A stretch of 64,000 bases of DNA, from contig PLYH01000001.1 of NCBI GenBank assembly GCA_003153355.1, forward strand, positions 314,955-378,954. The letters run 5' to 3'. Origin of the DNA: Candidatus Peregrinibacteria bacterium. Lineage in GTDB: Bacteria; Patescibacteriota; Gracilibacteria; UBA1369. The notes below the pieces were generated by a model. The model ran no database searches. It saw only the letters and a list, made by a program, of their open reading frames with translations, and was not told the origin of the DNA. The first letter of the stretch is position 1; every line of letters starts with the position of its first letter. Positions 1-64,000 of this stretch are shown piece by piece. The position numbers and the translations under genes were made by a program.

Positions 1-2816
1 AAGCCGTCGACGCACTCTTCGACAATGGCCGCAGGGGCCGCGTCCTGCGCGGGGCCAATAATCGGCCGCTCAAGTCGCTCTCCGACACCCTCAAGGGTAA
101 GCAGGGCCGCTTCCGCCAGAACCTTCTTGGTAAACGTGTGGATTACTCCGGCCGTTCCGTTATCGTGGTCGGTCCGAAACTCAAACTCCACCAGTGCGGT
201 CTGCCAAAATCCATGGCGCTTGAACTTTTCAAACCGTTCGTGATCGGACGTTTAATCCGCGACGGCTATGCCCACAATATTAAGAACGCAGAAAAACTCA
301 TTCAGGGAAACCGCAAAGAGGTTTGGGACATTCTTGAAGAGGTCACCAAAAATCACTACGTACTTTTGAACCGCGCTCCGACGCTTCACCGCCTTGGTAT
401 CCAGGCCTTCCAGCCTGTACTGGTTGAAGGAAAAGCGATTCAGATTCATCCGCTCGTTTGCGCGGCGTTCAACGCCGACTTTGACGGAGATCAGATGGCC
501 GTCCACGTTCCGCTTTCACGCCAGGCTCAAAATGAAGCCCGTGAACTGATCGTTTCCGCAAAAAACCTTTTGAAACCTTCCGCAGGTGAACCGATTGTGG
601 CTCCGATCCAGGACATGGTACTCGGCTGCTACTACCTCACCAAAATGGCCAAAGGTAAAAAAGGCGAAGGCATGATCTTCAGCGACATCGATGAAGCGAT
701 GCTTGCTTACAACCTCGGCTATCTCCATCTCCAATCCCCGATCAGCGCCCGCATCAACGGAAACAGCGAAATCATTAAAGACACCAGCCTCGGCCGTTTG
801 ATTTTCAACAGCTTCATCCCGCCTGAACTCGGCTACATCAACGACACGGTCGGCAAGAAACAGCTTTCCGGAATCATCGCGAAATCTTTCAACAAGTGCG
901 GCATTGAACGCACCGCGACGGTTGCCGACGATCTCAAACGCATCGGTTTCATGTTCGCAACCAAATCGGGCATTTCAACCTCCGCCGCGGACATGCTCGT
1001 TCCAAAAGAAAAAGCTCAGATCATTGATAAAGCTTCCGATAAAGTTGCTGAAATCACCGACCTCTTCCAAAAAGGTCTGGTCACTGATGATGAACGTTAC
1101 AATGCTACGATCAAAGTATGGTCCAAAGCAAAATCAGACGTCACCGAGTTCATGATCAAAAACATTCCCGAAGAAAATGATCTGTACTACCTCGTGGACT
1201 CCGGCGCCCGCGGTAACTGGGGACAGATTACGCAGCTCTGTGGTATGAAAGGCTTGGTTGCCAACCCGGCCGGCCGCACGATCGAACTCCCGATTAAATC
1301 CAACCTTAAGGAAGGTTTTACCATTCTTGAGTACTTCATTGCCACGCATGGAGGACGTAAAGGTAAATCCGATACGGCTCTGAAAACGGCTGAAGCCGGT
1401 TACTTGACCCGCCGTCTGGTTGACGCGGTTCAGGACATCATTATTAAAGAAGACGATTGCGGCGCGACCGAAGCTCATTTGGTTACCCGCGAAGAAAGTG
1501 AAAAGATCGGTGAAAAGTTTGAAAACCGCATCTATGGACGCGTACTCGCAAAACCGGTTGTTGATCCAAAGACCGGTGAAGTGATTCTGGAAAAAGATAC
1601 TGAAATCGATACGGAATCCATCCAGGCCCTCAAGAAGGCAAAAGTTGACCTCGTTGAAGTGTTCTCGGTCATGACCTGCCGCACTGAAGGCGGAATCTGC
1701 GTAAAATGTTACGGGAAAGATCTCGGCGACAACAAGACAGTGAAGATCGGAACTCCGGTCGGTATTATTGCCGCCCAGTCCATCGGTGAACCTGGAACCC
1801 AGCTGACGATGCGTACCTTCCACATGGGAGGTGTAGCCGGCGAAGGCGATATTACCCAGGGTCTTACCCGCGTGGAAGAACTGTTTGAAGCACGCAATCC
1901 AAAAGCTCAGGCCCTGCTGACGGAAATCAGCGGCAAGGTAAAAACTTCCGCCAAAGGCAACATAACCGAAATTACAGTCGTATCCGAAAAACCGATCGAA
2001 AAAACTTATGAAATTTCTCCTGACTTTACGCCAAGCGTCAAAAAAGGCGACAAAGTGAAAGAGAAAGATGTCATCGCGAAATCCAACGTCAACAAGAACG
2101 TTGTCCGCAGTGAAGAAAGCGGCAAGGTCGTGGATATAACTGCCGACGCGGTCATCATCCTTACTGAAAACAGTGTTGAAAAGATGTACAAAGTTCCATT
2201 CGGCAAAACTCTGAAAGTGAAAAACAACCAGCTGGTCACCAAAGGCGATGCACTGACCGCCGGCCACTACAACCTCCGCGAACTGATGAAACTTACGGAC
2301 ATTTATATCGTCCAGAAGTACATCATGACCGAGGTTCAGAGCATTTATGCTTCACAGGGTCAGACCATTAACGACAAACACATTGAAATCATTGCCCGCC
2401 AGATGCTTTCCAAAGTCCGCATCATGGATGCCGGAGATTCCAAATTCCTTCCGGGTGAAATCACGGACATCATCACCTACGAAATGACGAACCGCGAACT
2501 CGACAAAGCCGGAAAGAAAAAAGCTAAATCAGAACGTCTGCTCCTTGGTTTGACCCGCATCGCACTCCACACCGAAAGCTGGCTCTCTGCAGCATCCTTC
2601 CAGGAAACGATCCGCGTACTCGTTGAAGCAGCGACCACCAAGAAGGTAGACATTCTTGAAGGTCTGAAAGAAAACGTCATCATCGGTAAATTGATTCCTG
2701 CCGGCGAAACCTACCGCAAACGCCACACCGAAGAAACCACCGGCAAAAAACCGATTGATGAAATCAGTGATATTCCAACCAAAATCGAAGCAGCCAAAAA
2801 GTACGCTGTCGTGTAA
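1..2816 (+). CDS. rpoC: RNA polymerase subunit beta', 3' part
   Basis: Largest RNA polymerase subunit, cut by the window edge; the first whole codon is at base 3 and 937 residues are visible. Near the start it reads the family-typical [20 protein letters not shown], followed by the catalytic Mg2+ loop [12 protein letters not shown] at about residue 155. The zinc-binding cysteines of the C-terminal half are present (DDCGATE, then [11 protein letters not shown]), and [13 protein letters not shown] of the trigger-loop region follows. It is the first gene of the supercluster and precedes rpsL, as in many bacteria where rpoBC and rpsLG are neighbours. Identity is certain; the upstream start lies outside the window. 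Confidence 0.98.
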
Positions 2817-2825
2817 CAACTTCTC

Positions 2826-2854
2826 TTGCATTTAGGGCTGTCAGCATGTAAATT
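2826..2854 (+). promoter_or_regulatory. Possible rpsL promoter
   Basis: TTGCAT (2826-2831), 17-base spacer, TAAATT (2849-2854), in the 111-base gap between rpoC and rpsL. The -35 is of the TTGCA type seen before other genes here; the -10 matches consensus only moderately. Confidence 0.4.
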
Positions 2855-2927
2855 AACCCAGCCGACACGCCCTACTGCAAGTACAAGGCGCGGTAAAAAC
2901 TTATCAATCCATTCGTCACTCAATAAA

Positions 2928-3341
2928 ATGCCAACAATCAACCAACTCATCCGCAAAGGCCGCAAAAACAACCTCCGAAAGAGTAAAGCTCCTGCGTTGC
3001 TCAGCATCAGAAACACGATCAAGAACCGGAACTTTAATTTGAACTGTCCTCAGAAACGCGGCGTATGCATCAAAGTTGGAACGATGACTCCAAAGAAACC
3101 GAACTCAGCTCTCCGCAAATTCGCGAAGGTTCGTCTTACCAACGGAATTGAAGTGAACGCTTACATTCCGGGTGAAGGACACAATCTTCAGGAACACAGC
3201 GTCGTACTCATCCGTGGAGGCCGTGTAAAGGATCTTCCAGGTGTACGTTACCACATCGTCCGCGGCAAACTCGACACCCAGGGTGTTGCAACCCGCAGAC
3301 AGGGCCGCTCATTGTACGGCCAGAAACGTCCTAAGAAATAA
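2928..3341 (+). CDS. rpsL: 30S ribosomal protein S12
   Basis: Decoding-centre protein of the small subunit, 137 residues, close to the usual length. It contains the conserved [10 protein letters not shown] and [20 protein letters not shown] segments that line the A site. The reading frame is open back to 2826, but the family N-terminus [12 protein letters not shown] begins at the ATG at 2928, so that start is used. No Shine-Dalgarno is visible before it. Followed 32 bases later by rpsG. Confidence 0.97.
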
Positions 3342-3373
3342 ACTATTCGTAATCAGTAATTTGTTATAAAACC

Positions 3374-3829
3374 ATGGCACAAAAACGATCCACATTCATT
3401 CCGGAAGGTTCCAATCCCCTTCAAGAAAAGTTCATCTGCTACATCATGAAAGAGGGCAAGAAGAACATCGCACGCCGCATCTTCAAGGAAACGATGGAAG
3501 TATTAACCGAAAAAGGACAAAAAGAGCCAAGCAAGGTTTTTGAAAAAGCGATTGAAATGGTCAAACCTACTTTGGAAATCCGTCCTAAACGTATCGGAGG
3601 CGCAGTCTACCAGATTCCGATTGAAGTGAAACCAGGCCGCCAGCTGATGCTTTCATTCCGCTGGATTCTTGACGCCACCCGCGGCAAAAAAGGCAAACCA
3701 ATGGCTCAGAAACTTGCTGAAGAACTTTTGAACGCATCCAACGGCGAAGGTGCTGCCATCAAAAAGAAGGACGACACCATTAAGATGGCCCAGGCCAACA
3801 AGGCTTTCGCTCATTACGCCAAATACTAA
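3374..3829 (+). CDS. rpsG: 30S ribosomal protein S7
   Basis: Primary 16S rRNA-binding protein that nucleates assembly of the 30S head. It has 151 residues, slightly shorter than the common 156, and the family-typical EIRPKRIGGAVYQIPIEV and RWILDATRGKKGKPM segments. It ends its transcription unit: a strong hairpin terminator lies 25 bases downstream. In many bacteria fusA comes next, but here four unrelated genes and one small ORF intervene. Confidence 0.97.
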   Translation: MAQKRSTFIPEGSNPLQEKFICYIMKEGKKNIARRIFKETMEVLTEKGQKEPSKVFEKAIEMVKPTLEIRPKRIGGAVYQIPIEVKPGRQLMLSFRWILDATRGKKGKPMAQKLAEELLNASNGEGAAIKKKDDTIKMAQANKAFAHYAKY

Positions 3830-3853
3830 GAGCAAACTTCCTACGACGATTAC

Positions 3854-3884
3854 AAAGCCCGGTGCCAAAAGCATCGGGCTTTTG
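3854..3884 (+). terminator. Terminator after rpsG
   Basis: AAAGCCCGGTGC (3854-3865), loop CAAAA, GCATCGGGCTTT (3871-3882): a 12-bp stem with one G-U pair, followed by a short T run. It separates the rpsL-rpsG unit from the MFS gene. Confidence 0.75.
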
Positions 3885-3910
3885 TGTATACAGCAGGATT
3901 GCGCTACAAT
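3882..3910 (+). promoter_or_regulatory. Probable promoter of the MFS-DoxX pair
   Basis: TTGTGT (3882-3887), 17-base spacer, TACAAT (3905-3910), 23 bases before the ATG at 3934 and overlapping the end of the rpsG terminator. Confidence 0.5.
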
Positions 3911-3933
3911 AGCTATATCCTGTTTTTTTTTGA

Positions 3934-5142
3934 ATGCAAAAGCCTGAACCATCATCAAAAATCTTCGGTATTCCAAAAGAGATCTTTTGGCTGGGCATTG
4001 TAAGTTTTCTTACCGACGTCAGTTCGGAAATGCTTTTTTCCGTGCTCACGATTTTTATGAGCGCAATTTTAGGAGCTTCCAGTTTCATCATCGGAATCAT
4101 GGAAGGTCTGGCGGATTTTTCCGCGTCTTCGCTGGATTATGCATCCGGCTATCTCTCAGACAAAACCGGCAAGCGCAAAATTTTCGCGCTGTTCGGATAC
4201 GGATTTTCCACGCTCGCCAAAACCAGCCTGATCTTCTTCAACAGCATTGCCGGTGTTTTCACGTTCAGAGTCGTCGAACGCCTGGGCAAATCCATCCGCG
4301 GAGCACCGCGCGATGCGCTCATCGCCAGCATCTCCGAAAAAGGAAAAACAGGTTATTCCTTCGGCTTCCACAAAATGCTGGATAAAGCCGGAGCGGTGAT
4401 AGGACCGTTCCTTGGGTATTTTATTTTGAGCGCCTTCGGACAAAACTTCCAAAGCTTCCAGTTTATTTTCGTTATCGCGATTATTCCGGCGGTGCTTTCT
4501 GTTCTTTGTCTGGGCTTTTTCGTCCACGAAAAAAAAGTGCAGGTCACCAAAGTCCGTGAAAACGTTTTCAAAAATTATCAAAAACTCGGCAAACCTTTTC
4601 ACCGCTACCTCAAAGTCGCAGGATTCTTTTCACTCTCGTACTTCAGCTTCGCGTTCCTTTTGCTGAAAGCTTACGCCGTGGGTTTTCAGATCAAAGACGT
4701 GGTGCTTTTGTACGCGCTCTTTAACCTCGCCTTCACGCTCATCGCAATTCCCGTCGGAAAAATCGGCGACAAAATCGGCCGCAAAACCGTTATCATGACC
4801 GAATATATTTTATATGCATTGATGTGTCTGGGTTTTGTATTTGCGAACGATAAAACCTCGGTCATCATCCTTTTCCTGGTCTACGGCATTTTTTACGCCA
4901 TCGACGAAGCACAGACCAAAGCCTATATCAGCGATATCACGCCTGACGAACACCGCGCCTCAGCGATCGGACTTTATAATTTTGTGACGGGCTTACTCTA
5001 TCTTCCGGCTTCGCTGATTGCAGGATGGCTCTGGAACGCCTATAATCCTTCTGCAGCTTTTGGCGTCGCCGGAGCGATCGCCGTGATCTCCGCCATCGCT
5101 TTCAGTTTCCTCAAACCGCCTCTTAAACCCGCTCAATCATGA
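3934..5142 (+). CDS. Major facilitator superfamily transporter
   Basis: 402-residue integral membrane protein with about 12 hydrophobic segments. It shows MFS hallmarks: the loop 2-3 motif SGYLSDKTGKRK near residue 75 and its second-half copy GKIGDKIGRKT. The N-terminal FLTDVSSEMLFSVL and the ERLGKSIRGAPRDALI stretch place it in a widespread MFS branch of unknown substrate, so no substrate is proposed. Its stop overlaps the start of the DoxX gene by four bases (ATGA), indicating translational coupling. It interrupts the normal rpsG-fusA order. Confidence 0.85.
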   Translation: MQKPEPSSKIFGIPKEIFWLGIVSFLTDVSSEMLFSVLTIFMSAILGASSFIIGIMEGLADFSASSLDYASGYLSDKTGKRKIFALFGYGFSTLAKTSLIFFNSIAGVFTFRVVERLGKSIRGAPRDALIASISEKGKTGYSFGFHKMLDKAGAVIGPFLGYFILSAFGQNFQSFQFIFVIAIIPAVLSVLCLGFFVHEKKVQVTKVRENVFKNYQKLGKPFHRYLKVAGFFSLSYFSFAFLLLKAYAVGFQIKDVVLLYALFNLAFTLIAIPVGKIGDKIGRKTVIMTEYILYALMCLGFVFANDKTSVIILFLVYGIFYAIDEAQTKAYISDITPDEHRASAIGLYNFVTGLLYLPASLIAGWLWNAYNPSAAFGVAGAIAVISAIAFSFLKPPLKPAQS

Positions 5143-5537
5143 AAAAATCTTCATCACTCCGCTGGGCCGACTGGATCTTACGAGTGACCCTGGCATTTGC
5201 TTTCATTTTAGGCGGCTATGACAAACTATTCGTCCTTGGCCCGGATAAATTCGCTGCAATGGTGAATGTTTCCTTGTTCCTGGGATGGTGCGCCACACTG
5301 GGTGAACTTGGCGCCGGCATCAGCATCTTTGTTGGAGGATTGATGAAAAACAGAGCCGGCGACTGGATCACAAGACTCAGCGGGGCTTTAATTTCCTTCA
5401 TCATGGTCGTCGCCTTCTTTCTCGTCAAAATCAAAGGATACGACGCGGGCTTCATGAAAGGGATCGAAGGATCGCTCGATGTGATCGCCTTCTTTGCAAT
5501 GGGGCTTTTCTACGCCGTTGCTGGAAATTTCACGTGA
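5139..5537 (+). CDS. DoxX-family membrane protein
   Basis: 132 residues with four hydrophobic segments. The N-terminal WILRVTLAFAFILGGYDKL and the LGWCATLGELGAGISIFVGG stretch are typical of the DoxX/DoxD-like family, small membrane proteins loosely linked to redox and thiol homeostasis. It starts inside the last codons of the MFS gene (4-base overlap), so the two are co-translated. The exact function is unknown. Confidence 0.75.
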   Translation: MKKSSSLRWADWILRVTLAFAFILGGYDKLFVLGPDKFAAMVNVSLFLGWCATLGELGAGISIFVGGLMKNRAGDWITRLSGALISFIMVVAFFLVKIKGYDAGFMKGIEGSLDVIAFFAMGLFYAVAGNFT

Positions 5538-5580
5538 CGGCTAAGGCCTAATGCCGATTTAAGCAAAATCGGCGAAAAAA

Positions 5581-5763
5581 TTAACACGTACAGCTGAAAC
5601 TGTCGTCGTTGTGTTTGATGAGTTCCCAAGGATCACCGTTGCGTTTGGTGCCTTTCCAATGCGTACCGTCTTTTGACGTTTCAATCTGAACCTCGGAAGG
5701 CAAACCATGCGCACCTGCAGCGCGTAATTCAGCTAAGGCTTTTTGCGCGCGCTCGTTGATCAT
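5581..5763 (-). CDS. Small hypothetical protein, 60 residues
   Basis: The reading frame is open further upstream, but the coherent protein starts at the ATG at 5763 (MINERAQKALAEL). It is small, hydrophilic and ends in DDSFSCTC. The C-terminal half (TSKDGTHWKGTKRNGDPWEL) looks like a compact beta-rich domain. It is transcribed away from hflX. I do not recognise the family; the protein-like amino-acid pattern favours a real gene. Confidence 0.55.
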   Translation of the reverse strand: MINERAQKALAELRAAGAHGLPSEVQIETSKDGTHWKGTKRNGDPWELIKHNDDSFSCTC

Positions 5764-5838
5764 AAAGGAAAAAAGTAAGTAGTGACCGCATCTTACACCT
5801 TTCTTTACAAAAAACCTAAGCTGCTCTACCGTAAAACC

Positions 5839-7182
5839 ATGCTTAAAGCCATCCTCATTGACTGCATACCGCCGCAAATCAGCAAAGAAGAAGCTGATCA
5901 CCGCATGACCGAAGCCGAAAGTCTCATCAAAACCTACGGCGGCTTGGCCGTGATCAAAAAAATCCAGAAACGCCAGACTCCTGATTTAAAAACTTTCATC
6001 GGCAGCGGCAAACTGGAAGAGATTATCGAAGAAAGCAAAAACATCGACGCCAACATTTTGATCATCAACAATGAGCTCAAACCGCACCAGACCTACAACA
6101 TCAACGAACGGCTGCGCAAAATTTCCGAAGAAGACCGCAAACGCGCGACCGACGCGGGCGTGAAAGGAAAAATCGCCCACAACTTTAAGGAACCGATGAA
6201 GGCCTGGGACCGCATCGACCTCATCCTCAAAATTTTCCAGAAGCATGCCAGCACGCGCGAAGCCAAATTGGAAATCGAATTAGCCAGCATCAAACACATG
6301 GGCCCGCGCATCTTCGGTATGGGCATGCAGCTTTCACGACAGGGCGGCGGCATCGGCACGCGCGGCGCGGGCGAAACGAATATCGAAGCCATGAAGCGGC
6401 ATCTTGGCAAAATGGAAGATAGCATCAAAAAAGAACTGGAAGCTTATAAAAAAGTCCGCAAAGTCCACCGCGACAGCCGTCGCCGCCAGAATTTTAAAAC
6501 CGTGGGCATCATCGGCTACACCAACGCCGGAAAATCCACACTTCTTAATTCTCTGACCAAAAAAGGCGCGTACGCCGCAGACAAACTTTTCGCGACTTTG
6601 GATACGCGCGTGGGAAAAATGTACATTCACACCAACGGCTCCAACCTGCACCGCACAGCGGAAGAACAGCTCGACGAAAACGGCAACTACATTCCTCTGC
6701 CCGTTCCGCATGAAGTTCTCGTTTCCGACACCATCGGCTTCATCGAAAACCTTCCGACCACGCTCATCAAATCTTTCCAGTCCACGCTGGAAGAAACCAT
6801 CGACGCCGACCTGATTTTGCACGTGATCGACCTGAGCGATCCGCGCTTACTCCAAAAAATCGAAGTCGTGAACGAAATCCTTTTCGACATCAACTCGCTC
6901 CTCAAACCGACCATTTACGTTTTCAATAAAATCGACAGCCTCGGCGAATCCGGCCGCGCTCTCTTCGAAAAACTCCGCGAACAGTTCAAAGTTTTCCATC
7001 CCTGTTTTGTTTCCGCCGCAAGCAAGGAAGGCACAGATACTTTGAAAGAAGCCATCCGTGACGCTCTCTTCCCGCAGCCTCAATCCCCAAGCGCCATCGG
7101 AGTGCTCGACGTCATCAAAGACCTGAAACAGCAGCGGCACATCAAAAACTTCGCGCAAAAAAACCAGGAGAAAAAACTTTAA
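5839..7182 (+). CDS. hflX: GTPase HflX
   Basis: Ribosome-associated GTPase that splits stalled or hibernating 70S ribosomes. 447 residues: an N-terminal HflX domain with the family-typical IGSGKLEEI, then a glycine-rich linker (RGAGETNIEA), then the G domain with GYTNAGKSTLLNSL (G1), DTIGFIENLP (G3) and NKID (G4). I chose the ATG at 5839 (MLKAILIDCIPP) over the upstream GTG at 5782 because homology begins there. Between switch I and G3 there is an unusual insertion of about 25 residues (around YIHTNGSNLHRTAEEQ). Its stop overlaps that of bcp on the other strand. Confidence 0.93.
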   Translation: MLKAILIDCIPPQISKEEADHRMTEAESLIKTYGGLAVIKKIQKRQTPDLKTFIGSGKLEEIIEESKNIDANILIINNELKPHQTYNINERLRKISEEDRKRATDAGVKGKIAHNFKEPMKAWDRIDLILKIFQKHASTREAKLEIELASIKHMGPRIFGMGMQLSRQGGGIGTRGAGETNIEAMKRHLGKMEDSIKKELEAYKKVRKVHRDSRRRQNFKTVGIIGYTNAGKSTLLNSLTKKGAYAADKLFATLDTRVGKMYIHTNGSNLHRTAEEQLDENGNYIPLPVPHEVLVSDTIGFIENLPTTLIKSFQSTLEETIDADLILHVIDLSDPRLLQKIEVVNEILFDINSLLKPTIYVFNKIDSLGESGRALFEKLREQFKVFHPCFVSAASKEGTDTLKEAIRDALFPQPQSPSAIGVLDVIKDLKQQRHIKNFAQKNQEKKL

Positions 7183-7649
7183 AGCCCCATCCCCTTCACG
7201 TCTTTGATGACTTCTTCCGCGTGTTCTTTTGGTTTCACTTTTTCGTAGTGTTTGACGATCACGCCTTTTTTGTCGATCAAAAAAGACTCGCGGGAAATGC
7301 CCATGTATTTTCTGCCCATGAAAAATTTTTCCTTCCAGACGCCGTACATGTTCACGACTTTTTTGTCCGTGTCCGCGAGCAGCGGATAGTTAAGATGTTC
7401 CTTTTCCTTAAATTTTTGGTGGGACTTCACGTCATCTATGCTCACCCCTAAAACCTGGACGTTCAGGGCTTTTAAATCGTTCATCCGGTCGCGCAGACAC
7501 TGGGCTTCAACCGTACAGCCGCTCGTCATGTCTTTGGGATAAAAATAGAACAGCACGATTTTTCCTTTGAATTCAGCCAACGAACGTTCCTTGTTTTCAT
7601 CATCCAAAAGTTTAAAATCCGGCGCCTGCTTTCCAACAAAATCAGCCAT
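7179..7649 (-). CDS. bcp: Thioredoxin-dependent peroxiredoxin (BCP/PrxQ)
   Basis: Thiol peroxidase that reduces H2O2 and organic hydroperoxides. 156 residues with a thioredoxin fold; the active site PKDMTSGCTVEAQCLRD contains the peroxidatic cysteine, and a second cysteine six residues later is the usual resolving position of atypical 2-Cys BCPs. It converges on hflX with a 4-base overlap at the stop codons and lies back-to-back with fusA. With DoxX it hints at occasional oxidant exposure. Confidence 0.93.
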   Translation of the reverse strand: MADFVGKQAPDFKLLDDENKERSLAEFKGKIVLFYFYPKDMTSGCTVEAQCLRDRMNDLKALNVQVLGVSIDDVKSHQKFKEKEHLNYPLLADTDKKVVNMYGVWKEKFFMGRKYMGISRESFLIDKKGVIVKHYEKVKPKEHAEEVIKDVKGMGL

Positions 7650-7702
7650 AAAGAAAAATTAATAAGTGCCTTTATCATACCATAAAATAAAACCGCATCG
7701 CC

Positions 7703-7730
7703 TTGACTTCCTCTCGCCAATAAATATAAT
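7703..7730 (+). promoter_or_regulatory. fusA promoter
   Basis: TTGACT (7703-7708), 16-base spacer, TATAAT (7725-7730); a near-consensus housekeeping promoter about 50 bases before the fusA ATG. A second TATAAT-like hexamer lies near 7763. Confidence 0.7.
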
Positions 7731-7782
7731 ACGAAAGCCCTCCCAAAGGGGTTTAAAAATTTTATAATAATATCCTCTCCAT

Positions 7783-9852
7783 ATGTCAGACGACCTCAGC
7801 AAACTGCGAAATTTCGGGATTATCGCGCACATCGATGCCGGTAAAACCACCACCACCGAACGCATTCTTTTTTACACGGGTAAAAACTACAAGATCGGTG
7901 AAGTGCATGAAGGCGCTGCGACTATGGACTGGATGGAACAGGAACGCGAACGCGGCATTACGATTACGTCCGCCGCTACGACCTGCGCCTGGAAAGACTG
8001 CCGCTACAACATCATCGATACTCCGGGGCACGTGGATTTTACGGCTGAAGTAGAACGTTCTTTGCGCGTACTGGATGGAGGCGTCGTAGTGTTCGACGGT
8101 TCACAGGGTGTTGAACCTCAATCCGAAACCGTTTGGAGACAAGCGGACAAATACGAAGTTCCACGCATGGCTTTCGTAAACAAGATGGACAAAGTCGGCG
8201 CTGACTTTTATATGTCGCTCGATTCCATTTTTGAACGTTTGAGTAAGGAAGCGGTAGCTGTTCAACTCCCCATCGGTTTTGAAGGTAGTTTTAGCGGAGT
8301 TGTTGATTTAGTGCAGATGAAAGCTTTCGAATTCGAAGGCAAATTCGGCGAAATCATTAAAGAGATTCCGATTCCGGAAGACATGAAAGCCAAGGCCGAA
8401 GAGTACCGCCACCGTCTGGAAGAAAAAGTTTCTGAAATGAACGACGACCTCATGGAAAAATATCTGAACGGCGTAAGACTGACCCAGGAAGAGATCATGC
8501 GCGGCATGCGCCACGCAGTAGTCCGCAACAAACTCTATCCGGTTTTCTGCGGTTCAGCCCTTGCCAACAAAGGTGTTCAGTTAGTTTTGGACGGAGTGAA
8601 TGCTTACCTTCCATCTCCGCTCGACATCGGCTCGGTCAAAGGAACCAACCCTGACACGGGTGAGGAAGAGGATCGTACCATGGAAGAAAATCAACCGTTC
8701 TCCGCGTTGATCTTCAAAATCATGACCGACCCGTTTGTGGGAAAACTCGCCTACTTCCGCGTGTATTCTGGAAAACTCGCCTCGGGAAGTTATGTTTTGA
8801 ACAGCAGCACCGGCAACAAGGAACGTATCAGCCGTCTCATCCAGATGCATGCCAACAACCGCAACGAAATTAAAGAAGTGCACGCTGGCGACATCGCCGC
8901 GACCGTTGGTTTAAAAGGCACCTTCACCGGCCACACGCTCTGCGACGAAGAAAAGCCGATCATTCTTGAATCCATCACCTTCCCTGAACCGGTCATCCAG
9001 ATTGCGATTGAACCGAAGACCAAGGCCGATCAGGAAAAAATGGGCATCGCTCTCCAGAAACTTGCCGAAGAAGATCCGACCTTCCAGGTTAAATCCAACG
9101 AAGAGACCGGCCAGACCCTCATCGCAGGTATGGGAGAACTTCATTTGGACATTATCGTTGACCGTATGAAGCGCGAATTCAAAGTTGAAGCGAACATCGG
9201 CCGTCCGCAGGTTGCTTACCGTGAAACCATTACTACTGAAGTTGATGCTGAAGAAAAGTACGTCAAACAGTCCGGTGGCCGCGGTCAGTATGGACACGTT
9301 AAAATCACCTTAAGCCCGAACGAACCTGGTAAAGGTTTTGAATTCATCAACAAAGTTGTCGGCGGTAAAATTCCCCGCGAATTTATTCCTGCCGTTGAAA
9401 AAGGTATTAAAGAAGCTTTGACCCGCGGCATTCTTGCCGGCTATCCGGTCGTGGATGTAAAAGTTGAACTCTATGACGGTTCCTACCATGACGTGGATTC
9501 CAACGAACTTGCGTTTAAAATCGCCGGATCGCTCGCCTTCCAAAAAGGAGCAAAACAAGCCAGCCCGGTCATTCTTGAACCAATCATGAAAGTTGAAGTC
9601 ACGACTCCCGAAAACTTTTTCGGTGACGTGATGGGAAATCTTTCATCAAAGCGCGGCCAAATTTACGACACCACCAACCGCGGCATGGCCAAAGTCATCC
9701 ACGCCCGCGTTCCGCTTGCTGAAATGTTCGGTTACGCAACGGACCTCCGCTCCATGACCCAGGGCCGCGCGTCCTACTCCATGGAGTTCGACCACTACGA
9801 AAAAGCTCCGACCAACGTTGCTGAAAAGATCATTGCTGATAAGGCAAAATAA
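7783..9852 (+). CDS. fusA: Elongation factor G
   Basis: Translocase GTPase, 689 residues, full length. G-domain motifs are [17 protein letters not shown] and [14 protein letters not shown] forms switch I. Domains II-V follow in order, including the domain IV signature [11 protein letters not shown] near residue 490. It is transcribed alone, with its own promoter and a strong terminator, rather than in the classical rpsL-rpsG-fusA-tuf string. Confidence 0.98.
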
Positions 9853-9883
9853 ACGAGCGGACAAACAGTTGAATGAAACTCTC

Positions 9884-9913
9884 AAAAAGGACGGCTTCAA
9901 TGCTGTCCTTTTT
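9884..9913 (+). terminator. Terminator after fusA
   Basis: AAAAAGGAC (9884-9892) pairs with GTCCTTTTT (9905-9913); the T run forms part of the 3' arm. It lies 31 bases after the fusA stop. Confidence 0.8.
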
Positions 9914-9958
9914 CAAAACATTTGCTACAATGCTGCCAAGCTTTAGCAGAAACTTTTT

Positions 9959-11365
9959 ATGCCTCAATCTGGAATCGGAGTTATCGGCCTTGCGGTGATG
10001 GGCACCAACCTGTCGCGCAATTTTGCGAGCCGCAATATTCACACCTCCATTTTCAACCGCACTTACGAAAAAACGGAAACATTAGTAAAAGAACACGGCA
10101 ACGAATATCTCCACGGTTTTCAGGAACTGAAAGATTTCGTAAACTCGCTGGAAAAACCGCGGAGAATTTTAGTGATGGTTCAGGCCGGTCCGGCCGTTGA
10201 TGAGGTCATCGAACACCTGACTCCTCTTTTGGAAAAAGACGACATTATTATAGACGGTGGAAATTCGGATTATCACGACACGATCCGCAGAACAAAAACG
10301 CTGGAAGAAAAAGGGCTTCATTTTGTGGGCATGGGCGTGAGCGGCGGCGAAGAAGGCGCGCTCAAAGGACCAAGCTTAATGCCCGGCGGAAGCGATCATT
10401 CATGGAACGCACTCAAACCTTTGCTCGAAAAAATCGCCGCCAAAGATTTTGACGGGCAGCCGTGCGTGACGCACATCGGCACGGACGGCGCAGGCCACTT
10501 TGTCAAAATGGTTCACAACGGCATTGAATACGCTGTGATGCAGTTTATGGCCGAAGCGTACGACTATCTCCGCAAATGCTACAAAATGGACGCGGGCCGG
10601 ATCGCCGATATTTTCCAAAAAATGTACGAAGGGAAATTGAAATCTTTTTTGTTTGAAATCGTCCAGCCGGTGTTAAGGCAAAAAAACGACAACGGCGAAG
10701 GATTTCTGATTGATCAGATTCTGGACAAAGCCGGACAGAAAGGCACAGGGGCTTGGACCGTCATCGACGCGGCATTAAGAGGCATTCCCCTTTCCAGCGT
10801 TTCGGAAGCAGTATTCGCACGCAGCGTGTCCGCGCAAAAAGATCTCCGCAAAAAACTAAACAAAATCTACAAAACCAAAGCCAAGACCTCAAAAATCGCG
10901 CCGCCGGAACTCACGCAGGAACTGGAAAACGGACTCTACCTGGCAATGACTTTATGTTACGCCCAGGGTCTGCAGCTCATTACAAAAGCTGCCCAGGAAC
11001 AAAACTGGAGCATCAACCTGAGCGAAGTCTGCCGCATCTGGCAGGGCGGCTGCATCATCCGCTCCGAACTTTTAAAAACTCTCGCTCATATATATAAGGA
11101 GAACCCGACGATTGAACATCTCCTCCTGGCCGAAGAAACAAAATCCATCGTGAACGCCGCTCTTCCCGACTTCAAAAAACTCACTGCAACACTCCTCAAA
11201 AAAAACATCCCGGCACCATGTCTTTTTGCCACGTTCAATTATTTCAATGCCGTCACATCCAAAGAACTTCCCGCAAATCTCATCCAGGGGCTGCGGGACT
11301 ACTTCGGCGCCCACACCTTTGAACGCAAAGATCAGAAAGGAATTTTTCATTTCAACTGGTATTAA
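9959..11365 (+). CDS. gnd: 6-phosphogluconate dehydrogenase, decarboxylating
   Basis: Oxidises 6-phosphogluconate to ribulose 5-phosphate and CO2 with NADP+ reduction in the pentose phosphate pathway. 468 residues, the length of the classical long-form enzyme. The N-terminal Rossmann motif is GVIGLAVMGTNLSRN, the substrate-binding signature is GVSGGEEGALKGPSLMPGG near residue 128, and the catalytic-helix region HFVKMVHNGIEYAVMQ is intact. It is a monocistronic gene between the fusA terminator and the tuf promoter; an extended -10 TACAAT (9926-9931) lies upstream. It would supply NADPH and ribose phosphate for the nucleotide genes further on. Confidence 0.96.
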   Translation: MPQSGIGVIGLAVMGTNLSRNFASRNIHTSIFNRTYEKTETLVKEHGNEYLHGFQELKDFVNSLEKPRRILVMVQAGPAVDEVIEHLTPLLEKDDIIIDGGNSDYHDTIRRTKTLEEKGLHFVGMGVSGGEEGALKGPSLMPGGSDHSWNALKPLLEKIAAKDFDGQPCVTHIGTDGAGHFVKMVHNGIEYAVMQFMAEAYDYLRKCYKMDAGRIADIFQKMYEGKLKSFLFEIVQPVLRQKNDNGEGFLIDQILDKAGQKGTGAWTVIDAALRGIPLSSVSEAVFARSVSAQKDLRKKLNKIYKTKAKTSKIAPPELTQELENGLYLAMTLCYAQGLQLITKAAQEQNWSINLSEVCRIWQGGCIIRSELLKTLAHIYKENPTIEHLLLAEETKSIVNAALPDFKKLTATLLKKNIPAPCLFATFNYFNAVTSKELPANLIQGLRDYFGAHTFERKDQKGIFHFNWY

Positions 11366-11384
11366 AATTGTATGAAAAATTCCC

Positions 11385-11411
11385 TTGCATCGCATTATTT
11401 TTTCCTATAAT
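11385..11411 (+). promoter_or_regulatory. Probable tuf promoter
   Basis: TTGCAT (11385-11390) and TATAAT (11406-11411) with a short 15-base spacer. The predicted transcript has a leader of about 110 nt. Confidence 0.5.
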
Positions 11412-11425
11412 ATCCTTTCGCATTC

Positions 11426-11474
11426 GACGGCAAAATTAGTTGTGTGTACAAACGAATTAAGGAAGAAAGCCGTC
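11426..11474 (+). promoter_or_regulatory. Hairpin in the tuf leader
   Basis: GACGGC (11426-11431) is complementary to GCCGTC (11469-11474), closing a 37-nt loop in the tuf 5' leader. It may affect leader stability or regulation; the evidence is pairing only. Confidence 0.3.
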
Positions 11475-11528
11475 ACTCAACATACCAACTAAAATTTTTA
11501 ATACTAATCTTAATAACTCAAAAAACAT

Positions 11529-12713
11529 ATGGCAGACGTATTTAATAGAAATAAGGTTCACGTAAACGTTGGCACCATCGGTCACGTCGACCACGGTAAA
11601 ACAACTTTAACTGCTGCAATCACGATGTATTGCGCGACCAAAGGCATGGCGAAAGCCCGCAAATACGATGAAATCGACAATGCTCCTGAAGAAAAAGCCC
11701 GCGGTATTACGATCGCGACTTCCCACCAGGAATATGAAACCGAAAAACGTCACTATGCTCACGTTGACTGTCCTGGACATGCCGACTATGTAAAGAACAT
11801 GATTACTGGTGCCGCTCAGATGGATGGCGCTATTCTCGTTTGTTCAGCCGCTGACGGCCCGATGCCTCAGACACGTGAACACATCCTTTTGGCTAAACAG
11901 GTAAACGTTCCATACATTGTTGTATTCATGAACAAGATGGACATGGCTGATCCTGAAATCGCTGAACTTTCAGAAATGGAAGTAAAAGAACTCCTCAAGA
12001 AATATGGATTCGACGCAGACAAGACTCCTTTCATCCGCGGTTCAGCTCTCAAGGCTATGGAAAACCCAACAGATCCTGCTGCTACAAAATGCATCCAGGA
12101 GCTTCTTGACGCTTTGGACAGCTACATCCCGGATCCGATTCGTGAATTGGACAAACCATTCCTCATGCCTGTTGAAGATGTATTCTCCATTAAAGGACGC
12201 GGCACTGTTGCTACAGGCCGTATTGAAACAGGTATCGTGAAAATCAATGAAGAAATTGAAGTTCTTGGTATTCTCCCGACTCGCAAAGTTGTTGTGACCG
12301 GCGTTGAAATGTTCAAGAAACTTCTTGATCAGGGTCAGGCCGGTGATAACGTAGGTCTCCTGCTCCGCGGTGTTGAACGTGAAGATATCGTTCGCGGCCA
12401 AGTACTTGCGAAGCCGGGTTCAATTAAACCTCACACCAAGTTTGAAGCTGAAGTTTACGTTTTGACGAAAGAAGAAGGTGGACGTCATACTCCATTCTTC
12501 AAAGGTTACAAACCTCAGTTCTACGTTCGTACGACTGACGTAACCGGTGCGATTGAACTTCCTGCAAACGTTGAAATGGTTATGCCTGGCGACAACATTA
12601 AGATGAACGTTGAACTTGGTTCACCGATCGCTCTTAGTGACGGTACCCGCTTTGCTATCCGTGAAGGTGGACGCACAGTAGGTTCAGGTGTAGTTACAAA
12701 GATTATTGCTTAA
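11529..12713 (+). CDS. tuf: Elongation factor Tu
   Basis: GTPase that delivers aminoacyl-tRNA to the ribosome; 394 residues, full length. G1 GHVDHGKTT, switch [10 protein letters not shown]3 DCPGHADY and G4 NKMD are present, followed by domains II and III ending in the usual [12 protein letters not shown]. Only one copy is seen here. It directly precedes rpsJ (11-base gap), so it probably leads the large ribosomal operon. Confidence 0.98.
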
Positions 12714-12724
12714 TTTAATTCCCT

Positions 12725-13051
12725 GTGGCGGCAACGAAACAGAAAATTCGCATCAAGATCCAGGCTTACGACCACAAAGTGGCGGATGACTCGGCAAGAC
12801 TCATTATTGAAACTGCCGAAAGAACAGGTGCGATCGTGGCCGGTCCAATCCCTCTTCCTACAAAGATTGAAAAATATACCGTGAACCGTTCAACCTTTGT
12901 TCACAAGAACGCAAGAGACCAGTTTGAAATGAGAACGCACAAGAGACTGATCGACATCACCGAAAGTACTCCTAAAACAATCGACTCACTTACCAACTTA
13001 AGTTTACCTGCAGGCGTCGACATCGAAATCAAGATGCTTCAGGTCGCATAA
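12725..13051 (+). CDS. rpsJ: 30S ribosomal protein S10
   Basis: Small-subunit head protein, also the NusE antitermination factor. 108 residues with conserved [12 protein letters not shown] and [12 protein letters not shown]. It starts with GTG, 11 bases after tuf. It is normally followed closely by rplC, but here a structured gap of 131 bases intervenes. Confidence 0.96.
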
Positions 13052-13182
13052 AACATCTCAACAGCCAACAAGCATGTTGAAAGAAGCGCGGGTTCTCAGG
13101 GATCAAATCCCAAACGCCATATGGCAAGAATCTTCACTTCCGTCTCCCCCACTTCGGGGCTCAGACTCTAACCTCTACTCTT
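13052..13182 (+). promoter_or_regulatory. Structured leader between rpsJ and rplC
   Basis: 131 non-coding bases hold several hairpins: TCAACA/TGTTGA (13058-13080), GGGAT-CAA-ATCCC (13099-13111) enclosed by GCG/CGC, and CCCC/GGGG (13147-13159). It is the longest gap in the rpsJ-secY run. A plausible autoregulatory leader for rplC-rplD, by analogy with L4 control of S10 operons; this is inference. Confidence 0.4.
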
Positions 13183-13764
13183 ATGACCGGTTTGATCGGT
13201 AAAAAATTAGGCATGACGAGAGTCATTCAAGACGATGGCCGCGTGATCCCAATGACGGTGATCCAGTGTGAACCAAATGTAATCGCACAGATCAAAACCG
13301 TTGAAAAAGATGGATATCCGGCGATAGTCCTGGGATTTTCTCAGTTAAAAAAGCCTACCAAGACGAAGAAATTCTATGTACTCAAGGAATTCCGCTTGAA
13401 AGGAGACGAACAAGTGAAAATGGGCGACGTCATCACCGTAGAAATGTTTAAGGAAGGTGACATCATCAGCGTAACAGGAACATCCAAAGGTAAAGGTTTC
13501 CAGGGTGTTGTGAAAAGATGGCATATGGCAGGTGGTCCTGCATCCCACGGTTCTCATTTCCACCGCGAACCGGGTTCAGTAGGCGCACGCGCAAAACCGG
13601 GTAAAATATTGCGCGGTAAACATCTTCCTGGTCACATGGGAGATGAAACGACTACCGTTAGAACTTCCGTTGTGTACCTCGATGCAAAAAATAATCTTGT
13701 CGGCATCAAAGGAGCTGTTCCTGGAGGAAACAAAGGCGTTGTAGCTCTTAAGAAACTTAACTAA
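13183..13764 (+). CDS. rplC: 50S ribosomal protein L3
   Basis: Early 23S rRNA-binding protein near the peptidyl-transferase centre. 193 residues, somewhat shorter than the usual 205-215. It has the N-terminal GLIGKKLGMTRV and the central WHMAGGPASHGSHFHREPGSVG extension that reaches the ribosome core. The start ATG is preceded by a pyrimidine-rich stretch without a Shine-Dalgarno. Confidence 0.96.
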   Translation: MTGLIGKKLGMTRVIQDDGRVIPMTVIQCEPNVIAQIKTVEKDGYPAIVLGFSQLKKPTKTKKFYVLKEFRLKGDEQVKMGDVITVEMFKEGDIISVTGTSKGKGFQGVVKRWHMAGGPASHGSHFHREPGSVGARAKPGKILRGKHLPGHMGDETTTVRTSVVYLDAKNNLVGIKGAVPGGNKGVVALKKLN

Positions 13765-13797
13765 CCGTTCGCAAAACGAACATATTATCCCAATATC

Positions 13798-14442
13798 ATG
13801 GCTAAGATTACACTTTACAACCAGCAAGGAGAAAAGACCGGAGACATCCAGGTCTCTGACGTCATTTTTGGCGCTAAATTCAACCAAGATCTTATTCACC
13901 AGGCTCTCGTACGCCAGCAAGCCAATGCACGTGTGAGCGAAATCACTTTTACCAAAACCAAGGCTGAAGTACGCGGCGGCGGTAGAAAACCTTTTCCTCA
14001 AAAAGGAACGGGTAAAGCACGCCAGGGTTCCATCCGCAATCCGCACTGGAAAGGCGGCGGTGTAGCATTCGGTCCAAAGAACAACCGCAACTACACACAG
14101 ATGATGCCAAGAAAACAGCGTCGTTTGGCACTTTTCTCCGCACTTTCTGAAAAACTTACCGGCGGCAAGATTATTGCTCTCGATAAATATGAATCGAAAG
14201 ATGCGAAGACCAAGAACTTTATGGAAATGCTCCACAAACTTCCGATTGAAAAAGATGTTTTGATTCTCATCCCGGAAAAAGACGATAAGATTCAGAAATC
14301 CAGCGCAAACCTTCCATACGTAAAAACCATGTTGGTCAACTATCTGAACATCCGTGATCTTCAGCGTTTTGATCAAATCCTGTTTTTCGAGAAATCTCTC
14401 AAGAAAATGGAAGAACTTTTCAGTACTCAAGAAGAAGCCTAA
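13798..14442 (+). CDS. rplD: 50S ribosomal protein L4
   Basis: Exit-tunnel protein, 214 residues. The long internal loop QKGTGKARQGSIRNPHWKGG near residue 70 is the conserved tunnel-lining extension. In some bacteria L4 represses its own operon, which makes the structured leader before rplC of interest. It sits in the standard rplC-rplD-rplW order. Confidence 0.95.
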   Translation: MAKITLYNQQGEKTGDIQVSDVIFGAKFNQDLIHQALVRQQANARVSEITFTKTKAEVRGGGRKPFPQKGTGKARQGSIRNPHWKGGGVAFGPKNNRNYTQMMPRKQRRLALFSALSEKLTGGKIIALDKYESKDAKTKNFMEMLHKLPIEKDVLILIPEKDDKIQKSSANLPYVKTMLVNYLNIRDLQRFDQILFFEKSLKKMEELFSTQEEA

Positions 14443-14462
14443 TCAACTCTATATATAAACTC

Positions 14463-14765
14463 ATGGAAACACTTTACGCTCTCATCAAACCGGTCGTTAC
14501 AGAAAAAGCCACTGCCCTCAGTGCAAAACTCAAATATGCATTCTGGGTCAACCGCAAGGCGACCAAGATCGACATCAAACGCGCCATCAAAGACGCTTAC
14601 GGCGTAGATGTCGCTACGGTCCACATGATGAACACTCCTGCAAAAACACGTATGGCCCGCCGTATGGTCGTAGACAAGCGTCCGGCCATGAAAAAAGCCA
14701 TCATCACGCTTAAGGGAGGAAAAAAGCTTGATGTGGGCAGCATCGGTAAAGAATCTAAAAAATAA
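14463..14765 (+). CDS. rplW: 50S ribosomal protein L23
   Basis: Tunnel-exit protein that docks trigger factor and SRP. 100 residues with LIKPVVTEKAT at the N-terminus and KYAFWVNRKATKIDIKRAI in the middle, typical of uL23. It lies 20 bases after rplD and 27 before rplB. Confidence 0.95.
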   Translation: METLYALIKPVVTEKATALSAKLKYAFWVNRKATKIDIKRAIKDAYGVDVATVHMMNTPAKTRMARRMVVDKRPAMKKAIITLKGGKKLDVGSIGKESKK

Positions 14766-14792
14766 TCCACTTACTTACTAATTACCAAAGCC

Positions 14793-15644
14793 GTGGGATT
14801 CAAGAAATATAAAGCTACAACGCCGTCACGAAGATTCATGAGCTCCAATACGTTTGAGGAGATCACGAAGTCGAAACCTGAAAAACGTCTGACCAAAAGT
14901 TTTAAACGTCAGGCAGGACGCAACAACCAGGGTAAAATTACGGTTCGCCACCAGGGCGGCGGTCACAAACAGCTCTACCGCATGGTTGACTTCAGCCAGC
15001 GCGCCAAGATCAACATTCCGGGTAAAGTTGTCGCGATTGAATACGATCCGAACCGCACTTGCTTCATCATGTTGGTGAATTATAAAGACGGAGACAAGCG
15101 TTATCATATTGCTCCCGATCAGATCAAAGTCGGCACGCAGATTACCACCGGCGACAAAGGCGAAATCAAAATCGGTAACCGCATGGCGTTGAAATCCATT
15201 CCGGTCGGTTTTGAAATCCACAATATTGAATTAAACAAAGGCCGTGGTGGCCAGATCGTGCGCTCGGCAGGTTCAAAAGCACGCGTCATCGCCGTTGAAG
15301 GAACACACGCACAGATCCAGATGCCTTCCGGTGAAACCCGCTTAATCGACAAAAACTGTTATGCAACCATCGGAGCAGTCAGCAACCCGGACAACAGCAA
15401 CATCAAACTGGGCAAAGCCGGTCGCAAACGCTGGATGGGATGGAGACCGGAAGTCCGTGGTAAAGCCATGAACCCGATTGATCATCCGCATGGTGGTGGT
15501 GAAGGTAACCAGCCGACGGGTATGCCGGGTCCAAAAACTCCATGGGGTATGCCTGCACTCGGTTTCAAGACCCGCAAGCGCAAATACAGTGATCAGTTTA
15601 TCATCAAGAGGAAGACCGACGGAAAATTCAGCGGCGGTAAATAA
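14793..15644 (+). CDS. rplB: 50S ribosomal protein L2
   Basis: Essential for subunit association and peptidyl transfer; 283 residues. It contains GRNNQGKITVRHQGGGHKQL, and at the C-terminus NPIDHPHGGGEG with the conserved histidine region near the peptidyl-transferase centre. The start codon is GTG at 14793 (encoding MGFKKYKAT), with no in-frame ATG close by. Confidence 0.97.
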   Translation: MGFKKYKATTPSRRFMSSNTFEEITKSKPEKRLTKSFKRQAGRNNQGKITVRHQGGGHKQLYRMVDFSQRAKINIPGKVVAIEYDPNRTCFIMLVNYKDGDKRYHIAPDQIKVGTQITTGDKGEIKIGNRMALKSIPVGFEIHNIELNKGRGGQIVRSAGSKARVIAVEGTHAQIQMPSGETRLIDKNCYATIGAVSNPDNSNIKLGKAGRKRWMGWRPEVRGKAMNPIDHPHGGGEGNQPTGMPGPKTPWGMPALGFKTRKRKYSDQFIIKRKTDGKFSGGK

Positions 15645-15680
15645 TTTACAAATTCTATTCGTCATTTTAATTAACCAACC

Positions 15681-16010
15681 ATGTCACGAAGTACTAAAAA
15701 AGGACCTCACGTCGACCCGAAGCTTCTCAAAAAAATTGAAGCTCAGAACACAGGCAATCAAAAAAAGATCATTAAGACCTGGGCTCGCGGATCGGCAATT
15801 GCTCCGGAATTTGTAGGCCACACGATTGCCGTCCACAACGGCAAACAGCACATCCCGGTTTTCGTGACGGAAAACATGGTCGGACACAAACTCGGCGAAT
15901 TCGCCCACACCCGCAAATTCAAAGGCCACGGCGGCAAACTCGCCAAGGCTGAAGGCGGAGCATCAGGCGCTCCGGCACCGGCAGCAGCTCCAGCGGCAGC
16001 CGCTAAATAA
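15681..16010 (+). CDS. rpsS: 30S ribosomal protein S19, Ala-rich tail
   Basis: Head protein contacting 16S rRNA; 109 residues. The core includes [17 protein letters not shown], the [17 protein letters not shown] strand and [16 protein letters not shown]. The last 20 or so residues are an Ala/Pro-rich extension ([15 protein letters not shown]) beyond the usual 92-residue family end, one of several low-complexity tails in this cluster. Confidence 0.96.
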
Positions 16011-16040
16011 TCAACTCCTTACGTTTTATAAACCCTCAAC

Positions 16041-16505
16041 ATGAAAGCAATCGGACGACAATTACGCATCACTTCCAAAAAGATCAATCTTATCGCTGAC
16101 CTTGTCCGCAATAAGAACGGCCAGGAAGCTCTCGATATTCTGAAATTCACTCCAAAGAAAGGCGCGCGCATTTTAAGAAAGATCGTTCACAGCGCGATTT
16201 CCAATGCTGAAAACAATTTTAAACAAGAAAAAGTAAGTCTTTACATTAAAGAGATCATCGTCACCGAAGGTTCAACCTTAAAACGGAGCGTGCCGATTTC
16301 CCGCGGACGCATGCACCCGATCTTAAAGAGAATGGCGCACGTCACGGTACTCCTCGGCGTACGCGAAGATGCTCATGCTGAAACTGCAAAGAAAGGCGCA
16401 GTAATGCCTGCAGATGAAACTGCTCCAAAGAAAACCGCTACCAAGAAAGCTGCCCCGGTTAAGAAACCGGCAGCCAAGAAAGGCGTTAAAACTATCAAAG
16501 CATAA
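16041..16505 (+). CDS. rplV: 50S ribosomal protein L22 with Lys/Ala tail
   Basis: Exit-tunnel protein; 154 residues versus about 110 usually. The core (RQLRITSKKINLIADLVRNK; GRMHPILKRMAHVTV) is normal. After about residue 115 comes an extension rich in Lys, Ala, Thr and Pro (for example KKTATKKAAPVKKPAAKK) resembling histone-H1-type tails. The tail is positively charged and would probably lie on rRNA or the ribosome surface. Confidence 0.95.
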   Translation: MKAIGRQLRITSKKINLIADLVRNKNGQEALDILKFTPKKGARILRKIVHSAISNAENNFKQEKVSLYIKEIIVTEGSTLKRSVPISRGRMHPILKRMAHVTVLLGVREDAHAETAKKGAVMPADETAPKKTATKKAAPVKKPAAKKGVKTIKA

Positions 16506-16533
16506 TATAATCTCTTCCTAATTTTCTCCTTCT

Positions 16534-17196
16534 ATGGGTCAAAAAGTTAATCCAAACATCCTCCGCATCGGTATCATCAAAACCTGGGACTCCAAATGGT
16601 TCGCCAACAAGCGCAACTATTCCAAGATGCTCCATCAGGATATCCAGATCCGCAAACTCATTGAAGAAAGGCTTGCTGATGCAGCTGTTTCAAAAATTGA
16701 AATCCACCGCAGCGCCGGCAAGGTGAATGTTTTCATCCATTCCGCGAAGCCGGGTGTGATCATCGGTCGCCAGGGTGCAGGCATTGACGGTCTCCGTGAT
16801 GAACTCAAGAAAAAATTCCATGAGGAGTTCACGCTGAACATTAAAGAAATTAAGAAGCCTACTCTCGACGCCAAACTTCTCGCCGACAGTATCTCCCAGC
16901 AGATTGAAAAAAGAGTTTCCTACCGCCGCGCTGCAAAAATGGCCGTTGATAAAGCCATCGAAAGCGGAGCACGCGGAGCAAAAATCTTTTTGGCCGGACG
17001 TTTGAACGGCGTAGAAATTGCCCGCTCCGAATTCTTCTCAAGCGGCAAGATTCCTCTTCACACGCTCCGCGCCGACATCGACTACGCTTGCGTTCATGCC
17101 AAAACCGCTTACGGAACCATCGGCGTAAAGGTCTGGATCTACAAAGGAGACATCTTCAAAAAACGCGGCGAATCCTTAGCCGCCGAACAGGCATAA
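16534..17196 (+). CDS. rpsC: 30S ribosomal protein S3
   Basis: mRNA-entry-site protein with helicase role. 220 residues: an N-terminal KH domain with the GXXG-type loop in PGVIIGRQGAGIDGLRDEL near residue 75, and a C-terminal domain with RTAYGTIGVKVWI-like sequence (KTAYGTIGVKVWIYKG). It starts MGQKVNPNILR, the usual N-terminus. Confidence 0.97.
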   Translation: MGQKVNPNILRIGIIKTWDSKWFANKRNYSKMLHQDIQIRKLIEERLADAAVSKIEIHRSAGKVNVFIHSAKPGVIIGRQGAGIDGLRDELKKKFHEEFTLNIKEIKKPTLDAKLLADSISQQIEKRVSYRRAAKMAVDKAIESGARGAKIFLAGRLNGVEIARSEFFSSGKIPLHTLRADIDYACVHAKTAYGTIGVKVWIYKGDIFKKRGESLAAEQA

Positions 17197-17251
17197 TAAC
17201 CTTGATTCTCAAGTAAAAATAGCTATACTCTGCTAGCTCAATTCACACTCT

Positions 17252-17674
17252 ATGTTCACTCCTAAAAAACTTAAATACCGCAAATCACACCGTTTACGCG
17301 GCAGCACCGAAGGTGTAGCCACGAAAGGAACGCTGGCCGCTTTCGGAGCTTATGCTCTTAAAGCAGTTGAAGGCGGAGAGATCAACAGCCGTCAGATCGA
17401 AGCTGCTCGTCGCGCCATGACCCACTTCATCAAACGCGGCGGCAAGATCTGGATCCGCATTTTCCCTCACAAACCAGTCACCCAGAAAGCAGCTGAAGTA
17501 CCGATGGGAAGCGGAAAGGGTACCGTTGAAAAATACGTGGCGGCCATCCGCGCAGGAACAGTTCTGTTTGAAATGGATGGTGTTGATCTCGCAACAGCCA
17601 AAGAGGCTATGCGTCTCGCTTCTCAAAAACTTCCGGTGAAATGCCGTTTTATTGATACCAACATAAGTTACTAA
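17252..17674 (+). CDS. rplP: 50S ribosomal protein L16
   Basis: Late-assembly protein of the A-site region. 140 residues with [10 protein letters not shown] near the start, [18 protein letters not shown] around residue 75 and [12 protein letters not shown] after it. It is separated from rpsC by 55 bases and followed four bases later by rpmC. Confidence 0.96.
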
Positions 17675-17678
17675 TTCT

Positions 17679-18047
17679 ATGCTCAGCAAACAAGAAATCC
17701 GCCAACTCGGCAATAAAGAAATGATCGATGAACTCCAGAGATCCCGACGTACTCTGCTGAAAACTCAGTTCGATGTACGCAACGGCAGTTCAAAGGAAGC
17801 TCATGTCGTGAAGAATCTCAAGCGCTACATCGCAAGACTTCAGACCATCACAAAGGAAATGAATGCAGCAGAAATGAAAGCGAAGCCTGCAGGCATGGAG
17901 AAGACAGCAGCTCCGGCTGAAACAGCCACGGAAGCAAAGAAGACTCCTGCGAAAAAAGCTGCCGCTCCAAAGAAGACAACGACGAAAGCTGCTGCAAAAA
18001 CCCCGGCCAAGAAAGCAGCCAAGGCAAAAACTCCCGCAAAAAAATAA
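17679..18047 (+). CDS. rpmC: 50S ribosomal protein L29 with histone-H1-like tail
   Basis: Tunnel-exit protein, normally about 65 residues but 122 here. The first 60 residues form the usual helical hairpin (QEIRQLGNKEMIDELQRSR; LKRYIARLQTI). The second half is low-complexity Lys/Ala/Pro/Thr (repeats such as KKAAAPKKTTTKAAAKTPAKK cut into shorter units) much like bacterial histone-H1-like proteins. uL29 sits at the tunnel exit, so the tail would lie beside emerging chains or reach the membrane or DNA. Confidence 0.93.
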   Translation: MLSKQEIRQLGNKEMIDELQRSRRTLLKTQFDVRNGSSKEAHVVKNLKRYIARLQTITKEMNAAEMKAKPAGMEKTAAPAETATEAKKTPAKKAAAPKKTTTKAAAKTPAKKAAKAKTPAKK

Positions 18048-18071
18048 CACATCTTCATAATTTAACGTCAC

Positions 18072-18320
18072 ATGAGAACCAAAAAAGGAATTGTCACCAG
18101 CGATAAAATGGACAAAACCCGTGTCATAACGGTTCACAGCTACAAAGTCGATTCCAAGTATAAGAAGAGGTATCGCGTGTCCAAAAAATATTACGCTGAT
18201 GATCCAACCAATACCGCAAAAGCGGGAGACGAAGTGACCATTTACGAAACAAGACCTCTCAGCAAACTCAAAAGGTGGACCCTGGTAAAACCTGCTGAAG
18301 CTCAACCCGTTAAAAAATAA
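18072..18320 (+). CDS. rpsQ: 30S ribosomal protein S17
   Basis: Primary 16S rRNA-binding OB-fold protein; 82 residues, normal length. It shows GIVTSDKMDKTRVI near the N-terminus and GDEVTIYETRPLSKLKRW near the C-terminus. Standard position after rpmC. Confidence 0.95.
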   Translation: MRTKKGIVTSDKMDKTRVITVHSYKVDSKYKKRYRVSKKYYADDPTNTAKAGDEVTIYETRPLSKLKRWTLVKPAEAQPVKK

Positions 18321-18347
18321 TTTTACTAGAACTCTAAAGACACACTC

Positions 18348-18716
18348 ATGATTCAGTTACGCAGCATGGTACAAGTAGCAGACAACACCGGGGCCAAACT
18401 GGCCCAGTGCATCAAAGTCCTTGGCGGAAGCCGAAGACGCTATGCAGGTCTTGGCGACATCGTTGTCGTCACCATCAAGCAGGCTGCTCCTCGCGGTACC
18501 GTTAAAGCTCACAGCGTTGAAAAAGGCGTTGTCGTCCGTGTCCGCAAAGAAACCAAACGTAAAGACGGCACCTATATCCGCTTTGATGAAAACGCCATCG
18601 TCATCATCAACAAAGAGAAGGAACCGAAAGGAACCCGTATCTTTGGACCGGTTGCGCGCGAACTCCGTGAAAAAGGTTTCCAGAAAATTATCTCTCTAGC
18701 ACCGGAAGTACTTTAA
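18348..18716 (+). CDS. rplN: 50S ribosomal protein L14
   Basis: Subunit-interface protein, 122 residues, exactly the usual length. [20 protein letters not shown] and the C-terminal [20 protein letters not shown] are highly typical. RsfS and IF6-like factors bind this protein in other organisms. Confidence 0.97.
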
Positions 18717-18725
18717 TTATCAACT

Positions 18726-19085
18726 ATGAAAATCAAGGCGAACGACAAAGTATTGGTCATCAGCGGCAAGGACAAAGGCAAAATCAGCAAAGTCCTCCGC
18801 GTGATTGCAAAGCACAACAAGATTGTGGTTGAAAAGGTCAACATGCGCACCAAGCATATTAAGAAGACCAGCACGGCAGCCGGCCAGAAAATCACTTTCG
18901 AAGCAGCAATGGACGCTTCAAACGTGATGGTCATGGATCCGAAAGAGAACAAACCGACTCGCGTAGGCTACAAAATTCTCGCCAACGGCAAAAAAGAACG
19001 CATCGCCAAACTGTCCGGCACTTCGCTCGATGCAGTCGTGGCTGATACGGCAACCTCCAAAGTTTCCAAGAAAAAAGCAATTTAA
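18726..19085 (+). CDS. rplX: 50S ribosomal protein L24
   Basis: Assembly initiator near the tunnel exit; 119 residues with a KOW motif in NDKVLVISGKDKGKISKVLR. It is slightly longer than the usual 100-105 because of a C-terminal extension. It follows rplN by nine bases. Confidence 0.94.
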   Translation: MKIKANDKVLVISGKDKGKISKVLRVIAKHNKIVVEKVNMRTKHIKKTSTAAGQKITFEAAMDASNVMVMDPKENKPTRVGYKILANGKKERIAKLSGTSLDAVVADTATSKVSKKKAI

Positions 19086-19098
19086 TATTTAAATAACC

Positions 19099-19680
19099 AT
19101 GGCAAAATTACTTACATTAAGAGAAAAGTTCACCCAAAGCATTCTTCCTGAACTCCAGAAAGAGTTGAAGGTGAAGAATTTCAACGCTATCCCCCGCGTG
19201 AAGATGGTTAAACTCAACGTCGGTATCGGCAAATTGACCGGCACCGGAAAAGACTATTCATACGTTGTGGATAATATTGCTGCGATCTCAGGCCAGAAAC
19301 CGATGGTGGCCAAAGCGCGCATCGCTATTTCGAACTTCAAACTCAAGAAGGGTCAGCCGGTCGGAGTCTACGTTACTCTCCGCGGCAACCGTATGTACGA
19401 TTTTTTGAACAAACTCGTCAACGTAGTATTCCCCCGCGTCCGTGATTTCCGCGGAATTTCTCCAAAAAGTTTTGACGGCAACGGCAACTATACTGTGGCC
19501 ATCAGAGAAAGCACTGTATTCACCGAAATCAATCCTGACGACCTTTCCAAAATCCACGGCATTGAAGTAACCATAGTAACATCGGCCAAAAATGATGAAG
19601 AAGGCCGCAAACTTTTAAAGGCAATGGGCTTCCCGTTCCAGGAATTCAAAAAACGCGGCGGTGAACCTAAAGTCCAATAA
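19099..19680 (+). CDS. rplE: 50S ribosomal protein L5
   Basis: 5S rRNA-binding protein of the central protuberance; 193 residues. NFNAIPRVKMVKLNVGIGK and RGNRMYDFLNKLVNVVFPR are family signatures. It lies in the normal order between rplX and rpsN. Confidence 0.96.
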   Translation: MAKLLTLREKFTQSILPELQKELKVKNFNAIPRVKMVKLNVGIGKLTGTGKDYSYVVDNIAAISGQKPMVAKARIAISNFKLKKGQPVGVYVTLRGNRMYDFLNKLVNVVFPRVRDFRGISPKSFDGNGNYTVAIRESTVFTEINPDDLSKIHGIEVTIVTSAKNDEEGRKLLKAMGFPFQEFKKRGGEPKVQ

Positions 19681-19710
19681 AATTTTTCTAACAATTTCTA
19701 ACTCACAAAA

Positions 19711-19935
19711 ATGGCAAGACTCTCGCTCAAAGTAAAAACAGCCCGCAAAAAGAAAGCACTCCTTGCATCACTCGCAGCAGGAAAGAAACCAAAGTTTCCT
19801 ACCCGCGTGTACAACCGATGCAAACTCTGCGGCCGAAGAGGCGGTTATATGAGAAAATTTGAAATGTGTCGTATCTGCTTCCGTGAACACGCGGTCAAAG
19901 GCATGATCATGGGTATCAAAAAATCTTCCTGGTAA
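19711..19935 (+). CDS. rpsN: 30S ribosomal protein S14, zinc-binding type
   Basis: 74 residues, a little longer than the 61-residue zinc form because of an N-terminal extension. The zinc ribbon is visible: [10 protein letters not shown] and later [10 protein letters not shown], giving two CxxC pairs. It replaces the longer zinc-free S14 of enteric bacteria. Confidence 0.95.
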
Positions 19936-19986
19936 AACCCCGGACAGCAACACTCTTAATTACAACAACTCTTACTCAACTAAAAT

Positions 19987-20373
19987 ATGATGTTAACAGA
20001 CCCAATTGCAGACCTTTTGACCAGAATCCGCAATGCCTCAATGGCCAAAAAGGATGATCTCACGGTTCCACATTCCAAAATGAAGATGGCCGTCCTCAAA
20101 GTTTTGCAAGCGCGCTGCTTTGTACAGGAATTCAACACCGTTAAGAACAACGACTTTGAAGAGATCAAAATTATCTTGAGCCCGAGCCACCAGGATATCA
20201 GCCTCAAAAAAATCAGCAAACCGGGTCAGCGCATTTATGTAAAGACAACCCAGCTCAAAAAAATTAACGGAGGTCTGGGTGTTGCCATAGTTTCAACGCC
20301 GAAAGGAATCATGAGCGGCGAAGACGCCAAAAAGCAAAAACTTGGCGGTGAACTCATCTGTGAAATCTTTTAG
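19987..20373 (+). CDS. rpsH: 30S ribosomal protein S8
   Basis: Central-domain 16S rRNA binder, 128 residues. Typical DPIADLLTRIRNA and the C-terminal VAIVSTPKGIMSGEDAKK. Two ATGs stand in tandem (19987 and 19990); either may be used. S8 is the autorepressor of the spc operon in enterics, but no copy of its rRNA-like site was recognised here. Confidence 0.96.
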   Translation: MMLTDPIADLLTRIRNASMAKKDDLTVPHSKMKMAVLKVLQARCFVQEFNTVKNNDFEEIKIILSPSHQDISLKKISKPGQRIYVKTTQLKKINGGLGVAIVSTPKGIMSGEDAKKQKLGGELICEIF

Positions 20374-20401
20374 TCATTTGTAATCAGTAATTCTCAACAT
20401 C

Positions 20402-20956
20402 ATGTCTCGTATTGGAAAACTTCCCATTGCAATCCCGACCGGCGTCACCGTTGAAAAACGCGACGGCAATCTCGTAGCGGTCAAAGGCCCGAAGGGCGAA
20501 TTAAGTTATACCGTTCCAAGAAACATCACGGTACAGATCGCCGACAACACCGTAACGCTCACGCGCGGGAAAAACGATCAGAAGGATAAAAGCATGCACG
20601 GTTTAAGCCGTACCCTCGTTGCCAACATGGTCCAGGGCGTCACCAAAGGTTTCAGCAAACAGCTTGAAATTCAGGGAGTGGGTTACCGCGCAAGCATGCA
20701 GGGATCAAAACTTGTCCTCGCTCTCGGCTACTCTCACCCGATCGAACTTCAGCCGCCAGCAGGAATCCAGATTACCATCGACCAGGAAAAAAAGAATATT
20801 TTGACCGTTACCGGCGCAGACAAACAACAAGTAGGAGAAGTTGCTGCAAAGATCCGCGGCTACCGCAAACCTGAACCTTATAAAGGCAAAGGAATCCGCT
20901 ACCTCGGCGAACACATCGTCCGCAAGGCCGGTAAAGCCGCCGCCAAGGAGAAATAA
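20402..20956 (+). CDS. rplF: 50S ribosomal protein L6
   Basis: Protein near the factor-binding site; 184 residues. MSRIGKLPIAIPTGV, LEIQGVGYRASMQG and the C-terminal EPYKGKGIRYLGE are hallmark segments of the duplicated uL6 fold. Confidence 0.97.
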   Translation: MSRIGKLPIAIPTGVTVEKRDGNLVAVKGPKGELSYTVPRNITVQIADNTVTLTRGKNDQKDKSMHGLSRTLVANMVQGVTKGFSKQLEIQGVGYRASMQGSKLVLALGYSHPIELQPPAGIQITIDQEKKNILTVTGADKQQVGEVAAKIRGYRKPEPYKGKGIRYLGEHIVRKAGKAAAKEK

Positions 20957-21035
20957 AATAAGATAACCCGGGCGCAAGGCGCGGACTACCAAAAGAAACG
21001 AATCTACATTAATCATAATCACTAACTCGAAAAAC

Positions 21036-21386
21036 GTGCCTACTACTAAAAAAGATTTAAACCGCAATAGACGTCATATCCGCATCCGTGCCAAAATCAA
21101 CGGAACTGCAGAGAAGCCGCGTCTCGTGATTTACCGCAGTCTCAGCAATCATTACGCGCAACTCGTTGATGACGTCAAACATGTCACGATCCTCAGCTGC
21201 GACGACCTGAAGTCGAAAGACAAAGGAACCAAAAGCGAACGTGCCAAAAAAGTCGGCATGGAGATCGCGAAACTCGCTCTGGAGAAAAAAATCACCACCT
21301 GTGTTTTTGACCGCAACGGCTACAGATACCATGGCCGCGTCAAAGCGATTGCCGACGGCGCTCGTGAAGGTGGCCTTAAATTTTAA
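21036..21386 (+). CDS. rplR: 50S ribosomal protein L18
   Basis: 5S rRNA-binding protein, 116 residues. It shows [20 protein letters not shown] and the C-terminal [20 protein letters not shown]. It starts with GTG at 21036 after a 79-base gap in which I see no gene. Confidence 0.95.
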
Positions 21387-21406
21387 ATCTTTAATTTTAA
21401 ACAACC

Positions 21407-22135
21407 GTGCCAAAACCTCAAATGAACAGAAAGGGCAGACCACAAACCCGTGAAGGACACGAGTTCGAAGAAGAAGTGATCCAGATCGACCGCGTAACCC
21501 GCGTGGTGAAAGGCGGACGCAGACTTCGTTTTCGCGCCACTGTTGTGATCGGCAATAAAAAAGGCAGGGTTGGCATGGGCATCGGCAAATCCGTTGAAGT
21601 TCAGGGCGCGATCAAAAAGGCAGTAGCCCAGGCGAAAAAATCTTTGATTGACGTGCCTATGGTTGGCGAAACGATTCCTCACCGCGTTCAGATCAAATTC
21701 AAGAGCGCAAAAATGATCATCATGCCGGGATGTCCTGGTACTGGAATCATTGCAGGAGGACCTCTCCGCAAAATTCTTGAACTCGCGGGAGTGAAAGACG
21801 TATTAAGCAAAGTACTCGGCTGCAAAAACCGTTTAAGCAACAGCCAGGCAGCAATCATGGCTTTGAGCAAACTCAAAACTTTCCCATGGCAGAAGAAAAT
21901 AGTGGTTGCACCAAAACCGGTTATGGCAACAGCGGGGGCTCCAATTCCAATGGCACAGGGTGCAGCTCATGCAGCGAAACCAGCCATGCCACATACTCCG
22001 GCGAATAACGCTCCAAAACCTCACGCTCCAGCCGCTGCACCTGCAGCGACTCACGTGGCTAAACCGGCCCAGGCTCCTGCTCAAAATCATGCTCCTAAAG
22101 CAGATTCAGCAAAACCGGATTCAAAGAAAGAATAA
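21407..22135 (+). CDS. rpsE: 30S ribosomal protein S5 with Ala/Pro/His-rich tail
   Basis: Decoding-fidelity and mRNA-unwinding protein. The first 165 or so residues are a normal uS5: GRRLRFRATVVIGNKKGRVG and PGTGIIAGGPLRKILELAG are clear. The remaining 65-75 residues are an unusual Ala/Pro/His/Lys-rich extension, making the protein 242 residues against about 166-200 usually. It starts with GTG. Directly followed by rplO with no rpmD between. Confidence 0.95.
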   Translation: MPKPQMNRKGRPQTREGHEFEEEVIQIDRVTRVVKGGRRLRFRATVVIGNKKGRVGMGIGKSVEVQGAIKKAVAQAKKSLIDVPMVGETIPHRVQIKFKSAKMIIMPGCPGTGIIAGGPLRKILELAGVKDVLSKVLGCKNRLSNSQAAIMALSKLKTFPWQKKIVVAPKPVMATAGAPIPMAQGAAHAAKPAMPHTPANNAPKPHAPAAAPAATHVAKPAQAPAQNHAPKADSAKPDSKKE

Positions 22136-22162
22136 TCTCAAACCATTACCCTTCTTAAAATT

Positions 22163-22684
22163 ATGGACAGACTCTTACAACTTCAAAGCAACCCTGGCGC
22201 GCGCAAACGCCGCAAGGTCGTCGGTCGCGGTGTAGGCTCAGGCCACGGCACATATTCAACCCGCGGTATGAACGGACAACGCCAGCGTACCGGCAGCAGC
22301 AAAAAGCCAGGATTTGAAGGAGGTCAGACTCCTCTCTTCCGCCGTTTGCCGAAGTTCAGAGGTTTCACCAATGTGAACCATGTTTCTTTCCAAGTGGTGA
22401 ACGTTGGAAAATTGAATGTATTCAACGATGATGAAGAAGTGGATGTCGTAAAACTTTATGAAAAAAAACTGATCAGCAGCAAATTCAAGCCGGTGAAAGT
22501 TCTCGGCGACGGTGAACTCACGAAAAAACTTATGGTAAAAGTTGACCGGATTTCCGGAAGCGCTAAACTGAAGATTGAAAAAGCAAAAGGCATGGCAACC
22601 GAACTCATGACAGCCGCAACCGAAAAAGCAGCTGAAGCAGGCGATAAAGCAGAAGCTCCTGCAAAAAAAGAAGCAAAGCAATAA
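22163..22684 (+). CDS. rplO: 50S ribosomal protein L15
   Basis: Late-assembly 23S rRNA protein, 173 residues. The glycine-rich N-terminus (VVGRGVGSGHGTYSTRG, then GFEGGQTPLFRRLPKFRGF) is characteristic. The C-terminus adds an Ala/Glu/Lys tail. It follows rpsE by 27 bases; the L30 gene expected here in most bacteria is missing. Confidence 0.95.
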   Translation: MDRLLQLQSNPGARKRRKVVGRGVGSGHGTYSTRGMNGQRQRTGSSKKPGFEGGQTPLFRRLPKFRGFTNVNHVSFQVVNVGKLNVFNDDEEVDVVKLYEKKLISSKFKPVKVLGDGELTKKLMVKVDRISGSAKLKIEKAKGMATELMTAATEKAAEAGDKAEAPAKKEAKQ

Positions 22685-22707
22685 AGATTTCCTCCTGAAC
22701 CCTTCCG

Positions 22708-24006
22708 ATGTTTAAATACTTAGAACAAATCTGGAATTCGAAAGAACTCCGCAGCAAAATTATCTTCACCATAGGCGTCGTTGTAGTTGCCAGAATTTTA
22801 GCGCAGGTATCCATCCCGGGCGCCAATATTGCAGCGCTCCAGGTCATTTTCAACCGCAATCAGATCCTCGGTCTTTTCAGTCTGCTCACGGGTGGAAGCG
22901 CCCATAACTTCTCCATCATTTTGATGGGTCTTTCTCCATATATTAACGCCTCCATCATTATCCAGCTCCTTACGGTCATCGTGCCGAAGCTGGAAAATCT
23001 TTCCAAAGAAGGTGAACAAGGCCAGCGTGAACTTAACAAATACACCCGCTGGTTGGCTCTGCCTCTCGCATTCATCCAGTCATACGGCATGATCCTTTTA
23101 TTAAACTCACAATCCCCTGTTCCGCTCTTTACGAACATCGGTTCGCCAAGCGTAATTCTTCCGGTGATGCTCACCGTAACAACTGGAACGCTCTTATTAA
23201 TGTGGCTCAGTGAACTTATTACAGAAATGGGTATCGGCAACGGAAGTTCGATTATCATCTTTGTCGGTATTATCGCGAACATTCCTGAAACCGTCGGCCA
23301 GAGTTTGGCCCTGACACAGCAATCAGCCGACAAACTTATTCCTTTCGTCATTACCTTATTGGTAACGCTCATCCTCACAGTATTAGTAATCCTGGTGACG
23401 GAAGCTCAACGCAACATCCCGATCATTTACGCAGGCCGCGGCGTACGCGGCAAAAGCGATAACTCAACCCTGCCGATCCGCATCAACCAGGCCGGAATGG
23501 TTCCGATCATCTTTGCGGTATCACTCGTCAGTTTCCCTGGAATCATCGCGCAGTTCCTCCAGAACGCTCCGCAGGAATGGCTCAAAAACGTGGCAAGCTG
23601 GATCAGCACGTATTTCCAGCAAAACGGCGCGCCTTATCTGATTGTCTATTTCATGCTTGTCATCGCCTTCACGTATTTCTACGTCAGCATCACGTTCAAT
23701 CCTGAACAGGTGGCTGAAAACATCCAGAAGCGCGGCGGTTATATTCCCGGCATCCGTCCTGGAAAACAGACCGCGGAATATCTCCAGAAAGTTTCGGACC
23801 GTCTGAATCTTTACGGAGGTCTCTTCATCGGCTTCATCGCGATTCTTCCTGTGATTCTTACGAATATGTCTTCCGCTTTTTCTTTCGGAAGCGTACCCAC
23901 CATCATCACCGGCGCCGGTCTGATCATTATCGTCGGCGTAGTGCTTGAACTGCTCCGCCAGGTCAACGCCCAGCTCGTGATGCACGACTACAACAAACTC
24001 TATTAA
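22708..24006 (+). CDS. secY: Preprotein translocase subunit SecY
   Basis: Core channel of the Sec translocase, 432 residues with ten transmembrane segments. Plug/TM2 region GLFSLLTGGSAHNFSIILMG, the GMGNGSS-like loop (EMGIGNGSSIIIFVGI) and the cytoplasmic AGRGVRGKSDNSTLPIRINQ loop that binds the ribosome and SecA are present. It exports the signal-peptide proteins seen later, including the SLH proteins. Confidence 0.97.
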   Translation: MFKYLEQIWNSKELRSKIIFTIGVVVVARILAQVSIPGANIAALQVIFNRNQILGLFSLLTGGSAHNFSIILMGLSPYINASIIIQLLTVIVPKLENLSKEGEQGQRELNKYTRWLALPLAFIQSYGMILLLNSQSPVPLFTNIGSPSVILPVMLTVTTGTLLLMWLSELITEMGIGNGSSIIIFVGIIANIPETVGQSLALTQQSADKLIPFVITLLVTLILTVLVILVTEAQRNIPIIYAGRGVRGKSDNSTLPIRINQAGMVPIIFAVSLVSFPGIIAQFLQNAPQEWLKNVASWISTYFQQNGAPYLIVYFMLVIAFTYFYVSITFNPEQVAENIQKRGGYIPGIRPGKQTAEYLQKVSDRLNLYGGLFIGFIAILPVILTNMSSAFSFGSVPTIITGAGLIIIVGVVLELLRQVNAQLVMHDYNKLY

Positions 24007-24030
24007 AAACCGCGAACAGCGGGCTCCATC

Positions 24031-24672
24031 ATGGATATCGTTCTGTTTGGAATTCAGGGATCCGGAAAAGGCACGCTCGGAAAAAGTGTTGCCGACAAAT
24101 ACGGACTCGTTATTTTTGAAACCGGGGGTGAATTAAGAAAACTTTCCGCCGAAGATTCCGAACTTGCCCGCACGGTAAAATCCATCGTTGAATCCGGAAA
24201 ACTCGTTCCGAACGAAGTCGTCATGGACATCATCGAAAATTTCATGAGCAAACTTCCAGCCGGAAAGAGTGTTCTTTTCGACGGCATTCCCAGAAAAATG
24301 GAACAGGCCGAAACATTCGACGCCCTCATGAAAAAACTCGGCCGCGACATGCTCGGGGTTTTGATTGAAGTTCCCGAAGCAGTCGTCATGAAAAGATTGA
24401 TGGGCCGGAGAATCTGCGAAAACTGCAAAACCGTTTACCCGGGTTCATACACCAAAGAACAATGCGAAAAGTGCGACGGCAAATTAGTAACCCGCACCGA
24501 CGACAATCCGGAAAGCATCAAAACCAGAATCCAGGCCTACTACAACGAAACCATGCCCGTGATCGACCACTACAAAAAAATGAACAAAATGCTCACCATG
24601 AACGGCGACCTGAACATCGCAGACGCCACCACTGAAATTTTCAAACTTTTGGACGGTAAATTATCATCATGA
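24031..24672 (+). CDS. adk: Adenylate kinase, zinc-LID type
   Basis: Interconverts ATP + AMP and 2 ADP. 213 residues: P-loop GIQGSGKGT, the NMP-binding region with DGIPRKMEQAE (usually DGFPR), and a long LID containing four zinc-ligand cysteines (CENCKTVYPG and CEKCDGK). It ends in an ATGA overlap with map, in the conserved secY-adk-map order. Confidence 0.96.
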   Translation: MDIVLFGIQGSGKGTLGKSVADKYGLVIFETGGELRKLSAEDSELARTVKSIVESGKLVPNEVVMDIIENFMSKLPAGKSVLFDGIPRKMEQAETFDALMKKLGRDMLGVLIEVPEAVVMKRLMGRRICENCKTVYPGSYTKEQCEKCDGKLVTRTDDNPESIKTRIQAYYNETMPVIDHYKKMNKMLTMNGDLNIADATTEIFKLLDGKLSS

Positions 24673-25454
24673 AAATCTGGAAAGAAGGACACATGAAGAT
24701 CGGCATCAAGGACGAACATGAAATCAAACTCATGCGCGAAAGCGGCAGAATTCTGGGACTGATTTTGCATGAACTCGGCAAAAACATCCTTCCAGGCATG
24801 ACCGGATTGGAGCTGGACGCCATGGCCGAAAAAATGATGAAAGATTACGGAGTCGTCCCCTCTTTTAAAGGATATAAAGGGTTCCCAAACGTGACCTGCA
24901 TTAACGTCAACGACCAGGTCGTTCATGGCATTCCAACGCGAAAACCTTTTCAGGAAGGCGATAAAGTGACCATCGATTGCGGGGTTATTTACCAAAAATT
25001 CCACAGTGATTCAGCCATCACCAAAGGCGTCGGCAACATAGATCTTGAACTTTCCAAATTCATCCAAACTGCTGAAAAAGCTCTCAAAAAAGCCATTGAA
25101 ACGGCAAGACCCGGAATCAGAATCCAGACCATCAGCGGCGTCATTCAGGATGTCATCGAAAAAAACGGCTACAGCGTTGTTTATGATTTGATCGGACACG
25201 GCATCGGACTGAATATGCACGAAGATCCGCAGGTTCCAAACTACCGCGATATCAATCCCGGTCCCATTTTACAGCCCGGAATGACCATCGCCATCGAACC
25301 AATTTTCACCATGGGAAACAGCGAAGTAAAAACGCTCAAAGACGGATGGACGATCGTCACACTTGACGGCTCGACGGCAGTCCAGGTTGAACATACGATA
25401 GCAATTACCGAAAAAGGCTGTGAAGTCCTCACAAAACGCCCGGATGAATCGTAG
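24669..25454 (+). CDS. map: Methionine aminopeptidase, type I
   Basis: Removes the N-terminal Met from nascent proteins. 261 residues from the ATG overlapping adk; a second ATG at 24693 (MKIGIKDEHEIKLMR) matches the usual N-terminus and could be the true start. Metal ligands are recognisable: IDCG and HSDSA (two Asp), GHGIGLNMHEDP (His), IEPIF and VEHTIAI (two Glu). Confidence 0.95.
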   Translation: MKIWKEGHMKIGIKDEHEIKLMRESGRILGLILHELGKNILPGMTGLELDAMAEKMMKDYGVVPSFKGYKGFPNVTCINVNDQVVHGIPTRKPFQEGDKVTIDCGVIYQKFHSDSAITKGVGNIDLELSKFIQTAEKALKKAIETARPGIRIQTISGVIQDVIEKNGYSVVYDLIGHGIGLNMHEDPQVPNYRDINPGPILQPGMTIAIEPIFTMGNSEVKTLKDGWTIVTLDGSTAVQVEHTIAITEKGCEVLTKRPDES

Positions 25455-25476
25455 AATTATTAACATAAAAAAAGTC

Positions 25477-25505
25477 TTGCAATGGTTAATTTAGTCATGT
25501 AGAAT
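25477..25505 (+). promoter_or_regulatory. infA promoter
   Basis: TTGCAA (25477-25482), 17-base spacer, TAGAAT (25500-25505), 75 bases before infA; it would start the infA-rpmJ-rpsM-rpsK-rpsD unit. Confidence 0.6.
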
Positions 25506-25580
25506 CCTAACGCTCTTTTGTAAATTTTGTAGTTAAAAACAAGGAAAACAAGGCCTTAAACCTCACTTTAACAACCACGT

Positions 25581-25955
25581 ATGGCGAAAGAGGTAATCGA
25601 AATTTTGGGAGTGGTCACAGAAGCCCTTCCAAATGCTATGTTTCGGGTCAAATTACTTGACGAACGCTATCCGGATCACACCGTTTTGGCCCACATCTCG
25701 GGAAGAATGAGAATCAATTACATACGAATCCTCCCCGGCGACAAAGTAACCATTGAATTGACACCGTACGACCTGAACAAAGGAAGAATCGTTTTCCGCC
25801 ACAGAGATAACCCGACAAAACTGCCGTCCAAGGACGTACTTCCTGCCCCTCAAGCTCCCGTTGCAGGTGAAACCGTCGCCCCTCAGGCCGCTGCTCCAGG
25901 TGAAACCATCCCCGCACAGCCTCCAGAAAAACCTACTGATTCCAACGCATCATGA
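25581..25955 (+). CDS. infA: Translation initiation factor IF-1 with Pro/Ala tail
   Basis: Binds the 30S A site during initiation. The first 75 or so residues are a normal S1/OB-fold IF-1 ([39 protein letters not shown]). The remaining 45 or so residues form a Pro/Ala/Glu-rich disordered tail, giving 124 residues against about 72 normally. It overlaps rpmJ by four bases (ATGA). Confidence 0.95.
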
Positions 25956-26065
25956 AAGTACGATCCTCAGTCAAAAAAATTTGTAACAAATGCAAAGTGA
26001 TCCGCCGCAAAAACGTTGTACGGGTCATCTGCGTGATTAAAAAGCACAAGCAAAGACAGGGTTAA
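25952..26065 (+). CDS. rpmJ: 50S ribosomal protein L36
   Basis: 37-residue zinc-ribbon ribosomal protein, [19 protein letters not shown] at the start. The zinc ligands are two Cys in CNKC, a third Cys at residue 27 and a His at residue 32. It starts inside the infA stop (ATGA) and is followed 24 bases later by rpsM, the standard alpha-operon order. Confidence 0.96.
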
Positions 26066-26089
26066 TTTTTAAACTTAACTATTGCATTT

Positions 26090-26473
26090 ATGGCAACGGT
26101 TGCCCGTATAGCAGGTATCACTCTCCCCAAAGAAAAACGCGTTGAAATCGGTCTTACCGCCGTTTACGGCGTTGGTCGAAGTCTCAGCAATAAAATTCTT
26201 AAGGAATCCAACATCAATCCTGGTACCCGCGTCAGTGAACTGACCGATGATCAGCTGAACATCCTTCGCGAAAAGATCTCCAAGATCCAGACCGAAGGTG
26301 ATCTTCGCCGTAAAATCCAGATGGATATCAAACGTTTACAAGAAATCGGTTCATACCGCGGCTACCGTCACAGAAAAGGTCTGCCTGTACGCGGACAGAA
26401 CACCAAGACGAACGCCCGCACCAGAAAAGGCAAGAGAAAGACCGTTGCGAACAAGAAAATAGCTATGAAATAA
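26090..26473 (+). CDS. rpsM: 30S ribosomal protein S13
   Basis: Head protein contacting the P-site tRNA and the 50S bridge. 127 residues: [20 protein letters not shown]-terminus, helix-turn core, and the conserved basic C-terminal [19 protein letters not shown]. Confidence 0.97.
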
Positions 26474-26498
26474 TAATCCGTAATCAGTAATAAAACCC

Positions 26499-27005
26499 AT
26501 GGCAGAAGAAAAGATCAAACCTGAAACAGCAGCTGCACCCGATGCAAAAAAGGGTGAAGCGAAAGAAAAAACCGCTAAAGCTCCCGCCGGCGAAAAGACG
26601 GAAGCTAAACCGGCCGGAAAACCTGCGAAAGGAAAAAAGGGGAAGGCTAAACGCCGCTCCGTACAGGAAGGCAAAGCTTACATTCAGGCAACTTACAACA
26701 ATACCATTATCAGCATTACGGACATGAACGGCGAAGTGCTCGCATGGAGCAGCGCAGGTTCAAACGGTTTCAAGGGCGCCAAGAAGGCGACTCCTTACGC
26801 CGCGCAGGTTTCATCCGAAAATGCCGCGAACAAAGCAAAAGTCTATGGTTTGGAGAAAGTTCATGTTATTGTAAAGGGCGTTGGTTCGGGCCGTGAACAA
26901 GCCATCCGCGGACTTCACATCGCGGGACTGAACATTGAATCGCTCACTGACGTCACTGCAATCGCACACAATGGCGTACGCAAGCGCAGAACCCGCCGCG
27001 TCTAA
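26499..27005 (+). CDS. rpsK: 30S ribosomal protein S11 with N-terminal extension
   Basis: Platform protein at the mRNA exit next to the anti-Shine-Dalgarno region. The core from about residue 55 is typical (YIQATYNNTIISITDMNGE; SSAGSNGFKGAKKATPYAAQ; GSGREQAIRGLHIAGLNI; GVRKRRTRRV). The first 55 or so residues are a Lys/Ala/Glu/Pro-rich extension, so the total is 168 instead of about 130. Since uS11 borders the 16S 3' end, an extended form in a genome with few Shine-Dalgarno sites deserves attention. Confidence 0.95.
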   Translation: MAEEKIKPETAAAPDAKKGEAKEKTAKAPAGEKTEAKPAGKPAKGKKGKAKRRSVQEGKAYIQATYNNTIISITDMNGEVLAWSSAGSNGFKGAKKATPYAAQVSSENAANKAKVYGLEKVHVIVKGVGSGREQAIRGLHIAGLNIESLTDVTAIAHNGVRKRRTRRV

Positions 27006-27057
27006 AAACGCCGCAGACACACCGTCTACTTATACTATCTATCTTATACTTTAAAAC

Positions 27058-27672
27058 ATGCGATACACCGGCCCCAAAATGCGTTTAGTCAGAAGAGAAG
27101 GAATGAACCTCTTCGGAAATGAAAAATTCGACGCCAATAAAGTCAAAAAGAACTACAAACCCGGCATGCACGGACCAAAAGGAAGCTTTTCCAAAAAGTC
27201 CGAGTATTCCCGCCAGCTCCGCGAAAAACAACGTTTAAAAATCATGTTCGGCATTACCGAACGCCAGCTTTTCAACTACTTCAAGAAAGCTTCCACGATG
27301 AAGGAAATCACCGGTAACGCTCTCTTGAAACTTTTGGAAAAACGTCTCGACAGCGTCATTTTTAAAGCAGGAATGGCCAAAAGTCGTCCGCAGGCACGTC
27401 AGATGGTGAGCCACGGTCTTTTTAAGGTCAATGACCAAAAGGTAAACGTTCCTTCTTTCCACGTGGAAGTCGGCGACAAGTTTGAAGCTATCACCCGTTT
27501 AAAAAAATCAAAACTTTTCAGCGATGTGGAAAAGCAAAGATTCGCTCCTGCGAAATGGCTGAAAGTTGATTATAAAACACTCGGCGGAGAAATGACCCGA
27601 GAAATCGAACCGGGAGAACTTGAACAAGCTGTTCAGGTAAGTCTCGTGATCGAGTATTACTCAAAAGCATAA
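27058..27672 (+). CDS. rpsD: 30S ribosomal protein S4
   Basis: Assembly initiator, 204 residues. It is the zinc-free form; YTGPKMRLVRREG starts it and the S4 RNA-binding domain (LEKRLDSVIFKAGMAKSRPQ) is clear near residue 95. It is followed by a structured gap and rpoA. S4 represses the alpha operon in enterics. Confidence 0.96.
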   Translation: MRYTGPKMRLVRREGMNLFGNEKFDANKVKKNYKPGMHGPKGSFSKKSEYSRQLREKQRLKIMFGITERQLFNYFKKASTMKEITGNALLKLLEKRLDSVIFKAGMAKSRPQARQMVSHGLFKVNDQKVNVPSFHVEVGDKFEAITRLKKSKLFSDVEKQRFAPAKWLKVDYKTLGGEMTREIEPGELEQAVQVSLVIEYYSKA

Positions 27673-27677
27673 CATCG

Positions 27678-27732
27678 CCGCCCCTCCTTCGGGAGCTGCG
27701 GACGATTTTCCCCCTCGTCCCTCGGGACTTTT
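27678..27732 (+). promoter_or_regulatory. Two hairpins between rpsD and rpoA
   Basis: Hairpin 1 (27678-27701) pairs CCGC with GCGG and CTCC with GGAG around a TTCG tetraloop. Hairpin 2 (27717-27728) is GTCC-CTCG-GGAC followed by TTTTC. The second resembles a weak terminator, so the pair may attenuate transcription into rpoA; inference from pairing only. Confidence 0.4.
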
Positions 27733-27769
27733 CAAAAAAAAGGTTAAGTAATCTTTAAACCTCAACCTA

Positions 27770-28747
27770 ATGCATTACATTCAAGAAGAAATCGGCATTC
27801 CAAAGATTAAAACTGAAAAAGTCAGTGATAATCATGCCATTTTCACCGTCAGCCCACTTCCTCCAGGATACGGTATGACCGTTGGTAATGCTTTTCGCCG
27901 TATTCTTCTTTCTTCTTTGCCAGGTGCAGCAGTAACCGGCATTAAGATAGACGGAGTAAGCCATGAATATTCCACCGTGAAAGGTGTCAAAGAAAGCGTT
28001 CTTGATATTTCATTGAACCTCAAGAGTCTTCACATCAGAAAAGACACCAAGGAACCTACGACCTGCACCTTGAACGTTTCAAAGGAAGGTCCAGTATATG
28101 CAAAAGACATCAAATGTCCGAGCGACGTGGAAATCTTGAACAAAGACATGTACATCACGACTTTGGAAAAAGGCGCGAAACTGAACATGGAACTCCGCAT
28201 TGAAAAAGGAGTAGGCTATCTGCCTGCCCACAACCGCCAGAAAGAAGAAGGCGCAGATCCTTCATTGATTATTCTGGATGGAGTTTTCTCTCCTGTAAAA
28301 AAAGCCCGCTACGATGTAGACGCTACCCGCGTAGGCCAGATGACCAACCTCGACAAACTTTCTCTTGAAGTGATGACCGACGGTTCAATCTCTCCTGAAG
28401 ACGCAGTAAAATTCGCTTCAAACATTCTCCAGTCTTACTACAATCTCTTCAACCAGGAAAATGCGATGGTTGAGGCCGACTATATGTCCGACTTCAAGAA
28501 GATCGTTGAAAAAGAACAGGCTGAAGAAAAGAACAAGCCGGTTCAGGAAAGCTACACTCCGATTGAAATTCTCGGATTCTCTCCAAGAACTCTCAATGCG
28601 CTCATCAACGGAGGCATCGGTTCAATCGAACAATTGTCGAAATGCACTGAAAGCAAGTTGACGAATCTCCGCGGCTTTGGTAAAAAGGCTCTCACGGAAG
28701 TAAAAAACGCACTCAAAACCCGCAACCTAACTCTCTCAGAAGAATAA
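27770..28747 (+). CDS. rpoA: RNA polymerase subunit alpha
   Basis: 325 residues. The N-terminal dimerisation domain has PLPPGYGMTVGNAFRRILLS and the GAAVTGIKIDGVSHEY region. The C-terminal domain (from about residue 260) has a helix-hairpin-helix, with NLRGFGKKALTEVKNAL, that binds UP elements and activators. Usual position between rpsD and rplQ. Confidence 0.97.
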   Translation: MHYIQEEIGIPKIKTEKVSDNHAIFTVSPLPPGYGMTVGNAFRRILLSSLPGAAVTGIKIDGVSHEYSTVKGVKESVLDISLNLKSLHIRKDTKEPTTCTLNVSKEGPVYAKDIKCPSDVEILNKDMYITTLEKGAKLNMELRIEKGVGYLPAHNRQKEEGADPSLIILDGVFSPVKKARYDVDATRVGQMTNLDKLSLEVMTDGSISPEDAVKFASNILQSYYNLFNQENAMVEADYMSDFKKIVEKEQAEEKNKPVQESYTPIEILGFSPRTLNALINGGIGSIEQLSKCTESKLTNLRGFGKKALTEVKNALKTRNLTLSEE

Positions 28748-28751
28748 TTAT

Positions 28752-29108
28752 ATGAGACATCAGAAAAAACAGCACAAACTCGGAGGACGAAAACGCGACG
28801 CGCGCAGACTGCTTCTTGGCAACCTTGCGACATCGCTGATGATTCACGAGAAAATCCAGACAACCCAGGCAAAAGCGAAAGCTGTCCAGCCGCTCGTTGA
28901 TGATCTGATCAATACGGCAAAACGCAAAGAAAAACGCCTGGCCATCCGTGCATTGAACAGCGTACTCCACAGCGAGCTCGCTTCCCGCAAGATCATGGAA
29001 GAACTCATCAAGCGTTATGCGGAAAGAACAAGCGGATACACCCGCATCACTCCGATCAAATTCCGAGCCGGTGATGCTGCACTCATCGTACAAATTGAAC
29101 TCGTTTAA
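28752..29108 (+). CDS. rplQ: 50S ribosomal protein L17
   Basis: 118 residues beginning MRHQKKQHKLGGRKRDARR and containing LLGNLATSLMIHEKIQTTQAKAK broken across a typical loop. It starts four bases after rpoA. Confidence 0.96.
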   Translation: MRHQKKQHKLGGRKRDARRLLLGNLATSLMIHEKIQTTQAKAKAVQPLVDDLINTAKRKEKRLAIRALNSVLHSELASRKIMEELIKRYAERTSGYTRITPIKFRAGDAALIVQIELV

Positions 29109-29131
29109 TCATCGCAACCAAATCTCTTTTT

Positions 29132-29563
29132 ATGAACAAAACATACTCACCAAAAATAGAAGACATCAAACGTGAATGGTTTCTCGTTGATGTAAAAGGC
29201 AAAACCGTTGGACGCATTGCGACCAAAATTGCCGACATTCTCCGCGGGAAACACAAACCGATGTACTCCCCTCACCTTGATTGCGGCGATTTTATCGTCA
29301 TCGTCAACGCCAAGGAGATCAGATTTACCGGAAACAAGACTGCTGACAAGCTTTACCATCACCACACCCGTTATGGAAACGGTCTGAGAACAACGACTCC
29401 TAAACGTCTTTTTGAAAAAATGCCTGAAGAAGTTATTATGAAAGCGGTTGCCGGCATGATCCCGCAAAACAAACTCAAGAAGCACATTCTCCGCAAACTC
29501 AAAGTTTACGGCGGCAGCGAGCACAAGCAAACTGCTCAGGAACCAAAACCGCTCGACCTTTAA
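29132..29563 (+). CDS. rplM: 50S ribosomal protein L13
   Basis: Early 23S-binding protein; 143 residues. REWFLVDVKGKTVGRIATKIA near the N-terminus (here in two parts) and AVAGMIPQNKLKKHILRKL near the C-terminus are family signatures. It is joined to the alpha operon and precedes rpsI as usual. Confidence 0.96.
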   Translation: MNKTYSPKIEDIKREWFLVDVKGKTVGRIATKIADILRGKHKPMYSPHLDCGDFIVIVNAKEIRFTGNKTADKLYHHHTRYGNGLRTTTPKRLFEKMPEEVIMKAVAGMIPQNKLKKHILRKLKVYGGSEHKQTAQEPKPLDL

Positions 29564-29591
29564 TAACCAACGAACCTAAATTTAAATTTCT

Positions 29592-30014
29592 ATGACAGAA
29601 ACTACAAAAGCTAAAACGAAACTTCAGGAGTACTACTACGGTCTCGGCAAACGCAAAACAGCCGTGGCTCGTGTACGCCTCTATGCAAACGGCAAAGGCA
29701 ATTTCACCGTCAACGACAAACCGCTTGATGACTTTATCAAAACATCGATTGGACACACCGTCATCAAAGCTCCGCTTCGCCTTACCGGCACGATGAAAAA
29801 TTTCGACATCTCCGTGAAAGTGGACGGCGGCGGCACAAGCGCTCAGAACGACGCCATCCGCCATGGAATTTCCCGCGCGCTTCTTGAATACAACGACACT
29901 TTCCGCGGCACATTGAAAAAAGCCGGATTCCTCACCCGCGACGCACGCGTGAAAGAACGCAAGAAGCCGGGTCTCAAACGCGCACGCCGAGCACCACAGT
30001 TCAGCAAGCGTTAA
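29592..30014 (+). CDS. rpsI: 30S ribosomal protein S9
   Basis: 140 residues; its C-terminal tail reaches the P-site t[22 protein letters not shown] and [13 protein letters not shown] are clear, and it ends in a basic RRAPQFSKR, equivalent to the conserved RRxxQFSKR tail. It closes the ribosomal cluster before a strong terminator. Confidence 0.97.
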
Positions 30015-30046
30015 TCGGAACAAACAACACATTCCAATCGCAAATC

Positions 30047-30076
30047 AAAAACCCCGCCAACAAAGCGGGGTTTTTT
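30047..30076 (+). terminator. Terminator closing the ribosomal cluster
   Basis: AAAAACCCCGC (30047-30057), 7-base loop, GCGGGGTTTTTT (30065-30076); a textbook intrinsic terminator. The A-rich left arm could also stop transcription arriving from the minus strand (PPM gene). Confidence 0.9.
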
Positions 30077-30095
30077 AGTGCGAACAATCTTAATT

Positions 30096-31685
30096 TTAGT
30101 CATGAACAATCAGCGCGTACGAAGTGTTATCCAAAGACGAAACCGCAACAAGATCTTCGTTGTCGTCTCCTACATCATAATATCCTGCGCCGATTTCGTT
30201 TTCGTGATACTTCTGTTGCATTAAATCATGGACGCCCAGTTCAGCGTTCTTGTCCTTCACGCACTGGATCATCAAATGTTTGGGCATCTTCCCGCCGTCC
30301 GAACATAAAAGAATCCTGTCACCTTTTTTCAAATGAAACTCACCGTAATCCGGATGAAAGGAACTGGCCACCGTTGTAATTATGATACTGCTAAACGGTG
30401 ACTTCAATGCTTCCCGCGGCGTCATCTTCCCCAAGGCAACCTGCTGTGCGACATACGTATGTTCCTTAGACTCATAAACAATTTCATCGCCGCGGATCAC
30501 ATAGACCTTGCTGTCGCCCAGAATCGCAATTTTAAGCATATCGCCCTCAAACCGCACCGCAGCCATCACGGCATCCGGAGTATTGAGCGGTTTTCCTTTT
30601 TGATTCGGTTTGGGTGGCTGTTGCTGATCAAACCAGGCGTTCTCCACTCTTTCCTGCTGTTCGCGGGCCTTTTCCTCAACAAGAATCTTATACTGACTCG
30701 TATAAGTCTCCATATCTTCATGAGCCTTTCGGACAACCTCTTTCAAATTGCCTTTCGCCTGTAAAACGCTTTCAACCGAACGGCTCGACGCCAAAGCACC
30801 GTGAAGACTGCCGCCGATACCGTCCGCAATCACTACGGTATCGGTGTTAAAACCTCCGTTATCTTCATTCCGCTCAGTCATTTCTTCTTTCACGCGTCCG
30901 ACTTCGCGGTAGCTGGCCAGAACGATCTGACGGCCGCCGTTAACCACTCCTTGTAAAAATCCGTCAGCGCTTGTTTCGATTTTTTGATACGGAACAAATC
31001 TTTCAATACCCATCGCAAGCTTGATTTCACCTTTGACCTGCAGCTTTCCTTTTTTGACCTGAAAATAAATCTTTTGGTTTGCCGTCGCAATTTCATCACC
31101 CTCAAAAAAATGCTCGCGGGCATTCCCCTGCGGATCGCGGAAAATATATTCAACCGCATGGGAAACTTTATAAACTCGGGACAAAATATCTTTCTTATCA
31201 TTATAAAAAACCAGATCCTGATCGTCTTCCAAAACAATCTCCTGCCATTCCGTCGTTAACTCTTTAAAATCAACCACCTTAGGCTGGATGGAAGAAATAT
31301 CTTTGGGTTCCGCATCGTTCGTTGTAAAAAGAACCGGTGCCGAAGCTTGAGAAATGCTGATCTCAATATCTTCATTCTCTTTAACATCCAAAAAGAAATT
31401 GGCCGTATTGTAAAAATAAGGCACAGGCAAAAGAATTTCTTCACCGCTGTTAAGAAGAAGAGTATAAGATTTTTCAACAAAACCTTCACCTTTACTTGGA
31501 TTGCCCGGAATATTTTTTTTGACCTCGGCAATAAGTTTACCTTTTCCATCAAGCAGTTCCAATTTTTTGGTAAGACTAAGGTCTTTGGACTTCACAAGAG
31601 CTGGAAAGCCCGGCAATACTTCAAAAAAATGGGGTTGTTCGGAATGGCGTTCCGGTGCGCTTGGTATGTTATTGCTCATAGCCAT
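30096..31685 (-). CDS. PPM-type (PP2C-like) phosphatase with unknown N-terminal half
   Basis: 529 residues. The C-terminal half (from about residue 245) is a PPM fold: ADGIGGSLHGALAS carries metal-binding Asp/Gly, AILGDSKVYVIRG matches the GDSR motif, and ILLCSDGGKMP is the DG metal motif, with DDNEDLVAV near the end as the last acidic motif. The usual SDGLxD reads SDGGKMP, a departure. The N-terminal 240 residues are beta-rich and unrecognised, perhaps a sensor. It has no signal peptide and probably dephosphorylates Ser/Thr in the cytoplasm. A start at the third codon (MSNN) is possible. Confidence 0.75.
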   Translation of the reverse strand: MAMSNNIPSAPERHSEQPHFFEVLPGFPALVKSKDLSLTKKLELLDGKGKLIAEVKKNIPGNPSKGEGFVEKSYTLLLNSGEEILLPVPYFYNTANFFLDVKENEDIEISISQASAPVLFTTNDAEPKDISSIQPKVVDFKELTTEWQEIVLEDDQDLVFYNDKKDILSRVYKVSHAVEYIFRDPQGNAREHFFEGDEIATANQKIYFQVKKGKLQVKGEIKLAMGIERFVPYQKIETSADGFLQGVVNGGRQIVLASYREVGRVKEEMTERNEDNGGFNTDTVVIADGIGGSLHGALASSRSVESVLQAKGNLKEVVRKAHEDMETYTSQYKILVEEKAREQQERVENAWFDQQQPPKPNQKGKPLNTPDAVMAAVRFEGDMLKIAILGDSKVYVIRGDEIVYESKEHTYVAQQVALGKMTPREALKSPFSSIIITTVASSFHPDYGEFHLKKGDRILLCSDGGKMPKHLMIQCVKDKNAELGVHDLMQQKYHENEIGAGYYDVGDDNEDLVAVSSLDNTSYALIVHD

Positions 31686-31782
31686 AGGTTTGCTTGACGA
31701 TACATAATTATACCATAATTCTTTAGTTATAACACCTGTGGTACAATGCCATTACACGACTTTCCTAGCTTATTATTGACGC

Positions 31783-32460
31783 ATGCGCTTCGATATTCTT
31801 ACGATCTTCCCCAACATCTTTGATTCCTACCTTGAGGAAAGTATCATCAAGCGCGCGATTCAAGCCGAAAAAATAGAAATTCATGTCCATGATATCAGGA
31901 CTTTCAGCAAAGAACGGCACCATAAAGTTGATGCTCCGCCTTTTGGAGGAGGACCGGGCATGCTCATGATGGCCCAGCCCATTTACGACTGCATCCGGGC
32001 CGTTAAAAAACTCAACAAAGGGCCCGTGCTCTACATGAGCCCGCGCGGAACCATGCTCACCCAGGCCAAAGCCGAAAAACTTTATAAACAATGTTCAAAA
32101 CCTGCCAAAAAAGGAGCGAAAAAAGCCGGCATCATTTTATTATGCGGACGTTATGAAGGGATCGACCAGCGCGTGATCGATCTTGCCGTGGATGAAGAAC
32201 TTTCCATCGGCAAATACGTGCTGACCGGAGGCGAGCTTCCGGCTATGGTGGTCATGGATGTTTTGAGCCGGTTTGTGCCGGGAGTATTGGGCGAAGAAGC
32301 TTCGATGGAAGAAGAAAGTTTTTCCAAAGCTTTAAAAGGCAAAAAAGAGTATCCGCATTTCACGCAGCCGCGGGTGTTTAAGGGCGAAAGTGTTCCCGAT
32401 GTACTTTTAAGCGGACATCACGCCAAAATCAAACAATGGCGCCAAGACCATTTACAATAA
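31783..32460 (+). CDS. trmD: tRNA (guanine-N1)-methyltransferase
   Basis: Methylates G37 of tRNAs to prevent frameshifting, using SAM. 225 residues in the SPOUT fold: RFDILTIFPNIFDSYL, PPFGGGPGMLM and the knot region CGRYEGIDQRV...ELSIGKYVLTGGELPA. It is not in the common rpsP-rimM-trmD-rplS cluster; it leads a unit with the Ca2+ ATPase gene three bases downstream. The 97-base gap to the divergent PPM gene must hold both promoters; TACAAT at 31742-31747 is a candidate -10. Confidence 0.96.
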   Translation: MRFDILTIFPNIFDSYLEESIIKRAIQAEKIEIHVHDIRTFSKERHHKVDAPPFGGGPGMLMMAQPIYDCIRAVKKLNKGPVLYMSPRGTMLTQAKAEKLYKQCSKPAKKGAKKAGIILLCGRYEGIDQRVIDLAVDEELSIGKYVLTGGELPAMVVMDVLSRFVPGVLGEEASMEEESFSKALKGKKEYPHFTQPRVFKGESVPDVLLSGHHAKIKQWRQDHLQ

Positions 32461-32463
32461 AGC

Positions 32464-35355
32464 ATGGTTCAGACCAGACAACTTGAAACTTTTCTGAAGC
32501 AGTATCAGAGCACAGTGCACGGACTGACTTTGGAGGAAGCCCAGAAACGCCTGACCGAAAACGGCCCGAACACTTTGGTGGTCAAAAAAAGCAAACCGCT
32601 TATTCTGGGATTTTTGGCCGAGTTTAAAGATCTGCTCGTGCTCATTTTGATCGCTGCCGCGATCTTCGCTTTTTTCAGCGGAGAAACGACTGACGCAACG
32701 ATCATTATTTTTATCGTCATCCTCAACGCCACCATCGGTTTTATTCAAAAGTATAAAGCTGAAAAGGCCATCGAGGCTTTACGCAAAATGGTGACGCCGC
32801 AGGCAAAAGTTTTGCGTCACGGCAAAGAACTGAAAATCCCTGCGGCTGACATCGTGCCCGGGGACATTTTACTGCTGGAAGAAGGCGACACTGTGAATGC
32901 CGACGCGCTGGTCTTTGAAGAAAACGAACTCGAAACCCAGGAAGCGATTCTTACCGGAGAATCGTCGCCGGTGGAAAAAATATCGGCGGTTACAGGCAGC
33001 GAAGAAGAAAAAAAACCTTCGGTAGAGCAGAAAACGACCATGGTCTTCATGGGAACAAACGTCGCTCACGGCAGAGGCAGAGCCGTGGTGGTCCACACTG
33101 GCATGAAAACAGAAATGGGTAAAATCGCCACGCTGACGACCGAAACAAAAAAAGATAAAACCCCTCTGGAAAAAGAGCTTCAAAACATCGGCGTTTTTGT
33201 TGGGCAGATCACGTTTGTCATCACCGCCATTCTGGTCATTGTGGGGGTGCTCCAGCATAAAGATCTGATCAATACGCTGATTTTTGCGACCTCGGTTGCT
33301 GTTGCCGCGGTTCCCGAAGGTTTGCCCGCGACCATCACCATCGCCCTGGCTATCGGCGTCCAGCGGCTTGCCAAAAAAAAGGCCATCGTCAAACAGCTCT
33401 CTTCGGTTGAAACGCTGGGAGCCACAACGGTAATCTGCAGCGATAAAACGGGCACGCTCACCAAAAACGAAATGACGGTCAAAGAGATCTATTTTGACCG
33501 CTATGCAGCTTCAGTGCGCGGCGTGGGTTACGATCCGCAGGGTTCGATCCATATTGAACACTTTGATGAAAACTGCATCACCATTGGCAGCGTCGACAAT
33601 CCTTACGAAGATTATGAAAAAAACCGTCAGGATCTGGAAAAAATGGCCGAAGGACATCATGAAATGTACGGAACCTTGGAACTGCTCCTCCTGAGCGCGG
33701 GCCTATGCAACAACGCAGACCTGCAGCATGAAAACGGCACCTGGAAAATCATGGGCGATCCCACGGAAGCCGCGCTCATCACTCTTGTGAAAAAAAGCGG
33801 ATTCAATCTTCAGGCGGCCAAAGAAAAATTCCAGAAAATTCATGAGTTCCCTTTTGATTCCACGCGCAAACGTATGACCGTGCTGGTCAAAGACATCGAT
33901 ACCGGAAAAATTTTCGCCTTCAGCAAAGGCGCTCCCGGAAGTATGCTCGGCATTTCCACGCACGTGATGCTCAACAACCATCCCGTGCTCATTGATGACG
34001 GCACCTATAAAGAGTTCCTGGGCAAAAACGAAGCGATGGCCCGCAATGCGCTTCGTTGTTTAGCCTTTGCCTACCGCGAACTCACGCCCCATGAAATGCG
34101 CACGCTGAAACATGAAACCACCGGCAAATTGCAGCTCCCCCAACCGGAAGTGGAAAAAAATCTTACCTTCCTGGGTTTGATGGGTATGGTCGATCCGCCG
34201 CGGGCCGAAGTTGCCAAAGCCATTGAACTCACGCAGCGGGCGGGCATTAAAGTCTATATCGTTACCGGAGACAGCGGCCTCACCGCTGAAGCCATAGGCA
34301 GACAGATCGGCCTTCTTCCGGAAAAAGACGGCACGCACCGTATTATTTTCGGCGAAGAAATGGAAAAAATATCGGTGCCTGAACTCAAAAAACTTCTGGC
34401 GCAAAAACATCTCGATATTATTTTCGCCAGAGTCAGTCCCGCGCATAAACTCAAAATCGTTTCAGCGCTCAAAGAGCTTGGCGAAATCGTTGCCGTTACG
34501 GGCGACGGCGTCAACGACGCGCCTGCGCTCAAACGCGCGGATATAGGCATTGCCATGGGTTCAGGAACGGACGTCAGCAAAGAAGCCGCCAACATGATTT
34601 TAAGCGACAACAGCTTTGCAACCATCGTGTCCGCGATTGAAGAAGGCCGCACTATTTATGAAAATCTCAAAAAATCCATCTTCTACGTGTTCTCATCAAA
34701 CATCGGCGAACTGATTCTGGTATTTGGAGCGATCGTTTTGAATCTGCCGATGCCGCTCACGGCAATTCTGATTCTTTTCGTAAACTTAACCACCGATGTT
34801 CTTCCCGCGATCGCGCTTGGCGTCGAACCCGCGGAAAAATTCATCATGGACAAAAGTCCGCGTCATCCCAAACAAAAAATTCTTAACCGCGATTTCATCA
34901 TCCATATTTTTTACATCGGGCTTGTCATCGGCGTGGTTACGCTCATCGCGTACATGTGGGATCTCTCGCGTCTGCATATCATCTTTGATCAAACCGCCGG
35001 ACGGACGAGTCCCGATTTCCTGAAAGCTTCAACGCTGGCTTTCATCCTGATGATTACGATCGAACTCGCCCACGCGCTCAACTCAAGAAGCAGCGAACTT
35101 TCATTGGCAAAACTTAATTTTTTCGGCAACAAATCACTACTCTGGAGCATCCTGATTTCATTCGGACTGGCATTTGTGATGGTAGAGGTACCGTTTCTGG
35201 AAAAATATTTCCACGCCATTCATCTTGATGTCAGCGAATGGATCATGGTCGTGGTCTGTTCCGCGGTGGTCATATTAGCCGAAGAAATCCGCAAATACAT
35301 GAAACAAAGCCGTAATCCCAAAATCAAACTTTCACACCCTCCGCATGCTCACTGA
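32464..35355 (+). CDS. P-type Ca2+-transporting ATPase, SERCA-like
   Basis: 963-residue P2A-type pump exporting Ca2+. Order: N-terminal cation ATPase domain, actuator with LTGESSPVEK, phosphorylation site CSDKTGTLTKNEMT, nucleotide domain with FSKGAPG, hinge TGDGVNDAPALKRADIGIAMG, ten membrane helices. Calcium ligands known from SERCA are all apparent: M4 PEGLP, M5 SNIGE, M6 NLTTD, and M8 Glu in TIELAHALNS, suggesting both sites. It is co-transcribed with trmD and overlaps or abuts the DUF167 gene. Confidence 0.9.
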   Translation: MVQTRQLETFLKQYQSTVHGLTLEEAQKRLTENGPNTLVVKKSKPLILGFLAEFKDLLVLILIAAAIFAFFSGETTDATIIIFIVILNATIGFIQKYKAEKAIEALRKMVTPQAKVLRHGKELKIPAADIVPGDILLLEEGDTVNADALVFEENELETQEAILTGESSPVEKISAVTGSEEEKKPSVEQKTTMVFMGTNVAHGRGRAVVVHTGMKTEMGKIATLTTETKKDKTPLEKELQNIGVFVGQITFVITAILVIVGVLQHKDLINTLIFATSVAVAAVPEGLPATITIALAIGVQRLAKKKAIVKQLSSVETLGATTVICSDKTGTLTKNEMTVKEIYFDRYAASVRGVGYDPQGSIHIEHFDENCITIGSVDNPYEDYEKNRQDLEKMAEGHHEMYGTLELLLLSAGLCNNADLQHENGTWKIMGDPTEAALITLVKKSGFNLQAAKEKFQKIHEFPFDSTRKRMTVLVKDIDTGKIFAFSKGAPGSMLGISTHVMLNNHPVLIDDGTYKEFLGKNEAMARNALRCLAFAYRELTPHEMRTLKHETTGKLQLPQPEVEKNLTFLGLMGMVDPPRAEVAKAIELTQRAGIKVYIVTGDSGLTAEAIGRQIGLLPEKDGTHRIIFGEEMEKISVPELKKLLAQKHLDIIFARVSPAHKLKIVSALKELGEIVAVTGDGVNDAPALKRADIGIAMGSGTDVSKEAANMILSDNSFATIVSAIEEGRTIYENLKKSIFYVFSSNIGELILVFGAIVLNLPMPLTAILILFVNLTTDVLPAIALGVEPAEKFIMDKSPRHPKQKILNRDFIIHIFYIGLVIGVVTLIAYMWDLSRLHIIFDQTAGRTSPDFLKASTLAFILMITIELAHALNSRSSELSLAKLNFFGNKSLLWSILISFGLAFVMVEVPFLEKYFHAIHLDVSEWIMVVVCSAVVILAEEIRKYMKQSRNPKIKLSHPPHAH

Positions 35356-35614
35356 AATGAAAAAAAAACTTCATAACGGAGAAAAAATCGTCATCAAAGT
35401 TCGCGTCGTACCCAAAAGCAGTAAACACGAAATCGGAGACATCATGGCTGACGGCAGCGTCAAAATAAAACTGCGATCCGCACCGGAACAAAGCAAAGCC
35501 AACGAAGAACTTATTGAACTGCTGAGCGACTTCTTTGAAGTCTCCTACCAGCACATCATGATCATCAGCGGCGAAACCGCCCGTTTAAAATTAGTAGAAA
35601 TTCATCCTGGGTGA
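35345..35614 (+). CDS. DUF167 (YggU-like) protein
   Basis: 89 residues from the first ATG, which overlaps the ATPase by 11 bases; an ATG at 35357, just after the ATPase stop, is an alternative. Core features IKVRVVPKSSKHEI and KIKLRSAPEQSKANEELIEL match the YggU family, with ISGETARLK at the end. Function is unknown in all organisms; often found near housekeeping genes. Confidence 0.8.
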   Translation: MLTEMKKKLHNGEKIVIKVRVVPKSSKHEIGDIMADGSVKIKLRSAPEQSKANEELIELLSDFFEVSYQHIMIISGETARLKLVEIHPG

Positions 35615-35616
35615 TT

Positions 35617-35763
35617 GATCATGGCTGGCAGTGTGATATTCTTTCGACATCTGCGAGCGCAGCTGGCGAGGCATCATGATGCCGAGACATTCACGAAGGC
35701 GAACATGTTCGCCGTAGTGAACCGCGAAGCGTTCGAAAGAATATCACACTGCCAGATATGATC
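35617..35763. repeat. 147-bp inverted-repeat element with nested palindromes
   Basis: 31-bp terminal arms (35617-35647 and 35733-35763) are inverted copies with two mismatches; 23 bp next to the centre pair perfectly. Inside are CTGCG-AG-CGCAG (35651-35662), the perfect palindromes GGCATCATGATGCC (35670-35683) and GGCGAACATGTTCGCC (35698-35713), the latter flanked by TCAC/GTGA. The right arm contains the rsmA start codon (35758). No coding potential. It could be a MITE-like insertion or a multibranched RNA leader; no second copy is seen in this window. Confidence 0.85.
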
Positions 35764-36600
35764 TACAACAATACTCAGGAACTGCTCGGAATTTTAAAAC
35801 GCGAAGAACTTTGGGCCAATAAAAAACTCGGCCAAAACTTTTTAGTGAACCCGGAAGCTTTGCAAACCATTCTCAAAGCAGCTGAACTCACCAAACAGGA
35901 CTACGTGGTGGAAATCGGGCCGGGCCTTGGCATTTTGACCGAACAGCTTGCAAGGCAAGTGGACAAAGTCACGGCCATCGAACTCGATCAGGGAATCATC
36001 CCGGTTCTCCGTAAAAATCTTTTGCTCGAGGACGTAAAAAACGTTGAAATTCTCCACCAAGACGCTCTCAAAACCAATCTCCCGACGCAGCCCTATAAAC
36101 TCGTGGCGAACATCCCCTATTACATCACTTCGCCGATTCTCAATCATTTTCTTCAGCCGCAAAACGAGAGCGAACAGCGGCCGTCATTGATTGTTCTCCT
36201 TGTTCAGAAAGAGGTCGCCCAAAAAATCTGCTCCAAGGAAGGCGACCAGTCGATTTTAAGTCTGCAGGTTCAGATTTTCGGCAAACCGACCATCGTAAGT
36301 TCCGTAAACAAGAGTAGCTTTTTCCCGCAGCCGCAGGTGGATTCCGCCATTCTTAAAATCGAAACGTTCTCAAAACCGCTCGTGAGCAACATTCCAATTT
36401 TTTTCAAACTCATCAAGGCAGCCTTCAACCAGAAACGCAAAAAAATCTCCAACACGCTTCCGCCCGCGCTCGGACTTACACCCGCGCAGGAAGAGCAACT
36501 TTTTGAACAAAGCAAAATCTCCCCGGATCTTCGTCCGCAAAACATAAACCTGGATCAATGGGAAGCAATGATCCAGGTTTATGAAAAAATTTCAAAATGA
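35758..36600 (+). CDS. rsmA: 16S rRNA dimethyladenosine transferase
   Basis: Dimethylates A1518/A1519 in the 16S 3' hairpin. 280 residues: KKLGQNFLVN near the N-terminus, SAM motif VVEIGPGLGILTEQL, and catalytic motif IV VANIPYYITSPI. The start ATG lies inside the right arm of the inverted-repeat element. Its last 20 codons contain a perfect 15-bp hairpin that acts as a terminator sequence for the gene arriving from the other strand. Confidence 0.96.
   Translation: MIYNNTQELLGILKREELWANKKLGQNFLVNPEALQTILKAAELTKQDYVVEIGPGLGILTEQLARQVDKVTAIELDQGIIPVLRKNLLLEDVKNVEILHQDALKTNLPTQPYKLVANIPYYITSPILNHFLQPQNESEQRPSLIVLLVQKEVAQKICSKEGDQSILSLQVQIFGKPTIVSSVNKSSFFPQPQVDSAILKIETFSKPLVSNIPIFFKLIKAAFNQKRKKISNTLPPALGLTPAQEEQLFEQSKISPDLRPQNINLDQWEAMIQVYEKISK
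36537..36583 (-). terminator. Terminator of the lipoprotein gene, inside rsmA
   Basis: Arms 36543-36557 and 36569-36583 are perfect 15-bp inverted copies (CATAAACCTGGATCA) with an 11-base loop. Read on the minus strand the stem is followed by TTTT. It lies wholly inside the rsmA coding sequence, about 23-70 bases past the convergent lipoprotein gene's stop. Confidence 0.6.
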
Positions 36601-36605
36601 AAAAA

Positions 36606-37214
36606 CTAATTACCCGTGCCGCTTGTGGAAGTAGTGGTCGTTGTAGTGGTTGTGGGAGCTGGCGGAGTTGTTGTTGTCGTTCCGCTGCTAGTGTCCTGGC
36701 TCTTCGCAAGAGTCACCTGAGTGACTTTGCCGTTATTGTCTGAAGAACAAGCAAGGGTAAGAGCAAAACCTGTCTTCTGATACATGGTGGATTTTGTTCC
36801 CTGAACCTCCATGTTGAAACCGTTTGGATTATCGGACCAGCCGGAAGCTTTGATCATCGTCACCATCTGATCGCAAACCGCATTGTAATCGGGATTCGCA
36901 ACGCTAAAGGAGAAAATACCGCCCTGTGAACTGCCGAACCAGCCGTAAGTCGTTGCACCAGGCAAACTTGGCAAATCCGAAGGAACAGAAGACGGACGCT
37001 GAGCGCCGCCGCCGATGTTTGCAACATTGCCCTGGTTGTCTTTCACCGTGATATTACCGTTTTGATCGCTCATGCTTACTTTTCCGCCCGTTGCCTGATT
37101 CACAACGCTGGAAGCAACCTGCTTGGCGATTTGATCCTGAATACTTGCGCATCCGCTCAACAGCGAAACCGCAAGCGTGGAGAGAGCCAACGCTCCCAAA
37201 GTCTTTTTGGTCAT
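36606..37214 (-). CDS. Small secreted lipoprotein
   Basis: 202 residues from the ATG at 37214 (MTKKTLGALALSTLAV); the frame is open further upstream but the signal peptide starts here. A lipobox LLSGC near residue 20 predicts lipidation. The body contains KVSMSDQNGNITVKDNQGN, a central domain with two cysteines, and a Thr/Pro-rich low-complexity tail. Function unknown; similar small proteins of the form CxxxxDxxAxxVxxxxxNxATGG are often seen as uncharacterised lipoproteins. Confidence 0.75.
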   Translation of the reverse strand: MTKKTLGALALSTLAVSLLSGCASIQDQIAKQVASSVVNQATGGKVSMSDQNGNITVKDNQGNVANIGGGAQRPSSVPSDLPSLPGATTYGWFGSSQGGIFSFSVANPDYNAVCDQMVTMIKASGWSDNPNGFNMEVQGTKSTMYQKTGFALTLACSSDNNGKVTQVTLAKSQDTSSGTTTTTPPAPTTTTTTTTSTSGTGN

Positions 37215-37289
37215 AACAAAACATGGATAAGGGTATAAACATCCGAAGTATAACAAGCGGAAAGAATGAACGCCAGAGCCTGAATCTGA

Positions 37290-38294
37290 TTACATGACCG
37301 CATCCAGTTCCTTCTGCATTTTGATGACCGCGTCGCGCGCGGCATCGGCGTAATCCTTTTCCGTAAACTGGTCGGAGTTTTCCCAGGCAAAAATAATTCC
37401 GCGTGAAGAGTTCACCACCGCGCCAGTACCGTCTTCGTTAAAACAAGGCTTCACGTCTTGCGCGGTACCGCCCTGCGCGCCATAGCCCGGCACCAGGAAA
37501 ATATTCTGCGGCATCAGGGAGCGCAGTTTTTTGGCTTGAACAGGATACGTTGCACCGACCACCGCTCCGACCAAAGAATACCCGCTGTCCCCCATTTCAT
37601 CGGAACCCCAGGAATCCACATAATGAGCCATGATTTCATAAACAGCTTTGTCATCCTTCATCACAAGATCCTGAACATCGCCCGAAGAAACGTTGGAAGT
37701 TTTCACGAGGACAAAAAGACCTTTCCCGTGCTTCTTTGCTTCCACAATAAAAGGTTTGATGCCGTCCCAGCCCAGGTATGGAGCAATCGTCACCGCATCG
37801 GCGTCAAAAGAAAAAGCCTGTTTTCCAAAAAGGTCCACCTTCCCCAAAAATGCCTTGGCATAAGCCTCAGCCGTGCTTCCAATGTCACTGCGCTTAATAT
37901 CCGCGATCGTGAGTACGCGCTTGTCCCGCGCATACCAGAGTGTTTCTTCAAATGCGCGCATGCCCTCGTGCCCGTACTGTTCATAAAAAGCGATCTGCGG
38001 TTTTACCACCGGCACAAGATCTGCAACCGCATCAATAATCCCTTTGTTGAACTCCAGAATAGCTTCCGCAGCCGCGGTTAAAGCATTTTTATGTTCGGCC
38101 TGGGCGCGTTTTTTAATAAATGTAGGAATCTGTTCCAGCCGCGGGTCCAATCCCACGCACACCGCCGATTTCTTTTTTTGAATCGCAGCGTTGAGTCTGT
38201 CGGCAAAATGAAAAGGTTTCTGCATTTTCTCTTTGCGGCCTTGGCGGATTTCCCGCTCCTGCCTTTGAGCTTTTTGTTGCGGAGTTTCTTCCAT
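37290..38294 (-). CDS. pyrF: Orotidine 5'-phosphate decarboxylase
   Basis: Last step of UMP synthesis. 334 residues, the long type-2 form. CVGLDPRLEQIP starts the barrel, VKPQIAFYEQYG follows, and the catalytic signature is ADIKRSDIGSTAEAYA near residue 135. C-terminal loops include FLVPGYGAQGG and NSSRGIIFAW. The first 24 residues are charged (KAQRQEREIRQGRKEK) and absent from most homologues, so a start at Met24 (MQKPFHFAD) is possible. It is separate from the pyrB-E cluster 3 kb away. Confidence 0.93.
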   Translation of the reverse strand: MEETPQQKAQRQEREIRQGRKEKMQKPFHFADRLNAAIQKKKSAVCVGLDPRLEQIPTFIKKRAQAEHKNALTAAAEAILEFNKGIIDAVADLVPVVKPQIAFYEQYGHEGMRAFEETLWYARDKRVLTIADIKRSDIGSTAEAYAKAFLGKVDLFGKQAFSFDADAVTIAPYLGWDGIKPFIVEAKKHGKGLFVLVKTSNVSSGDVQDLVMKDDKAVYEIMAHYVDSWGSDEMGDSGYSLVGAVVGATYPVQAKKLRSLMPQNIFLVPGYGAQGGTAQDVKPCFNEDGTGAVVNSSRGIIFAWENSDQFTEKDYADAARDAVIKMQKELDAVM

Positions 38295-38350
38295 AAAATT
38301 GCGTTAAGATCATGGGTATTTTAGCGGAAGATTGCTGATGCCGCAAAACA

Positions 38351-38378
38351 TTGCCAAAAAATGATTTTTTAGTACAAT
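38351..38378 (+). promoter_or_regulatory. trhO promoter
   Basis: TTGCCA (38351-38356), 16-base spacer, TACAAT (38373-38378), 30 bases before the trhO ATG. Confidence 0.55.
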
Positions 38379-38407
38379 AAGCATTGCATCTAAACTTTCT
38401 ATAAATT

Positions 38408-39313
38408 ATGACTGAAACCAACGACTGGCAGATCCTGCTCTATTATAAGTATGCCTACATCGAAAACGCCGCCCAGTTCGCCTACAACCACCTCAAACTC
38501 TGCAAAAAGCTCGGCATCAAGGGCCGTATTTTAGTCGCAGACGAAGGCATTAACGGAACCATCGGCGGCCCCAAAGAAATTACCGAGATCTACATGCAGT
38601 TGATGCATGCTGACCCGCTTTTTGAAGATATGGAATTCAAAACCAGCACGGGACCTGCAGACACGTTCAAAAAAATATTCGTCCGCTACCGCAAGGAACT
38701 CGTCACCCTGGAGTATCCCGAAATGATCGATCCGAACGTCCACGGCGGAAAATACATTGAACCGACACAACTCAAAGACCTCTACGACAGCAATGAAGAT
38801 TTCGTGATCATCGACATGCGCAACGACTACGAAGCCCAGATCGGCAAATTCAAAAACGCCGTTACTCTTCCGATGCAGAATTTTAAAGAGCTTCCGGAAC
38901 TCGTGGATGAACAACTCATGAAGTTTAAAGACAAAAAAGTCATCACCTACTGCACGGGAGGCATCCGCTGCGAAAAAGCTTCTTCTGTTTTAAAGAAAAA
39001 AGGTTTTGCGAACGTATATCAGCTCCACGGCGGCGTCCATGTTTTTGGGCAGGAGTATCCGGACAACTATTGGGAAGGAAAACTCTACGTCTTCGACGAA
39101 CGCGTGACGATTCCGATCAACACGCCGGAAAACCGCAAAATCATCGCCAAATGCCTGCACTGCGGCATAGCCTGGGACGACTACATCAACTGCATCAACG
39201 CTGAATGCAACAAACAGATCATCGTCTGCCCCGACTGCAGAATAAAATGGAACGACGGCTGCAGCGATGACTGTTCTAAAAAACCGAGGAACGCCGCACC
39301 AGTTTCCGCCTGA
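38408..39313 (+). CDS. trhO: tRNA uridine(34) hydroxylase (rhodanese family)
   Basis: Introduces 5-hydroxyuridine at the wobble base of tRNAs, an O2-dependent reaction in known members. 301 residues: N-terminal acylphosphatase-like domain (KGRILVADEGINGTIGG), rhodanese domain with the active-site loop YCTGGIRCEKAS near residue 182, and a C-terminal cysteine-rich region (CLHCGIAW; CPDCRIKWNDGCSDDC) likely binding zinc. It forms a two-gene unit with the Smr protein. Confidence 0.9.
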   Translation: MTETNDWQILLYYKYAYIENAAQFAYNHLKLCKKLGIKGRILVADEGINGTIGGPKEITEIYMQLMHADPLFEDMEFKTSTGPADTFKKIFVRYRKELVTLEYPEMIDPNVHGGKYIEPTQLKDLYDSNEDFVIIDMRNDYEAQIGKFKNAVTLPMQNFKELPELVDEQLMKFKDKKVITYCTGGIRCEKASSVLKKKGFANVYQLHGGVHVFGQEYPDNYWEGKLYVFDERVTIPINTPENRKIIAKCLHCGIAWDDYINCINAECNKQIIVCPDCRIKWNDGCSDDCSKKPRNAAPVSA

Positions 39314-39316
39314 ATC

Positions 39317-39637
39317 ATGGCCAAGCACCCGCCGAATCAAAGTAATAAGTACGCAGTCTTGGCTCAACCCCAGCGCGTGATGGATTTTCACAAAGCCGGC
39401 ATTTTGACGAAACCGGAAATCACAGCGCTCACCGAAAGATTTCTGGAACGCAGCAAAGCCGAAGGCCTTACCAAAATCCTCATCATCACCGGGAAAGGGC
39501 TGCATTCCATAGACGGACAAGCGGTGATCAAACCGCTCGTCGAAAAAATTCTTCAAAAAAACGAGCACGTTAAAAACTTTTCCTGGGCAAAAAGAACCCA
39601 GGGCGGAGACGGAGCGTTTGAAATAAATTTAGAATAA
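39317..39637 (+). CDS. Smr-domain protein
   Basis: 106 residues covering a stand-alone small MutS-related domain: VMDFHKAGILTKPEI, ILIITGKGLHSIDGQAVIKP and the C-terminal AKRTQGGDGAFEINL with the GGxGA signature. Such domains are nucleases or RNA-binding factors. The usual D-x-H at the first motif reads DFH. Starts three bases after trhO, so the pair may act on RNA. Confidence 0.75.
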   Translation: MAKHPPNQSNKYAVLAQPQRVMDFHKAGILTKPEITALTERFLERSKAEGLTKILIITGKGLHSIDGQAVIKPLVEKILQKNEHVKNFSWAKRTQGGDGAFEINLE

Positions 39638-39640
39638 AGG

Positions 39641-40489
39641 TTAATCCTGGGACACATCCACTCCCACCAAGCCGCGCAGACGAACGGAAGGGATCGTATC
39701 GCCAGAAAAACCGAAGTCCAAGAAAACTCGAGCACTGTTCCAACCACCGACCGCCAGATGAAAAGGTTTTATTAAATTTCTGCCATTCACATTCAATACG
39801 GTGAATGTTTTTGAATCAACAGGTTTTGCATCCGCCAAACTTTTCATGATTAAGGTTAAATACGTGTCAGCATCGTTGATAACATCCAAACCCCGGTCTT
39901 CATACTTTTTCACCCAGAGTTTGCACATTTCGTAATTTCTTCTCTTTCCATCATAAATTTCATGATCCTGTTCAACATCTTGAACACCCTCAACAATGGA
40001 AACTCTCCATTTATTTTCAATCTTCGATTTTCCACCGTTCCAAAGATCATTATCCTCAAAATCATGGGTGAAGGTGTTATATTTTTGACGCCGAGCAGGA
40101 TGCTTATTAATCGCTTCCAATTTGGATTGCCGCGTAGTTGGAGGAATCAAAAGCAAAGAAGGTTCTTGCATTTTTAAAATCTTATCAAGAATTTCCGGAG
40201 TGAGTCCGCGCCGAACACGTTCCCACGCCGGCATACCGAGCGTAGCAATTTCGTATTTCTGCAAAGCTTTTATCATTTTCGGATACTGCGCCTGAAGATT
40301 TTCGAGGAGTTCAAGCCTTTCACGATCTTTTACATCCTCACGGGCACTCATTCTATAAATGCCCTTTTGGGTGTCAGTTTGAAGCTGTTCGACCACTTGA
40401 TCCGTTTCAGGGACTTCCTTTTTTTCAGGAACGCGCTTTTTGCCTAATTTTTCTTTCAAATGCTCCACGGCCTTCCGTGCTAATCCCAT
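39641..40489 (-). CDS. Hypothetical protein, 282 residues
   Basis: Soluble, charged protein: a Lys-rich N-terminus with predicted helices (to about residue 60), a middle part with LLIPPTTRQSKLEAINKH and WRVSIVEGVQDVEQDHE, and a C-terminal part including LAVGGWNSARVFLDFGFSGD. No signal peptide or catalytic motif that I recognise. It has its own promoter and converges on the trhO-Smr unit. Function unknown. Confidence 0.7.
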   Translation of the reverse strand: MGLARKAVEHLKEKLGKKRVPEKKEVPETDQVVEQLQTDTQKGIYRMSAREDVKDRERLELLENLQAQYPKMIKALQKYEIATLGMPAWERVRRGLTPEILDKILKMQEPSLLLIPPTTRQSKLEAINKHPARRQKYNTFTHDFEDNDLWNGGKSKIENKWRVSIVEGVQDVEQDHEIYDGKRRNYEMCKLWVKKYEDRGLDVINDADTYLTLIMKSLADAKPVDSKTFTVLNVNGRNLIKPFHLAVGGWNSARVFLDFGFSGDTIPSVRLRGLVGVDVSQD

Positions 40490-40516
40490 AAATTTACAAA
40501 AAGTACTATCGCACTA

Positions 40517-40546
40517 TTATACCATAAAATTGACAAGCTGATCAAC
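40517..40546 (-). promoter_or_regulatory. Promoter of the 282-residue protein gene
   Basis: On the minus strand TTGATC (40546-40541), 18-base spacer, TATAAT (40522-40517); it ends 27 bases before the start codon. Confidence 0.5.
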
Positions 40547-40571
40547 TCAGTGGGTTTTAAAACTAATTGGA

Positions 40572-40600
40572 TTGCAACGAAATTGCGACGGATTTATAGT
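40572..40600 (+). promoter_or_regulatory. Promoter of the 158-residue protein gene
   Basis: TTGCAA (40572-40577), 17-base spacer, TATAGT (40595-40600), 39 bases before the ATG at 40640. Confidence 0.6.
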
Positions 40601-40639
40601 AAATATTAAGAGCAGCTTTACCCTTTAGCTTTTCGCCCA

Positions 40640-41116
40640 ATGGCAGATCGCGAATTCCACGGTTCAGCAGCAATTGACCAAGGACCGGAAGATGATAGAG
40701 ATGAAGACCGGCCATCGGGAGAAATAACGAAAGAAATCGACGTCGCAATCGAAATTCAAACCGCTGAAGAAATTCAAAAATTACGCATGGCCGTCCGCCA
40801 GCAGCTCATTATTTTTACCGAAGACGGAGGAGGACGCAAACTCATCCATCATGACATGGAATGGAGAAAAAAGATGGATGACATCAACCGTTTAACTCTT
40901 TCATCGGCAACTGAACAGCAGGAAATCGAGGCGCTCGGTGAAAGAGCCAAGGCACTGATTATTGAGGCATGGCAAACCAAACCTGCCGTGCTCAGAAAAC
41001 AGATCATTGAAGATCTCCGTCTGCTGATTGAAGATAATCCGGTGGCAAAACAGCTCGTCATGGAAGAGCTTCACCGCATCAGGCGCGAAGATTTGGCGGA
41101 AGAATTATTTGCTTAA
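40640..41116 (+). CDS. Hypothetical helical protein, 158 residues
   Basis: Acidic N-terminus, then almost entirely charged amphipathic helices (ITKEIDVAIEIQTAEEIQKL; ALIIEAWQTKPAVLRKQIIE), ending in a helix EELHRIRREDLAEELFA. No membrane segment, signal peptide or known motif. It is divergent from the 282-residue gene and converges on pyrE. Function unknown. Confidence 0.65.
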   Translation: MADREFHGSAAIDQGPEDDRDEDRPSGEITKEIDVAIEIQTAEEIQKLRMAVRQQLIIFTEDGGGRKLIHHDMEWRKKMDDINRLTLSSATEQQEIEALGERAKALIIEAWQTKPAVLRKQIIEDLRLLIEDNPVAKQLVMEELHRIRREDLAEELFA

Positions 41117-41154
41117 TTATTTCCGCGCTTTTCTTTTTTTACTATAGCTCATGA

Positions 41155-41823
41155 TTAAACTCCATATTGTTGGCGATACTCTTTGATCTTCGCCATTTTT
41201 TCATCATCGATATAAACCGTGCCGTCAATGTCGCGATTATAGAGAAATTCCACGATCTCGTTGATGTTCACGATGGAAAAAACATCAATACCAAATTCTG
41301 CTTTGATCTCCTGAATCGCGCTTTTGTCGCCTTGGCCTTTTTCCATACGGTCAACGGCAACCACTACGCCTTTAATCGTGGGGCCTCCAACGCTTTTTAA
41401 AACATCAAGAACCAGACGCAGCGCCGTACCCGCGGTAATCACATCATCCAAAATAACCACTTTCGTATCTTTGGTGATTGGCGCACCAATCAAAATTCCG
41501 CCTTCGCCGTGGTCTTTGGCTTCTTTGCGGTTGTAAGCATAGGCAACATCTTTATGAAACTTTTCGAACATCGCGATAACAGTTGCAACCGCCAGATGAA
41601 TGCCCTTGTAAGCTGGCCCGAAAATCACGTCGTAATCCTGAACGTGCTCTTCAATGGTGTGAGCGTAATACGCGCCGAGTTCATCAATGGCTTTGCCGCT
41701 GTTGAACTGACCGATGTTCAAAAAATACGGACCGATGCGTCCGCTTTTGAGCTTGAATTCGCCGAATTTCAACGCGCCTGATTTAACCAAAAACTTAATG
41801 AAATCTTGTTTATACTGCTGCAT
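41155..41823 (-). CDS. pyrE: Orotate phosphoribosyltransferase
   Basis: Joins orotate to PRPP to give OMP. 222 residues; the PRPP-binding signature VVILDDVITAGTALR is near residue 125, preceded by FGPAYKGIHLA and AYNRKEAKDHGEGG, the catalytic loop. It is the last gene of the minus-strand cluster, 20 bases after pyrK. Start MQQYKQDFIKFL is the only sensible ATG. Confidence 0.95.
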   Translation of the reverse strand: MQQYKQDFIKFLVKSGALKFGEFKLKSGRIGPYFLNIGQFNSGKAIDELGAYYAHTIEEHVQDYDVIFGPAYKGIHLAVATVIAMFEKFHKDVAYAYNRKEAKDHGEGGILIGAPITKDTKVVILDDVITAGTALRLVLDVLKSVGGPTIKGVVVAVDRMEKGQGDKSAIQEIKAEFGIDVFSIVNINEIVEFLYNRDIDGTVYIDDEKMAKIKEYRQQYGV

Positions 41824-41843
41824 GATTCTTCAAAAATAAATAA

Positions 41844-42659
41844 TTAAAATTTATGCATTTTGCCGGTCTTGTCGCGATGGTATTTGCCAAACTCAACAAC
41901 GCTTCTCGCCACTTCATTGCTGACGCACGGACCTTCAACGCAAGTGCGGAAACCTTTCGGATCAACCGAGCACTGTCCGCACACGCCGAATCCGCATTTC
42001 ATATACCTTTCAACGGAAATCTGGGCATTAACTTTAGATGCAAAACAGATGTCTGAAACTTTTTTCATCATAGGTTCCGGGCCGCAGGCGTATACACAAC
42101 CGATTTTTTTACCCTTTTTGTTTGCGATGAGCTCTTCCAAAATCAAAGTATTGTAGCCTTTTTTCCCAACCGAACCGTCATCGGTGGCAACATGCAGTTT
42201 TACGGACGCACCAAGTTTTTTAATGCGGTTCACGTACAACAAATGCTCTTTACTGCGCGCCCCAACAACAAAATCAACTGTACAGCCCTGCTTGATGGCG
42301 CGCACCGTTAAATTATACAAAGGCGCGGCTCCGTAACCGCCGGCCATCATCACCAGACGCTGCCCCTTTTTGAATTCAAACGGTTTCCCGTAAGGGCCGC
42401 GCACGCCCACCATATCCCCTACCTTCAGACTGTGCATGGCCTTGGAAAAAGGTCCGACCGCAAACATCGAAACCCAGAACTCCTTGCCTCCGTCGTAGGC
42501 AATGCTCATCGGTTTTTCGTCGATGCGCGGAATCCACAGATTCACGAACTGACCCGGCTGTGAATTCAAAGTGTGTTCAAAAACAAACGTTTTCACGTAC
42601 GGATTTTCCTGCATGATCTTTTTAATAGGAATGGCTTTGGGGATATCGCAACGGATCAT
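41844..42659 (-). CDS. pyrK: Dihydroorotate dehydrogenase electron-transfer subunit
   Basis: Flavin/iron-sulfur subunit that passes electrons from the PyrD FMN to NAD+. 271 residues: ferredoxin-reductase-like FAD domain, NAD-binding segment MMAGGYGAAPLYNLTVRA, and a C-terminal 2Fe-2S loop CGFGVCGQC...TCVEGP with four cysteines. Immediately downstream of pyrD (gap of five bases), defining a class 1B enzyme. Confidence 0.94.
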   Translation of the reverse strand: MIRCDIPKAIPIKKIMQENPYVKTFVFEHTLNSQPGQFVNLWIPRIDEKPMSIAYDGGKEFWVSMFAVGPFSKAMHSLKVGDMVGVRGPYGKPFEFKKGQRLVMMAGGYGAAPLYNLTVRAIKQGCTVDFVVGARSKEHLLYVNRIKKLGASVKLHVATDDGSVGKKGYNTLILEELIANKKGKKIGCVYACGPEPMMKKVSDICFASKVNAQISVERYMKCGFGVCGQCSVDPKGFRTCVEGPCVSNEVARSVVEFGKYHRDKTGKMHKF

Positions 42660-42664
42660 AATTT

Positions 42665-43615
42665 TTAACTATAGTTTTGAAATTTCTTGGAATACGCACC
42701 CGCATGAGCGACGCCTCGTAATTCATCGAGATTTTTGATGCCGCGCTTTTTTCCCCATTCCATCATCTCGTCGTTAATTTTCTGGAAACAATCCACGCCG
42801 CGGTAATACACCGCCGTTCCAACGCCCACCAACGTCGCGCCGACCATAATCATCTCAAGAGCGTCTTCGCCCGTTATAACGCCGCCTGTGCCGATAATGG
42901 GAACCTTTGGCAAAGCTTTGTGAATGTCGTACACGGCCTTTAACGATAACGGTTTAATCGCAGGCCCGGAAACACCTCCGACTTTGTTGGCAAGAATAGG
43001 CTCGCGGGTCTCCAGATCAATGAGCAAGCCCGGACCAACCGTGTTGATGGCGCAAATCCCGTCCGCGCCCGCATCCACGACCGCTCGCGCGATCTCCGCA
43101 ATATTCAAAACATTCGGCGAAAGTTTAATCACGATCGGCAATTTCGTTTTCGCACGCACAGCGCGAGTCACCGCAGCCGCGTCATGCGTCGAACAAGCAA
43201 AAGGTTTTCCGAATTCGTCTTCAACGTTCGGACAGGAAATGTTCACCTCAATAATGTCGGGATGCAAAGCCGAAACTTTTTCGGCGACCTCTGCAAAATC
43301 GGCAATGCGCGCTTCCACGATGTTCGCGATCAGAGGCGCCGGTTTCCCTTTCATATACTCGCCGATCTCAATATGCGCTTTCTCGATTCCCGCGTCCGGC
43401 AAACCCACCGCATTGAGCATAAAATGATCGTTCGCAATAATAACCGGATTCGGATGGCCCGTGTGGCCTTCGCGCCAGATGGACTTGGTCGTAACTCCGC
43501 CGGCTCCGTTCTCCACCACAAATTTTAAACTCGCTCCGGTCACTCCTAAAACGCCTGAAGCCAGAACCAACGGGTTCCGGAATTTCACGCCACAAAATTC
43601 AACATTGAGTTGCAT
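42665..43615 (-). CDS. pyrD: Dihydroorotate dehydrogenase, class 1B catalytic subunit
   Basis: Oxidises dihydroorotate to orotate. 316 residues from the ATG at 43615 (MQLNVEFCGVKFRNPLVLA); an upstream in-frame GTG at 43636 would add seven residues. NISCPNVEDEFGKPFACS carries the catalytic Cys of class 1 enzymes; KLSPNVLNIAEIA and GTGGVITGEDALEMIMVGA form the FMN phosphate site. With pyrK it makes an NAD-linked B-type enzyme that does not need quinones. Confidence 0.95.
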   Translation of the reverse strand: MQLNVEFCGVKFRNPLVLASGVLGVTGASLKFVVENGAGGVTTKSIWREGHTGHPNPVIIANDHFMLNAVGLPDAGIEKAHIEIGEYMKGKPAPLIANIVEARIADFAEVAEKVSALHPDIIEVNISCPNVEDEFGKPFACSTHDAAAVTRAVRAKTKLPIVIKLSPNVLNIAEIARAVVDAGADGICAINTVGPGLLIDLETREPILANKVGGVSGPAIKPLSLKAVYDIHKALPKVPIIGTGGVITGEDALEMIMVGATLVGVGTAVYYRGVDCFQKINDEMMEWGKKRGIKNLDELRGVAHAGAYSKKFQNYS

Positions 43616-43727
43616 ATTCTTGGTTGAGATCGCCACTATTTAAACACTTTTTTTTGCAATACACAAACAAAATAAGAAGGAGTTATGCGAGCCCGTTCGA
43701 TAATGTATAACAAAATAATGAAAAAGG

Positions 43728-43747
43728 TCTGACAATATATTGTCAGA
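43728..43747. promoter_or_regulatory. Perfect 20-bp palindrome between pyrC and pyrD
   Basis: CTGACAATATATTGTCAG plus one more pair on each side, fully symmetric, in the 203-base gap (43616-43818) between pyrC and pyrD. It lies about 115 bases before the pyrD start on the minus strand and contains a TTGTCA that could be a -35. It may be a repressor operator or an RNA hairpin. Confidence 0.5.
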
Positions 43748-43818
43748 AAAACCAAAGGAACCCGTTTTACCGCTGAAATTCCGGTATATAAATCACAAAA
43801 AATCACGAGACGTAAAAA

Positions 43819-45150
43819 CTAGGAAAGGAACTCCACGGGCCGGCCGAAAGTCTTTCCGAATTTTTCACGCCACTCATACATCAGCTCTCCCGCCACAAAC
43901 GTCATCACGGGCCAGCCTTTGAGCGTGCGGCCATGAAACGGCGACCAGTCAGCTTTGGTCCATAAAAAATGATGGCAAACTTTTTCGTGCAATTTTAAAT
44001 CAATGACCGCAAAATCGGCGTCATTTCCAACGGCAATGGAACCCTTTCCTCTCATGCCAAAACGCTGGGCCGGGTTGTAAGAACAAAGTTCCGCGATTTT
44101 CTGAACGGTGAGCTGATTGGAATGCACGGCGTTTAAAAGGAGCGGCAGCATGGTCTGTACGCCCGGAACGCCCGACGGCGCCTGCGGGTACGGAAGCTGC
44201 TTTTCTTCCATCAAATGCGGCGCGTGATCCGTGGCGATAATGTTTACGGTGCCGTCAGCTATGCCTTCCCACAAAGCTTTGACGTCATCTTCGCTGCGGA
44301 GCGGCGGATTCACTTTCACGACATTCCCCTGCGCTACATAATCTTTTTCGCTCAAGAAGAGATGATGCGGCGTAACCTCAACGCTGATGAGCTGGTTCAC
44401 GTGTGCGGAATGTTCACGTTTGAATTTCCTGACCAGATCAAGTTCGCCCCGCGTTGAAACGTGACAGAAATGCACGCGGGCTTTATATTTTTCCACAAAA
44501 TCCAGAGCTGCTCGCACGGCCTGTTCCGCGCATTCAGGAGCCCGAATTTTAGAATGCACCGCCGGATCCGTTTCACCTTCGTGCGCGTGAATTCCGCTCT
44601 GGATGCACTGCTCATTTTCCGCGTGGATTGCTAAAATTTTTCCCGAATCTTTCATCAAAGCTTCGAGTGTTTTCAAATCATCGACGAGTAAATTTCCAGT
44701 GGAACTTCCCATGTACACTTTGATGCCGGCAATATCTTTCATGGCTTTCAAAGCTTCCAGATTTGTTTTCGTCGCTCCGGCAAAAAAACCGTAATTCACG
44801 AGCGCCTCTTTTTGCACCAGCGACCGTTTCAAATCCAACGAAGCCTGGTCTGTCGTCGGTGGATTAGTGTTGGGCATGTCTAAAACCGTGGTCACTCCTC
44901 CGGCCAATGCGGCTTTGGAACCCGTAGTCCAATCCTCTTTTTGCGTCATGCCGGGGGTGCGAAAATGGACATGTACGTCAATCAAACCCGGAAAAAGATA
45001 TTTCCCTTCCAGGTCGATGGTTTCCAATTCACCCTCATACAAAGATTTTTTTTCAATCGCAGCGATCTTGCCGTCTTTCACGACAACATACCCTTCAAAA
45101 ACTTCCTGAGGAGTAACGATTTTGCCGCAATGAAGCACAAACTCTTTCAT
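43819..45150 (-). CDS. pyrC: Dihydroorotase, class I
   Basis: Cyclises carbamoyl-aspartate to dihydroorotate. 443 residues: metal motif DVHVHFRTPGMTQKEDW near residue 60, a GGVTTVLDMPNTNPPTT strand, histidine motifs FCHVSTRGE and VTPHHLFLSE, and ATDHAPHLMEEK near residue 305 with the catalytic Asp. Typical of the longer class I enzymes. Eight bases after pyrB, so co-transcribed with it. Confidence 0.95.
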   Translation of the reverse strand: MKEFVLHCGKIVTPQEVFEGYVVVKDGKIAAIEKKSLYEGELETIDLEGKYLFPGLIDVHVHFRTPGMTQKEDWTTGSKAALAGGVTTVLDMPNTNPPTTDQASLDLKRSLVQKEALVNYGFFAGATKTNLEALKAMKDIAGIKVYMGSSTGNLLVDDLKTLEALMKDSGKILAIHAENEQCIQSGIHAHEGETDPAVHSKIRAPECAEQAVRAALDFVEKYKARVHFCHVSTRGELDLVRKFKREHSAHVNQLISVEVTPHHLFLSEKDYVAQGNVVKVNPPLRSEDDVKALWEGIADGTVNIIATDHAPHLMEEKQLPYPQAPSGVPGVQTMLPLLLNAVHSNQLTVQKIAELCSYNPAQRFGMRGKGSIAVGNDADFAVIDLKLHEKVCHHFLWTKADWSPFHGRTLKGWPVMTFVAGELMYEWREKFGKTFGRPVEFLS

Positions 45151-45159
45151 AACATCATG

Positions 45160-46089
45160 TTACGCTTTTCCAAGGACCATGGCCAGCAGCGCCATTCTCA
45201 CGGCCACACCGTTCTGCGCCTGACGGAAATAGGCAGCGCCCGGCAAATCGTCAACGTCCGGATGAATTTCTCCGACGCGCGGAAGCGGGTGCATGATCGT
45301 CAGTTTCGGATTATATTTTTCAACCAGTTCACGAGTCAAAACATAGTAGTGCTTATATTTTTCATACTCGTTCACGTCCGCGAAACGCTCTTTTTGAACG
45401 CGCGTATCATACAAAACCTGCGCATTCTTCAAAGCATGTTCAAGACTTTCCGTTTCTTCAAAAGCCACGCCGCTTTTTTTCAGATGATCAGTGATTTCAG
45501 GCGGCATTTTAAGTTTATCCGGAGAAACCAGAATTAATTTCACCTTATAGTGCGCAAGCAGATAGGAAAGCGAATGCACGGTTCGTCCGTACTTCAAATC
45601 TCCAACCAGGGCTATGGTCAGGCCGTCTATCGTCTGGTGTTCGCGGGTGATGGTAAACATGTCGAGCAGGGCTTGCGTCGGATGTTCTCCGCCGCCGTCT
45701 CCGGCATTAATGACCGGAACGCCTGCACTTGCAGCCACTTCTTTCGGCGAACCCGGCTGAGGATGACGCATCACAATGACATCCACGTAACTTTCAACCA
45801 TTTTTCCCGTATCCCAAAGCGTTTCACCTTTTGCCAATGAAGAATATTCCGAACCCACGACGCTCAAGACTCTTCCGCCCAAACGGTTCATCGCGGATTC
45901 AAAACTCAGACGCGTGCGCGTGCTGGGTTCGTAAAACAAAGCTGCCATGAGTTTATTCTCCAGCAGATTGGAAGTTTTTTCTTTGAGGGCAATCGGCAAA
46001 AACTGCTCGGACACTTTGATGATGTGGTCAATATCTTCCCGCGAAAAATCCATGGTGGAGAGAATGTCCGACCCTGCAAAGTTCTTCAT
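45160..46089 (-). CDS. pyrB: Aspartate carbamoyltransferase, catalytic chain
   Basis: First committed step of pyrimidine synthesis. 309 residues from the ATG at 46089 (MKNFAGSDILSTMDFSRED). Carbamoyl-phosphate site YEPSTRTRLSFESAMNRLGG, and the HPTQALLDMFTI and MHPLPRVGEI motifs are clear. The frame continues upstream through a tandem repeat, which could add 35 residues, but these have no counterpart in the family. No pyrI partner is seen. Confidence 0.95.
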   Translation of the reverse strand: MKNFAGSDILSTMDFSREDIDHIIKVSEQFLPIALKEKTSNLLENKLMAALFYEPSTRTRLSFESAMNRLGGRVLSVVGSEYSSLAKGETLWDTGKMVESYVDVIVMRHPQPGSPKEVAASAGVPVINAGDGGGEHPTQALLDMFTITREHQTIDGLTIALVGDLKYGRTVHSLSYLLAHYKVKLILVSPDKLKMPPEITDHLKKSGVAFEETESLEHALKNAQVLYDTRVQKERFADVNEYEKYKHYYVLTRELVEKYNPKLTIMHPLPRVGEIHPDVDDLPGAAYFRQAQNGVAVRMALLAMVLGKA

Positions 46090-46112
46090 AGATGAAAGTG
46101 TGAAAAAAATTG

Positions 46113-46211
46113 GCAATTTTTGCTGAAAATTGCATCCGGCGTTAGCCATGAGCAATTTTTGCTGAAAATTGCATCCGGCGTTAGCCATGAGCAATTTTTG
46201 CTGAAAATTGC
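46113..46211 (-). repeat. Tandem 39-bp repeat with hairpins in the pyrB leader
   Basis: Two and a half perfect copies of a 39-bp unit start at 46113, 46152 and 46191. Each begins with GCAATTTT-TGCTG-AAAATTGC, an 8-bp hairpin, so three identical hairpins precede pyrB. On the minus strand the last hairpin is followed by CAATTTTTTT, a terminator-like end 14 bases before the pyrB start. The unit is 13 codons long and stays in the pyrB frame (MANAGCNFQQK). Confidence 0.85.
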
Positions 46212-46278
46212 ATACCCTTAACTTTAGCCGTTCTTTTTATACCCCGAACACGTAAAAAAAGAAAAGCAAAAAACTAAA

Positions 46279-46401
46279 GTGTGTTCAAAAAACGACTATT
46301 GCTAGACAAAAATCAAAAAGCAAAGCAAAGCAAGCCGTATGATTTATACGGCGAGCTGCTTTTTGATTTTTAACGACGCAAGAGGCGGTTTTTCAACACA
46401 C
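46279..46401. repeat. Nested inverted repeat
   Basis: Outer arms 46279-46294 and 46386-46401 match with two mismatches in 16. Inside lies the stronger hairpin described as the terminator. The whole behaves as one cruciform-capable 123-bp block. Confidence 0.6.
46308..46371 (-). terminator. Terminator of the SLH/propeller gene
   Basis: AAAAATCAAAAAGCA (46308-46322) pairs perfectly with TGCTTTTTGATTTTT (46357-46371); an inner stem GCCGTAT/ATACGGC (46334-46352) caps it. The T-rich arm suits either strand; the nearest gene end is the minus-strand stop at 46403. Confidence 0.65.
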
Positions 46402-46402
46402 G

Positions 46403-49336
46403 CTACAGCGGCTGAGCGTAATAGACAGGCTGCGGGCTTGCTGCCAGCTGAATCATATTCACGTCGCTCACGTCGGAAAGCAGATTTGCTTTCACAACGG
46501 CTTGGGAAACGGAATACAGATCCTCGCCGATGTACATCAGGCGCTGGATGGTTTTGTCGTAATTCGTATAGCCGTTCGTGGTCAAAGCGGTCTGGTCATC
46601 GGTGCTGTAATGAGTGATTTTTCCTTTGAGTGTGAAGCCTTTCGTTAAATCAATGTTATACACATACGCGCCGTCAAAAACCGGCTGAGCATATGGCTGC
46701 TGAGCGTTCACGCAGCTGTTCGCTCCGTCGCAATCAGCGCTGCAGACTTTGATGCCGTTACTGGTCGTACATGAACTAGGTACGCAAACCTGCTGACATG
46801 AAGTCGGACAAGTTGAGTAGGTCTTGCTGCTGCAAACATCCGTGGCCTGAGGGAATTGATAAACGGTGATCGGGAATGCCAACAAACCCTTATCGTGATC
46901 AAAAAGCAAAGCTTTATGATCAGTCAGGACCGGGCTGGTCGTTCCCTGATCGCCGATGATTTGCGTAAACATCTCCTTAGGATTGGAGAGGTCGGTGACA
47001 TCAAACAGACTGACCTTGAAACCCTTCATTGCGTCATAGGTTAAGAAGCCTGGTTCAGAAGAATCCTGCGGTAAAACTTTGGTTGGGTCCACATCATGGC
47101 CGAAACCTAAAATATGCGTTGAATCATAAGCCTGCAGATAATCGCTGTAGCCAGGAAGCTTCAACTGACCGGCGATTTTTGGACTGCTCGGATTACTCAA
47201 ATCCAGAACGAAGAACGGATCAACGCGCAGGAACGTAACCATGTAAGCTCTATCGCCCATAAAGCGCACGGAATAAATTTTTTCACCCGGAGCAATGTTC
47301 TCGATCTTCCCGGTAACGTTCATGTTCATATCCAGAACATAGACATTATTGTTGATTTCCGAACCCGGAACATACTCATTTTTTGTTGTGGCTATGCGGA
47401 AATAACCGTTCGATTCATCCATACTGAACTGGTTCAAAATCTGGCCCGGAACTGTACCGTAATTTTTATATTCGATCGTGCCGTTGCCCAAAGCAAAACG
47501 GTACACCGAAGTGTCGTAGTCGCCGTAAGGACGGTAGAAACCTCCGCCCCAGTTGTTGCCGGCAACATAAAGATTATCCGACGAAGCATAAATGTTATCC
47601 GAAGTTCCTACGATGACGCTTCTGGAAACATCTTTCGTCAGATCGCTCAACGGAACCGCTGCTGTGATCAAATAGTTAAAATTATTTTCTTTCGGCAAAA
47701 TTCGGATTTGCGAACATGGAGCAACCGGTTCGTTCACGCCGGTTTTGGTATCCATCATTTCCGGAACGATCGGACTGGAAGATGAAGTATCAGCAGTTGC
47801 CGACCCGGATGTTGATGTCGTCGCTCCAGCAGATGGAGGAGTTGCTGTGCCGGAACCTGAAGCACCCATGGTCGCATTCTCGATCATTGGATAGTAAATC
47901 GGAGAATACGAATAGTTCATAATCATATACAGCGTGCTGCCGACTTTGCGTGAAGTGTTGTATGAACCGTCAAACTCAACCGAACGGGTAACTGAAGGTT
48001 TAGTTCTGTCCGTAATATCGATGACGTAAACCTTGGTGCGGGTTTGATTGTAGTAATATGGAGGATAAATCATCGGCATTGCACCGGGAGCCGCCGGAGC
48101 CATAACGCCAGCAGTTGTCTGCTGAGTCACCTGCATAGTAGACGCGGAACCGGAACCTGCTGAATCCAACGGAACCGGATATGGAGGCGGATAAGGCTGT
48201 TTGTAATCAGAGCCGATCACGGTCAGCTGATTTCCATCCACATACATTTCCGATGGAGTGAATGTTTCATTCTGATCACCCAAGGTGAAGCTGACGAGCT
48301 CTTTCAAATTCGCGGCAGGGTAAGCTTCAACGATGCGGAGTTCATTGCCTTTAATAATGTAAATATATTTGCCGTCATTTTTAACGACGTCACCTTCATC
48401 AACGCCGGTCACCTGCACGTTGGTCGTAGAAAAATCCGTAGCAGCACCTGCGGAAGTGGCTGGAGCCATTGAAGTTGCTCCTGAAGGAGCAGCCATCGAA
48501 TGATCGGCAGCCGGAGCACCGGTGGTCTGAAGCATAGTATTTGCAGCAGGCGTTGGAGCCATCATCGGTTCCATGATCGGACCTCTTCCATAACCGACGC
48601 CTTCGCCGGTGATGACGTTATAAGCATTCTGTTCATCAAAACGTTTCTGCAAATCAGCGCAGGAGTTCACGGTCACAAAATTATCGCCCACGATTTCGTC
48701 ATACGTTCTGGTGGCTTTGGAAGTGACGTTATCTTTCAAACGGTAAACCATTTCCGCCATCGCGTCGCGCTTGACGTTCTCATCAAAAAATCCAACGGAC
48801 AAAGGAATGTCCGATTTATTTTGCAGCGCGGTGACATAAGGCTTGAACCACTGATCGCCGGTCGCCGCTGCGCCGACATTAATATTATAAGCCTTGGTCA
48901 TAATTTTGGCGGCTTCCGAAAAATTGATAGTGCTGCCCGGTTTAAAAGATCCGTCGGCATAACCTGAAACAATCCCTTTTGCTTTGGCATCACAGATATA
49001 AGGAGCGAACCATTGCGTGTTCACATCAGAAAAACAATTTTTTCCCTGTGGGTTTGAATTGATCGAACCGTCAACGATTTTCAAAAATTCCGCGCGGTTC
49101 ATGTCGTTGGACGGATGATAGCTGCCGTCAGGATAGCCCTGAATCACACCCTGGCTTTTTAAATATTGAATTGCATCCGCATTGACGTAACCGGAAGCAA
49201 CATCAGGAAAAGGCGCTCCCGTTTGCGCGGTGGAGCCGGACGATGTTGTCGCCGTCTGGGCAAATGCAGTCGGGAAAATGCCCGTTAAAATAATCGCAAG
49301 CAGTACTGCCGACTGCTTCCTGGAAACGTTCCTCAT
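46403..49336 (-). CDS. SLH-domain protein with beta-propeller
   Basis: 977 residues from the ATG at 49336 (MRNVSRKQSAVLLAII); signal peptide ending near TAFAQ. Three SLH repeats (about residues 40-230) with typical VIQGYPDGSYHPSNDMNRAEF and GIVSGYADGSFKPGSTINF anchor it to cell-wall polymer. From about residue 330 comes a secreted beta-propeller domain starting QVTGVDEGDVVKNDGKYIYI. Two linkers are Ala/Thr/Ser/Pro-rich, and a C-terminal loop is Cys-rich (VCSSKTYSTCPTSCQQVC). An exposed S-layer protein of unknown ligand. Confidence 0.85.
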   Translation of the reverse strand: MRNVSRKQSAVLLAIILTGIFPTAFAQTATTSSGSTAQTGAPFPDVASGYVNADAIQYLKSQGVIQGYPDGSYHPSNDMNRAEFLKIVDGSINSNPQGKNCFSDVNTQWFAPYICDAKAKGIVSGYADGSFKPGSTINFSEAAKIMTKAYNINVGAAATGDQWFKPYVTALQNKSDIPLSVGFFDENVKRDAMAEMVYRLKDNVTSKATRTYDEIVGDNFVTVNSCADLQKRFDEQNAYNVITGEGVGYGRGPIMEPMMAPTPAANTMLQTTGAPAADHSMAAPSGATSMAPATSAGAATDFSTTNVQVTGVDEGDVVKNDGKYIYIIKGNELRIVEAYPAANLKELVSFTLGDQNETFTPSEMYVDGNQLTVIGSDYKQPYPPPYPVPLDSAGSGSASTMQVTQQTTAGVMAPAAPGAMPMIYPPYYYNQTRTKVYVIDITDRTKPSVTRSVEFDGSYNTSRKVGSTLYMIMNYSYSPIYYPMIENATMGASGSGTATPPSAGATTSTSGSATADTSSSSPIVPEMMDTKTGVNEPVAPCSQIRILPKENNFNYLITAAVPLSDLTKDVSRSVIVGTSDNIYASSDNLYVAGNNWGGGFYRPYGDYDTSVYRFALGNGTIEYKNYGTVPGQILNQFSMDESNGYFRIATTKNEYVPGSEINNNVYVLDMNMNVTGKIENIAPGEKIYSVRFMGDRAYMVTFLRVDPFFVLDLSNPSSPKIAGQLKLPGYSDYLQAYDSTHILGFGHDVDPTKVLPQDSSEPGFLTYDAMKGFKVSLFDVTDLSNPKEMFTQIIGDQGTTSPVLTDHKALLFDHDKGLLAFPITVYQFPQATDVCSSKTYSTCPTSCQQVCVPSSCTTSNGIKVCSADCDGANSCVNAQQPYAQPVFDGAYVYNIDLTKGFTLKGKITHYSTDDQTALTTNGYTNYDKTIQRLMYIGEDLYSVSQAVVKANLLSDVSDVNMIQLAASPQPVYYAQPL

Positions 49337-49492
49337 AAGCTTTTGGGTAAGAATTAAAAAACCTGTCCATGAGCTATAACGTATTGTCTTACAAAAATTA
49401 CACAAAAGCCAATTTTTGGTTTGTACAGACGGAAAAATATTTTTTAATTCCATCCGCACAGGTGTGCACATCAATGGAAGAGTCCAAAAGCC

Positions 49493-49521
49493 TTGCTTCG
49501 CGAAAAGCAAGCCGTTATAGT
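49493..49521 (+). promoter_or_regulatory. carA promoter
   Basis: TTGCTT (49493-49498), 17-base spacer, TATAGT (49516-49521), 22 bases before the ATG. The -35 sits in a small hairpin, CTTGCTT/AAGCAAG. Confidence 0.5.
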
Positions 49522-49543
49522 GTCCGGGAACTCATCACGTTTC

Positions 49544-50611
49544 ATGAAAAAAGGCAGACTCGTCCTCAAGGACGGTACCAGCTATGAAGGCTACATCTTT
49601 GGTGCGGAAAAAAGCACCGCGGGTGAAGTCGTTTTCTCAACGGGCATGGTGGGTTATGCGGAAAGCCTGACCGATCCTTCATTCCAGGGTCAGCTTTTGA
49701 CGTTCACTTATCCGCTTATCGGCAACTACGGCGTGCCATCGGAAAAATTCGACAAATATAAGATCAGTAAAGTATTTGAAAGCAGCCGCATCCACGCCAA
49801 GGGCCTGGTTGTCGGCGAATATTCCACGAACTACAACCATTGGGACGCGGCTAAAAGCTTAAGCCAGTGGCTCAAAGAAGAAGGCGTCACGGGCATCACG
49901 GGCATCGACACCCGCGCGCTCACGCAGCTGCTGCGCGACAAAGGTTCGCAGCTCGGCAAAATCGTGGTGGAAGATAAAGATGTACCCGAATATAATCCGA
50001 ACACTTATAATATCGTTGAAGAGGTCAGCCTCAAAAAACCAAAAATCTACAAAGCAGGTCCAAAAAGAATTATCATGATCGACTGCGGCGTAAAAAATAA
50101 CACGATCCGCCATTTTCTGAACCGCAACATTACGGTCATCCGCGTGCCCTGGGATTACGATTACTACGCTGCCAAAGAAAAATTCCACGGCGTGTTCATT
50201 TCCAACGGCCCGGGCAATCCGGAAATGTGCGAAAAAACCATCAACCTGATTAAAAAAGGTTTTGAAAAAAAGATTCCGACCTTTGGAATTTGCTTGGGCA
50301 ATCAATTAATGGGCCTGGCCGCCGGCGCGAAAACCTACAAACTCCGCTACGGCAACCGCGGCCAAAACCAGCCTTGCGTAGACCTTGATACCGACCGCTG
50401 CTACATGACTTCTCAAAATCACGGCTTTTCCATCAACCCAAAAACATTGCCCAAAGACTGGAAGGTCTGGTTTGAAAACGCCAACGACAAAACCGTTGAA
50501 GGGATCAGACACACCAAGCTCCCCTTCTTTTCGGTACAGTTCCATCCTGAAGCGGCACCGGGCCCGATGGACACGGAATATCTTTTCGACAAATTTATAA
50601 AACTTCTTTAA
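49544..50611 (+). CDS. carA: Carbamoyl-phosphate synthase small subunit
   Basis: Glutaminase subunit supplying ammonia for carbamoyl phosphate. 355 residues from the ATG at 49544 (MKKGRLVLKDGTSYEG). N-terminal CPSase domain (STGMVGYAESLTDPSFQGQ), then class I amidotransferase with the nucleophile in FGICLGNQLM and the His of VQFHPEAAPG. The large subunit carB is not in the window. Together with the pyr genes it gives almost the whole UMP pathway. Confidence 0.96.
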   Translation: MKKGRLVLKDGTSYEGYIFGAEKSTAGEVVFSTGMVGYAESLTDPSFQGQLLTFTYPLIGNYGVPSEKFDKYKISKVFESSRIHAKGLVVGEYSTNYNHWDAAKSLSQWLKEEGVTGITGIDTRALTQLLRDKGSQLGKIVVEDKDVPEYNPNTYNIVEEVSLKKPKIYKAGPKRIIMIDCGVKNNTIRHFLNRNITVIRVPWDYDYYAAKEKFHGVFISNGPGNPEMCEKTINLIKKGFEKKIPTFGICLGNQLMGLAAGAKTYKLRYGNRGQNQPCVDLDTDRCYMTSQNHGFSINPKTLPKDWKVWFENANDKTVEGIRHTKLPFFSVQFHPEAAPGPMDTEYLFDKFIKLL

Positions 50612-50628
50612 TCCCTTACCTCAAAGTC

Positions 50629-53127
50629 ATGAAAAAAATTCCTCATAAATTAATTGCGGGCGCGAGCATCCTCGCAAGCGCACTTACATTCAGCGGCGCA
50701 GCTTTTACGCATCTGGCAATCGCCCAGAGCGTACCGACGAATGTTGAATTGGCCCAACTCATTCCTTCCGACGTTGACCAGTTTGTTGAACTCAACACTG
50801 CGGCCGCCAATCCGTTCAGCGGCATGATGGACTCCTGGATGAGCACCTTCATGAGCGGCAGCACGATGAGCGATGCAAGCACGCAGAGCATGAAAGACAT
50901 CCTCACCGCAGAACTCAAAAGCAACAAAATCAGCTTCGCGAGCAAAAACGTCATGACCACGCAGGACGGCTACAGCTATCCAATGCCGCAAACCTACATG
51001 TCCATCCACATGACTGCCGATGATTATGCCAAACTCATCACGCTCCTTCCGAGCGACGCGACCAAAGAAACTATTGATGGCATGATTATCTACGGCCCGA
51101 CTTCAAACTCATACTTCACCATGGTCGGCAACCTCGTCGTCAGCGTCAGCACGCACGACCGCATGACCGCGCTCCTGGATATGTACACCAAACCAAGCTC
51201 AACCAATGTTTCTCTCGCTCAAAGCGCGGGCTTTATGGCTGTCACGCAAAAAAACCTGGCCAACAGTTTCCTGAATATGTACATCAATCCGAACGGATAC
51301 ACGAGTATGTTTGACGGCACAGCTGCTCCGGCTGATCTGCCTACAGCTCTCGGCGGCCTGATGTCTGCTGAAAAAAATATCATGGGCGCTTTGACAGCCG
51401 AAGGCATCAGCGTTGCTCAAACAAGCACCGGATTTAACTTCAGCGTCCTGGTAAAAGGCGATGCTGCAAAACTCACCCAGCTCAATTTAAATTTCGACCG
51501 CTACAATTTTGTTCCTGAACTCTACAAATACATCAACAGCAACAACGTCATCATGTTCAGCGAAGAAAACAACCTCGAACAAAAAATCAAAGACATGATG
51601 CAACTTTTTGCAAGCGACAGCACATCAACCGCAGATTTCACCACCTGGAAAAACGAACTGCGCTCAAACGGCAACGTTGATTTTGACAACGACCTTCTTC
51701 CCCTCTTCACCGAAAAATATGCGGTGGCCATCCACCAGACTTCACAGATCTATCCAGCTGTTACGTTCGTCTTCGACGTCAGAAGCATGAGAGACAAAGC
51801 CTCAAGCGTGCTCACCAACCTGGTTCTGTATGCAGACAAATCTTTCATGCAGATGGAAAAAGACCAAGGCGTGAATTTCTACAACCGCACCACCGCAATG
51901 TTCAACGGCACCACCTATTATGAAATGAGTTTTGATCCGACCAAAACTGCAGGCGCTGACCCTTCATTCAAAAATCTTTCAAGCGACAAAGTCGTCATCA
52001 AACTTCACGCAGCGGTAACGAACGAAGGATTCCTCGTCATCACCACCGCGCCGAATGTGAGCGACGTCTTCACCGTTGACGGCAAAGGAATGATGAACAA
52101 CAGCGACTTCAGCGCAGCCTTCACCAACCCGGGCGAAACCACCGCCGGCGTTGCCTTCATGAGTTTTGACACCATCAAAACCTACGCGGACATGCTCATG
52201 ACCACCTTCAACGCTCCTGCAGAAGCACAAAGTTTTGTGGACGGTCTGCTGAACCCATGGCACAACATCTACACCAAAGCGTACGGCACCCCGGACAGCA
52301 CATGGGCAACAGGTTCCGTAAAAGTGGACACTGCCGGATTCGCAGCCTACGGCGATCTCTTCAACAAATATATGAACATGGCGGATAACTCCATGATGAC
52401 CCCGCCCGTAATGACCAAACCACAGGGCCCAACAAAAACATTCTGCGATGTCCACGACAGCGACTGGTACGCACAATATGTGAACGACCTCTCAAATCAG
52501 AACATCGTCAGCGGTTACAACGACGGCTGCTTTAAACCAAACAACCAGATCACCCGCGCCGAATTCATCAAGATGGTTTTGCAGGCTCAGGGCATCGGCA
52601 GCGTCGGAACATCAACATCAGGAAACATGACGACAAAATTCAAGGATGTCTCCACTTCCGGCAGCGAATGGTACGACAACTATGTTTACCAGGCCGTAAA
52701 CGAAAAAATCGCCTCCGGCTACAGCGACGGAACCTTCAGACCAAACGCTCCAATTACCCGCGCCGAAGCAGTCCAGATTCTCTACAACATGAGTGACGAT
52801 CTTAAATCCGTATCCCCTGTCGGAAACTTCTCGCAATTCAACGACGTTCACAACAACGACTGGTTCACGCTCGCAGTTCACGCGGCATTCGTCAAAGGCC
52901 TGATCCAGGGCACCAACGATACAACCTTTGCTCCGAACATGGACCTGACCCGCGCAGAAGCTTCAAAAATCATTTCCGTTTTCATGAGTAACACGAGCAG
53001 CGGAGGTCTTCAATATCCAATGGCTCCGACAGTTCCTCCAGCAAACCCACAACCAGGAATGATGATGAGACCAATGGGCTACACCCAACAAGACACACAG
53101 CAAACCACCGGCCCGAACATTTATTAA
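50629..53127 (+). CDS. SLH-domain protein, DUF3352-like
   Basis: 832 residues starting 17 bases after carA. Signal peptide (MKKIPHKLIAGASILASALT, ending near IAQS). Residues 40-590 resemble DUF3352, with ELAQLIPSDVDQFVELN and repeated long alpha/beta stretches. Three SLH repeats follow (about 605-790), for example NIVSGYNDGCFKPNNQITRA and IASGYSDGTFRPNAPITRA. The last 30 residues are Pro/Met/Gln-rich. Cell-surface protein; function unknown. Its position after carA has no obvious reason. Confidence 0.8.
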   Translation: MKKIPHKLIAGASILASALTFSGAAFTHLAIAQSVPTNVELAQLIPSDVDQFVELNTAAANPFSGMMDSWMSTFMSGSTMSDASTQSMKDILTAELKSNKISFASKNVMTTQDGYSYPMPQTYMSIHMTADDYAKLITLLPSDATKETIDGMIIYGPTSNSYFTMVGNLVVSVSTHDRMTALLDMYTKPSSTNVSLAQSAGFMAVTQKNLANSFLNMYINPNGYTSMFDGTAAPADLPTALGGLMSAEKNIMGALTAEGISVAQTSTGFNFSVLVKGDAAKLTQLNLNFDRYNFVPELYKYINSNNVIMFSEENNLEQKIKDMMQLFASDSTSTADFTTWKNELRSNGNVDFDNDLLPLFTEKYAVAIHQTSQIYPAVTFVFDVRSMRDKASSVLTNLVLYADKSFMQMEKDQGVNFYNRTTAMFNGTTYYEMSFDPTKTAGADPSFKNLSSDKVVIKLHAAVTNEGFLVITTAPNVSDVFTVDGKGMMNNSDFSAAFTNPGETTAGVAFMSFDTIKTYADMLMTTFNAPAEAQSFVDGLLNPWHNIYTKAYGTPDSTWATGSVKVDTAGFAAYGDLFNKYMNMADNSMMTPPVMTKPQGPTKTFCDVHDSDWYAQYVNDLSNQNIVSGYNDGCFKPNNQITRAEFIKMVLQAQGIGSVGTSTSGNMTTKFKDVSTSGSEWYDNYVYQAVNEKIASGYSDGTFRPNAPITRAEAVQILYNMSDDLKSVSPVGNFSQFNDVHNNDWFTLAVHAAFVKGLIQGTNDTTFAPNMDLTRAEASKIISVFMSNTSSGGLQYPMAPTVPPANPQPGMMMRPMGYTQQDTQQTTGPNIY

Positions 53128-53141
53128 GACAAATAAAAGAA

Positions 53142-53167
53142 AACCCCGCCAAGTGAATGGCGGGGTT
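53142..53167 (+). terminator. Terminator after the DUF3352-SLH gene
   Basis: AACCCCGCCA (53142-53151), 6-base loop, TGGCGGGGTT (53158-53167): a perfect 10-bp stem 15 bases after the stop; the T run is short. Confidence 0.7.
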
Positions 53168-53239
53168 AAATTCCGATCCTTATGAGTGTTCAGGGAAGAA
53201 AATATATGAACGCTCAAGGTTTGATGTTTATTTTGGAAT

Positions 53240-53267
53240 TTGTTTTGAGGCTGATTGACCCTATATA
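53240..53267 (+). promoter_or_regulatory. Possible promoter of the RNA candidate
   Basis: TTGTTT (53240-53245), 16-base spacer, TATATA (53262-53267); transcription would begin near 53273. Confidence 0.4.
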
Positions 53268-53269
53268 TG

Positions 53270-53531
53270 CTGGGCTTTGGCTTATTTTTCCAGTGGGGCC
53301 AGCCACCGTCCGTGGGTGTGCTCTTAGACTTCCGAAGAAGTAACGAAGTGCACCGGACAATTGGGAGTGGTGAATGCGAGAATCATTCGCGAGCACCATC
53401 ACCGAGCATATACAGCCTGTAAAGGCAGAGAGAAGGTGAAAAGTTCTAGGGCGTCGGCTCTCCCCTTAGTATGTGGAGGCCGACCAGTTCACCGTCTCAT
53501 CAATCTCTGCAGATGTTTTATTTTGTTTTTG
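53270..53531 (+). ncRNA. Structured non-coding RNA candidate
   Basis: About 260 nt that fold into a consistent set of helices. GGC+TGGC/GCCA+GCC (53273-53304). GTCC/GGAC (53308-53311, 53355-53358) enclosing GGTGTGC/GTGCACC and the tetraloop hairpin ACTTC-CGAA-GAAGT (53328-53341). GGTG/CACC with GAATG/CATTC (53369-53397). GCCT-GTAA-AGGC (53415-53426), a GNRA loop. GCAGAGA/TCTCTGC (53425-53431, 53504-53510) enclosing GGTGAA/TTCACC and the 10-bp GTCGGC-CTCC/GGAG-GCCGAC stem (53453-53484). A T-rich tract follows (53516-53531). More GC-rich than the island beside it. I could not match RNase P, tmRNA, SRP or 6S RNA. Confidence 0.65.
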
Positions 53532-53721
53532 TTTGTACCGAGATTGTAAAGGAACCATTTGTTTTTGTTTTTTTGAAACTTCAGGTGAGGAGAATGTTTT
53601 TCCAAATCCGAGGTTTCAAAGTATCATATCAAAAAAACCCACAAACGCAAATTTTACCCATAGGCAAACCTATAGGATGTTTTCTAATTTAGAAATACAT
53701 CGAATAAATGGCTTATTGATA

Positions 53722-54729
53722 TTACCCATTTAAAATCAGCCTACTCAATTCTATACAATGAAATTTACTATTAACATTCACAGTTGGACCAAGACGCATC
53801 AAATGAACATTAAATTCTTTAATTGAATTAACAACTATTTCTTCATCTAAGATACTCATAGCTTGAGCCGTATCATAAATTTGCATTCTAAATTGATCGG
53901 CGCCGCCTCTAGGATAGAAGAAATTAGGAAAAACATCTAAGCTATCATATTTGTTTATTAATTTTAATAAATCCTTTTCTTTAAACAAAGATTTTTTCAA
54001 TTGAAAAATATACAAATATGTTTTTTCTTTTTTTAAATAAAAGGCAGCCATCACTTCCTGCCAAAAAATATTGAGTCTACATAAAGTAATACCCCTTGTT
54101 CCTGGCAAGCAGCTCAAAGCCCAAAAAACCATTTCAGTTACCTCGGGTTGAATTACACATTTTGAAAAATATTTTTTTAAAAAAGGAAGTATCGTTTTAA
54201 GATGATCATCATACTCAGTTAATTTTATAAAATTTCTGTGATAAAGCCTCTCCTGTTCCGGAGCTACTATTTTTTGCTCATTTAATTTGTATTCCAGATT
54301 GTGAGATAACCAATAATTTATTTTATCTTCAGCAAGCTTTCTATTTTCAGCGACAGCTGCTTCTAAATCATCATGATAGTCTAATAATGGATTCCAGTTA
54401 CCAATTTTATTACGTAGCTTTAGACCGTTTTCTCTAAATTCTGAAATAAGAGAAATTTCTACTGCATCCAAAGTATCTTTATCATAAGCATTACAAGTAA
54501 ATTCTTGTGCATCAGGAATATCAGTATAAATATGCTGACTAAATCGTTTGACGCAATCAATAGATTGCCCAACATAATACTCACCATTTTCTATACGAAA
54601 AACATATATACCACACCTTTCATTTTTCTTATATAAATCGGCAATACTGCTTCTTCCTTTAACTAATTTAAAATCTGCAAACTTGTGTTGAGATAATATT
54701 TTCTTAACTTTTTCGTAATCAGTTTTCAC
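53722..54729 (-). CDS. GIY-YIG nuclease-domain protein
   Basis: 335 residues from a GTG at 54729, five bases after the stop of the upstream gene; an ATG at 54810 would add 27 residues but overlap that gene by 77 bases. A GIY-YIG domain is clear in CGIYVFRIENGEYYVGQS followed by KRFSQHI, with the catalytic Arg in the next helix. The remaining 230 residues are unrecognised. AT-rich with AT-ending codons, unlike the core genes, suggesting acquisition. Possibly a homing or defence-type nuclease; not shown. Confidence 0.7.
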   Translation of the reverse strand: MKTDYEKVKKILSQHKFADFKLVKGRSSIADLYKKNERCGIYVFRIENGEYYVGQSIDCVKRFSQHIYTDIPDAQEFTCNAYDKDTLDAVEISLISEFRENGLKLRNKIGNWNPLLDYHDDLEAAVAENRKLAEDKINYWLSHNLEYKLNEQKIVAPEQERLYHRNFIKLTEYDDHLKTILPFLKKYFSKCVIQPEVTEMVFWALSCLPGTRGITLCRLNIFWQEVMAAFYLKKEKTYLYIFQLKKSLFKEKDLLKLINKYDSLDVFPNFFYPRGGADQFRMQIYDTAQAMSILDEEIVVNSIKEFNVHLMRLGPTVNVNSKFHCIELSRLILNG

Positions 54730-54733
54730 AAAA

Positions 54734-55108
54734 CTATTTATAAAATTTCGCCACCCCGTGATGATGCGAACAAGATCCTTGATGATGAAGGGCAAAACTA
54801 TATGTTCCATCCTTACATAAAGCTGTCGCGCCCTTAGGAATTACCTTTTTTGCGACTAAATAACTGGAAGAAGAAACAACATGGACCGGACTTGAATATG
54901 CTGCGCTTGTAACCGAAGGAGTATATTCCAATCCAAAAACTGAAAGTGCAAAAAAGACAATGACGGCCACACATCCCATAGCCTGCCCGTACTTTCTTTG
55001 TCTCCCCTGTTTTGTTAATGGGATTCCTATTGCCCTTGAAACTCTAGCTTTAGCTGCCGAGATACCAAGTGCCCTCTTCCAAGAAAATGAAAATCCAAAT
55101 TTAGGCAT
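54734..55108 (-). CDS. DUF3761 protein with membrane segment
   Basis: 124 residues. The N-terminus FGFSFSWKRALGISAAKARV followed by GIPLTKQGRQRKYGQAMGC is a basic module that I have seen at the start of several unrelated membrane proteins. A transmembrane helix (VAVIVFFALSVFGLEY) follows. The C-terminus GATALCKDGTYSFALHHQGSCSHHHGVAKFY is the DUF3761 pattern in two parts, with two Cys and a His cluster. Probably anchored with the small domain outside. Function unknown. Confidence 0.7.
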   Translation of the reverse strand: MPKFGFSFSWKRALGISAAKARVSRAIGIPLTKQGRQRKYGQAMGCVAVIVFFALSVFGLEYTPSVTSAAYSSPVHVVSSSSYLVAKKVIPKGATALCKDGTYSFALHHQGSCSHHHGVAKFYK

Positions 55109-55113
55109 ATTAT

Positions 55114-56451
55114 TTATTGGCTAATTTCATAAATCAATTCGGCCATTTCCTCACGGGTGACATGGTGGTTCAAGTTATTTTGCCAACCACTCAACATCAA
55201 ACCATTATTTTGCGCATAATTTACATATTTCTGATACCAAGGACCTGCCGCTGATGGAACGTTTTTTCCATAACCTTCTAACACAATTTTTAGTGCTTCA
55301 GGAACGGTAATAGAATTATTTGGCTTAAAGCTTCCGCCTTTATATCCACTAATAATTCCCGCCGTTTTTGCAAAACAAACATACGGTGCAAACCATTCAG
55401 TGTGTACGTCTGAAAAACAATTAGTCCAATAGGTCTGTTCTTGAGGACTATGCTTAAGAGCTGTAACAATAATTTTTGTAAACTCGGCTCTATTTATCGG
55501 ATCAAGTGGCCTAAATGAACCACCATTACCACTAACAATACCTTGTTGTTCCAAATAAATAATTGCATCCTTATAATTTGACGAATCTATATCACTAAAG
55601 CTGTTTTGGTGGTTAATTGGTTGGCTGACAGTAGAGGTTGAATTTGGTAGTTGAGGCGCTGCTAGTGGTGTTGAAAAGGTTGTAGGTAAATCTTCTGTTA
55701 GAGAACAAGCACTAATCAGAATATTATAGCCATAGCCTTCAGGACATGCGTTGTTTTGTGGTATGCAGTTACGGGTTTGATTTTTTGCTGCTGCCTTAAG
55801 CACAGATAAGGGGATGCCATAGCCTTCTGAAAATGATTGCAGTGTTTTTAGATCGGCACCAGCCAAGACTCCCAAATCGACTAGTGACTTCAGGCTGCTC
55901 ATTTGTGCTGTAATAGCTTGAAGTTGAATCTCTTGAAGAGGGATTTCAGCAAGTTGAAGTTGTATGGTCGCATTATCAAGAGTTGCTTGATATTGTTTTG
56001 CCAGTACAGTATTTCCGGACGCTATGGCAAATTGTAAATTATTCTTAGCTTGTTCAACCGGTACATTAGCTGCGTCCACATCTGCTTGAAGCCGTGCGAT
56101 TATTGGGGCATCAGCAGCAGAGGTAGTTGGCACTTGGTTGAAATCGGTAGTTGCAAGCTGATAATTCACAACACCTCCAGTTGGACATATTGGAGTAATG
56201 ACCGGGGCGGGTGTCGCTGAACACTCATCTGCTGAGGAATATTGAACTGAACTACCACTCCACCCATCATTACAAATAACGCTACCATCGGAAGACGATC
56301 CAGCCGCACAATCAACTCCTCCATGATCTGAACAAGCGCCACTCGTAGCATAAACAATCTGCGGAGATAAATGATGCAATAAATATGTTCCCAATGCAAA
56401 AATGGCGAGTGAAAAAATTCCAGCTAAAAAATATATTAATTTTTTGTTCAT
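55114..56451 (-). CDS. SLH-domain protein with N-terminal Cys-rich segment
   Basis: 445 residues. Signal anchor MNKKLIYFLAGIFSLAIFAL, then a Cys-rich stretch (SGACSDHGGVDCAAG; VICNDGWSGSSVQYSSADEC) of a type common in secreted proteins. Residues 115-200 are helical and may form a coiled coil; a second Cys pair follows near residue 235. Three SLH repeats (about 290-445), for example GIVSGNGGSFRPLDPINRAEF, end the protein. It is six bases from the DUF3761 gene and the repeat gene, so the three are probably one unit. Confidence 0.75.
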   Translation of the reverse strand: MNKKLIYFLAGIFSLAIFALGTYLLHHLSPQIVYATSGACSDHGGVDCAAGSSSDGSVICNDGWSGSSVQYSSADECSATPAPVITPICPTGGVVNYQLATTDFNQVPTTSAADAPIIARLQADVDAANVPVEQAKNNLQFAIASGNTVLAKQYQATLDNATIQLQLAEIPLQEIQLQAITAQMSSLKSLVDLGVLAGADLKTLQSFSEGYGIPLSVLKAAAKNQTRNCIPQNNACPEGYGYNILISACSLTEDLPTTFSTPLAAPQLPNSTSTVSQPINHQNSFSDIDSSNYKDAIIYLEQQGIVSGNGGSFRPLDPINRAEFTKIIVTALKHSPQEQTYWTNCFSDVHTEWFAPYVCFAKTAGIISGYKGGSFKPNNSITVPEALKIVLEGYGKNVPSAAGPWYQKYVNYAQNNGLMLSGWQNNLNHHVTREEMAELIYEISQ

Positions 56452-56457
56452 AGTTAA

Positions 56458-57183
56458 TTAATAGCTTAGTTTATCGCAACTATTTGTTACAAAATTCCTT
56501 TGATATCCGTAATTACAATCAAAATCATTCCCTAAATAGTTCAATTTAGCATGTTTAGGTATTTTTATTTTTGTGCAAATATTCTTTACATAATCTCTTT
56601 GGTATCCGTAATTACAATCGAAGTCATCACCTAAGTAATTCAGCTTTGCATTTTTAGGTACTTTAACTTTCGTACAAGTATTCTTTACATAATCTCTTTG
56701 ATATCCGTAATTGCAATCAAAATCATCGCCTAAATAATTCAGTTTAGCATTAGATGGAATCTGAACTTTATCGCAAGAATTGGTTACAAAATTTCTTTGA
56801 TATCCATAATCACAATCAAAATCATTACCTAGATAATTCAAATGTGAATGCGCCGGCATGGTTACTGTATTCTCTGAATTTGTTGTGTCATTTGTAGGCG
56901 TATAACTAGGTAAATAATTAGATGTGCCTGTCGAACTATTATTATAATAGTTATTTAAATATGTATTAGGATTCCCGGGCGTGGTCGTACCCGTGTTGGG
57001 ATTATAATTTCCTGGAAAATCATAATTATTATAGGGGTTTGAATCTGGGCTTGTTCTTTGATATGGCTGTACGTATGTTCCGTTTTTTCGGAAATATCCA
57101 TGTACATACGCTGCATAAACCACAACAGTTAACATAGAAAAACAGCACAATACACTTGTAATGATTAAAAATATTTTTTTCAT
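56458..57183 (-). CDS. Secreted four-repeat cysteine protein
   Basis: 241 residues. Signal peptide MKKIFLIITSVLCCFSMLTV. Next is the segment YVHGYFRKNGTYVQPYQRT and an Asn/Tyr/Thr-rich linker, also found before such repeats elsewhere. From about residue 108 four tandem 33-residue repeats follow, each with the core LNYLGDDFDCNYGYQR and a second Cys ten to fourteen residues later, enough for one disulphide per repeat. Copies 2 and 3 are almost identical, indicating recent duplication. Low-GC; no catalytic motif. Confidence 0.7.
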   Translation of the reverse strand: MKKIFLIITSVLCCFSMLTVVVYAAYVHGYFRKNGTYVQPYQRTSPDSNPYNNYDFPGNYNPNTGTTTPGNPNTYLNNYYNNSSTGTSNYLPSYTPTNDTTNSENTVTMPAHSHLNYLGNDFDCDYGYQRNFVTNSCDKVQIPSNAKLNYLGDDFDCNYGYQRDYVKNTCTKVKVPKNAKLNYLGDDFDCNYGYQRDYVKNICTKIKIPKHAKLNYLGNDFDCNYGYQRNFVTNSCDKLSY

Positions 57184-57218
57184 ATTTATTTTATATTTTG
57201 ATTTAATACCGTTTTGTC

Positions 57219-57247
57219 ATTATAACATAATTTACTTTTAAAGTAAA
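57219..57247 (-). promoter_or_regulatory. Promoter of the island operon with palindrome
   Basis: Minus strand TTTACT (57247-57242), 17-base spacer, TATAAT (57224-57219), 36 bases before the repeat-gene start. The -35 lies in the palindrome TTTACTTT-T-AAAGTAAA (57231-57247), a likely operator. Confidence 0.6.
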
Positions 57248-57295
57248 TATGCGAACTTATGAAAACCCTTTAATGAAGCCATTTCAAAATTATTC

Positions 57296-57325
57296 TTGAC
57301 GGTGAGTATACACTCACCCTATAAT
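57296..57325 (+). promoter_or_regulatory. Near-consensus promoter with operator in its spacer
   Basis: TTGACG (57296-57301), 18-base spacer, TATAAT (57320-57325). The spacer is filled by GGTGAGT-ATAC-ACTCACC (57301-57318), so a repressor bound there would block RNA polymerase. It drives the 58-residue ORF. Confidence 0.75.
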
Positions 57326-57355
57326 GAGTTTGATTTACTCTATATATAAGGATCT

Positions 57356-57532
57356 ATGACCAAACGACCTCAAGCTCAACTCCAATGGCGGAACTCCCAG
57401 CAGCTGTTCCAGGCTTTCAACGAATACCTCCAAAACCTGGGTATGGGCCAAAACTTCCGGACTCACAAGTCGCCGAATGTCCGAAAACTAGAACTTGTGG
57501 TCAGGAGCCTGAATCTGCAGAGATTGCCTTAG
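57356..57532 (+). CDS. Small hypothetical protein, 58 residues
   Basis: Runs from ATG at 57356 to TAG at 57530. The protein begins MTKRPQAQLQWRNSQQLFQ and ends RKLELVVRSLNLQRLP; basic, helical and lacking Cys. It sits 31 bases after a strong, operator-bearing promoter and 8 bases after a weak AAGGA. This context suggests a regulator or antitoxin-like protein, but I recognise no family. Base composition differs from the AT-rich genes to its left. Confidence 0.55.
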   Translation: MTKRPQAQLQWRNSQQLFQAFNEYLQNLGMGQNFRTHKSPNVRKLELVVRSLNLQRLP

Positions 57533-57534
57533 TC

Positions 57535-57562
57535 TTAATTCCCCCGAATTCGAGGGAATTAA
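57535..57562. terminator. Palindromic hairpin after the 58-residue ORF
   Basis: TTAATTCCC (57535-57543) pairs with GGGAATTAA (57554-57562) around a CGAATTCG core. It is two bases past the ORF stop; the following run is A, not T, so it may act better on the other strand or as an RNA end. Confidence 0.45.
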
Positions 57563-57623
57563 AAAAAATTTATCTGGATTTAATGTGGGTAGAGTAGAAA
57601 AGGGATATACCCTATTTTTTGTT

Positions 57624-58451
57624 ATGAAAATTCGTAAAACCCTCAACGTGAAAGGTACCGAGATTACTTTGTTGTCAAAAGGCGGAGCTGATTATATTAG
57701 TTTAACGGATATGATTTCCGCTTTTGGCGACGACACACTGATTTATAGCTGGATGCGTAATAGAAATACTCTTGAATTTATTGGCTTATGGGAACAATTA
57801 CACAATCCGGTTTTTAAAGGTAACGAATTCGTTACCTTTAAACTTCAGGCGGGATTAAATAATTTTAATCTCACTCCCCAAAAATGGATCAAAGCTACGG
57901 GTGCTATCGGTTTAATTTCAAAACCAGGCCGCTACGGCGGAGGTACTTTTGCCCACCGGGATATCGCGTTTGAATTTGCTTCGTGGCTGAGCCCTGAATT
58001 TAAGTTATATCTGATCAAGGAGTTCCAGCGGCTGAAGGAAGATGAAAATCAGAGAAAATCACTCGATTGGGATCTTAAAAGATCATTGGCGAAAATCAAT
58101 TATCGGATTCACACGGATGCCATTAAAGAACACCTGATTCCCAAATTGATTACAAGTCAGCAGGCCCACGTTATTTATGCCAGCGAGGCGGATATTTTAA
58201 ACATGGCATTGTTTGGACTGACCGCCAAAGACTGGCGCGCTCAAAATGCTGATAAAGAAGGAAATATCCGGGACTATGCCATGGTGGAACAACTGGTGGT
58301 GTTATCCAATCTGGAAAGCCTGAATGCCTTATGGGTGGAGGAAAAAATCGCACAACCGGAACGGCTGATAAAGCTCAATAAGATAGCCATCTCGCAGATG
58401 CGTTCACTGCTGGGCAGTGCGGAAATGAAAAGGTTGGATGTCTCCGATTGA
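57624..58451 (+). CDS. KilA-N domain protein
   Basis: 275 residues from the ATG at 57624 (MKIRKTLNVKGTEITLL). The KilA-N DNA-binding region (residues 1-135) shows YISLTDMISAFG, SWMRNRNTLEFIGLWEQL, GRYGGGTFAHRDIAFEFASW and LYLIKEFQRLKE. The C-terminal half (LLTSQ-like ITSQQAHVIYASEADILNMA) is the usual partner domain of mobile-element KilA-N proteins. A perfect 30-bp palindrome lies in its coding region. Probably a phage- or island-derived regulator. Confidence 0.88.
   Translation: MKIRKTLNVKGTEITLLSKGGADYISLTDMISAFGDDTLIYSWMRNRNTLEFIGLWEQLHNPVFKGNEFVTFKLQAGLNNFNLTPQKWIKATGAIGLISKPGRYGGGTFAHRDIAFEFASWLSPEFKLYLIKEFQRLKEDENQRKSLDWDLKRSLAKINYRIHTDAIKEHLIPKLITSQQAHVIYASEADILNMALFGLTAKDWRAQNADKEGNIRDYAMVEQLVVLSNLESLNALWVEEKIAQPERLIKLNKIAISQMRSLLGSAEMKRLDVSD
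57813..57842. repeat. Perfect 30-bp palindrome inside the KilA-N gene
   Basis: 15 bases (TTTAAAGGTAACGAA, 57813-57827) are followed at once by their exact reverse complement (57828-57842). It encodes residues in FKGNEFVTFK. Could form a cruciform or an mRNA hairpin, or be a protein-binding site. Confidence 0.85.
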
Positions 58452-58482
58452 TCTTTTTTAAAGAAAGGGTCAAAATATTTTC

Positions 58483-61194
58483 ATGAAAACTTGTGTAGCT
58501 CTCGATATTGAAAGTACCGGCTTTGATACGCGCATCGATCAGGTGATTGAAATAGCGGCCGTAAAATTTGAAGGAGATAAGGTGATCGACACTTTTGAAA
58601 CCTTCATCAATCCGCAAATTCCGATTCCGAACATCATCACGCACATCACGAGCATTAAAGACGAAGATGTGGCGAACGCTCCTCTGCTTGAAGACATCAA
58701 AAAAAAACTGGAGGATTTTATCGGTGACGCTCCGATCGTGGGTCACAACATTGATTTTGACGTGAACTTTTTGAAGGCAAAGGGCGTAAAAATCATCAGC
58801 CCGCTCTATGACACGCTGCAGTTAAGCATGATTCTTTTGCCGGGGCTCGCTTCCTACAGCCTGGACACGCTCGGGCGCACGCTCAAGCTCGGACACGAAC
58901 ACAAGCACCGCGCCATGGGCGACACCGTGGCCTGCATGAAACTTTTCCGCATCCTGGAGGATAGAATCTCCGACATTGACGAAAACACGCTCATAAAAAT
59001 TCACGCTCTTCTTGAACGCAGTGACTGGAATCTGCGGGAAATATTTATAGATGAACAAGGCAGCCGCTCATCGGGAACAAGGAGTCCAAGCCGCCAATCA
59101 AAAATGGACAAAACCAAAGCAGAATCTTTGTCCTATCACCAGACCGCAGAAGAGCTTCTTCAGGTTTACAGTCCTAAGGGAAAACTCAGCACCATTCTTC
59201 AAAATTACGAAACGCGGCCCAGCCAGCAGCACATGACCGAACTGATCATGGACGCGCTGAGCCATGACAAAAAAGAGCTCATCGAAGCGGGCACAGGCGT
59301 GGGCAAAACTATGGCTTACCTTTTGGCCGCGATCCATTACAGCCTGCGCGAACAGAAAAAAGTCGTGGTTTCCACCTACACGCACAATCTGCAGGAACAG
59401 CTTTTGAAAAAAGATGTTCCTCTGCTCCAGAAACTTTTTGAACCTTCGCAGTTTAAAATCGCGCTGGTCAAAGGCCGCAGGAACTACCTTTCCTACCGGC
59501 GTCTGGAACTTTTGATGGAAAAAGATTTTTTCACGGACCCTGAAGTCACGCTCATCATTAAAATTCTGTTATGGCTGACCTGGAGCCAAACCGGCGATCT
59601 GGATGAACTGAGTTTTGTGGGCAAAGAATACACCATGCTCGACGAAATCTGCTGCGCGGAGTACGCCTGCTCGCACGACGATCCGGAATTTAAAAACGCC
59701 TGCTATTTAATGAAAGCGCGCCAGAATGCTTTCAACGCGGACATCATCGTCATCAACCACGCGCTGCTACTACAGGACAGCACGGCCACGACGCCGATTC
59801 TTCCCGAATATCAGCATCTGATTATTGATGAAGCCCATCATCTGGAAAAAGTTGCGACCGATGCCTTCACGGTGGTTTTGGCGTTCCATTCGTTCCATCG
59901 GCCGTTTGATAAAATGAAAAAAAGTCTGGATGCCCTCAATAAATATCTCAAAGACGCGCAGTTGATGAACGAACTGCAAATCGTCAAACAGGCCACGGAC
60001 CAGCTCATCAGCCGCATCGAAATTTTCTTCGGACTCGTGGGCATCTTTCTGGAAAAAAATCTGGGACCGGAACATTTCAACCAGCTGAATCTTTCCAAAG
60101 CCGACCTCATGAGCAAAGAATGGCTGCAGGCCAAGGAAGCTGGAAAACTTGTGGCTGAAGCCGCAAGAGTTATTCTGGAAAAACTTTCACAGATTCACGA
60201 AACGTTCGGGAGCCAGGGCGGCATTGCCTGGAAAGAGGTCAAAGGTCACATGTACGAATGCGAAAAAAAAGTCGCTGATTTAAAATCAGTCTTGGAAAGC
60301 GACGACGCCAGCTTTGAACAGATGACCTGGATCAGCAAATCTTTTGAAGACAATGTCGTGATCCGCCGCTCCCCCGTTGACGTAGGCCCGACCCTGAACA
60401 GCGTTTTATGGAATGCAAAATCCAGCATTATTTTGACGTCCGCCACACTGCGCACCGACCAGACCTTTGATTTCATTCGAGACCAGCTCGGCATTGATCA
60501 GACTTTTACGGAAGCCGTACTCCCCTCTCATTTTTCATACCCCGACCAGGTCAAAATCATCATCCCCGAAGATCTGCCCGAACCCGCGACCGAAGGCTAC
60601 TTCTTAGCCTGCGCGGACATCATCAAAAATATTATTCTTGCGAACGGCGGCAGAACGCTGGTTCTCTTCACCGCAAAAAAAGCTTTGTCCGCGACCTTTT
60701 ATAAAGTTGCTCCCGAACTGAAAAAAATGGGCATCACGGTGTTGGGTCAGCAAATCACCGGCGGCCGCGGCAAAATTCTGGAACATTTTAAAGACGAACC
60801 CGGAACTTCCGCCATTTTCGGCACGCAAAGTTTTTGGGAAGGCGTAGACTTGCAGGGCGATGACCTGAACTGCGTCATCATCCAGAAACTTCCTTTCGAT
60901 CCGCCCGACGATCCCATGGTCGCGGCCCGTTCCAAAAAATACCGCGATCCTTTCAACCAATACCAGCTCCCCAAAGCCATCCTCAAATTCAAACAGGGCT
61001 TCGGCCGCCTCATCCGCAGCAGCACCGACACTGGCTCCATCGTGATTCTGGACACCCGCATCATCCAAAAAAAATACGGCCACCAGTTTTTGGAGGCTCT
61101 GCCGGAAGGCATCCAAATAAAATACGGCTCGAAAAAAAATATCCACGAACTTTTGAAAAACAGCACGAAGTCAGAAAGCGAAGCTGGGGCCTAA
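58483..61194 (+). CDS. dinG: DinG-type helicase with N-terminal DEDDh exonuclease
   Basis: 903 residues. Residues 1-165 form a 3'-5' exonuclease of the DnaQ fold: ALDIESTGFDT, HNIDFDVNFL and HRAMGDTVACMKL. From about 240 comes an XPD-like helicase: EAGTGVGKTMAYL (Walker A), IIDEAHHLEKV (DEAH), GTQSFWEGVDLQGDDL and a QGFGRLIRS motif VI. A cysteine cluster (CCAEYACSHDD...AC) near residue 388 may hold an iron-sulfur cluster. Gram-positive DinG has the same exonuclease fusion. It overlaps the TPR gene by four bases at the stop codons. Confidence 0.9.
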   Translation: MKTCVALDIESTGFDTRIDQVIEIAAVKFEGDKVIDTFETFINPQIPIPNIITHITSIKDEDVANAPLLEDIKKKLEDFIGDAPIVGHNIDFDVNFLKAKGVKIISPLYDTLQLSMILLPGLASYSLDTLGRTLKLGHEHKHRAMGDTVACMKLFRILEDRISDIDENTLIKIHALLERSDWNLREIFIDEQGSRSSGTRSPSRQSKMDKTKAESLSYHQTAEELLQVYSPKGKLSTILQNYETRPSQQHMTELIMDALSHDKKELIEAGTGVGKTMAYLLAAIHYSLREQKKVVVSTYTHNLQEQLLKKDVPLLQKLFEPSQFKIALVKGRRNYLSYRRLELLMEKDFFTDPEVTLIIKILLWLTWSQTGDLDELSFVGKEYTMLDEICCAEYACSHDDPEFKNACYLMKARQNAFNADIIVINHALLLQDSTATTPILPEYQHLIIDEAHHLEKVATDAFTVVLAFHSFHRPFDKMKKSLDALNKYLKDAQLMNELQIVKQATDQLISRIEIFFGLVGIFLEKNLGPEHFNQLNLSKADLMSKEWLQAKEAGKLVAEAARVILEKLSQIHETFGSQGGIAWKEVKGHMYECEKKVADLKSVLESDDASFEQMTWISKSFEDNVVIRRSPVDVGPTLNSVLWNAKSSIILTSATLRTDQTFDFIRDQLGIDQTFTEAVLPSHFSYPDQVKIIIPEDLPEPATEGYFLACADIIKNIILANGGRTLVLFTAKKALSATFYKVAPELKKMGITVLGQQITGGRGKILEHFKDEPGTSAIFGTQSFWEGVDLQGDDLNCVIIQKLPFDPPDDPMVAARSKKYRDPFNQYQLPKAILKFKQGFGRLIRSSTDTGSIVILDTRIIQKKYGHQFLEALPEGIQIKYGSKKNIHELLKNSTKSESEAGA

Positions 61195-62510
61195 TTCAAA
61201 AGCCAGTTGTCGTATTTTGATTTGAACTTCTCGAATTTATCACCCTGGTCTTTAGCCACCTGGATGAGATATTTTTCCCATTCCACTTCATCTTTGGGGT
61301 CCAGCAGATATTGCAGGGAAAAATGAAAATCACGCGAAAGCTGCTGTTGATCGGGCTTCAAAGCTTTAAACGAAGACCCGTATTCGGCGGGCATAAAGCA
61401 CTCCCCGTTGACCAGTCTGCAATACACTTCATAAGCTTTTTTGTTCGCAGAATCCTGGCGCAATACCAGTTCGACCATTTCTTTCGCCGTATCAAAATCT
61501 TCCAACTCCATGGCGATCTCGGCTTTGAGCATCATCACGGCAGTATCACCCGGTTTCAAAGCCATTGCGCGGTTAATGTAAGATTTGGCGAGAAGATTGT
61601 TTTCCCGTGAGCGGAACTGAAAATCCGCCATGTCATAAAGCCCGGGAAGATAAAAAGGATTCTTCAGGAGCGCTTCGCCGTAAAGTTCTTCCGCTTCATC
61701 GTCCTGGTGACGTATGGAATGAATATTGCCCAACCCAACTAAGGCGCGGCAACAGCTTGGATCACTGTCGAGCGCGTACACATAATATTTTTCAGCGGTA
61801 TGAAAATCATCATTGAAAAAAGAAATATCCGCCATTCCGCAAAGCGCAGGCACGTAATCGGGAAAATCTTCCAGTACGGCTTCATAATATTTCACGGCCA
61901 TCTCAGGATTATAGGCAACAACCTCAGCCATTCTGATACGGACATCGGCGAGTTTTCTGCGTACAGCCATGTCGCCGGGCAAACGCAGCAAAGCTTCTTC
62001 ATAAGATCGAATCGCTTCGCGATTATTTTCCATCTCAAAATAAATATCTCCGGAGGCAACGTAAAGATCTCCGTCTTCGGACAAAAACTTCATGGCGCCC
62101 TCAAAAGCTTTAAGCGCCAGATCCTTATGGCCATTGCGGGAAAACCATTTCCCAGCGCTCTTTAAAAGTTTTGCAAACTCATAAGCATCCTGATCGGCAT
62201 CTTTTTCTTGTCTGATCTCGGCCTGCAACTCTGTTGGAATGACCGAAGAAACCTGAGCCAAAACATCTTCCATGATGTTGAGCAGCTGCGGATAGCGCAA
62301 AATGGCCTGATCGAAAGTCAGTCCTCTTAAAGTATTTAATCGAAAATCCTGAAGTTTGCCCCAGGACTGATTGCCGTCATCGACGACCAGTTTTCTTCGC
62401 AGAGCTCGCAGCACTTTTTTATTGAGCACCGGAAAGTCTGAAGCTTCCGCGGTTTTTTCAGAATCCTCAACGTTTTTCTGCTCATCAATGCGGGAAAGTC
62501 GTTTTTTCAT
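61191..62510 (-). CDS. TPR-repeat protein
   Basis: 439 residues without signal peptide. At least seven tetratricopeptide repeats from about residue 115 to 345, such as DLALKAFEGAMKFLSEDGDL and IRSYEEALLRLPGDMAVRR, ending with longer helices. The N-terminal 110 residues are charged. Scaffold for protein-protein contacts in the cytoplasm; partners unknown. It converges on dinG and diverges from lemA. Confidence 0.8.
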   Translation of the reverse strand: MKKRLSRIDEQKNVEDSEKTAEASDFPVLNKKVLRALRRKLVVDDGNQSWGKLQDFRLNTLRGLTFDQAILRYPQLLNIMEDVLAQVSSVIPTELQAEIRQEKDADQDAYEFAKLLKSAGKWFSRNGHKDLALKAFEGAMKFLSEDGDLYVASGDIYFEMENNREAIRSYEEALLRLPGDMAVRRKLADVRIRMAEVVAYNPEMAVKYYEAVLEDFPDYVPALCGMADISFFNDDFHTAEKYYVYALDSDPSCCRALVGLGNIHSIRHQDDEAEELYGEALLKNPFYLPGLYDMADFQFRSRENNLLAKSYINRAMALKPGDTAVMMLKAEIAMELEDFDTAKEMVELVLRQDSANKKAYEVYCRLVNGECFMPAEYGSSFKALKPDQQQLSRDFHFSLQYLLDPKDEVEWEKYLIQVAKDQGDKFEKFKSKYDNWLLN

Positions 62511-62537
62511 ATACGTAAAAGCAATTTTCGGAGTAGC

Positions 62538-62565
62538 ATAATACTAAAAAACCCAGGATTGTCAA
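62538..62565 (-). promoter_or_regulatory. Promoter of the TPR gene
   Basis: Minus strand TTGACA (62565-62560), 16-base spacer, TATTAT (62543-62538), 28 bases before the start codon. Confidence 0.65.
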
Positions 62566-62604
62566 TGAATTGGCACACCGTAAATAAATGAAAAACTCGC
62601 ACCC

Positions 62605-62632
62605 TTGCAAAATAGCCGTCAACACCTATAAT
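62605..62632 (+). promoter_or_regulatory. lemA promoter
   Basis: TTGCAA (62605-62610), 16-base spacer, TATAAT (62627-62632), 27 bases before the ATG. Confidence 0.65.
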
Positions 62633-62658
62633 AAGCACGATATTTTAATCTCAAATCT

Positions 62659-63273
62659 ATGAGTACTACCGGTTGGATTATTCTCGCGGTCGTTGTCCTG
62701 ATCATCTTCTTTGCCATCGGCATCTATAACGGCTTAATCGGCCTCAAAAATAAGGTTGATGAAGCCTGGGCTGACATCGAAACCCAGCTCAAACGCCGCT
62801 ATGACCTCATTCCAAATTTGGTTGAAACGGTCAAAGGCTATGCGACCCACGAAAAAAGCACGCTCGAAGAAGTCACCAAAGCCCGAACCGCAGCCATGAG
62901 CGCCGGCTCCTTTGCCGACAAGGCCCAAGCTGAAAACGCTTTGAGCAGCACCCTGAAGAGCATCTTTGCTTTATCTGAAAACTACCCTGACCTGAAAGCC
63001 AACCAGAACTTCCTCGATCTTCAGCAAAGCTTGAAAGACATTGAAGATCACCTTCAGCTTTCACGCCGCTATTACAACGCGACCGTCCGCGACTTCAACA
63101 CCAAGATGGAAGTTTTCCCGAACAACGTTTTTGCAGGCATGATGGGATTTAAAGCCCGCGAATTCTTCCAGACCGACAGCGACGCTGAACGCCAGAACGT
63201 CAAAGTGTCTTTCAGCGATAGCGCAGCACCAAGCGCACCAGCCGCTCCAAAAGACGACAGCACGAAAGCTTAA
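62659..63273 (+). CDS. LemA family protein
   Basis: 204 residues: one N-terminal membrane helix ([20 protein letters not shown]), then the LemA helical domain with [22 protein letters not shown], split as usual, and [21 protein letters not shown]. Ala/Pro-rich C-terminal tail. Function in bacteria is unclear; the gene is normally found next to DUF2207 or TPM proteins, as here. Confidence 0.9.
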
Positions 63274-63283
63274 ATCTCCCGTT

Positions 63284-64000
63284 ATGACTCAAAACTTCAA
63301 GCATTATCTGAAACATGCCGCGCTTGGAGTTTTTGTTATGACCCAGCTTCTGAGTTTTTCCACCGCGCATGCGCAACAGGACTATGGCGACTGGAATATT
63401 AAAGATTTCAACGCAGTCATTCAGGTCAACAAAGACAGCACCATCAATGTGACGGAAAAACTGGAAGTGGACTTCACGCGTGAAACACACCACGGCATTT
63501 TCCGCTACATTCCAATCAAATACACCGATGATAAAGGATATGAATCACAGATTCCGATTCACGTTCTAAGTGTCCTTCAGGACGGCACCCCGGCAACCTA
63601 CGATGTCACCAACGAAGGCGATAACATCAACATCAAGATCGGTGATGCCAACGTTGAACTGGATTCGGTGGTGGATTACACCATCAAATATCAGGCAGAA
63701 CGCGCGCTGACCAATTACAGCGACCACGACGAACTATATTGGAACGCCACGGGAAACGGCTGGGCAATCCCAATCGATAAAGCCGAAGCAACCATTATCC
63801 TGCCGCAGACGGTTGATAAAAGTCAGCTCAAAGCCACCTGCTACACCGGCCTTGAAGGTTCAAAAGACCAAAACTGTACAGCGACCGTGGGTGAAGGCAA
63901 CAGCAACGTCACCAATAGCAAAACTTTCCAGTTCAGCGCATTTGCACCGGGACGCGCAGCCGGCCAGTCGGCTTTGCAAGGCGGCGAAGGCATGACCATT
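63284..64000 (+). CDS. DUF2207-like membrane protein, 5' part
   Basis: 239 codons before the window ends. Signal peptide [19 protein letters not shown] with cleavage near AHAQ. The visible part is the extracellular N-terminal domain: [20 protein letters not shown] and IPIKY match the DUF2207 pattern (signature HHGIFRYIP). The family normally continues with transmembrane helices and a cytoplasmic tail, not visible here. Begins 10 bases after lemA, so co-transcribed. Confidence 0.8.

Follow-up and report, generated by a model that had tools for sequence, protein, structure and literature searches.

A predicted structured non-coding RNA family, often encoded at two syntenic loci, in an order of Candidatus Peregrinibacteria

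The locus and its predicted transcript

The window (here the whole 64,000-nucleotide stretch of Candidatus Peregrinibacteria DNA that was analysed) carries a structured element at 53270-53531, between carA and a gene for a dinG-like exonuclease-helicase. Judged from sequence comparison, it most likely belongs to a stand-alone non-coding RNA gene, termed RNA-A, which runs on the minus strand from ~53617 to 53134. The initial annotation had placed an RNA of ~260 nt on the plus strand, next to an AT-rich island. The island is present, with a GC content of 0.30-0.43 at 53.5-58.5 kb versus ~0.48-0.50 on either side, and encodes (53670-58480) a GIY-YIG nuclease, secreted/SLH-type proteins, and a protein resembling the KilA-N type. 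In three relatives (G003, G009, and G011) only a few hundred bases separate the RNA gene from the dinG-like gene, which argues for an insertion of ~4.8 kb in the window, directly 5' of the RNA promoter.

The predicted features are listed below in the 5' to 3' order of the transcript; the core is made up of the long stem e-f-g, hairpin d, domain c, and hairpin b with its pseudoknot, and a further A-rich linker joins hairpin b to the 3' domain. For the 5' and 3' domains the homologues were compared by eye, without a model.

53652..53668, minus strand: upstream promoter box TTTGCCTATGGGTAAAA; GCGTCGATGGGTAAAA stands at the equivalent place in the closest relative (L048)
53623..53651, minus strand: promoter, with -35 TTTGCG (53651-53646), a 17-nt spacer, and -10 TATGAT (53628-53623)
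53134..53617, minus strand: whole predicted gene RNA-A, ~483 nt, with transcription start at ~53617 and the end of the U-run at 53134
53575..53617, minus strand: 5' hairpin P1 (GAAAC..GUUUC), predicted by folding; homologues have GAUUUC..GAAAUC or GAAAC-type hairpins at the equivalent place
53557..53574, minus strand: A-rich linker 1; homologues have a linker of like type
53544..53556, minus strand: single-stranded motif GGUUCCUUUACAA (family form G[AU]UCNUUNAAAA), from homologue comparison
53514..53536, minus strand: A-rich linker 2, placed by coordinates
53425..53510, minus strand: long stem of helices e-f-g; both sides change in 17/26 pairs of helices 2-4 of alignment A5
53444..53453, minus strand: conserved bulge CGCCCUAGAA, invariant in alignments A1 and A3
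53369..53397, minus strand: hairpin d, supported by covariation
53308..53358, minus strand: domain c, with an outer helix (GUCCG/CGGAC), an inner helix, and a hairpin, supported by covariation
53277..53307, minus strand: hairpin b with an H-type pseudoknot (UGGC/GCCA) and an A-rich loop; pair 268-291 covaries
53168..53241, minus strand: 3' domain, with an AAAUUCC/GGAAUUU closing helix and a CUUGAG..CUCAUAAG stem, supported by exchanges in homologues
53135..53166, minus strand: intrinsic terminator CCCCGCC..GGCGGGG-UUUUCUUUU, a hairpin with a T-run after it, in the orientation of the RNA

Four lines of evidence, viz., a sigma70-type promoter, the box upstream of it, an intrinsic terminator, and the balance of wobble pairs, assign the RNA gene to the minus strand. 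The promoter of the closest relatives (L048 and L049) reads TTTGCA-N17-TATGAT with identical upstream letters, ATGGGTAAAA, while the minus-strand right flank of other homologues bears TTGACA-N17-TATAGT, -TATGAT, or -TACAAT (sigma70-type, TTGACA-N17-TATAAT-like). On the RNA strand the best promoter scores 10/12 or more at 26 of 43 loci, versus a single one on the opposite strand (12% for shuffles). In the window the -35 (TTTGCG) is weak, which counts against the explanation that we favor. A GTCYA-NN-GTAATA box lies immediately 5' of the -35 and might be an activator site or an UP element; the sequence upstream of the tmRNA and RNase P RNA genes of the same genome does not have it. In their left flank, all 43 homologous loci inspected have on the minus strand a G+C hairpin and, after it, a T-run. 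Finally, alignment A6, written on the RNA strand, has 38 G·U against 14 A·C pairs, while in alignment A5, whose rows are written on the plus strand, the order is reversed (G-U 13 versus A-C 22); the pooled count favors the minus strand (binomial p = 5e-4).

Promoter, terminator, and wobble pairs thus rule out the plus-strand reading of the initial annotation, and its other details change with it: the promoter-to-terminator span gives ~483 nt, the predicted promoter lies on the right rather than on the left, and the T-rich tract that had been taken for a terminator is the complement of A-rich linker 2 (CAAAAACAAAAAC), the predicted terminator being on the left. A small ORF in the orientation of the RNA was also set aside, because homologues show frequent indels and covarying helices across the region, in line with the earlier remark that no ORF fits.

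Homologues, covariation, and phyletic distribution

Folding of 53270-53531 by itself yields -89.8 kcal/mol for the plus strand (z -2.1, equalled by 2/200 shuffles) and -78.5 for the minus strand (z -2.5, equalled by 1/200); given that these values are modest relative to shuffles, single-sequence folding is suggestive only. Comparison with homologues is decisive. A blastn search against 59 relatives recovered matches in several genomes of the window's own family, and the aligned homologues display long conserved blocks, with the structure maintained despite sequence change. A covariance model (R1) built from six homologues, with the window excluded, finds the element within the 64 kb of the window at E 6e-11 and matches 11 of the 13 genomes of its family. 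With this hold-out match and with covariation far over controls, the comparative evidence makes the reality of the element, and the presence of helices as initially noted, certain beyond chance.

In the part comprising e-f-g and d, both sides have changed in 24/35 pairs, and none of 500 shuffles reaches any of five measures. For the b-c-d part the corresponding figures are 23/31 pairs among 19 sequences and 27/31 among 52 distinct sequences (0/500 shuffles), and sliding the partners by 1-3 columns leaves 33-43% of the cells paired, against 87% in register. Parsimony on a tree of 53 sequences counts 164 double compensatory events, versus 14.6±3.9 (maximum 27 in 200) under a null in which each column's substitutions are redistributed on the same tree, and 25 of the 31 pairs individually exceed this null (p<0.05). 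Because the sequences were aligned to the nested structure, the nested pairs are at an advantage. The pseudoknot was left out of the model, and its pair 268-291 is still CG (29 sequences), UA (14), or AU (2), with six independent double changes on the tree. Covariation in homologues, which had been proposed as the check on this element, is thus amply present. Individual helices illustrate the exchanges: the outer helix of domain c swaps between GUCCG/CGGAC, GCCUG/CAGGC, and GUCUG/CAGAC across species, and the AAAUUCC/GGAAUUU closing helix of the 3' domain is replaced by AAAUCUU/AAGAUUU in other genomes. Both copies in the closest relatives, L048 and L049, are devoid of the conserved CGCCCUAGAA bulge and of the tip of stem e-f-g.

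At E 0.01, a wider model (R2) matches 31 of the order's 89 genomes. Model R3, representing the other half and built on the RNA strand, matches 49 of the 353 genomes of the class at a threshold of E 0.001; 48 of these belong to the order (at least 48/89), including all 13 genomes of the window's family and all 7 of a second family. These E-values come from home-made models and are rough, and all genomes compared are metagenome assemblies. About half of the order yields no R3 match at this threshold, which counts against the favored explanation and may reflect loss or divergence. All seven matches in a sample drawn from the phylum come from the same order, and the named records bearing the motif are MAGs of Candidatus Peregrinibacteria or other Patescibacteria. 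A contig labelled as a Bacteroidetes MAG (JAJRSV010000182.1) contains a strong family member (E 6e-16) and is probably misbinned Peregrinibacteria, whereas a Novosphingobium contig fits the pattern and fails the model, and was hence set aside as a chance match. Phage records searched with the window's element and viral contigs searched with the b-motif pattern of the family gave no match.

Two paralogous loci and their gene neighborhoods

At least 24 genomes, including the window's own, have two R3 loci. The second, RNA-B, lies between a gene for an MscS-type channel and an F420-ligase/formyltransferase (purN) pair; in the window's genome (1.46 Mb in 7 contigs) it spans C3:149232-149685 (453 nt), with the R3 match at C3:149409-149536. 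RNA-A and RNA-B have in common the promoter box, the core fold, the 3' domain, and the terminator, and at either locus the adjoining core genes are oriented opposite to the RNA. RNA-A is convergent with an SLH-protein gene in the window and with valS in other genomes, RNA-B is convergent with the MscS gene, and in a subgroup of the window's family the copy adjoins valS instead. In one genome (G075) the interval from the dinG-like gene to carA contains two tandem copies, separated by ~1.2 kb. The synteny is unchanged across families, which points to vertical inheritance.

Known RNAs and the proposed function

None of the 4227 families of Rfam 15, raiA included, reaches its gathering score on either strand of the window or of the homologous loci, and the only low E-values fall on terminators and low-complexity stretches. 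A permissive search of 53120-53720 returned just the terminator (53132-53212) and chance matches; the minus-strand matches at 53132-53212 to anti-hemB (E 1e-4), rnk_pseudo, and other families cover the terminator hairpin alone and stay under their gathering scores, and RF02706 matches one homologous locus, L064, by chance in A/T-rich sequence (E 0.001, 33.5 of 86 bits). No strong Rfam match thus speaks against the suggestion of an undescribed structured non-coding RNA gene, and the covariation in homologues bears it out. RNase P RNA (RF00010; C2:205853-206212, E 9e-52) and tmRNA (RF00023; C5:110329-110751, E 6e-51) were both located elsewhere in the genome without overlapping the element, and ARAGORN finds no tmRNA within the window; the element is therefore neither of these, as the initial annotation had held, although it resembles these housekeeping RNAs in having a pseudoknot. 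The 6S RNA, sometimes present as two paralogues per genome, offers another parallel as a possible abundant regulator; however, 6S RNA is one long hairpin with a central bubble, in contrast to the multi-domain fold seen here, and its model (RF00013) has no match in the window's genome.

The closest analogue in kind, without any sequence relation, is ModT, the raiA-motif RNA, an abundant trans-acting structured RNA whose molecular mechanism is unknown (PMC11706538). Like the RNA described here, raiA/ModT is stand-alone, complex, pseudoknotted, and widely inherited, with its own promoter and terminator; however, the conserved ModT isoform is ~215 nt and the RNA occurs in Bacillota/Actinomycetota (PMC11706538), whereas the new RNA is ~483 nt, with A-rich linkers and two paralogues, in Peregrinibacteria, and neither a sequence nor a covariance match to raiA is seen in the window and homologous loci. 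OLE, ROOL, and GOLLD (PMC12286853) are, like the new RNA, large and elaborately folded bacterial RNAs with conserved structure; their Rfam models have no match at E<=5 in the stretch, and the new RNA is without matches in the viral and phage collections searched. A full-text literature search combining Peregrinibacteria and non-coding RNA returned nothing. On these comparisons, what is categorically new is the RNA family, not the kind, since stand-alone structured RNAs were known before. The new RNA shows two traits of the large representatives of that kind, viz., a predicted promoter and terminator of its own and a conserved structure with covariation.

By sequence comparison, the family has a conserved fold with a pseudoknot, a conserved promoter with its box, and an intrinsic terminator; it is inherited vertically in a syntenic setting, and many species have it at two loci. 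We propose, with a probability of roughly 0.6, that the RNA acts in trans as a platform, scaffold, or decoy for one or more proteins or for a large machine. Under this proposal, the minus-strand transcript would fold into a compact core, comprising the long stem e-f-g, hairpin d, the three-part domain c, and pseudoknot b, with A-rich single-stranded linkers as joints. The core would serve as the structural platform and the conserved unpaired CGCCCUAGAA and G[AU]UCNUUNAAAA as recognition sites, by which the RNA might bind proteins or the translation or transcription machinery. The upstream box common to RNA-A and RNA-B suggests that one activator or growth signal might set the levels of both RNAs, and the box is a possible handle for finding the regulator. 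We also raise, tentatively, the narrower idea of a new class of housekeeping ribonucleoprotein RNA, with two co-regulated paralogues, confined to one CPR order and performing a core function (possibly that of 6S or SRP RNA elsewhere) by a novel mechanism.

It is rare for a large structured bacterial RNA to have no assigned job, and the ones that have been solved (RNase P, tmRNA, and 6S RNA) proved fundamental. To our knowledge, hardly any work has addressed non-coding RNA in the Candidate Phyla Radiation. To this field the family contributes a predicted promoter and terminator, a pseudoknotted consensus fold, and two paralogues with fixed synteny; that genomes often have two apparently co-regulated copies suggests a basic, so far undescribed cellular job.

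Next after the platform or decoy role, and rather unlikely, we rank a trans-acting antisense RNA that would base-pair with mRNAs or rRNA through its conserved unpaired segments and need the core for stability alone. Such pairing would be consistent with the conservation of the unpaired CGCCCUAGAA and G[AU]UCNUUNAAAA and with the retention of CGCCCUAGAA as its position shifts within the RNA: in L073, L078, and L082 the motif GCCCUAGAA is found near the 5' end and not in the e-f-g bulge. However, conservation is concentrated in the large pseudoknotted core, which is unusual for base-pairing small RNAs, and a crude complementarity scan against the partial 16S/23S genes on contig C4 yielded nothing convincing or beyond chance, leading us to set base pairing with rRNA aside. 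This 6.2-kb contig contains partial 16S and 23S rRNA genes and two tRNA genes, the rRNA operon having been split by the assembly.

Improbable, in our estimate, is a functional substitute for a housekeeping RNA missing from the order, such as SRP or 6S RNA. SRP RNA goes undetected by RF00169 in 89 genomes and by RF01854 in 40 of these, pointing either to a very divergent SRP RNA or to real loss across the order, and the window's own genome gave no 6S match. Hairpin b of some members (GGUGGCAGGACUGGAAA..ACAGCCAAAGC) shows a short local likeness to small and large bacterial SRP RNAs, vaguely recalling the S-domain. However, the positions corresponding to the SRP-critical AGG/AGCA loop and GNRA tetraloop vary in the 53-sequence alignment, and we reject an SRP identity on this ground; the model searches, like the initial annotation, find neither 6S nor SRP RNA here. 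Further, the stem and pseudoknot covary differently, divergent SRP RNAs may escape the Rfam models, and the family is undetected in some genomes of the order.

A cis-acting leader (riboswitch or attenuator) for the gene after the terminator would account for a structured core followed by a terminator, and in some genomes of family f7 (L126 and L127) a membrane methyltransferase-like gene does come next on the same strand. We consider it very improbable, given that no downstream gene is common to the loci or lineages and that the RNA gene of the window, the valS-linked copies, and the RNA-B genes are each followed by a convergent gene. Least probable is a structured DNA element (a replication or recombination site), for although covarying hairpins can work as single-stranded DNA and a 4.8-kb insertion adjoins the window copy, there are a conserved sigma70 promoter and terminator flanking the structure in one orientation, an excess of G-U over A-C on the RNA strand, and two separate syntenic loci.
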